From an uncultured Bacteroidales bacterium (lineage in GTDB: Bacteria; Bacteroidota; Bacteroidia; Bacteroidales; UBA3824): a DNA stretch of 33,992 nucleotides. Made by a program: the position numbers and the translations under genes. Positions 1 to 33,992 of this stretch are shown one piece after another; the first letter of the stretch is position 1; each line of letters starts with the position of its first letter. The notes beneath the pieces are model-generated. The model was not told where the DNA came from and made no database searches. It saw only the letters and a program-made list of their open reading frames with translations. The stretch is taken from contig CAMJWL010000015.1 in assembly GCA_946409405.1 (NCBI GenBank), forward strand, positions 1 through 33,992. Reading direction: 5' to 3'.

Positions 1-34
1 TAATTGCAATATTAATCAAAATTGAGATTTTCTG

Positions 35-65
35 TTGCATATTTAACAAAAAAAAATAAACTTTG
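35..65 (+). promoter_or_regulatory. Candidate promoter of the CPBP protease gene
   Basis: A TTG at 35-37 lies 20 bases before AAACTTTG (58-65), one mismatch from the Bacteroidota -7 consensus TAnnTTTG. The start codon follows 18 bases later. Both boxes are imperfect, and sequence upstream of the window is not visible. The spacing is right, so this is the best candidate. Confidence 0.4.
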
Positions 66-82
66 CAAAATTTTTTTTCAAA

Positions 83-994
83 ATGAAGAAGTATTTCATT
101 GGAATGGGCTTCTGGGGCAGGTTGTTTGTGTTTTTGAGCCTTACAGTTTTCCTGATGCTCGGAGCCGTTATTATGGGCGACATCATTGCCTTCCTTGTAT
201 ATGGCAAGGACGCGATGGTGCGTATGGACGTACCTGTGGTGCAGATGTTGCAGACTTTTTTGGCGATAGGATTATTCCTGCTGCCGCCTTTTTTTATGGT
301 GTTGCTGTGCTGCGAGGGTTCTGTTTGGGACAATCTTACAGTCTCCAAGCGACCAGATTGGCGGTTGTTGCTCATCAGCGTTGCTACAATGGTGGTGGCT
401 ATGCCGATGGTGTCGTGGCTCGAAGAACTCAATAGCCACATGACCCTGCCAGACGGTATGTCTGCCATCGAGGATTGGATGCGCGACAAGGAGGACTCCG
501 CCAACAAACTCGTCTTAAAACTCACCCAATCGCCTGATACATTGAATTATGTGATCAACATTATCGTGCTTGCATTGCTGCCAGCATTGTGCGAGGAGAT
601 GTATTTCAGGGTCGGGGTGCAGACGCGGCTTTTGGGCGACAAGACCCGCATCCAGGGATATTTGGCGGCGGTTTTGGCGGCGGTGCTGTTTAGTGCGCTC
701 CACTTGCAGTTTTTCGGATTTTTGCCGAGGATGGTGCTGGGCGCGGTTTTGGGCATAATGTTGGTAATTACGGGCAATGTTTGGTATTCAGTTTTGGCGC
801 ATTTTTTCAACAATCTATGTGCAGTAACGCTTGCATACATGGTGGCGCGAGGCGTGGAGATGGAGCAGCAGCAATGGATAGAGAGCGGATGGGCGGCATT
901 GCTGAGTGCGGCGGCGACGGCGGCGATGCTTGTTCTTTTGTACAGGACAGAAAAAATTTCAAAAAATGCTTTGAAATTCCGCGAGATGCCTTAA
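83..994 (+). CDS. CPBP family intramembrane glutamic endopeptidase (CAAX-protease-like)
   Basis: This is a polytopic inner-membrane protein of 303 residues. It carries the three signature motifs of the CPBP/Abi (Rce1-like) family in order: EExxxR (E171, E172, R176), FxxxH (F203, H207) and HxxxN (H240, N244). In this family the first Glu pair and the two His form the catalytic site facing the membrane interior. Several hydrophobic segments precede and surround the motifs, including two near the N-terminus. Bacterial members have been tied to processing of membrane proteins or peptides, bacteriocin self-immunity and protein secretion; the substrate here cannot be read from sequence. The start fits the FIGMGFW membrane entry. 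The next gene's promoter runs into the 3' end of this one. Family assignment is firm; the biological role is unknown. Confidence 0.88.
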   Translation: MKKYFIGMGFWGRLFVFLSLTVFLMLGAVIMGDIIAFLVYGKDAMVRMDVPVVQMLQTFLAIGLFLLPPFFMVLLCCEGSVWDNLTVSKRPDWRLLLISVATMVVAMPMVSWLEELNSHMTLPDGMSAIEDWMRDKEDSANKLVLKLTQSPDTLNYVINIIVLALLPALCEEMYFRVGVQTRLLGDKTRIQGYLAAVLAAVLFSALHLQFFGFLPRMVLGAVLGIMLVITGNVWYSVLAHFFNNLCAVTLAYMVARGVEMEQQQWIESGWAALLSAAATAAMLVLLYRTEKISKNALKFREMP

Positions 995-999
995 CTTTG
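970..999 (+). promoter_or_regulatory. Bacteroidota-type promoter overlapping the CPBP stop codon
   Basis: TTTG (970-973), 18 bases, then TAACTTTG (992-999). The TAA stop of the protease (992-994) is the first half of the -7 box. The next start codon is at 1080, leaving a leader of roughly 75 bases. Confidence 0.55.
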
Positions 1000-1079
1000 C
1001 AGTCGTAAAACATATATGTTGCCGTTGGCGCAATTTTTGCGACTTCGGTAGCGATTAAAAAAAGTGGTAACTATCAACT

Positions 1080-1358
1080 ATGTCAAAAGATATGGCGGCA
1101 AACAAGACATCAAATGGCAAAAAACACGTGGAGCAGGGCAAGGAACTCCTGAAACGGCATCATCGCCTTACATTCAGGCTCAACGACTTGGAGATGAAGG
1201 CTCTTGCTAAGTATTATAAGAAATACAAGGTGAAGAATCACGCGCGTTTTTTGCGCGAGACCATCATGTACGCCATTTTGAAAAAATTTGACGAGGACTA
1301 CCCGACGCTCTTTGAAGTGCCGGAGCCGGTCAAGGACAATGAACCCAAACTATTTTGA
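1080..1358 (+). CDS. Small basic protein, ribbon-helix-helix-like, uncharacterised
   Basis: A 92-residue, Lys/Arg-rich soluble protein with no signal peptide or membrane segment. After a basic, probably disordered N-terminus (about residues 1-28) comes a segment RLTFRLND, then a helix rich in Lys and Tyr and a second helix (FLRETIMYAILKK). This order of short strand, helix, turn, helix resembles RHH/MobC-type DNA-binding proteins. The C-terminal 20 residues are acidic and Pro-rich. Its own promoter overlaps the upstream stop codon, and the LRR gene starts 27 bases downstream, so the two may be co-transcribed. The RHH reading is inference from residue pattern. It could equally be a structural small protein specific to this lineage. 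Confidence 0.6.
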   Translation: MSKDMAANKTSNGKKHVEQGKELLKRHHRLTFRLNDLEMKALAKYYKKYKVKNHARFLRETIMYAILKKFDEDYPTLFEVPEPVKDNEPKLF

Positions 1359-1385
1359 AATATTAATTAAATAAAAGATAACGAA

Positions 1386-2303
1386 ATGAAAACAAATTTG
1401 ATAACAAGAATCTCTATTGTGGCGGTGCTGATATTTGCCTTCTGCGCCAATACATTTGCACAGGACACCCGCGAGTGGTGGAACTCGCTCTCGCCCGCGT
1501 GGAAAAAGATTTTCCGCGACCAGGAACTCAAAGGCAAGGACGTGGAGCCTACCGAAGAACAATTGCAGTCGATGGTAACTATGGAGCATATCAATTGTAG
1601 TGGCAACAAGGACATCGAGGATCTCCGTGGACTTTCGCGCCTTACCAACCTGAAGACGATAGACTGCTCCAATACAAACATCAAGTCGCTCGACGGCGTA
1701 CAGACACTCTCCGGACTTATGGAACTCAATTGCTCCAACAACGATAACGTCAACAGTCTCAAACCTGTTTCTGGCCTCGTTAATCTCGTAAGTATCAACT
1801 GTGGCAATACGATGGTGAAGTCGCTTGCGCCGTTGACCTACCTCAAAAAACTCCGCAAACTCGACGCGCATTACTGCACCGTCAACAATCTTGGTCAGAT
1901 AGGCGAATTGAAGAGCCTCATGTACCTCAATCTCTCGGAAAACCACAGCCTCTTCTCCATCGCCGGCATCGAGAAACTCACGCAACTCGTGGAGCTCAAC
2001 TGCGCCAACACCGCCATCAACGACCTCAAGCCCCTCGAAAACATGAAGTCTATCGAGAGTCTCAATGTTGCCAATACGAGGGTTACTACCCTGCGTCCGT
2101 TGCAGTTTGTACGTACATTGAAGGAGATAGACTGCTCTGGCACAGGCATACAGAGTGCAAGCCTCGACTATTTCTCCTCGCACCTCCAGTTGAGGTTTCT
2201 TCGTGGACGCGACCTCGAAATAGACAAGAAGGAACTTGACGAGTTTATCGCCACGTTTGCTAAGCGTGTTCCAGAATGTGATGTAATTCTCACCAAGAAA
2301 TAA
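1386..2303 (+). CDS. Secreted leucine-rich-repeat protein with a cysteine ladder
   Basis: A 305-residue exported protein. Residues 1-26 are a signal peptide ending in TFAQ. About nine repeats of 22-23 residues follow, of the internalin/SDS22-like form LxxLxCxNTxIxxLxPLxxL, starting near residue 65 and ending near residue 265. In most repeats the position after the beta-strand leucines is Cys (INCSGN, IDCSNT, LNCSNN, INCGNT, LNCANT, IDCSGT), so cysteines stack in register along the solenoid. A short helical C-terminus follows. No anchor, LPXTG or T9SS C-terminal domain is evident, so it is either periplasmic or freely exported. LRR proteins of this kind usually bind proteins or surfaces; no ligand can be deduced. 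A strong terminator lies just downstream. Confidence 0.8.
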   Translation: MKTNLITRISIVAVLIFAFCANTFAQDTREWWNSLSPAWKKIFRDQELKGKDVEPTEEQLQSMVTMEHINCSGNKDIEDLRGLSRLTNLKTIDCSNTNIKSLDGVQTLSGLMELNCSNNDNVNSLKPVSGLVNLVSINCGNTMVKSLAPLTYLKKLRKLDAHYCTVNNLGQIGELKSLMYLNLSENHSLFSIAGIEKLTQLVELNCANTAINDLKPLENMKSIESLNVANTRVTTLRPLQFVRTLKEIDCSGTGIQSASLDYFSSHLQLRFLRGRDLEIDKKELDEFIATFAKRVPECDVILTKK

Positions 2304-2328
2304 TCCGCGTATTGTAACCTTACAAAAT

Positions 2329-2370
2329 ACGCCGCCGGGCAAAAATCAGTTTGCACGGCGGCGTTTTTTT
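2329..2370 (+). terminator. Strong intrinsic terminator of the LRR gene
   Basis: Arms ACGCCGCCG (2329-2337) and CGGCGGCGT (2356-2364) pair perfectly. After a single g-a mismatch an inner GCAAA/TTTGC helix extends the stem around a 6-base loop. A run of seven T (2364-2370) follows. Read on the other strand the U-run is weaker (TATTTT), but the hairpin may also end cold-shock transcripts. Confidence 0.9.
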
Positions 2371-2414
2371 GATTGCTTTTTGGACGCGGGCGGATTGTCT
2401 CGATTCTCCAATCG

Positions 2415-2639
2415 TTATTTTGCGACGCAGACGTTGGCTGCTTGCGGACCACGCTTGCCCTCGATGATTTGGAATGTAACCTTCTGGTCTGCCAGCAGGT
2501 TTACTTTCTTGTTGTTTACGTTTGGTACTCCTGTGTAGTGGACAAATACATCGTGTCCGTCTTCTGCCTCTATGAAGCCGAAGCCTTTGGTGGTGTCGTA
2601 CCATTTCACCTTGCCAATGAGTTGTGGGTTGTTTGCCAT
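2415..2639 (-). CDS. Cold-shock protein (CspA family)
   Basis: A 74-residue single cold-shock domain, the usual length. It has RNP1 (K18-GFGFI) and RNP2 (D30-VFVHY), the aromatic surface that binds single-stranded RNA and DNA. These proteins melt RNA secondary structure and act as transcription antiterminators or RNA chaperones in the cytoplasm. The start MANNPQ... fits family N-termini, with the KVKWYD strand following. The gene is monocistronic, convergent with the LRR gene and divergent from the Omp85-like gene. Its promoter spacer holds a 17-bp palindrome. The specific csp paralogue cannot be named from sequence alone, and cold induction is not shown. Confidence 0.95.
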   Translation of the reverse strand: MANNPQLIGKVKWYDTTKGFGFIEAEDGHDVFVHYTGVPNVNNKKVNLLADQKVTFQIIEGKRGPQAANVCVAK

Positions 2640-2681
2640 TTTCTTATATTTTTATAGGTTAATAAATTCGTAAATATGATA

Positions 2682-2713
2682 CAAAGGTTATAATAATTTG
2701 GCAAATTATCAAA
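2682..2713 (-). promoter_or_regulatory. Cold-shock gene promoter with a palindromic spacer
   Basis: On the minus strand TTTG (2713-2710) is followed by 20 bases and AACCTTTG (2689-2682), one mismatch from TAnnTTTG. The spacer contains the inverted repeat ATAATTTG-G-CAAATTAT (2693-2709), perfect over 8 bp per arm. A protein bound there would sit directly under RNA polymerase. The leader to the start codon is about 40 bases. Confidence 0.55.
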
Positions 2714-2738
2714 AAAAATTCAATAAAAATATGTTAAA

Positions 2739-4166
2739 ATGGTTATTAGATTTTTTTTGTTGATAATTGGGCTGTCTGTTGGCGGTGTGTCATTGGGGCA
2801 GACGATGGTTTTGCGTCGTTGCGACACGTCGGCTATACTCTCTGAGTGTCAAAGACTTGTAATGCGAGCGGCAGACCGTGGCTATCCTTTTGCGGCAGTA
2901 TCGGCGGATTCTGCTGTGATGGTTGGGCGGCATCGTGCGCATGTATATTGCAATCTTTCGCTGAGCCAAAAGTACAATATCGAAAACGTCTATATTATCG
3001 GCGGCGAAGGTCTTGCCCCCTATTATGTATATGCTACGGCGGGCATTGCGCCGGGGGCTGTTTACAACGAAAGCCGCATACGCTCTGCCGCCCGTCGATT
3101 GAGGGCAAGCGGTGTGGCTATTGTGAGCAGGGATGCCGAAGTGGAGTTTCATCCTGGCGGCATGGCAGATGTGTATATGTACCTTGATAGCCGCCGTGCC
3201 AATGCCATCGGTGCGGCCATCGCCCTCTGCCGCGACAATATGGATGGCAAGTATTTCGTTACGGGCAACGCTTTGGCAGAACTACGCAACAATTTTGGGC
3301 ATGGCGAGCGGTTTTATTTTGCATGGAACGGCTACGATAGACGGTCGCAAATGCTTGATGTTCAGATACGTGTGCCATACGTATTCAGTACGCCGATAGT
3401 GCCGGATGTCAAGGTCAATGTTACAAGGGCAGATTCATTATGCCTTACGGCGCAGATAGAGGCGGCACTTGGCTTTGCGTTGTCGCCCGACGTGGAGATA
3501 AAGGCGGTGGCAGATATGCGCCGCATGATGATTTCCGACAAGGGGGGCGATGCCGTTGACAACAATGGCGACTCCCGCACCGCGCTCTATGGTATAGGCG
3601 TGGATTACAATCTGTGGATGTTCAAAAACTCGCGTATCAAGATAGAGAGCATGGCAACGGGCGGTACACGTCGGAGTGGGGGAGAGGCAGGTTCTGTGGC
3701 GGAAATATCGTCTGTAATTACGGGTGAAATCCCGCTGTGTACGTGGATGAGGTACGAGGGCGTATGGACGGGGCGGCAGATGTACTTTGCTCACCTGCCC
3801 GACATACACGAGTGTATTCCGATAGGCGGAGTGGGGAGTCTGAGAGGTTTTTTGGCAAACGAACTACGCGCCACGGGATTGGTGTCTATGAGCAGCACGA
3901 TGAGGTTTTTGCTGTCTGAGGGTTTTTCGGTGCAATTATTTTACGACCAGGCGTTCTATCGATGCAAAGCACGGCAGACAATATCCGCCCGGAATACCTT
4001 GAACGGCATAGCCTACCGCGATTCGCCGAGTGGATTTGGTACGGGCATCGGCATCAGAAGTGGTGCGGCAAGCGTAGATATAGGGTGGGCGATAGGCTTG
4101 GAGCGCGGGAAAATACGTCCGATGAAAGATGCTAAAACGTTAATTATCATGCGATTAGATTTTTAA
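2739..4166 (+). CDS. Short Omp85/BamA-TamA-like outer-membrane protein
   Basis: A 475-residue exported protein. Residues 1-21 form a signal peptide (hydrophobic FFLLIIGLSVGG, ending SLGQ). Residues about 65-150 look like one POTRA domain (strand, then two helices around NESRIRSAARRLRASG, then strands). The remainder is a beta-barrel with alternating aromatic and polar strands. L368-R-G-F371 matches the conserved loop-6 (V/L)RGF motif of Omp85 proteins, and the chain ends in aromatic ...IMRLDF, like a barrel terminal strand. It is much shorter than BamA (five POTRA) or TamA (three). The likely role is outer-membrane protein insertion or translocation, but the cargo is unknown. It is divergent from csp; a small lipoprotein gene follows at 4285. 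Confidence 0.75.
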   Translation: MVIRFFLLIIGLSVGGVSLGQTMVLRRCDTSAILSECQRLVMRAADRGYPFAAVSADSAVMVGRHRAHVYCNLSLSQKYNIENVYIIGGEGLAPYYVYATAGIAPGAVYNESRIRSAARRLRASGVAIVSRDAEVEFHPGGMADVYMYLDSRRANAIGAAIALCRDNMDGKYFVTGNALAELRNNFGHGERFYFAWNGYDRRSQMLDVQIRVPYVFSTPIVPDVKVNVTRADSLCLTAQIEAALGFALSPDVEIKAVADMRRMMISDKGGDAVDNNGDSRTALYGIGVDYNLWMFKNSRIKIESMATGGTRRSGGEAGSVAEISSVITGEIPLCTWMRYEGVWTGRQMYFAHLPDIHECIPIGGVGSLRGFLANELRATGLVSMSSTMRFLLSEGFSVQLFYDQAFYRCKARQTISARNTLNGIAYRDSPSGFGTGIGIRSGAASVDIGWAIGLERGKIRPMKDAKTLIIMRLDF

Positions 4167-4284
4167 TGAAAAATAATCGAAAAAAAATATGAAAATTATG
4201 TTAAAAATTCAAACAAAAATGAATATTTTTGCGTTTAAGAATATAGCAATTATGCCAATTAACAAAAATTTAAACAATTATAAA

Positions 4285-4407
4285 ATGAAAAAAATCTTGA
4301 TTCTCATTGTTGCACTTGCTGCAATATCGTTGATGTCATCGTGTCGCTCGACGCGTCCTTCGTGTCCGGCTTATGGTTCGATAGCCGCCAGTGTGATAAA
4401 TTTCTAA
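4285..4407 (+). CDS. Tiny lipoprotein, 40 residues
   Basis: From ATG at 4285 the product is a lipoprotein signal peptide (MKK, hydrophobic ILILIVALAAISLM) with lipobox-like LMSSC. A mature part of about 23 residues follows, SCRSTRPSCPAYGSIAASVINF being cut near the first Cys. An in-frame ATG at 4189 would add a 32-residue polar extension ahead of the signal, which is implausible. A TATTTTTG (4224-4231) resembling a -7 box lies between the two candidate starts. Small lipoproteins with a CPAY motif before an outer-membrane protein gene are a pattern I associate with Bacteroidota, without a known function. It is followed after 9 bases by the barrel-like gene, so the two are probably one operon. 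Confidence 0.6.
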   Translation: MKKILILIVALAAISLMSSCRSTRPSCPAYGSIAASVINF

Positions 4408-4416
4408 AAGCACAAA

Positions 4417-5187
4417 ATGGTAAAGCACGTCTTGATAATACTCCTTGTGATGTTGTCCTGTGGCATTGCCATGGCTCAGGGCGACATCGACACGGAGAGA
4501 AAAGTCTTATACCGCAACGAGTGGTCGTTAGGTGTGGCAGCGAAGACCAACGGACTCGAATTGGATTTCCGCAGCGGCAAGTTTGTAACCATATTCAAGA
4601 AAAACTTGTTCGACTTTGGTATCGGATTTATCAAGCATCCGCAGCAATATCGCGCCGTCAATGCGTATTACTCTGGGTACAGCGGATATTGTTTCGGTAA
4701 GAAGAATTTTTGTTTTGATTTGTTCTATACGATGGGACGGCAGCGTACTCTGTTTCACAAAGCCGACCTCAACAGTGTGGACATAAGGCTCATATATATG
4801 GGCGGTGTGTCGTTGGCGTTCTTGAAGCCCATTTATTATGAGATTTGGCACATGGGCAGCGTCATCACGTCCGAAAAATTTGACGAAATCAACCACAATC
4901 CCGTGGAGACGCTCGGTCCCTCGGCATTCTCCAAAGGGTTCAGCGAAATCAAGGTAGTGCCGGGCGTGGAGGGCAAGATGGCGGTAAGCATCGAATTTGG
5001 CAAAAAAGACACTCACCTTATAGCCCTGGAAGCGGGCGCAAAAGTAGCAGCCTACGTCAAAAAACTTGAACTCATGGCGCAAAAACGCAATCCTCAATTG
5101 ATATGTTCTCTATTTCTTGCATTTCGTTTTGGAAGGGTAAAACACGGCGCAATGTACGAAAATATTAATGAATCGGAAGACAATTAG
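4417..5187 (+). CDS. Predicted outer-membrane beta-barrel protein of Bacteroidota, uncharacterised
   Basis: A 256-residue protein with a signal peptide (residues 1-20, ending AMAQ). The mature chain shows alternating hydrophobic/polar strands typical of a small 8-12-stranded barrel: YRNEWSLGVAAKTNGLELDF, LFDFGIGFIKHP, CFDLFYTMGRQRTLF, ICSLFLAFRFG. The opening RNEWSLGV...TNGLELDFR and the FIKHPQQYR segment recall an outer-membrane family found across Bacteroidota, but I cannot name it. There are no catalytic motifs. It starts 9 bases after the tiny lipoprotein, so the pair may act together at the outer membrane. Confidence is high for a real exported gene and moderate for a barrel. Confidence 0.65.
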   Translation: MVKHVLIILLVMLSCGIAMAQGDIDTERKVLYRNEWSLGVAAKTNGLELDFRSGKFVTIFKKNLFDFGIGFIKHPQQYRAVNAYYSGYSGYCFGKKNFCFDLFYTMGRQRTLFHKADLNSVDIRLIYMGGVSLAFLKPIYYEIWHMGSVITSEKFDEINHNPVETLGPSAFSKGFSEIKVVPGVEGKMAVSIEFGKKDTHLIALEAGAKVAAYVKKLELMAQKRNPQLICSLFLAFRFGRVKHGAMYENINESEDN

Positions 5188-5238
5188 TATTGTTGGCATT
5201 ATGTTTGGTATGGTTTTTGTTTTATATTTGCAGCCAGG

Positions 5239-5261
5239 TATGTTAACTTCCCGTTAACATA
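5239..5261. repeat. Perfect inverted repeat (possible operator or small-RNA hairpin)
   Basis: TATGTTAAC (5239-5247) and GTTAACATA (5253-5261) pair perfectly over 9 bp around the loop TTCCC. Each arm contains GTTAAC, itself a 6-bp palindrome. No U-run follows, so it is not a standard terminator for the gene ending at 5187. It starts 8 bases after a -7-like TATATTTG. Confidence 0.6.
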
Positions 5262-5430
5262 TTATGACCGCAAGTTTAAGCAAAAAAACGATTTTGAGTT
5301 GAAAAAAAACGTAATTTTTGAAATTTTTTTTATAATTTGTAATCGTTTGATAGACAATTAATTGATTAAGATTTTTGCAGCAAATTTGGTTAATTTTTGG
5401 GCAATTAAGCAATCATTAGGGTACAAAAAT

Positions 5431-5462
5431 TTTGCATAAATCAATTTTAGTGTTTAACTTTG
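5431..5462 (+). promoter_or_regulatory. Strong Bacteroidota-type promoter of the M23 peptidase gene
   Basis: TTTG (5431-5434), 20 bases, TAACTTTG (5455-5462): a full match to the sigma-ABfr consensus with ideal spacing. Transcription should begin near 5469, giving a leader of about 90 bases. Confidence 0.75.
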
Positions 5463-5495
5463 CAGCCGTAAATGTTTGGGAAAGGTTAAGAAAAA

Positions 5496-5512
5496 AGGGG
5501 CGGTTCTCCCCT
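5496..5512 (+). promoter_or_regulatory. Small GC hairpin in the peptidase leader
   Basis: AGGGG and CCCCT pair around a 7-base loop, about 48 bases before the start codon. The hairpin stands out in an A/T-rich leader. It could stabilise the mRNA 5' end or modulate translation. There is no match to a riboswitch I recognise. Confidence 0.3.
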
Positions 5513-5559
5513 ATGGCAAATAGTTGACCATTTAACCTTGTAAAGAAAACTTTATTAGT

Positions 5560-6543
5560 ATGTTTAACAAAATTAAGTACAAATTCAACCCTGAAACACT
5601 TAGGTTTGAAGCAAGTAAAGAGGCAGTATCGCAGTTTATTCTCAAGAAGCTGATGCCGAGGGCAGCGACCTCGGTAGTCTTGGGCATAGCGTTAGGTATA
5701 TTAGGAACTTACTACGTGAAGTCGCCCGCCGAGCGGGAGGCTGAAGATGCCAACGCGGTCCAACGAGAACGGCTCGCCACGCTCAACACCAAGATTAACG
5801 CGCTATCCAATTCGCTCGAAGAAATCGCAAAGCATGATGACGATTTTTATAGACCGGTGTTCCAAGAGCAGGCTTTATCCAAGGAAGAAAGAGCCGGCGG
5901 TTTCGGTGGTACAGACAGATACGAAGCGTATAGAGGATACGAACATTCATCCGACATGATTGAGGTTGCTAACAAACTCGACATCCTTTCAAGTAAGACA
6001 ATTGTACAGGCAAAATCCTTTAAGCACATCACCAATCTCGTAATCAACAAGGAAATTATGCTCGCCTGCATTCCTTCCATTCAGCCTGTTGCAGTAAAAG
6101 ACCTTTATAGAATAGCCTCTCCTTTTGGCTATCGTTTTCATCCGATTCTTAATATTTACAGAATGCACGCCGGTGTGGACTTGTCTGCGCCTGAAGGTAT
6201 TCCAATCTACGCCACTGGCGCGGGCACGGTAAGTGTGTCTGGCACAGAAAGTGGCTACGGCAATGTGGTGAAAATCAATCACGGTTACGGGTACATGACC
6301 GTCTATGGACATTGTAGCAAACTGCTCGTGAAGGCTGGCGACAAGGTGAAGCGTGGCGACGTTATCGCGCTCGTAGGCAGCACTGGACTTTCCACAAGTC
6401 CGCACTGCCACTACGAAGTAAGGGTGAACGGTGTTCCACAAAACCCCATCAACTTCTACAAGGATGGTATCTCCGAAGAAGAATATCAGAAACTTTTGGA
6501 GACCAACTTCGAGTTTGATGAGGATGTAGTTAATTTACAGTAA
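5560..6543 (+). CDS. M23 family zinc metallopeptidase (peptidoglycan endopeptidase)
   Basis: A 327-residue protein anchored in the inner membrane by a single segment (about residues 36-52, SVVLGIALGILGTYYV) with a periplasmic catalytic part. The N-terminal motif FNPETLRFE is typical of a Bacteroidota M23 subgroup. A coiled-coil region (about 60-95) precedes the lysostaphin/LytM fold. Zinc ligands are present: H203-x3-D207 (MHAGVDL) and H282-x-H284 (SPHCHYEV), so the enzyme should be active. It is expected to cut peptide cross-bridges of peptidoglycan during growth or division. It is preceded by a consensus promoter and followed by a terminator, so it is monocistronic. The short acidic tail after residue 305 is unusual but common in this subgroup. 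Confidence 0.93.
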   Translation: MFNKIKYKFNPETLRFEASKEAVSQFILKKLMPRAATSVVLGIALGILGTYYVKSPAEREAEDANAVQRERLATLNTKINALSNSLEEIAKHDDDFYRPVFQEQALSKEERAGGFGGTDRYEAYRGYEHSSDMIEVANKLDILSSKTIVQAKSFKHITNLVINKEIMLACIPSIQPVAVKDLYRIASPFGYRFHPILNIYRMHAGVDLSAPEGIPIYATGAGTVSVSGTESGYGNVVKINHGYGYMTVYGHCSKLLVKAGDKVKRGDVIALVGSTGLSTSPHCHYEVRVNGVPQNPINFYKDGISEEEYQKLLETNFEFDEDVVNLQ

Positions 6544-6583
6544 ATTAACTCGTATAGCCTTAATATTCGTAAAAAAATAAAAG

Positions 6584-6612
6584 AACCCGGTAACAACTTT
6601 GCCGGGTTTTTT
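6584..6612 (+). terminator. Intrinsic terminator of the M23 peptidase gene
   Basis: AACCCGG (6584-6590) pairs with CCGGGTT (6602-6608) around an 11-base loop and is followed by a T run to 6612. It lies 41 bases after the stop codon. Confidence 0.88.
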
Positions 6613-6706
6613 AGCGTTTATGGGTAAAAAATATACGGATAGTTCACTTTTTGGCATAGATTTTATTAATTATTATAGTAACTAACAATATTAAACACCT
6701 AACTTT

Positions 6707-7231
6707 ATGGAAAGTAATTTCAGCAACCAACTCATTCGCATTTTCGTCTTTGGCACGCTGCTCAAAGGACAGAGGTTTGAGTTCTATATGGACGGCAGCA
6801 AATACTGCGGCAAGGCTTACAGCCGTGGTCAACTGATGATGGCGGAGAATGGCAGCGTCTATATTGACGTCAACGACCACGAGGCGTACACGCTCGGCGA
6901 GGTCTATCTCGTCGATTACTCTTGCCTCAAACGAATCAACCACCTCGAATCGCGCTCCGGCGAATTTCCGAAGGGCTACGACCTCACGATGATTCCCACG
7001 TGGAACCTCGACGAGAACCCCGACCACAAGTTTGACCTTTCCAACTGCAACTACTGTTTCTACTACCGTAGGCGCAATGTGCCTGTGAAGATTTCGGGCG
7101 GCGACTACACCAAGCACCACGACCCCGTGGACACCATTGGCGACTACCTCGTAAGTGCCGACCACGAAATCGTCGATGCTGACGAAATTGTCAATTTTAT
7201 GAAGGAACAGAACATCCGTATTGATTTCTGA
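6707..7231 (+). CDS. Gamma-glutamylcyclotransferase-like (AIG2/GGCT fold) protein
   Basis: A 174-residue cytoplasmic protein. The N-terminal IFVFGTLLKG (residues 12-21) matches the GGCT signature (F/Y-GTL-x2-G) that binds the gamma-glutamyl moiety. E81 in INHLES sits where the family's catalytic Glu occurs (LDxxE). Such enzymes release 5-oxoproline from gamma-glutamyl peptides or amines; the exact substrate varies widely. The second half (FPKGYDLTMIP..., YCFYYRRR) fits the remaining barrel strands. The last 35 residues are acidic. The transporter gene follows after 40 bases with its own promoter-like box. Fold assignment is good; the reaction is uncertain. Confidence 0.75.
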   Translation: MESNFSNQLIRIFVFGTLLKGQRFEFYMDGSKYCGKAYSRGQLMMAENGSVYIDVNDHEAYTLGEVYLVDYSCLKRINHLESRSGEFPKGYDLTMIPTWNLDENPDHKFDLSNCNYCFYYRRRNVPVKISGGDYTKHHDPVDTIGDYLVSADHEIVDADEIVNFMKEQNIRIDF

Positions 7232-7249
7232 TTTTTTTTATTAACTTTG
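7220..7249 (+). promoter_or_regulatory. Candidate promoter of the Nramp-like transporter gene
   Basis: A perfect -7 box TAACTTTG (7242-7249) is preceded, 18 bases upstream, by ATTG (7220-7223), one mismatch from TTTG. It overlaps the end of the preceding gene. The start codon lies 22 bases downstream, so the leader is short. Confidence 0.5.
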
Positions 7250-7271
7250 CACGGTAAAATGTAACAATTAG

Positions 7272-8678
7272 ATGAAGTTCAAAGCCCTAAATAAGGTATG
7301 GAGCAGGATTCTTAACATCCTGTTTTGGTCGATAATCTCCGCCGCCTTTATCGGTCCGGGGACGGTAACGACCGCTACGAAGGCTGGATCTGACTTTCAG
7401 TTCCAACTTTTGTGGGCTTTGTCTTTCTCTACATTGGCGTGTCTCGTATTGCAGGAGGCAAGTGCAAGATCTACAATCTATTCGGGCATGAACCTTGGGC
7501 AGGCTATCAAATACCATTATATGGGGAAGCGTGCCCAAGTTCCTGTGCTTGTGCTCATTGTGGGCGCCATCATACTCGGATGCGCCGCCTACGAAACCGG
7601 CAACATCCTTGGCTCCGTGGAGGGCATTGCGCTCGTATTTCCCAAACTTGACAAACGGCTCATCGTAGGGCTTATTGCGCTCATTGCGGGCCTTGCCCTG
7701 AGCCTCAAATCTCTGCGCTCGATAGCCAATTTTATGGGCAGTTTTGTGTTCATAATGGGCTTTACGTTCATAACTACCGCCGTGGTGTCGCACCCGCCGG
7801 TGGAGGAGATTATGAAGGGTCTCGTGATGCCGAGTCTGCCCGAAACGCCCGGCGCGGGTCTCTTGGTTTTGGGACTTGTGGGCACTACCGTAGTGCCATA
7901 CGACCTTTTCCTTGGCTCCAATGTGGTGCAGAAGGATACTACAGTTACCGATATGAGGATAGGCATTTCTGTGGCGGTGATTTTGGGTGGCATTATCTCT
8001 ATGGCGATACTTTGCGTGGGTACAGAGATGACACGCGGATTCACTCCCGAAGCCGCCAAAAACCTCGAATTTTCGTACAAACTGCTCTCCAACACTCTTG
8101 TACTCAACATCGGTCAGTGGGCGGTGTATGTGTTTGGATTTGGTATGTTTGCGGCGGGATTCACGAGCGCGATTACCTCGCCGCTCGCCTCTGCGCTCAC
8201 GGCGCGGAGCATCTTCGAGAAGAAGGACGCGGAAGGCAATTCCAAAAACGGCCATGTGTTCAAGTGGGTTTCTTATGCGGTGCTTGCCATCGGCGTTACG
8301 CTCGGATTCCTGCAAATAAAGCCCGTGCCAGCCATCGTTGCCGCGCAGGCTTTCAACGGACTGATACTACCTTTTGTCGCCATATTCCTCTTTATGGTGG
8401 TCAATAATCCCGAAATCATGGGCGTAAAGCACGTCAACGGTTGGTTTTCCAACATATTTATGATTGTTGTAACGTGGGTAACGCTCGTGCTTGGCATCGT
8501 CAACGTCACCAAATCGGTGATTTCGCTGATGGAGGACGTACAGGTGTCGCCTGACGTGCTGTTTGGCTCGGCGTCGGCGTTGGCGTTGGTGATTACGGTG
8601 ATTATTACGATACACATACTCCTCAAACGTAAGCGGGAGATACAGAAAATGCTTCAACAAAGCCAACAGGAAAAATGA
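7272..8678 (+). CDS. Nramp-family (SLC11-like) transporter with non-canonical metal site
   Basis: A 468-residue polytopic inner-membrane protein with about 11 hydrophobic segments in the LeuT-fold order of Nramp transporters. In TM1 the canonical DPGN metal motif is replaced by G28-P-G-T-V-T-T-A-T. In TM6 the canonical MPH is V208-P-Y-D-L. Residues that bind Mn2+/Fe2+ in classic MntH are therefore absent. Such divergent members are common in Bacteroidota; some Nramp relatives move Mg2+ and for most the substrate is unknown. The last 30 residues are a basic cytoplasmic tail. The stop overlaps the AddB-like start by ATGA (8675-8678), indicating translational coupling. Annotation as manganese transporter MntH would be unsafe. 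Confidence 0.82.
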   Translation: MKFKALNKVWSRILNILFWSIISAAFIGPGTVTTATKAGSDFQFQLLWALSFSTLACLVLQEASARSTIYSGMNLGQAIKYHYMGKRAQVPVLVLIVGAIILGCAAYETGNILGSVEGIALVFPKLDKRLIVGLIALIAGLALSLKSLRSIANFMGSFVFIMGFTFITTAVVSHPPVEEIMKGLVMPSLPETPGAGLLVLGLVGTTVVPYDLFLGSNVVQKDTTVTDMRIGISVAVILGGIISMAILCVGTEMTRGFTPEAAKNLEFSYKLLSNTLVLNIGQWAVYVFGFGMFAAGFTSAITSPLASALTARSIFEKKDAEGNSKNGHVFKWVSYAVLAIGVTLGFLQIKPVPAIVAAQAFNGLILPFVAIFLFMVVNNPEIMGVKHVNGWFSNIFMIVVTWVTLVLGIVNVTKSVISLMEDVQVSPDVLFGSASALALVITVIITIHILLKRKREIQKMLQQSQQEK

Positions 8679-11608
8679 ATTCTTTTTTGGACGACTGCGC
8701 CGCCGACATTCTGCGCAAGTACGACAACAACGATGCCGTATGCGTGGTGTTCCCAAACAAGCGCACTATGCTGCACTTCCGCAAGAGTTATGCGCGCTTA
8801 AAAAACGAGGTGTCTTTTTCGGGGCATCTTTTCCCAATTGACAAGGTTTTCAATCAGTTTTTGCCGTCGGTGAAGGCGGACGACTTGACGTTGCTGTTTA
8901 AGTTGTACGACGCCTTCCGGCAGGTGTTTGCGCACGAGGGGATGAAAAACGCGGGCATTGCAGCCGATTTTGATGCGTTTTACGATTCGGGACGCAAGAT
9001 TTTGAGCGATTTCAATGAGATAGACAATTATCTCGTGGACATCAACCAACTCTGCCGCAACTTCGCCGATTTGAGCGAAATAGACGCTTTTTACGCGCCG
9101 TCGATGGCGCAGGAAGTTATCGAAATCATCAGGCAGTTTTGGGCTAATTTTTCGCAGCACCGGTTGTCGAAGGAAAAGGAACGTTACCTCGAACTTTGGA
9201 CGGGTCTTCCCAAGGTCTATCAAATATTTCGCAAAAGTCTCTCTGACGCGCATGTGTGCTATACCGGCATGAAAAACCGCGCCATCTGCGACCTCATCGA
9301 CCAAAAAGGGCTCGATACAAAATACGATACATATATTTTTGTAGGCTTCAACGTCTTGAACAAGTGCGAACGCAAGATTTTCAGGTACTTGTCCAACGCC
9401 AAGAAGGCGCGTTTTTATTGGGATGCCGACGATTATTACATCTCCGACAAGGTACAGGAGGCGGGGCTTTTTATGCGGAGGTTGATAGACGAATTTCCCG
9501 ACGAACTGCACGGCAAGCGTCCGCCAAATCTGATTGTTGGCAATCCGAAACAAGTGGAATATATCGGCGTGCCGCTCGAAGTGGGTCAGGCGAAGTGCGT
9601 CCACGACATTATCACCCAACTTTCCAAACTTCCCGACTACAACGAAACCCGCACGGCCGTTGTCCTTGGCGACGAGCATCTTCTGTTCCCCGTCTTGAAC
9701 AGTTTGCCGGCGTGTGTGGAGCGTGTCAATGTTACAATGGGCTATCCCTTTGTGGAGACGCCGGTGTATTCGTTCCTGCTCAACTGTCTGCAACTCAGGC
9801 GAAATTACCGCGTCAATAGGACGGGCGGCGATTATTATTACAACGACGTTCTCGCCGTCATCAACCATCCGTTGGTGGTGAACATCCCCGAATTTTGCTC
9901 CAAACAGATAGAGGCGCGAATCCGCGAGGAACGTCTCATCCGCGTAAACGCCGATTTGATAGGATCTTACGGCAATCTGTTGAGCATTATATTTTGTAGT
10001 CAGGAAAACGAAAAACAACCCGCCGACATCATCCAAACTTTCCTCTCGATTTTGTCGGAATTGTATTTTGTAAAAAATCCCGAACCCACCGACGCTCCCA
10101 AACTTGAAAACGAATTTATCTTCAACGCATACACCTCGCTCAAAAATCTGTATAACAATGTCTTGACGTTGCCGGAGGACATAAGCCCCGACCTCGTGGC
10201 AAGCATAGTGAAGGAGCATTTGGTAGGCATCAAAGTGCCTTTTGAGAGCGACGACGACAATGGCATACAGCTCACCGGTATGATGGAGACCCGCAATCTC
10301 GATTTTGACAATGTGATAATGATTGGCATGAACGAGGGCGTGTTCCCGAAGCGCAGCGAAAACAATTCTTTCGTTACCGAGGGGATGAGGCTTGCGTTTG
10401 ATATGCCCGTGGTCAAGTACAAGGACGCTGTGTTTGGATATTTCTTTTACCGACTATTCCAACGCGCTAAGAATGTCAAGGTCTTGTACAACAATGTATT
10501 TTCGTCGTCGTTGTCGGGCGAGCCGAGTAGGTTTGCAACGCAGATTTTGAAGGAGGCATCCACGGCTGTGCGCCCCGATTCGCGGCTCGAAATTCAGATG
10601 CGGCAGTTTGTCCGCGAGATTAAGCCGATAGACGGGCGCGAAATCGTTGTTAAAAACAATGCCGACACTCTGCAACGGCTGTCGGCGTATTTTTCGCAGG
10701 GTGACGACAAGAGGTCGCTCTCGCCGTCCGCGCTCAATACGTTCTTGGATTGTCCGTTGGCGTTTTACCTGAAATACGTGATACGTCTGCGGCAGACCGA
10801 GGAATTGGACGAGGAGGCTTCTGCGGCGGATTTTGGCTCGATACTCCACGCCGCCATTGAGAAGATTTATAAGGAAATCCAAGACGACCGCCACATCATC
10901 ACCGCCGATATGATTGCCGCCGTGCGCCCCGTTGCGGAAGGTTTTGTGCTTGCCGCCTACAACGAGCATTTCAAGGTTAATATCAGCGACAAGGCGGATA
11001 TTTCAGGTTTTGACAGCATCTTCTTCGATGTCCTGATGCAGTATCTTGGGCGCATTTTGGATTACGACGCCACAATAGCCCCGTTTGAACTGATTGGCGC
11101 AGAGAAGGGCATTTATACCACCGTAGATGTCAATGTCAACGGCAAAACTCTGAAAGTAAACATTGGCGGCACTATCGACCGCATCGACCGCATTGTCAAT
11201 GCCGGCAAAATCCGCATTGTGGATTATAAGACTGGCAACGTCGCCGACAAGATGAAGTTTGCAAGTGTTGACGAGGTGTTCAATTACGAAAAGGCAGACC
11301 GCCGACCCTCGCAGGCGTTCCAAGTGTTGCTGTATTCATACGTGTATATGCAACGGCACAATGGCGCGTTGCCAGTGCCGGTCATCTACGCCGTGAGAAA
11401 CAAAATCGCCACCCGCGACACGCTATTCCGCGTCGGCAATGGCAAGGAAGTCGTCAACGTAAGCGACACAAATATCGCCACGTTGACGGAAGATTTTTCG
11501 GTGCGGTTGAAGGACTTGCTCGCCACGTTGTTTGATATTTCGCAGACATTTGAAGCAAGGCCGACGAGTAGGTGCGAGCATTGCGATTTCAGAGGGATAT
11601 GCCAGTAA
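8675..11608 (+). CDS. AddB-type PD-(D/E)XK nuclease/helicase-like protein
   Basis: A 977-residue protein with a degenerate UvrD-like helicase body and a C-terminal RecB-family nuclease domain. The nuclease motifs are H725 (SILHAAIE), D835 (TIDRID), and D850-Y-K852 (VDYKTG). Four cysteines, C693 (FLDCP), C967, C970 and C976, reproduce the C...CX2CX5C 4Fe-4S clasp known in B. subtilis AddB. The N-terminus (VVFPNKRTMLHFRK) lacks a Walker A P-loop, so this subunit should not hydrolyse ATP. It probably pairs with an AddA-like helicase-nuclease to resect double-strand breaks for RecA. The partner is not in this window; beta-galactosidase follows instead. The start overlaps the transporter stop by four bases. 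Confidence 0.88.
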   Translation: MNSFLDDCAADILRKYDNNDAVCVVFPNKRTMLHFRKSYARLKNEVSFSGHLFPIDKVFNQFLPSVKADDLTLLFKLYDAFRQVFAHEGMKNAGIAADFDAFYDSGRKILSDFNEIDNYLVDINQLCRNFADLSEIDAFYAPSMAQEVIEIIRQFWANFSQHRLSKEKERYLELWTGLPKVYQIFRKSLSDAHVCYTGMKNRAICDLIDQKGLDTKYDTYIFVGFNVLNKCERKIFRYLSNAKKARFYWDADDYYISDKVQEAGLFMRRLIDEFPDELHGKRPPNLIVGNPKQVEYIGVPLEVGQAKCVHDIITQLSKLPDYNETRTAVVLGDEHLLFPVLNSLPACVERVNVTMGYPFVETPVYSFLLNCLQLRRNYRVNRTGGDYYYNDVLAVINHPLVVNIPEFCSKQIEARIREERLIRVNADLIGSYGNLLSIIFCSQENEKQPADIIQTFLSILSELYFVKNPEPTDAPKLENEFIFNAYTSLKNLYNNVLTLPEDISPDLVASIVKEHLVGIKVPFESDDDNGIQLTGMMETRNLDFDNVIMIGMNEGVFPKRSENNSFVTEGMRLAFDMPVVKYKDAVFGYFFYRLFQRAKNVKVLYNNVFSSSLSGEPSRFATQILKEASTAVRPDSRLEIQMRQFVREIKPIDGREIVVKNNADTLQRLSAYFSQGDDKRSLSPSALNTFLDCPLAFYLKYVIRLRQTEELDEEASAADFGSILHAAIEKIYKEIQDDRHIITADMIAAVRPVAEGFVLAAYNEHFKVNISDKADISGFDSIFFDVLMQYLGRILDYDATIAPFELIGAEKGIYTTVDVNVNGKTLKVNIGGTIDRIDRIVNAGKIRIVDYKTGNVADKMKFASVDEVFNYEKADRRPSQAFQVLLYSYVYMQRHNGALPVPVIYAVRNKIATRDTLFRVGNGKEVVNVSDTNIATLTEDFSVRLKDLLATLFDISQTFEARPTSRCEHCDFRGICQ

Positions 11609-11674
11609 TTATTTATTTGATTTGTTTTTTTTGCAATACCCTTAAAAAATATTTAAATTTTAAAATTTTATTCC

Positions 11675-11682
11675 TACTTTTG
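11675..11682 (+). promoter_or_regulatory. -7 box candidate for the beta-galactosidase gene
   Basis: TACTTTTG matches TAnnTTTG exactly, 41 bases before the start codon. The base quartet 19 positions upstream is TTTA, one mismatch from the -33 consensus. The surroundings are extremely A/T-rich. Confidence 0.45.
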
Positions 11683-11707
11683 TGTTTCAGTTGATAGGTA
11701 AGTATAA

Positions 11708-14926
<3,219 letters not shown>

Positions 14927-14930
14927 GGTT

Positions 14931-14958
14931 TTAGAGATTAAAGATTAGAGATTAAAGA
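14931..14958 (+). repeat. Perfect tandem duplication of a 14-base unit (2 x 7)
   Basis: TTAGAGATTAAAGA occurs at 14931-14944 and again at 14945-14958 without any change. Each copy is itself two similar heptads, TTAGAGA and TTAAAGA. A degraded copy (TTTTAGA, TTAAAGT) continues in phase at 14966-14979. It begins 4 bases after the beta-galactosidase stop codon. Confidence 0.9.
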
Positions 14959-15015
14959 GTAAGGTTTTTAGATTAAAGTTTAAACTTTTTCTACCTTACT
15001 CTTTAATCTCTTTTT
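14947..15015. terminator. 19-bp perfect hairpin between convergent genes, probable bidirectional terminator
   Basis: AGAGATTAAAGAGTAAGGT (14947-14965) and its exact reverse complement (14993-15011) flank a 27-base loop. A T-run (15011-15015) follows on the plus strand. The left arm is built from the purine-rich heptads. It ends beta-galactosidase transcripts and may also end those of the phosphatase gene. Confidence 0.7.
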
Positions 15016-15016
15016 A

Positions 15017-15072
15017 CTTTCCTCTTTCCTCTTTCCTCTCTCCTCTCTCCTCATTCCTCCTTCCTCTTTCCT
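15017..15072. repeat. Heptanucleotide microsatellite, eight units of CNNTCCT
   Basis: Eight consecutive 7-base units follow without a gap: CTTTCCT three times, CTCTCCT twice, CATTCCT, CCTTCCT and CTTTCCT. Every unit fits CNNTCCT. On the minus strand this reads AGGANNG, a purine tract. Its upstream end (minus strand) abuts the TGA stop of the phosphatase gene. The tract is one-strand pyrimidine apart from a single A, so triplex (H-DNA) formation is possible. Confidence 0.9.
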
Positions 15073-17354
15073 CAAACCCTGATTCCTACGAGGGTCATGT
15101 CGTCTATTTGCGGCAGTGTGCCTTGCCATTGTGCTATGGCATGTTCGAGGAGCGCATATTGATCGTCGGTGTCTTTGTCGGCGATGAAGGAGAGCAGCGA
15201 CGTAAGGTTTTTTTGCAGAAATTTGCGCCTTTCGGGGCCGCCGAGTTGGTCTTGGATGCCGTCGGAGAAGGTGTATATCATGTCGCCTTTTTGGAGGGGT
15301 AGTGTTAACGACTGAAAATGCTCCTTCTCGTGTACGTAACGTCCCACGGGCATCACGTCGCCTTTTAGTTTGATGGCTTCGCCGTTGCGGATGATGTAGG
15401 CGGTCTGTGCCGCGATGGCGTAGTGCATTATCATCTGTTCCATGTCAAAGCAGCAGATGGTCATATCCATGCCGTCGTCGATGTTTCTGTTTTTTTGCGA
15501 CGGTGTAAGCGTGCTCTTTATAAAAATTTTCATCTTGTCGAGTACGATGCCGGGGTTTTGGGCGTCGTATTCGGAGACCATGTATTCTTTAAGACCCGAA
15601 AGTCCGAGCATGGAGAGAAACGCGCCGGGGATGCCGTGTCCGGTGCAATCGGCGGTAATCATCACGGCGTATTTGCCGCAGCGTCCGCAACGGTAAAAAT
15701 CGCCGCTCACTATGTCCCTTGGGCGGTAAAACACAAAACTGTCGGGGAATATCGCCCTTACGTCTTCTATTGTTGATATGGCGGCGCGTTGTATGCGTTG
15801 CGCGTAGTTGATGCTGTGGATTAGGTTTTTGTTGACGGCCTCCACTTCCTGCCATTGCTCTGTGATGATGTTTTTCTGTATTGCGATTTCGTCGCGCTGC
15901 TTTTCTATTTCTGATTTCTGTTGGTTGAGCGTTTGGTTTTTGAGCGTCAGCACCATGTTGTTACGCTTTCTTATTTTCAGGCTTCTCGTGATGTAAAACA
16001 CCAATAGGCATATCAGCAGCAGCACTACGCACAGCAGTATTATGCTAATCCATAGTTTGCGTTTTTCGAGGAAGTGTAGTTCTTCGGCGTGCCGGCGGTC
16101 GTTGTTTTCTATTATCATAGCCTGTTCGGTCTTCAAGGTGGCGAGGGCAGCCATTGTGCTGTCGTTGATGAAGGCGTCGTTGTATTCCATCTGTTTCATT
16201 ACGCACTCGTAGGCGTTTTTGTAGTCGCCGAGCAGGAAGTAAGCGTCGCGCAGTTTGTCGTAATAGTTGCGGAGTTTCAGTTTGGTGGTCTCCTCGTCAA
16301 AATATTTGCGGAGGCGTTGCAGAAAATTCAAGCCCTCGCGGTATCTTTTGTAATATTTGAAGTATTCAAAGTAAGTGTAGCCTATTGTGATGGCGTTTTC
16401 ATAACGGTTTTGCTTGATGAGGTAGTCGAGGCTCTGCTTGAGGTACGTCAGGCAACTGTCGGCGTAGAGGTCGTTGTGTGTGTCTTTGGCGAGCGTGATA
16501 TATACTTTGGCAAGGTCGCCGTATGCAAGATATTTGGTGGAGACGTAGAACGAGTTGCACGAATTGATGCGTTCAAAGATGTTGATTGCTTTCAGGAGGT
16601 ACTCTTTTGTACGCACAAGTTCGTCGGTGGTTCTGGCTGTTTCGCAATATACTTCGCTAAGCCTGTAATAGCAACGGGCGTATTCCAACGTGTCGTTGAT
16701 TAGCGAATCCAAGCGCAGAGCCTCGCGGATGCATTTTTCACATTCGCTGTAGAAATGTTTGTCGAGGTATATTTCCGACATGTCTATGTAGCATTGGGCT
16801 ATTTTGAAGGTGTCTTTTTGCTTCATGTCTATCTCCATCGCCTGATTGATGCAGTAGTTTACGCTGTCGGAGATGTTGAGTTTGTCGTATAGTTTTGACA
16901 TCAGGCGGTAATTGTGTTCTATTGAGGCGGAGTCGTGTATTTGTTTGTAGAGATAGGTGCTGCGGTGCAGGTACGGCAGAGCCATTTTGGGGTCGTCGTT
17001 CATCCAATATCCCCAGGCGATGTACCTCGTATTGTCGGCGATGAGCAGCGTGTCGGTTTCCTTGCAGTGATTGAGCGAGAGGAAGGCGTATTTGATGCAC
17101 GAATCCACGTTGCTCACCAGGTACGACACCATGCAGTACTTTTGGGCTTTGATGCTGTCGGGCGTGTCGGGATGGATGCTCGCCAGGATGCTGTCGATTT
17201 CCTGTTGCTCCTGGTTGTCGTCCTGTGCGGACACCGTAACAGGCAACAGCATCATCAACACAAACAACACCACACGGAAAAAAGTTGGCAGACCGCGCCT
17301 TTTTCCGGAGTTGAAGTGTACGTTTGTTTGATAAAAGGTAGCCATACTTGTCAT
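15072..17354 (-). CDS. Membrane TPR-SpoIIE (PP2C-type) serine/threonine phosphatase
   Basis: 760 residues from the ATG at 17354. A signal peptide or anchor (about 25-45, ending VSAQ) is followed by a periplasmic TPR array (about 55-400), one membrane segment (about 434-455), a coiled coil (about 460-510) and a cytoplasmic SpoIIE-type PP2C domain. Metal ligands are present: D552 (IVSGDFY), D569 (ADCTGHGIPGAF) and D698 (FSDGIQD). This layout suggests a receptor that senses something outside through the TPRs and dephosphorylates a cytoplasmic protein, such as an anti-anti-sigma factor; no such partner is encoded nearby. A TTG at 17375 would extend the frame, but it lies inside the probable promoter. 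The gene is divergent from the PorE-like gene. ATG at 17345 is an alternative start. Confidence 0.87.
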   Translation of the reverse strand: MTSMATFYQTNVHFNSGKRRGLPTFFRVVLFVLMMLLPVTVSAQDDNQEQQEIDSILASIHPDTPDSIKAQKYCMVSYLVSNVDSCIKYAFLSLNHCKETDTLLIADNTRYIAWGYWMNDDPKMALPYLHRSTYLYKQIHDSASIEHNYRLMSKLYDKLNISDSVNYCINQAMEIDMKQKDTFKIAQCYIDMSEIYLDKHFYSECEKCIREALRLDSLINDTLEYARCYYRLSEVYCETARTTDELVRTKEYLLKAINIFERINSCNSFYVSTKYLAYGDLAKVYITLAKDTHNDLYADSCLTYLKQSLDYLIKQNRYENAITIGYTYFEYFKYYKRYREGLNFLQRLRKYFDEETTKLKLRNYYDKLRDAYFLLGDYKNAYECVMKQMEYNDAFINDSTMAALATLKTEQAMIIENNDRRHAEELHFLEKRKLWISIILLCVVLLLICLLVFYITRSLKIRKRNNMVLTLKNQTLNQQKSEIEKQRDEIAIQKNIITEQWQEVEAVNKNLIHSINYAQRIQRAAISTIEDVRAIFPDSFVFYRPRDIVSGDFYRCGRCGKYAVMITADCTGHGIPGAFLSMLGLSGLKEYMVSEYDAQNPGIVLDKMKIFIKSTLTPSQKNRNIDDGMDMTICCFDMEQMIMHYAIAAQTAYIIRNGEAIKLKGDVMPVGRYVHEKEHFQSLTLPLQKGDMIYTFSDGIQDQLGGPERRKFLQKNLTSLLSFIADKDTDDQYALLEHAIAQWQGTLPQIDDMTLVGIRV

Positions 17355-17372
17355 TAATTGCAAATATAAAAG

Positions 17373-17404
17373 CAAAAGTATTAATTATTTTTTGGGTGAT
17401 GAAA
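17373..17404 (-). promoter_or_regulatory. Promoter of the TPR-SpoIIE phosphatase gene
   Basis: On the minus strand TTTC (17404-17401), one mismatch from TTTG, is followed by 20 bases and TACTTTTG (17380-17373). A second -7-like box TATATTTG lies at 17368-17361. Transcription from either box would start too late to include the TTG codon at 17375, which favours the ATG at 17354 or 17345. Confidence 0.5.
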
Positions 17405-17484
17405 ATTTTTTTTCAGGCGAGTGAATTTTTTTAATTTTATGCCGTTGTTATTTACAAAAAACACATCATCAAAAACTGTTTATT

Positions 17485-20052
17485 ATGAAAAAAGCAATTA
17501 TTTTTCTGTTTTTAATTTTGTGCGTGGTGCAGGTTTCGTCTGCCCAAAAACTCAAAAAAGCCTACGCACTTCTTCGTGCTGGTGAGTACGAGGAGGCTGA
17601 AAGCATGTTCAACAAGGCTTACAAAAGTCGGGTGGAGCCGGGTGCAACGTATTTTGCGCTTGCAACCATCAGGTTTGACACCGCGTCGGGTCGCAAAAAC
17701 AATCAGGCTGCATTCGACCTGTTCCAAAAGGCCAAGGACAAACTAATGCGCGAAGACCCCAAGAAACTCGACGCTTACAAGTCTACTTACGGCATGGACA
17801 TCAAGGCATCCACCTGCGACTCGATGATGAGGCTCTGCGCATTGCAGGATTTGGCTGGCGTATATCGCAATTTCCGCAATTATATATGCTCGGCTACCGA
17901 CACTGCATACCAAAAATTCATTGCAAAATACGGCAAGAAATACCCAGACCTCAAAGCAAAAATCTTATATTCAATAGATTCGCTCGACTACAAGATAGCG
18001 TGCTATTTTGCGAAAAAATGGATTTTTAGCAGTTCCGAACTCCGCAACAAGTGTATCAAGTGTTTTGACGAGATATGGGACGACCAACGTCCGCACCCGT
18101 TCAAGGATTCGGTGAAGACCGCCATAAAGGCTATCCAGCAGGAGATATACGACGAAATTGTGGCGGATGGAGCATATTGGATGATGGCAAGTTTCAGAAT
18201 GTATTTTGACCCAACGTATGCAAAGGAGTACAGGTATCTTTACAACGCTTTCTATTATTCCAACACTTATCCCTTTGAGGCACAGCCAAAAGACACGGCG
18301 TTGATGTGGAAAATCCGTCAGTTTGCAATCGATGATTCCCAGGAAAAATATGAAGAACAAAACCTCAAAAAATATATCAGGCAATTCGCGCCAACGCAGT
18401 ACGGTTTCAATCTATTGAAACACCTCACCCGCCCATATCTGGTGAAGAAGCAGTGGGAGACCGCCATCAATTATTATTTGGAATTTCGCGATGCATACGC
18501 GCCCAAGCGGGAGGCGATTGACAAGATAATCGGCATACTCAGTGAGAGCAATCCGCCTTCCTTCACTGACGAGCAGCGTCTGCCCGACCAAGTAAATTCG
18601 CCAATATATTTGAACGACTACGCGCCCGTCATCTCGCCCGACATGACGCATCTGTATTTTTGTCGCGATATGGATATGAGAGATGGGGCGGGGCAGGAGG
18701 ATATGTACGTATCTGAATACAAGGACGGCAATTGGACTGAGGCAAAGCCCATAGAACGTTTTGCCACGCTGTATTACAACGAAGCCACCGAGCATATCTA
18801 TCCCGACCAAAATATGATGGTGCTATTTAAGGGCGGCAAATTTTGGGTGTCGGAGATACAGGAAAACGGCACTTGGGGCGCGCCTTACAGGTTTGAGAGC
18901 AAGACCGACAAGTACGGCGAAAATGGTGTCAACGGCGGTCTTTGGCAGGCTGACGCATATTTCAGTGCCGACGGTCAAGTGATGCTTTTTGCGTCGTGGC
19001 GAGGCACTATCGACACCGTGAATGTAGGCGGTTTGGTAGAGAGAGACGAGTGGGGCAACATTGATATTTATGTGTCGGTCAAAGAGGAGGACGGACAATG
19101 GGGAGTGCCTTTCAGCATCGGCAAGACCATCAACACGCCATACACTGATAGGTCGCCGAGGCTGTCGCCGGATTTGAAGACGTTGTTTTTCACCTCCAAA
19201 GGGCATTATGGCTTGGGAGGATTGGACATTTTTATGTCGCGACGGCTCTCCGACACGTCGTGGACTGAGTGGTCTGAACCTGTAAATCTCGGCAGAAACA
19301 TCAACACGGCTTTCGACGAGGAGTTTTTCTATAACGCATACGACGGCAAGACGATTTTCTATTCCAAGTCAAACAGCAATGTGAACGACAACCAAGAAAT
19401 CTACACCGCCAAACTCCCCGAAAAATTCCGCGCCGAAACCACGTCGATACTTTCGGGCATTGTAACGGGCAGCGACGGACGTCCTATCCACTCAAACATC
19501 GTCTGGGAAGACCTCAACACTGGCACTTACCTCGGCAATCTGAAAAACGACCCTGTTACAGGCATTTTTTCGATAACATTGCCGCTCGGCAGGCAGTACG
19601 AATATTTTATCGAAGCAGATGGATATTTGCCGATGTCTGGTGTATTTGACACGCGAGATGCCACGGAATCGCAGTTTATGTCCGACAGCATCACCATCCA
19701 CTCCATCAACGAGATTATTGAGGACAGCCTTTGCGTTGTTATCAAAAATATCTTTTTCGATTTTGACAAGTACGACCTCAAACCTGAATCTATGGGCGAA
19801 ATCCGTCATCTTGCCAAATTCCTTGCCGCCAATCCCGACCTGACGGTGCAGATTGCGGGACACACCGACAATGTTGGCTCGGCTCAGCACAACCAGCAAC
19901 TTTCGGAAAACCGCGCCAAAGCCGTCAAGGACGCGCTCGTCGCCCTCGGCATCCCGGCTACTAAAATAGTTGCAAAAGGCTACGGCAGCACCCGCCCCGT
20001 CTCCAACGTCGATGCAGAAAACCGCCGCGTGGAGTTTTCTATTATACAATAA
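17485..20052 (+). CDS. PorE-like TPR/PD40/CRD/OmpA envelope protein
   Basis: 855 residues with a signal peptide (1-20, QVSSAQ). Domain order: TPR-like helices (about 22-120, and further helices to about 360), a PD40 beta-propeller (about 373-640, repeats with ISPDMTHLYF at 383-392 and LSPDLKTLFF near 560), a carboxypeptidase regulatory-like domain (about 653-725) and an OmpA C-terminal domain (740-855). Peptidoglycan-binding residues are present: D795 in GHTDN and R848 in ENRRVEF. This is the architecture of T9SS PorE from Porphyromonas gingivalis, which tethers the secretion machine to peptidoglycan. Many Bacteroidota encode several such proteins with other roles, and no T9SS core gene is in this window. 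The paralogue at 20070 follows by 17 bases, so they form an operon. Confidence 0.85.
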   Translation: MKKAIIFLFLILCVVQVSSAQKLKKAYALLRAGEYEEAESMFNKAYKSRVEPGATYFALATIRFDTASGRKNNQAAFDLFQKAKDKLMREDPKKLDAYKSTYGMDIKASTCDSMMRLCALQDLAGVYRNFRNYICSATDTAYQKFIAKYGKKYPDLKAKILYSIDSLDYKIACYFAKKWIFSSSELRNKCIKCFDEIWDDQRPHPFKDSVKTAIKAIQQEIYDEIVADGAYWMMASFRMYFDPTYAKEYRYLYNAFYYSNTYPFEAQPKDTALMWKIRQFAIDDSQEKYEEQNLKKYIRQFAPTQYGFNLLKHLTRPYLVKKQWETAINYYLEFRDAYAPKREAIDKIIGILSESNPPSFTDEQRLPDQVNSPIYLNDYAPVISPDMTHLYFCRDMDMRDGAGQEDMYVSEYKDGNWTEAKPIERFATLYYNEATEHIYPDQNMMVLFKGGKFWVSEIQENGTWGAPYRFESKTDKYGENGVNGGLWQADAYFSADGQVMLFASWRGTIDTVNVGGLVERDEWGNIDIYVSVKEEDGQWGVPFSIGKTINTPYTDRSPRLSPDLKTLFFTSKGHYGLGGLDIFMSRRLSDTSWTEWSEPVNLGRNINTAFDEEFFYNAYDGKTIFYSKSNSNVNDNQEIYTAKLPEKFRAETTSILSGIVTGSDGRPIHSNIVWEDLNTGTYLGNLKNDPVTGIFSITLPLGRQYEYFIEADGYLPMSGVFDTRDATESQFMSDSITIHSINEIIEDSLCVVIKNIFFDFDKYDLKPESMGEIRHLAKFLAANPDLTVQIAGHTDNVGSAQHNQQLSENRAKAVKDALVALGIPATKIVAKGYGSTRPVSNVDAENRRVEFSIIQ

Positions 20053-20069
20053 TAAAACATGATTTGAAA

Positions 20070-23000
20070 ATGAGAGTTTTGATATTAATATTGACGTTGA
20101 TTTTAACGGCGCAAATTTCCTCGGCGCAGAAGTTGCAGAGGGCTTTTGATATGATTTATAAGGGCGGCGACACGTTGGCGGCTCAAAAAATCTTAAAAAA
20201 ATCCCTCAAAAAGCATCGTGAAATCTACGCCGCGTACTATGGTCTCGGACTTTGCGCGATGAGTAGCAACCCAAAGGAAGCGTTTAACATCTTCAAGAAA
20301 GTGGACGCCAAATTTCGCATTTCTGCCAAGGATTTCAAGAAGTATATGCTTGTCAATTATGGAATTACAAGGGATTCGGCAGTATATAAGATAAACGAAA
20401 TTGCCGCCGCGCAACTCCGCCGCACCATCATGAAGGATTCTTCCGAAAGAGGATTTGCCGCTTTTATCCGAACATTCAAAGGTTGCGACCAAAAGTTCAT
20501 CAACCGAGCCACCGTGCTGATGGAGGAGGCGGCATATCGCGAGGCTAAGAAAGACCAGACCCTCGCCAAGGCCAAGCAGTTTACCGCCAACTATCCTTAC
20601 AGCCGCCGCCTCAATTACATCATGGAGTTCATCGACAGCGTGGAGTATTACAAGAGGTTGGAAAACGGCAACCGCGTTTCGCTTTTCAAATATATCGACG
20701 CTTACGAAAGGGGCAAACTGTTTTCGCTGAAGTCGGAGCGTATTCAGTTGCGCAATTCGTTAAAAAAAGAATATTACACTCAGGCTGGCTTGTTGTATGA
20801 ATATCTTCGCCCAAAAGATAGGCTCGATGATGAGTTCGTTAATAATTGGTGCAAGGAAGTATATTACAGCGGACATTGGCAGAGGCTGAGGTTTCTGTAC
20901 GACCGTCTGCCGCACGTCATGGTGGACACCATGCGACAGATGTATTACGCGGGCATCTACGCCGAGGTAAATTTTGCGATGCAGGAATTGTGGTCGTATT
21001 ATGGCAATGGCACGGAGGAATTTTACGCCCACAAGGATTCCATCTACGATTTTTACATCAGGCGTGGTGCACCGTCGCGGTTGGCGTTGAGGAGGATGCA
21101 GGAATTGTACAAGGATTATATGATTAACGGTCAGATAGACAGCGTGTTGGCTGTTATCAACCGTTACGAGCCGCTGTTCCCAAATTTTAAGGGCGAGATA
21201 GATGATCTCAAACGTCTCCTCTCCGAAAACAAGGATTCGTGCCGCCGAGTGCGCCTGCCCGACGTTATCAACGAGCCGCCGCTGAGCAAGCCTATCATCA
21301 AATATCTCGACGTAAATGGCCGCCGGGTGCCTTACATAGCCAATACGATTCAATTTGGGGAGTTTAAACTTTTTGACAGCAACAACAGGTATCCCGTAAT
21401 TTCGCCCGACGGTACGCGCCTTTACCTTACGCATTGGGATTACAAGACTTATAAGGTGAAGAAAAAAATAGAGTATGTGCATATAAAGTCTGGTAAGCGC
21501 ATCGTGGACGAATACGTTACCACCGACACTGTAAAATCGGGCATCGGTGTCTGTTATTCTGACTTCAAGGATGGACGTTGGCAGCAGTTGAAGCGCATAG
21601 ACGAACTCTTTAAGCAAGACAGCATTTTTATGGACACCATTTCTTATGGACCATTTTTTTACTCTATGAAAAATTATGACGACGTGCCTACACGTATTGC
21701 CTTGCAGTTTGTGCGTGACAAGAGTATTAATGCCGAGCGCACAGACGAAATAGGTGTTTATTACATAGGCGAGAAGCCAAGGGTGGTAGATTCGGTAACA
21801 ACATTTACGAGCGGCATCTCTGCCGACAACAATGTGATGTACGTAGTCCGTCCCGAAAAATTGCAGTGGGGTACGCCGAGAATCGATTCTAACGACCCGA
21901 GAGACTATGTATGTTCCAAGGTGGTGGAAGCGTCCAACAATATGGGACCCGACAAGTGGAGCGAGCCAAGAATGTGTGGCAAGTTAAACCATTATTATGA
22001 GGCGGTTCGCGAAAGAAATCCGCATCCATATTTTGGCAGCATGAACGCACATCCGTCGCCCGACAATAAGACGCTCTTTTTTGCGGCGGGCAGGGAGGGC
22101 GTACCTGGCTACCGCGAGGGGTTTACTGTGCCGGTGATTGTGTACGGCAGAAGGAAAATTGAGATGGCTTCCGCTGAGTTGTATATGCACCCTTTTGACC
22201 CAAAGGTGCTGGAGAAATCCCCAAAATTGTATTCCGACAAGGTTCCGTTGCCTAAAAACCAGCCACGTTTTTATCCTGACCTGTGGTTTTCGGTGCGGGA
22301 CGAGAATGGTGTTTTTAGTTATCCCGTCAACCTTGGCCCCGATGTCAACACCGAATATGGCGAATATTCGCCCGTGCTTGCCGCCGACAATAAGACGTTG
22401 TATTTCGTCTCAAACGGTCGCACTGGCATTGGCGGCACAGACATTTATATGTGCAAGCGTATGAAAGATGATTCGTGGGCGCATTGGTCGGCACCCGTCA
22501 ATCTCGGCAAGTACATCAACACGCCATACGACGAGCACGATTTTTCGATTACCGCTGATGGCAAAACCGCTTATTACACGTCGGAAGAGCCGTTGACGCA
22601 CCGTCAGATAGTCTATAAAGTGGATTTGCCGATGATTTTCCGCCCCGATACGATTGCCATTTATAAGGGTAAGATAATCAACCTCAGCGGCGAGCCTGTC
22701 AACGCCACCATCCGTGTCAACGACGACCTTAATAAGCGTGTCTATGCCCAATACCGCACTCAGCCCAACGGCGAGTTTTATTTTGGACTGCCGCAAGACC
22801 GTCCGTACCGTTTTGTGATTACAGCCAAAAATTGCGCCTCCGCTACTGACACTCTCGGCTGCTCTTCTGCTATGTCAATTGTAAAAAGACACGATTGGGT
22901 GCTGCCCGATTCTGTTGGCGTTTTTGAGAAGCATCTGCCATTTGTCTATGACCCCGAAGATGGTGTTAGCGAGATTCCATTCTTGAAAAATTACGACATC

Positions 23001-23180
23001 CCCGCCCTCGAAATCACTATCTATGAGCCGTACAAATCCACCGCCGAAGCCCGCATTGAGGAAGTGAAAAAGGCTTTTGCATCGGTGGTCAATGGGGAAG
23101 AGGATAGGATAACGACCATAATTAAAGTCGGCAAGAGCAAAGTGGAAGTAAGGGTGTTGGAGGCGGCAGTAGGGGAGTAG
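20070..23180 (+). CDS. PorE-like TPR/PD40/CRD paralogue lacking the OmpA domain
   Basis: 1036 residues from ATG 20070; a TTG two codons upstream is less likely. A signal peptide (1-19, QISSAQ) is followed by KLQRAFDMIYKGG, matching the upstream protein's KLKKAYALLRAGE. Helical TPR-like repeats run to about residue 420. PD40 blades follow (ISPDGTRLYL near 445; EYSPVLAADNKTLYF from 765; GTDIYMCKRMKDDSWAHWSAPVNLG parallels the neighbour closely), then a CRD (about 865-945). The last 90 residues show no OmpA motif (no FDFD, no HTDN). Instead they end in a short alpha/beta segment with repeated ITTIIKVGKSKVEVRV strands. It probably works with the upstream protein, which alone can bind peptidoglycan. 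Its specific partner is unknown. The 3' end is 16 bases from the convergent ATPase gene. Confidence 0.8.
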   Translation: MRVLILILTLILTAQISSAQKLQRAFDMIYKGGDTLAAQKILKKSLKKHREIYAAYYGLGLCAMSSNPKEAFNIFKKVDAKFRISAKDFKKYMLVNYGITRDSAVYKINEIAAAQLRRTIMKDSSERGFAAFIRTFKGCDQKFINRATVLMEEAAYREAKKDQTLAKAKQFTANYPYSRRLNYIMEFIDSVEYYKRLENGNRVSLFKYIDAYERGKLFSLKSERIQLRNSLKKEYYTQAGLLYEYLRPKDRLDDEFVNNWCKEVYYSGHWQRLRFLYDRLPHVMVDTMRQMYYAGIYAEVNFAMQELWSYYGNGTEEFYAHKDSIYDFYIRRGAPSRLALRRMQELYKDYMINGQIDSVLAVINRYEPLFPNFKGEIDDLKRLLSENKDSCRRVRLPDVINEPPLSKPIIKYLDVNGRRVPYIANTIQFGEFKLFDSNNRYPVISPDGTRLYLTHWDYKTYKVKKKIEYVHIKSGKRIVDEYVTTDTVKSGIGVCYSDFKDGRWQQLKRIDELFKQDSIFMDTISYGPFFYSMKNYDDVPTRIALQFVRDKSINAERTDEIGVYYIGEKPRVVDSVTTFTSGISADNNVMYVVRPEKLQWGTPRIDSNDPRDYVCSKVVEASNNMGPDKWSEPRMCGKLNHYYEAVRERNPHPYFGSMNAHPSPDNKTLFFAAGREGVPGYREGFTVPVIVYGRRKIEMASAELYMHPFDPKVLEKSPKLYSDKVPLPKNQPRFYPDLWFSVRDENGVFSYPVNLGPDVNTEYGEYSPVLAADNKTLYFVSNGRTGIGGTDIYMCKRMKDDSWAHWSAPVNLGKYINTPYDEHDFSITADGKTAYYTSEEPLTHRQIVYKVDLPMIFRPDTIAIYKGKIINLSGEPVNATIRVNDDLNKRVYAQYRTQPNGEFYFGLPQDRPYRFVITAKNCASATDTLGCSSAMSIVKRHDWVLPDSVGVFEKHLPFVYDPEDGVSEIPFLKNYDIPALEITIYEPYKSTAEARIEEVKKAFASVVNGEEDRITTIIKVGKSKVEVRVLEAAVGE

Positions 23181-23196
23181 TTACCCCCGAAATGTG

Positions 23197-24528
23197 CTAC
23201 ACCAATCCCCCGAAATATATTGGCAGACAACTCGTTTCGTCTTCCTTGCGATAATCTTTTGTGTATAGCAAAATTCTGTCTCCAATACGTGAGTGGAACT
23301 TTTCGCAGAAGGCATCTAACGATTTGTGCGACTTGTACCCTGATGATTTTACCTCTATCGGCACGAGTTTGTTTTTGCGCGAGAGAAGAAAATCTATTTC
23401 GTAGTTGTGCTTTCCGTTTTCAGTCGGGAAAGTGTAGTAATACAATTTGTTGCCAGATGCTTTGAACATTTGCGCCGCGAGATTTTCGTAAATGTAACCT
23501 AGGTTCGCGTCGAGTTTGTCTGTCAGGAGTTTTTCGTAGATGATGTTGTCGGTGTAGTCCTTGTCCCAAAAACATAACGTTACAAATAGTCCCGTATCTG
23601 CAAGGTAGATTTTGTAAGCGTCAAGCGAGTAGTTTAAGTTCATTCCGACGTGTGGGTCGGTAACGTGATATGCAACGTTAATCACTTTGCTTTCTGCCAT
23701 TTCGGAGACGAGGATGTTGGCATTGTCGCCGCGTCGCAGGTCTGTCGCCGACGAAATCATATAGCGCGATGCGTTGCCTGAGAGTTGGGCGGGGATGTTT
23801 TTGAAAATTGCCGATGCCTGTCCCGATGTGTCAATTTTGTTGAAATCTACATCGTAAAGACTTAGTATTTCGCGCTTTACGTTATCTACATCTTGAAGAT
23901 TGTTGGTTTTGATATATCTATCAACGGCTTGCGGCATACCGCCTACAAGCATATACAGTCGTAGGTCGCGCATCCAAAGACGATGTACGGCGTTGCCGGC
24001 GGCGCGTTTCATATCGTACATTTGGCGTTGTTGGTCAGGGGTAACGTCGTTGCCAATTGCCCAATAAAATTCTTCCAAATCCATCGGATGGAGCGTCATT
24101 TTCATTTCTTCGCTTGGTATTACGATGTTTTGGATGTTTTTGCGAATTGAGATTAGAGAACCTGTCTCAATGTAGTCGTAGCGTCCGTCTTTTACCAAAT
24201 GTTTGATTGCCTGACGCGCCAAAGGTTGGTTCTGCACTTCGTCAAAAACAATAACAGATTGACGTTCAAAGAGTTTTACTTTGTAAATCCCTTGCAGAGA
24301 GAGGAAAAAGTAATCCAAATCCATCATATCTTCAAAAAGTCGGTTCACTTGTGGCGATGTTTTGGAAAAGTCAATTAGAATGTACGATTTGTACTCTTTT
24401 TTTGCAAAAGTTTCCGCCAAAGTTGATTTGCCGACGCGACGTGCGCCTTCTATAAGAAGTGCATATTGCCCCTTCCATTGTTGCTTCCATTGAAGCATTT
24501 TGTCGTATAGTTTGCGCTTGAAAATCAT
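23197..24528 (-). CDS. AAA ATPase with DUF4143 and PD-(D/E)XK-like C-terminus
   Basis: 443 residues, cytoplasmic. Walker A G28-ARRVGKS (K34, S35), Walker B VIVFD96-E97, and a sensor-like ETGSLISI segment define the ATPase. A central helical part carries a winged-helix-like region. The C-terminal DUF4143 has the nuclease-like triad D379 (YEIDFLL), E392-x-K394 (PIEVKSS). The family is abundant and mobile in Bacteroidota and archaea, often near toxin-antitoxin or surface genes; its biochemical function is unsettled. Here it stands alone, convergent with the PorE-like paralogue. Its promoter is embedded in a 33-bp tandem array, suggesting autoregulation, though that is inference. The start MIFKRKLYDKM is typical of the family. 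Confidence 0.88.
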   Translation of the reverse strand: MIFKRKLYDKMLQWKQQWKGQYALLIEGARRVGKSTLAETFAKKEYKSYILIDFSKTSPQVNRLFEDMMDLDYFFLSLQGIYKVKLFERQSVIVFDEVQNQPLARQAIKHLVKDGRYDYIETGSLISIRKNIQNIVIPSEEMKMTLHPMDLEEFYWAIGNDVTPDQQRQMYDMKRAAGNAVHRLWMRDLRLYMLVGGMPQAVDRYIKTNNLQDVDNVKREILSLYDVDFNKIDTSGQASAIFKNIPAQLSGNASRYMISSATDLRRGDNANILVSEMAESKVINVAYHVTDPHVGMNLNYSLDAYKIYLADTGLFVTLCFWDKDYTDNIIYEKLLTDKLDANLGYIYENLAAQMFKASGNKLYYYTFPTENGKHNYEIDFLLSRKNKLVPIEVKSSGYKSHKSLDAFCEKFHSRIGDRILLYTKDYRKEDETSCLPIYFGGLV

Positions 24529-24555
24529 AATGCTGTAATTATTTAGTTTTCAGGG

Positions 24556-24586
24556 CAAAGATAATATGTTTTGCAGTTTTCTCAAA
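24556..24586 (-). promoter_or_regulatory. ATPase gene promoter whose -33 box lies in the first 33-bp repeat
   Basis: On the minus strand TTTG (24586-24583), 19 bases, TATCTTTG (24563-24556): a full consensus match. The TTTG belongs to the TTTTGAGAAAAC core of the promoter-proximal repeat unit. The leader to the start codon is about 20 bases. Confidence 0.7.
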
Positions 24587-24702
24587 ATTTTTTTCTCTGA
24601 AAATTGCAGTTTTCTCAAAATGTTTTTTGTCAGAAATTGCTGTTTTCTCAAAATGTTTTTAGCCGATTTTTGCAGTTTTCTCAAAATGTTGGTGTTTTGA
24701 AA
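24571..24702. repeat. Array of four exact-period 33-bp tandem repeats
   Basis: Units start at 24571, 24604, 24637 and 24670, exactly 33 bases apart. Each opens with TTGC(A/T)G followed by TTTTCTCAAAATGTT. The first 18-21 bases are nearly invariant: one substitution in unit 3 and one missing G in unit 1. The last 12 bases diverge between units. The array fills most of the space between the divergent ATPase and flavodoxin-like genes. It is too short in both repeat and spacer for CRISPR, and is better described as iteron- or operator-like. Confidence 0.93.
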
Positions 24703-24788
24703 TTGTAATATGTTGATTATCAATTGTATTTGTAATGCTTTAAACTTCCATCAAAACTGCGCGTCAAATTTAAAAAAAATGACTGCAA

Positions 24789-25412
24789 ATGAAGGTAATT
24801 ATACTTAATGGAAGCCCTAAGGCGGAGGGCAATACGGCGGTGGCGTTGCACGAAGTGGAAAGGACTTTGAACGCGCAAGGTATTGAAACTGAATGGATTC
24901 ACATCGGACATAAGAACATCCACGGCTGCATCGCCTGCAACAAATGTTGGGATTCGGGCGAATGTACTTTTGGCGATATTGTCAACGAAATATCCGCCAA
25001 GATGCGTGATGCGAGCGGATTGTTGGTAGGTTCGCCGGTGTATTTCGCGTCGCCAAACGGTACATTGTTGGCGTTGTTGGACAGGTTGTTTTATTCCAAC
25101 TTGCATACCGATTGGACGATGAAGGTTGGCGCGACGGTTTCGATTGCACGGCGCGGCGGCGCAACTGCAACGATGGATGTCTTGAACAAAGATTTCCTCA
25201 AAACCAATATGCCCGTTGTACCGTCGCAATATTGGAGCATCGCCCACGGCACGGAGCCGGGCGAAGTCGCAAAGGACGAAGAAGGTATGCAGACAATGCG
25301 TCAACTCGGTTTGAATATGGCGTTTATGATAAAATCGTTTGACCTCGGAATCAAACAATTTGGCTCGCCGAAAATCAAAGAGCCGCTCACCGAAACGCAT
25401 TTCATCAGATAA
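24789..25412 (+). CDS. Flavodoxin-fold NAD(P)H-dependent oxidoreductase with CX2CX2CX5C motif
   Basis: 207 residues, cytoplasmic. The N-terminal MKVIILNGSPKAEGNT (residues 1-16) is the FMN-phosphate loop of the NADPH-dependent FMN reductase/WrbA-like fold. Later GSPVYFASPNGTLLALLDR lines the flavin ring. C47, C50, C53 and C59 form a compact CX2CX2CX5C motif as in iron-sulfur flavoproteins, so a 4Fe-4S cluster next to FMN is plausible; in some relatives these cysteines do not hold iron. A role in electron transfer or quinone/disulphide reduction is likely; the substrate is unknown. It is divergent from the ATPase, across the 33-bp array, and convergent with the next gene (21-base gap). No clear promoter box was found. 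Confidence 0.82.
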   Translation: MKVIILNGSPKAEGNTAVALHEVERTLNAQGIETEWIHIGHKNIHGCIACNKCWDSGECTFGDIVNEISAKMRDASGLLVGSPVYFASPNGTLLALLDRLFYSNLHTDWTMKVGATVSIARRGGATATMDVLNKDFLKTNMPVVPSQYWSIAHGTEPGEVAKDEEGMQTMRQLGLNMAFMIKSFDLGIKQFGSPKIKEPLTETHFIR

Positions 25413-25433
25413 TTTCAATGGTAGCAATAATTG

Positions 25434-26840
25434 TTATCTCGAAAACCGTATCGCCGGAACCAAAACCAGATTTGCCCCCACCGTATATGAAAACTGACTG
25501 TTGATAAAGTCTTGGTAAATTCTTGCGTATGCCGACAATCCGCAATAAAAATTGCCGTGGTATTTCCCTGTCCATTTTTGATACGATGCGCCGAGCGAAA
25601 GGACGGATATTTCGGGTTTGGCGGTTGCATAGCAATTATATACTTGGTTGGAATACGTGCTCGCATAGTTTTTGGCGTAAAAATGCCCCATATCCAAAAT
25701 GACACTTTGCGCAAATTTTATCCTCAAATTGTTCAAAATACCGTTGCCGCTCTTGTGGTAGAGGATGGCGTTATTGTCAAAGAAATGAGATTGCGCATAT
25801 TTGATTTCATAAATAATCGTTGTTAATTTTTTAGGAGCTAAGGTATTAATTACGGGGCGATAATGCAATATGTCGAACACAATGCCATACATTCCGCTTT
25901 CAAGATTATGCACAAATTTTTGGTTGTTGTCCGCAACGTAACTATGGTTGGCAACAAGTACATCGGCATAAAACCTCATATTTCGCAAAAAGTTGTCTGC
26001 ACGTATTGTCTTCGAAAGATTCCACCCCCATAGAGCATCTTTGTTCCATTTATTGTCAAAGATATTATTGTTGATGCAGTCGAGCCAAATCGAACTTTTA
26101 AAGATATTATTGTATGTAATTGAAAAACCATCGTTGACTTCCGAAAAATAATAATGATCCAATCCATAAAGTTGGTCGGGCATTTCTTGCCGTTCAATTG
26201 CCTTGTTATATCCAATTTTAAAGTCAAAACTGTATGTTTGATATTTTAATCTGAAATGAGGCTTAACATTTAGATTGTTTTCTGTGTTATGATTTTGCAT
26301 ACTAATTGCCCTCAAATCGCACATTCCTTCAATCGTAAATGCAGGAGATAATCTTTTTGTAATTTCAGGCTGAAAATGTATGCCCATCGTCAATTCGTCG
26401 TAACCATCTTGTTTGTAGTATTTTAGATAGTTGTTATTGAAAAAGAATATACCATCCGATTGATAAAATTCTTTCACAAAATCAATATAAGACATAGATG
26501 GTATAAACAAACACATATAATCAATTGCCAATTCAGCTTCTTCTGTGAGTGTTGTATCAAAAGTAATAGTATCACCTCTTCCCATTTGGAATGTTTTTTT
26601 TATAGTTTCGTATCCAATAAAACGGAATTCCAACATATTAATTCCTTCCGGTACGGAAAGGGAATATTCGCCATTTAGGTCTGTAATTGTTCCTGTCGTT
26701 TTTTTTTTAACGAGAGCAATGTTTACACCAGGCAGAGGCTTGTTGGTTTCTTTATCTTTGATTGTGCCTTTGATAACCTGCGAAAATGCGTTGGAGGTTA
26801 TCAGAATAATGATTGATATTATTGTGATGATGTGTTTCAT
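25434..26840 (-). CDS. Outer-membrane protein with N-terminal carboxypeptidase regulatory-like domain
   Basis: 468 residues with a signal peptide (1-20, SNAFSQ). Residues about 21-105 are a CarboxypepD_reg-like beta-sandwich (VIKGTIKDKETNKPLPGVNIALVKKKTTGTITDLNGEYSLSVPEG in outline), the module found at the N-terminus of many Bacteroidota outer-membrane proteins. The rest (about 110-468) is a predicted beta-barrel with many Tyr/Phe-rich alternating strands. There is no TonB plug domain and the chain is half the usual length of a SusC-like protein. Its coding sequence is visibly more A/T-rich than most neighbours. A surface or transport role is likely; the ligand is unknown. It is divergent from the racemase gene. 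Confidence 0.75.
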   Translation of the reverse strand: MKHIITIISIIILITSNAFSQVIKGTIKDKETNKPLPGVNIALVKKKTTGTITDLNGEYSLSVPEGINMLEFRFIGYETIKKTFQMGRGDTITFDTTLTEEAELAIDYMCLFIPSMSYIDFVKEFYQSDGIFFFNNNYLKYYKQDGYDELTMGIHFQPEITKRLSPAFTIEGMCDLRAISMQNHNTENNLNVKPHFRLKYQTYSFDFKIGYNKAIERQEMPDQLYGLDHYYFSEVNDGFSITYNNIFKSSIWLDCINNNIFDNKWNKDALWGWNLSKTIRADNFLRNMRFYADVLVANHSYVADNNQKFVHNLESGMYGIVFDILHYRPVINTLAPKKLTTIIYEIKYAQSHFFDNNAILYHKSGNGILNNLRIKFAQSVILDMGHFYAKNYASTYSNQVYNCYATAKPEISVLSLGASYQKWTGKYHGNFYCGLSAYARIYQDFINSQFSYTVGANLVLVPAIRFSR

Positions 26841-26859
26841 AGTGCTTATTTTTATGCTA

Positions 26860-26890
26860 CAAAGTTAGTGTTTTTTTAGGAATCTCCGAA
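26860..26890 (-). promoter_or_regulatory. Promoter of the CarboxypepD_reg outer-membrane gene
   Basis: On the minus strand TTCG (26890-26887), one mismatch from TTTG, 19 bases, then TAACTTTG (26867-26860), a perfect -7 box. The start codon follows 19 bases downstream. Confidence 0.55.
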
Positions 26891-26951
26891 AAATTTTTTT
26901 GGAAATTTCGCCAATTATACTTTCTTTTGCAACAACAAAAACAATTACAAT

Positions 26952-27653
26952 ATGAAGAAGTTAGGATTAATTGGCGGTACGGGTTACGAATCGACTCTTG
27001 TTTATTACAAGGCTATCAATCAGTTGGTTGCCAAACGGACAAACGGTGCAGTGTTTCCCGAAATAGCAATAGAGAGCGTCAATCTGAGCAAGGTGCTCGA
27101 CCTTGTGGGCAGCAAGCGATACGACGAACTCGAAGATTATTTATGGCAACGAATCGAAAATCTGATTCATAGCGGTTGCGACGAAATTGCGCTCACTTCC
27201 ATCACTGTGCATATCGTCTTCGACCGCTTGAAAAAGCGTATGGACAATTCGGCGCGGATTCCGTTTGAGGGAATGTCGGCGGTGGCTTGCAGCGAGGCGC
27301 GTCAAAATGGTTGGCGTCGTGCATTGTTGCTCGGTACGATTTTCACAATGCGGGAAGATTTTTTCAAGAAAGAATTTGAAAAACAGGGCGTTGAAATCGT
27401 TGTTCCCGATGCTGCAACTATGGAAACTATTCAGGGAATCATCGCCAACGAGTTGGAACTCGGCATCGTAAAACCCGAATCGCAGCAACGTCTCCTCGAC
27501 ATCATCTCCGCCGCAAAGACCGAATGGCAAGTGGATGTCGTAATCCTCGGCTGCACCGAACTGCCCTTGGCTCTCAACAGCGGCATCACGCCGATTCCGT
27601 GCCTCGATGTGATGGATGTGCATATCAAACGACTTGTTGACAAAATTGTGTAA
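26952..27653 (+). CDS. Aspartate/glutamate racemase family protein with Ser in place of the first catalytic Cys
   Basis: 233 residues, the usual length. MKKLGLIGGTGYEST opens the fold, and VDVVILGCTELPL supplies the second active-site Cys (C201). The first site, normally (P/A)CNTxH, reads T82-S83-I-T-V-H87, so the nucleophilic Cys is replaced by Ser. From memory, E. coli YgeA (L-aspartate/glutamate-specific racemase) also departs here, with Thr and Cys as the pair; this protein would be a Ser variant of the same theme. One-base racemisation, a broad or altered substrate range, or loss of activity are all possible. The gene stands alone; a long stem-loop follows its stop codon. Confidence 0.82.
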   Translation: MKKLGLIGGTGYESTLVYYKAINQLVAKRTNGAVFPEIAIESVNLSKVLDLVGSKRYDELEDYLWQRIENLIHSGCDEIALTSITVHIVFDRLKKRMDNSARIPFEGMSAVACSEARQNGWRRALLLGTIFTMREDFFKKEFEKQGVEIVVPDAATMETIQGIIANELELGIVKPESQQRLLDIISAAKTEWQVDVVILGCTELPLALNSGITPIPCLDVMDVHIKRLVDKIV

Positions 27654-27657
27654 AAAA

Positions 27658-27703
27658 ATAGTGTTTTGGCAGATTTGCATACCCAAACTTGCCAAAACAC
27701 TAT
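27658..27703. terminator. 14-bp perfect hairpin between convergent racemase and alaS genes
   Basis: ATAGTGTTTTGGCA (27658-27671) pairs with its exact reverse complement (27690-27703) around an 18-base loop. On the minus strand the stem is followed by a run of seven T, so it is a good alaS terminator. On the plus strand the downstream U-content is weaker, but the hairpin probably serves both genes. Confidence 0.85.
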
Positions 27704-27725
27704 CTTTATGTGAGTTTTTCGGTGA

Positions 27726-30353
27726 TTACTTCAACATTGCCTTTGCCTTTTCGACAGCAGCCTGAAGTCCTGCGGCGTTTTTGCCGCCGGCTGTGGCGTA
27801 GAATGGCTGACCGCCGCCGCCGCCGTTGATTTCCTTGCCGGCTTCCTTGACGATGGCTCCGGCATTGAGACCGCGCTCCTTTACGAGATTGTCGGCGATG
27901 ATTACCGAGATGAGCGGCTTGCCGTCAAACTCTGCGCCGAGTACGATGTAGGAGTTGCCGAGTTGTTGGCGGAGTTGGAACGAAAGGTCTTTCAGGAGGT
28001 CTTTGTTGCCAACCTTTACGATTTCAGCAATTACCTTTACGCCGTTGATTTCCTGAGCCTTGGCTGCGAGGGCGTCGCGAACGGAGGTGAGTTTTTCGTG
28101 TTCGAGGGCGTCGATTTGCTTGCGGAGGGCAGCATTGTCGTCGATGAGAGCCTGAACGTTTTTGAGGGCGTCGGCTTCGGTCTTAGCCTTAAACATAAGT
28201 TTCAGATTCTGAGCCACTTCGTATTGGTTGCGCAAGTAGTCTTCCGCAGCCTTGCCGGTGAGTGCCTCGATACGACGGATGCCCGATGCGATGGCGGTTT
28301 CCGAAATTATCTTAAACAGACCAATCCTGCCCGTGTTGCTGATGTGTGTGCCGCCGCAGAGTTCGACGCTCTTGTCAAACTTCACAACACGAACCTTGTC
28401 GCCGTATTTTTCGCCGAAAAGGGCGATTGCGCCAAGGGCTTTGGCTTCGTTGATGTCCATATCGCGATGCTCCTCCAACGGAATTGCGGCGCGGATGTGT
28501 TCGTTCACAAGTTGCTCTGTACGAGTGATTTCGTCCTCGGTCATCTTGGAGAAGTGCGAGAAGTCGAACCTCAGATAGCCGTCGGTAACGAGCGAGCCTT
28601 TTTGCTCTACATGTGTGCCGAGCACCGTGCGCAAAGCCTCGTCGAGAAGGTGTGTAGCCGAGTGGTTGCACTCGATGGCGTGGCGTTTTGCGTTGTTGAC
28701 GACAGCCTTGAATGTTGCGCCAAGGTCTTTGGGGAGTTCCTTGACGATATGGATTGAAAGTCCGTTTTCCTTCTGAGTGTCAGTGATGTAGGTCTTGATG
28801 CCGTTGGCCTCAATGTAACCTTGGTCGCCCACCTGACCGCCCATTTCGCCGTAGAACGGGGTCTTGTTGAATACTATCTGATAGAATGTCTTACCCTTGG
28901 CTTCCACCTTGCGGTAACGCCAAATCTTGACTTCCTCGGTCAAATTGTCGTAACCTGTAAAGTCCTCAGTATCAAAGGCATTAACCTCTACCCAATCACC
29001 CGAATCAATCTTGGCATCGTTGCGAGAGCGGTCTTTTTGCTGTTGGAGACAAGCCTCAAATTCTGCCTGATTGTGCGTCAACCCTTTCTCCTTGAGAATC
29101 AGTTCGGTAAGGTCGAGCGGGAAGCCGTATGTGTCGTAAAGTTCAAATACTGTCTTGCCGTCAATCTCCGACTTGCCTGCCTTCTTGGCGTTGTCCACCA
29201 CCTTGTCGAGGAGTTTGATGCCGGTCTCCAACGTGCGCAGGAAGGATGTCTCTTCCTCAATCATCACTTTCTCAATGATTTCGCGCTGAGCCACGAGTTC
29301 GGGGTAAGCCTCGCCCATTACATTAATAAGTGTGGGCAGGAGTTTGTACATGAACGGTTCGCTCTGTTTTAAGAACGTGTAGGCGTAGCGGACGGCGCGG
29401 CGGAGGATGCGGCGGATTACGTAGCCCGCCTTTGCGTTTGCGGGGAGTTGTCCGTCGGCAATTGCAAACGAAATTGCCCTGATATGGTCGGCGATGACGC
29501 GAGATGCAACGTCGGTATCGTGCGACGAGCCGTAAGGTATGCCGGTCAATCGTCCAATCTCCTGAATGACAGGTTGGAAGATGTCGGTATCGTAGTTGGA
29601 TTGCTTGCCTTGTATAGCCATACAGAGGCGTTCAAAGCCCATACCGGTGTCCACGTGTTTGGCGGGCAGGGGTTCGAGCGAGCCGTCTGCCTTGCGGTTA
29701 AATTGCATAAACACCAAGTTCCAAATCTCTATGACTTGCGGATGGCTTTGGTTGACGAGTTGAACGCCGGGCACTTTGGCGCGGTCTTCGTCGTTGCGGA
29801 GGTCGATGTGTATCTCGGAGCAAGGGCCGCAGGGACCCGTTGCGCCCATCTCCCAAAAATTGTCGTGCTTATTGCCGAGGAGTACTCGGTCGGCTGGCAA
29901 ATGCTTGAGCCAGTACGATTTGGCCTCGTCGTCGGCTTCGAGATTCTCCTCCTTGTCGCCCTCAAAAACCGTTGCATACAAGCGGTTTTTGTCGAGTTTG
30001 ATGACTTCGGTGAGAAACTCCCACGCCCAATCGATGATTTCTTTCTTGAAATAGTCGCCGAAAGACCAATTGCCCAACATCTCAAACATCGTGTGATGGT
30101 AGGTGTCGTGTCCTACTTCTTCGAGGTCGTTGTGCTTGCCCGACACGCGGAGGCACTTTTGCGAATCCGCGACGCGCTTGTATTTGGCGGGTTCGTTGCC
30201 AAGGAAAATGTCCTTGAACTGATTCATTCCGGCATTGGTGAACATCAGCGTTGGGTCGTTCTTGACCACCATCGGCGCCGACGGCACTACTTTATGCTGT
30301 TTTGACGCAAAAAAATCCAAGAAGGATTTGCGTATTTCTTTTGATGTCATCAT
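27726..30353 (-). CDS. alaS: Alanyl-tRNA synthetase
   Basis: 875 residues, the normal length. The class II catalytic core ([16 protein letters not shown]..., [31 protein letters not shown]) charges tRNA-Ala. The editing domain has the zinc set H564-x3-H568 (HSATH) and C666-x3-H670 (CGGTH), which clears Ser- and Gly-tRNA-Ala. The C-terminal DHHA1 domain ends in the Gly-rich [15 protein letters not shown]. The frame is open 30 codons further upstream, but that extension is Phe/Arg-rich, spans the promoter and is not family-like. ATG 30353 (MMTSKE) or 30350 is the real start. It is a single gene with a consensus promoter and terminator, divergent from the BatA operon. Confidence 0.97.
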
Positions 30354-30376
30354 TTTGATTGAATTAAATTTGGGTG

Positions 30377-30407
30377 CAAAGTTACGACAAAAAACGCGGC
30401 GGACAAA
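30377..30407 (-). promoter_or_regulatory. Consensus promoter of alaS
   Basis: On the minus strand TTTG (30407-30404), 19 bases, TAACTTTG (30384-30377). The start codon follows about 24 bases further on. Its position rules out the longer upstream open frame as coding. Confidence 0.72.
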
Positions 30408-30486
30408 CAAATTGGCGAAAAAAAATACAAAAAATGCCGACAAAATAAAAAATGGCTTAATTTATGCAGAAAAAATTGAGAAAAAA

Positions 30487-30517
30487 TTTGTTGTATGCAG
30501 AAGTTTTACTACTTTTG
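30487..30517 (+). promoter_or_regulatory. Consensus promoter of the 187-residue/BatA/DUF2752 operon
   Basis: TTTG (30487-30490), 19 bases, TACTTTTG (30510-30517): a full match. It starts transcription about 25 bases before the first gene of the operon. Confidence 0.72.
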
Positions 30518-30546
30518 TCAACCCGAAATAACCAACTGCATTTATT

Positions 30547-31110
30547 ATGATAGAACCCGAAGAAATAAAGGAAAGGCGCAGGAAGATAATACAGAGCATC
30601 AAGGAGTATTATACTTCGCGGCTCGGCAGATACACACACCAACGCATCAGCGAGGAGTGGTTTTTTTACGGACTCGGCTTCGTGAAGGACGACATGACAT
30701 ACGTGTTTGGCTTCAACGCGGGGTTTTTCAAGAAGGAGACTGTGGACGGCATGGCTTACAGTCATGTGGGCTGCAATGTGCTTGTGCGCACCAACGGCAT
30801 GAACCCGCAGTTAAGGACGCAGTACCTCAAATTTTTCCGGCACGAACTTGCCGATTGGATTACCGAGCCGGAACAAGGATATTCGTCGTTTAGGGGCGGT
30901 GTGGGCAGCATCTTTGCGCATTACAGGGCGATGAACTCCTTCTACTCCGACGAAGACATTATCCGGTACGTCAAAGAGGGCTTGGATGGCATCTTCAAGA
31001 TATATCCCGCAATATCGGTAAATCCGGATGGGATTTTCGACAACGTGGTCTGCATGAACACGCGCACCGACTCCATCATAGACCTCGTTAACAAAGCACT
31101 CAACAAATAA
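30547..31110 (+). CDS. Uncharacterised 187-residue soluble protein, first gene of the BatA operon
   Basis: No signal peptide or membrane segment, so cytoplasmic. The sequence alternates helices (EEIKERRRKIIQSIKEYY; YLKFFRHELADWI; EDIIRYVKEGLDGIFKIYP) with a strand-rich central part (MTYVFGFNAGFFKKE, YSHVGCNVLVRTNG). I do not recognise the family. The alpha/beta layout, with a conserved-looking RHELADWITEPEQGYSSFRGG stretch rich in charged and aromatic residues, suggests a compact fold, but no catalytic motif is obvious. Its stop codon is immediately followed by the ATG of the BatA/VWA gene, so they are translationally linked and probably act together. The clear promoter and absence of any competing frame make the gene itself secure. 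Confidence 0.8.
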   Translation: MIEPEEIKERRRKIIQSIKEYYTSRLGRYTHQRISEEWFFYGLGFVKDDMTYVFGFNAGFFKKETVDGMAYSHVGCNVLVRTNGMNPQLRTQYLKFFRHELADWITEPEQGYSSFRGGVGSIFAHYRAMNSFYSDEDIIRYVKEGLDGIFKIYPAISVNPDGIFDNVVCMNTRTDSIIDLVNKALNK

Positions 31111-33168
31111 ATGCAGTTTCTCGACGCGGCCTTCCTTTGGGCGGGGTTTGCAGTTTTGATACCCCCGATTATCCACCTGTTTAATTTCAGGCGGTACAAG
31201 ACGGTATATTTTAGCGACATCAGGTTTTTGCAAAACCTCAAAAACGTTACACGGCAGCGCAGCACCATCAAACAGATTTTGTTGATGGTGCTGAGGATGT
31301 TTATAATAGCCTGCCTTGTAATAGCCTTTGCCAATCCCGTGGTCTATAAGGGCGGCGGCAACACCACCACGCGCCGTTCTGCACCACCTATTATATATAT
31401 AGACAACTCCTTCTCCATGCAGGCGGGCGCGATGTCTGGTCTCAACCTCGAAACCGCCAAGGCTAAGGCGTTGGAGATAGTGGACGCTTTTCCGAGGGAG
31501 ACAGATTTCTTGTTCATTACCAACGACTTCGAGCAACGCCACAACCGCCTGGTCAAGTCTGACGCGGTAAGGCTGTTTTTGCAGGAGTTGCAACTGACGC
31601 CCGTAACGCCCACAATCTCGCAGGTGATAGACCGCGCAGTCGGCAGCCTGGGATTCCTCGACGTGGAGCCGGAGTGCAATATGAGCATTTTCTTAATATC
31701 TGATTTTCAGAAGAATATCTGCGATTTTGACGCCATCAAGCCCGATTCTCTGTTGTCGGTCAATCTGGTGGGCATCACGTCGCAAAACATTGGTAATGTG
31801 GCTGTTGACACTGTGGAGTTTCTCACGCCTTATAGGATGATGTCGGGTCAGGAAGAGGCGTTGGTCTCGATAAGCAACTATGGCGACAAGCCTGTGCGCG
31901 GGTTGCCGGTGAAATTGTACGTCAACAATTCCGCCAAAGTGTCCGTTACCACCGACCTCAATCCGCACGAACGCCGTCAGGTGTCGCTCAAATACGTCAA
32001 CACCGACCGCAAAGCCGTGCGCGGACGCATCAGCATAAGCGATTTCCCTATTGATTACGACAACGATATTTTCTTTGCGTATCATATTGATTCTGTGCGC
32101 AATGTGCTTATCCTCGGCGAGCCTTCCGCCAACAAATATCTCCGCGCCATGCTTGGCAAGGACGGCAATTTTGCCATAGACGAGGTAGGCAACTCTGCGG
32201 CTCAGGATGTGGATTTGACTAAATACAAGTCGGTAATAATCAATCAGTTGACCAATATACCGGCGGCTTTGTGCAGCAAGGTTCAGGCTTTTGTGGCGGG
32301 CGGCGGCAGCGTGGTTTTTGTGCCTTCCTTCGATGGCAATATCGACGGCTACAACCATCTCCTCTCGCTCCTCGAATGTAATTCCATCATCTCCCGCGAC
32401 ACCATCCGTTGCAAGGTTCAGACCGTCAACACCCAATCAGCCTTGCTCCGTGGCGCGGTAAAACAGATACCCGAAAACCCTGATTTGCCGCTAATTACGC
32501 GGTATTTCAATTCCATGTCAAATTCGTACCAAGGCGAGGAAGTGGTTTTGGAATCCGATTCGTACAAGAAGATTATGACCGCCAACGAGTACCGCGCCGG
32601 CAATATATATGTTTTTTACACGCCATTGGACAATAAGTCGGGCAACTTGTACAGCCACCGCCTGATAGTGCCGCTGATATACAACGCCGTGGCTACCTCG
32701 CGCAACATGGGGCAGCCGTATTATTCGGTTATCGGCAGAGACAACGGTTTTGCTGTCAAGATAGATGGCAACGTGGATGTGTCTAAGGTAGTTTTGCGCA
32801 CGGAAGATGGCAACGAGTTTATCCCAAAAGTCTCTGGCCCTGACGCATTTATGAACTACAAGTTTTTCTCCGAAAACTGTGTGCGCACGCCCGGTTTTTG
32901 CGACCTCGTGATCAGCGGCAAACAGGCTGGCGTTTTGGCGTACAATTACGACAGGCGCGAGTCTGACCTCGATTTCTTGACCGCCGACTATGTTGCCGAA
33001 AATTTGGAGGGCATTGGTTTGGGCGGAGTCAGGGTGATGAACTCTGGCAGTCAAGCCTTTGCCACAGAGGCAGTTGCAAGCGCGACCACCAAGCCGCTGT
33101 GGAAAATTTTTGTGATTCTTGCCCTCGTGTTTGCGGTAGCCGAGATATTTGTTGCCCGTTTTTTATGA
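31111..33168 (+). CDS. BatA-type membrane protein with VWA-like domain
   Basis: 685 residues. The N-terminal BatA domain has two membrane segments: residues about 5-22 (AAFLWAGFAVLIPPIIHLF) and about 52-75 (LLMVLRMFIIACLVIAFANPVV). A von Willebrand A-like domain follows with MIDAS D98-x-S100-x-S102 (IDNSFSM). A long periplasmic beta-rich part includes a glutamine-amidotransferase-like segment (FVAGGGSVVFVPSFDGN), and a last membrane segment ends the chain (PLWKIFVILALVFAVAEI). Such Bacteroidota proteins are often annotated after the Bacteroides aerotolerance operon; this one is longer than BatA/BatB and stands apart from any MoxR or DUF58 gene. It probably organises protein-protein contacts at the inner membrane. 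It is the middle gene of a three-gene operon (gaps of 0 and 9 bases). Confidence 0.83.
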   Translation: MQFLDAAFLWAGFAVLIPPIIHLFNFRRYKTVYFSDIRFLQNLKNVTRQRSTIKQILLMVLRMFIIACLVIAFANPVVYKGGGNTTTRRSAPPIIYIDNSFSMQAGAMSGLNLETAKAKALEIVDAFPRETDFLFITNDFEQRHNRLVKSDAVRLFLQELQLTPVTPTISQVIDRAVGSLGFLDVEPECNMSIFLISDFQKNICDFDAIKPDSLLSVNLVGITSQNIGNVAVDTVEFLTPYRMMSGQEEALVSISNYGDKPVRGLPVKLYVNNSAKVSVTTDLNPHERRQVSLKYVNTDRKAVRGRISISDFPIDYDNDIFFAYHIDSVRNVLILGEPSANKYLRAMLGKDGNFAIDEVGNSAAQDVDLTKYKSVIINQLTNIPAALCSKVQAFVAGGGSVVFVPSFDGNIDGYNHLLSLLECNSIISRDTIRCKVQTVNTQSALLRGAVKQIPENPDLPLITRYFNSMSNSYQGEEVVLESDSYKKIMTANEYRAGNIYVFYTPLDNKSGNLYSHRLIVPLIYNAVATSRNMGQPYYSVIGRDNGFAVKIDGNVDVSKVVLRTEDGNEFIPKVSGPDAFMNYKFFSENCVRTPGFCDLVISGKQAGVLAYNYDRRESDLDFLTADYVAENLEGIGLGGVRVMNSGSQAFATEAVASATTKPLWKIFVILALVFAVAEIFVARFL

Positions 33169-33177
33169 CACTTAGCA

Positions 33178-33588
33178 ATGTCTGCCAAAACTATAAATAA
33201 GAGTTGGTATGTATTACAATTAGTTGGTATTGTGATACTTATGTCGTATTTTATTCTGTGCGACGCGCCCAACGAAAATCCCAAAGGTCATCTCACTATC
33301 TGTTTGTTTCACAATCTTACGGGCTACCCCTGCACCGGCTGCGGCACGGTGAGGGGACTGAAATATTTTTTTCACCTCGATTTTTATAACGCCCTGATGA
33401 TGAACCCATTGGCAATAATTGTCGCGCTCTATATGGTGGTAGGTCTTGTGTGGATTACGATAGACCTTGTACGGGGCAGCGACAGTCTTGCCCGCCTGAC
33501 AAGGTTCAAGCCGCGATGGTGGATGATGGTGGTTTTTATTGTGCTTCTTGCACTCAATTGGTGGTGGAATATTGAGAAGGGTGTGTGA
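33178..33588 (+). CDS. DUF2752 small membrane protein
   Basis: 136 residues with three or four hydrophobic segments (residues about 10-28, 75-95, 112-128). The signature of the family is present: C42-L-F-H-N-L-T-G-Y-P-C52-T-G-C55-G-T-x-R. The conserved Cys pair (CxGCG) could bind metal or form a disulphide, but no function is established. It starts 9 bases after the BatA/VWA stop codon, so it is the last gene of that operon. The 3' end is 8 bases from the convergent thiD stop, leaving no room for a terminator. DUF2752 genes in Bacteroidota often accompany other small membrane proteins, which are not seen here. Confidence 0.83.
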   Translation: MSAKTINKSWYVLQLVGIVILMSYFILCDAPNENPKGHLTICLFHNLTGYPCTGCGTVRGLKYFFHLDFYNALMMNPLAIIVALYMVVGLVWITIDLVRGSDSLARLTRFKPRWWMMVVFIVLLALNWWWNIEKGV

Positions 33589-33596
33589 TATTTTGC

Positions 33597-33992
33597 CTAC
33601 CACGCAAAATGCTTCACCGGGCCATGTCCCCTGCCAATCTCGTACTCCGCTCCTGCCTCCAACGCCTTGTGCAGATACTCCTCGGCTCTTGCTACTGCGT
33701 CTTCCAACGTGCAGCCCAATGCCAGATGCGACGCTATTGCCGCCGACAAGGTGCAGCCTGTGCCGTGCGTGTTTACGGTGGGGATGCGATTAAATGGATA
33801 ATACGACAACTTGCCCGACACCTTATTATATAGTACGTCGATAAGTTGGTCGGTGTCCTCTAAGTGTCCGGCTTTGAGCAAAACCGAATTGCCAGCGATG
33901 TCAGACAGACGGCGGGCGCAGTCGGCTAATTGGGATTGCGAGGTGATGCTTGCGCCGAGTAATACTTCCGCTTCGGGAATATTGGGCGTTAT
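33597..33992 (-). CDS. thiD: Hydroxymethylpyrimidine/phosphomethylpyrimidine kinase, C-terminal part (cut by window edge)
   Basis: The C-terminal 131 residues of ThiD; the 5' part lies outside the window. Reading in from the edge, ITPNIPEAEVLLG is the conserved ThiD substrate/ATP segment. THGTGCTLSAAIASHLALG is the anion-hole motif of ribokinase-fold kinases, with the catalytic Asp replaced by Cys (GTGC), as is normal in ThiD. The family ending GHGPVKHF is also present. ThiD phosphorylates HMP and HMP-phosphate to make the pyrimidine half of thiamine. No TPP riboswitch can be judged because the start is missing. It is convergent with the DUF2752 gene. Confidence 0.92.
   Translation of the reverse strand: MTPNIPEAEVLLGASITSQSQLADCARRLSDIAGNSVLLKAGHLEDTDQLIDVLYNKVSGKLSYYPFNRIPTVNTHGTGCTLSAAIASHLALGCTLEDAVARAEEYLHKALEAGAEYEIGRGHGPVKHFAW

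Follow-up and report, generated by a model that had tools for sequence, protein, structure and literature searches.

A tandem repeat array before a DUF4143 ATPase gene of an uncultured Bacteroidales bacterium as a candidate private operator

Introduction

Why is a bacterial ATPase gene preceded by a row of four near-identical 33-bp units, and what reads them? The question is raised by a contig of an uncultured Bacteroidales bacterium, of which a stretch of 33,992 nucleotides (hereafter the window, meaning the whole stretch of DNA that was analysed) carries such an array just upstream of a gene for an AAA/DUF4143 ATPase. A sequence-only reading of the window had pointed out the array and proposed that it could be the ATPase's own binding site. 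The encoded protein matches a model of PDC-S01, which PADLOC lists among its single-gene phage defence candidates. PDC-S01 is described as the fusion of an ATPase with a PD-(D/E)XK member and is reported to rank fourth in frequency among the defences of all prokaryotes, and validation is still pending for most PDC candidates (PMC12988326). In rumen genomes it is the most frequent individual defence locus, with 10,358 occurrences (PMC13356809). The parts of these two accounts at hand mention no upstream array.

Results

Four 33-bp units lie upstream of the ATPase gene

The four tandem units described in the sequence-only reading were confirmed; they begin at positions 24571, 24604, 24637 and 24670 and are spaced by exactly 33 bp (Table 1). 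In the output of Tandem Repeats Finder, the array appears twice, as a row of period 33 bp (score 150) and as one of 66 bp (score 172). Its self-match score at lag 33 is 55, whereas none of 184 dinucleotide-shuffled versions of DUF4143 upstream regions reached 16. The near-invariant left part and variable right part that had been claimed for each unit are likewise evident: a single A/T substitution, in unit 3 at column 5, interrupts the otherwise uniform columns 1–18; at column 19, unit 1 has T where the other three have G; and the letters of columns 25–30 are free, with ~12 variable bases per unit. The array lies 42 bp upstream of the start of the ATPase gene. Since this gene is on the minus strand, the core TTGCAGTTTTCTCAAAATG reads ACATTTTGAGAAAACTGCAA in gene direction, and the unit at 24571–24603 is the promoter-proximal one, nearest to the gene.

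The core is not scattered over the genome. In the 3.56-Mb, 300-contig assembly, matches with 0–1 mismatch occur at the four units only; three further matches appear at three mismatches, as many as were obtained with a reversed control pattern. The argument that all units present the same face of the helix holds only approximately: the 33-bp period stands, but with 10.5 bp to a turn it amounts to 3.14 turns, and each unit is rotated by ~50 degrees relative to the one before.

Table 1. Positions of the array, the ATPase gene and associated features in the window
Feature	Positions	Strand	Basis
Array, four 33-bp units	24571..24702	-	repeat calling and self-match
Predicted -33 box TTTG in promoter-proximal unit	24583..24586	-	sequence; Bacteroidota-type promoter
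Predicted -7 box TATCTTTG (TAnnTTTG)	24556..24563	-	sequence and cross-locus count
AAA_14 + DUF4143 ATPase gene, 443 aa; matches PADLOC PDC-S01	23197..24528	-	Pfam, PADLOC
Walker A GARRVGKS (residues 28-35)	24424..24447	-	alignment
Putative winged helix (residues 237-309)	23602..23820	-	predicted secondary structure, AlphaFold2 model; variability
PD-(D/E)XK-like motif E348, E377, D379, E392, K394	23347..23487	-	alignment
Stretch absent in same-genus genome G399 (37 bp, array, promoter, gene, 24 bp)	23173..24739	.	flank comparison

Three known kinds of element were considered and rejected. Firstly, the array is not a CRISPR array: no unrelated spacers separate the repeats, which are 33-bp units with ~12 variable bases, and a Pfam scan of 14 window ORFs (part of the window's ORFs) found no cas domain. 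Secondly, for replication iterons, the tandem direct repeats are present and binding by the neighbouring protein is presumed, but the neighbouring genes carry AAA_14/DUF4143 and FMN_red domains and no Rep domain (Pfam). Thirdly, an Rfam search at E≤1 for an RNA element returned three matches, all far under their gathering scores.

Elsewhere in the window, positions 14931–15073 hold short tandem repeats with a 7-bp period (TTAAAGA and CTTTCCT types). On one side lies a beta-galactosidase gene (11723–14926, +), on the other a SpoIIE-domain gene (15072–17375, -), which faces the repeats with its 3' end.

The gene encodes a predicted ATPase-nuclease

The earlier assignment of the gene to the AAA/DUF4143 ATPases was upheld by Pfam (AAA_14, 78 bits, cut-off 27; DUF4143, 61 bits, cut-off 28.1), and the PDC-S01 model of PADLOC matches residues 1–439 (E 1.5e-90, 302 bits). 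Across 50 aligned proteins, residues G28, R30, G33, K34, D96 and E97 are invariant, as are the five residues of the nuclease motif; judged from the alignment, the Walker A/B and PD-(D/E)XK residues of the window protein are intact. The AlphaFold2 model (mean pLDDT 88, pTM 0.89) predicts an ATPase domain, helices, the putative winged helix (of which residues 252–266 are modelled with low confidence) and a C-terminal alpha/beta domain that holds the nuclease motif.

Among the structural matches listed, the best are the archaeal ATPases 2qen and 2fna, followed by CED-4/NLRs and then ORC/Cdc6; the modelled ATPase fold appears to resemble archaeal Walker ATPases, STAND and ORC proteins. The matched chains (2qen, 2fna (SSO1545), CED-4, plant NLRs and ORC/Cdc6) differ from the window protein in being matched without the C-terminal DUF4143 part. 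We know of no array for archaeal Walker ATPases, CED-4/NLRs or ORC/Cdc6.

The promoter-proximal unit overlaps a predicted promoter

We take TTTG and TAnnTTTG to be the -33 and -7 promoter boxes, and TTGACA and TATAAT to be the -35 and -10 boxes, as in the respective consensus sequences. In the window, the TTTG of the last unit lies 19 bp from TATCTTTG. Across 72 loci not titled Bacillota (the window included, two titled merely 'Bacterium'), TAnnTTTG is present within 75 bp before the start codon in 65, against none of 72 in-gene control stretches. TTTG or TTTC lies 18–20 bp ahead of it, mostly 19–20, in 56 of these 65 loci, a figure that concerns box spacing alone, the position of TTTG inside a unit being established for the window. 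At several Bacillota loci, the units cover the -35/-10 region and extend to the start codon; at two of them (L127 and L136), one unit spans the interval from TTGACA to TATAAT.

Arrays are found at the starts of orthologous genes

Orthologues were taken as the best 80 of 316 relatives (58–78% identity in the best segment, with upstream DNA), and an array as a lag score of at least 16 within 250 bp upstream of the start codon (174 bp for L134). The presence of an array upstream of orthologues, which the sequence-only reading had suggested as a check, was borne out. With lags of 14–70, an array was found in 73/80 orthologues and a best lag of 33 in 66/80, both together in 63/80; 133 other long-ORF starts in the same loci gave 18, 5 and 3, respectively, and all three of the latter belong to L070 and L071, loci with a neighbouring ATPase of the same kind. 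With lags of 20–60, 72/80 orthologues have an array, compared with 10/281 windows elsewhere in the loci and 2/640 dinucleotide shuffles, and the period is exactly 33 in 65 of the 72. The number of units per array varies from about 1.5 to 5.6.

It is the frame of the unit, more than its letters, that persists. The core of the window array, expected upstream of orthologues in general, is kept in the nearest relatives (L058 and L059); in L060–L062 (69–74% identity), other letters stand in an unchanged frame. Distant relatives have a frame like AAAnATTTTGnG, followed by letters of their own (10 of 88 upstream regions, with a lag-33 score below 12, were left out of this comparison). The 68 arrays compared yield 52 different 13-mers (13-base unit parts), and unit letters are largely private to each gene. 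Mean 13-mer similarity climbs with protein identity, from 0.41 to 0.86. Overall, unit and protein are correlated (r 0.40; 0/999 permutations as high), to an extent that shared ancestry would by itself produce as well. Residue-by-base covariation did not indicate the winged helix: in the 55 arrays used (effective number ~30), the top pairs owe their rank to single outliers.

The repeat period largely follows the protein clade

A period of 23 was first met in four genes: L016 and L214 (Bacteroidota), and L177 and L192 (class of G295). When 119 genomes were searched for this 23-bp subfamily, 19 of them yielded a total of 27 places; four loci had no usable ORF and were left out, and the best lag was 23 at all 23 usable places. 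In the second clade, which these genes form, the best lag is 23 in 26/26 genes, 24 of them at a score of at least 16 (L016 and L230 are one gene, and one protein pair is identical). Loci with the 23-bp period in this second DUF4143 clade are L016, L177, L192, L214, L222–L239, L242, L243 and L245–L247.

In a FastTree phylogeny of 149 proteins, a single change is enough to account for the labels 23 and 32–34, and 0/500 shuffles gave a number as low. The tree holds 41 of the 81 orthologues (every second one), and 72 of its 149 rows are unlabelled (score below 16 or another period); three short sequences, six duplicate loci and L156 (best period 33, score 15; removed in error) were left out. Five rows labelled 32–34 fall outside the main 32–34 clade. 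To a good degree, then, the repeat period appears to follow the protein clade.

Relatives of the ATPase also occur in 46 mobile records (36 plasmid, 10 phage). Eight plasmid- or phage-scaffold relatives among these were examined, and the best lag is 33 or 66 in 8/8. Arrays are clear in Agathobacter (Bacillota), Collinsella (Actinomycetota), two Segatella (Bacteroidota) and one scaffold; they are weak in Glaesserella (Pseudomonadota; 22 at lag 66, 16 at lag 33), Bacteroides (16 at lag 66) and another scaffold (13 at lag 33). The 33-bp period therefore recurs in Bacteroidota, Bacillota and Actinomycetota, and weakly in Pseudomonadota. The spacing tracks the protein more closely than the host, which makes most sense if the protein is its reader.

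Paralogues and the wider DUF4143 family

The window's own genome (G000, a 3.56-Mb assembly) contains 27 DUF4143 matches (L008–L034). Direct or inverted upstream repeats with a score of at least 16 are present at 20 of its 22 filtered genes, including the window gene (L027); two of the others, L013 and L014, are nearly the same gene. Unit letters mostly differ between these genes of one cell, and the genome thus seems to hold a large set of paralogues with separate candidate operators.

Outside this genome, repeats of the same score precede 20 of 70 sampled DUF4143 genes (from Bacteroidota, the class of G295 and four further genomes), or 17/66 when four loci already among the orthologues are removed (L150 = L124, L152 = L109, L153 = L131, L155 = L098). 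The sample as a whole was reduced from 111 loci to 92 by setting aside 16 without an ORF that passes the motif filter (some of which, e.g. L031 and L034, show repeats by eye) and three with short upstream regions. Repeats are found at 40 of the 92, against 10/264 control windows, at least three of which adjoin other DUF4143 genes (L013, L015, L016), and 0/184 shuffles. The low count outside the genome, just 20/70, indicates that the rule is confined to some subfamilies: it is strong in some, and weak or absent elsewhere, with many genes lacking repeats.

In a clade of ~385-residue proteins, 4/10 genes have an inverted repeat (score at least 16) near the start codon (L008, L009, L195 and L198).

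Discussion

The array as a probable private operator

We consider it probable, at roughly 70%, that the array is a private operator, by way of which the ATPase binds and regulates its own gene. Support at the level of sequence comes from the array itself, its conservation at orthologues, the gene-specific letters, the clade-typical period, the promoter overlap, the protein motifs, and the joint absence of array and gene from the same-genus genome G399; from these we infer which protein binds (the ATPase), how binding acts (by repression) and that defence depends on release. The putative winged-helix region probably contacts the units, with one protomer or dimer per 33 bp, and a multi-unit protein complex would form along the array. 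Since the promoter-proximal unit of the window holds the -33 box, a protein bound there would keep the gene's own promoter off. A potentially harmful ATPase-nuclease would thus be held at a low level, to be released by its ATP state or an invader's signal.

A more complete picture, which we put forward tentatively, is that of PDC-S01 proteins as one-gene systems, each with an address of its own. The protein would park on the array, silencing the promoter and keeping the nuclease in check; displacement or titration, for instance by invading DNA or through a changed ATP state, would lead to both expression and attack. Drifting letters would insulate dozens of paralogues from each other, and the spacing of 33 or 23 would reflect the oligomer geometry of each clade.

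The proposal that the array may be the ATPase's own binding site survived the check at orthologue starts that had been set as its refutation test, and gained support from the agreement of period and protein clade. Arrays without an ATPase had not been foreseen. Neither these solo arrays nor the unit copies found downstream of some genes are explained by autoregulation alone, and the downstream copies do not fit a simple promoter operator.

Possible gene turnover at the array

In a rival reading, the array is mainly a gene-turnover site (the end of a mobile module made up of one gene, or the place where such a module lands or recombines), and promoter control is secondary. We regard this as unlikely, and likewise the corollary that the mobile module has the form array-gene, sometimes array-gene-array. 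Four sets of observations speak for turnover. Firstly, in G399, the flanks of the window locus (73–80% identity) lie 4 bp apart, and the array and gene together have no counterpart; this absence fits gain or loss alike. Secondly, otherwise similar loci differ by the gene while the array is kept: the flank and array of L058 and L269 are 98% alike (L269 has one unit fewer), those of L082 and L276 are 96% alike, and the gene is present in L058 and L082 only. Thirdly, units recur downstream of the gene in 9/67 loci from about four lineages (0/134 in-gene stretches), and in G403 unit copies are also found behind the gene. Fourthly, there are the ATPase relatives in plasmid and phage records.

Solo arrays also occur within the genus. 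A two-unit, window-type pattern gave 17 matches in 18 same-genus genomes, representing 14 distinct arrays, and no control matches. An ATPase lies behind the array in 5/14 and none in 9/14 (of these nine, one is at a contig edge and two are one locus in two genomes).

Several details argue against turnover as the main role. No target-site duplication is visible by eye at the window junctions, and the breaks do not share one position: in the window the break lies 37 bp beyond the array, in L058/L269 it is 8 bp before the start codon, and in L082/L276 it is just past the last unit. In G400, the array is followed by what appear, by eye, to be the first codons of the ATPase gene, as would result from an ordinary deletion; this remnant suggests that solo arrays can be what deletions leave behind. 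Moreover, 58/67 loci have no downstream unit copy.

Two further observations concern individual loci. Downstream unit copies in the same orientation were recorded at L063–L066, L069, L072, L079, L088, L089 and L280, and at L079 the duplicated stretch, by eye, takes in DNA outside the array. L289 (G411:C253) has a solo array whose promoter looks intact, followed by a 315-aa ORF beginning 292 bp after the array start, with an N-terminus that we presume to be Fic-like; another gene may have taken over the operator here.

Host factors and slippage as less likely explanations

Less probable still is that the units are bound by a host factor other than the ATPase, such as RNA polymerase, a nucleoid protein or another regulator. 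The double role of the last-unit TTTG as -33 box and the persistence of solo arrays would be in keeping with such a factor. However, a common host factor sits poorly with unit letters that vary between genes of one cell, with a 33-bp period that recurs across phyla with different promoters, and with a period that follows the ATPase clade; nor is any neighbouring ORF family shared by more than 6 of the 81 loci. Finally, a functionless minisatellite kept by slippage is very improbable: tandem repeats can grow in this way, and unit number does vary, but slippage accounts for neither the clade-typical period, nor the preferred distance to the promoter box, nor the enrichment at the start of the ATPase gene.

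Relation to known systems and implications

The private operator that we favour has relatives among known systems. Plasmid iterons are tandem direct repeats, two to three helical turns long, that adjoin the gene for a presumed self-controlling binder. The window array is like them in adjoining, as tandem direct repeats, the gene of a putative binder; it differs in lying on a chromosomal contig and over a promoter, in the lack of a Rep domain (Pfam), and in letters that are largely private to the gene. In toxin-antitoxin operators, a harmful protein is kept low via repeats over its own promoter, and the genes are gained and lost. A possibly harmful protein and promoter repeats are shared with the present case, whereas here a single gene is involved and no partner protein was seen.

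A third comparison is with BrickBuilt of Porphyromonas gingivalis, intergenic 23-nt tandem repeats with promoter activity, described as a MITE (PMC4596501). It comes from the same phylum, Bacteroidota, and has the same period as the second clade; the main text of that account does not mention an ATPase (PMC4596501). The BrickBuilt unit could be a captured array. Among the openly licensed papers that the literature searches listed, no title or start of an abstract points to arrays of the present kind.

Operator arrays and iterons are known kinds of element, and what appears new is the combination of gene-private letters and a clade-following period at a very common ATPase-nuclease. For PDC-S01, the parts of the published accounts at hand report no functional test. 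A period of 33 or 23 could serve as a marker for subfamilies, and private arrays could explain how one genome accommodates 27 DUF4143 matches without cross-talk. The DNA ligand of each protein would be predictable from its upstream sequence, which would make an orphan family directly testable.
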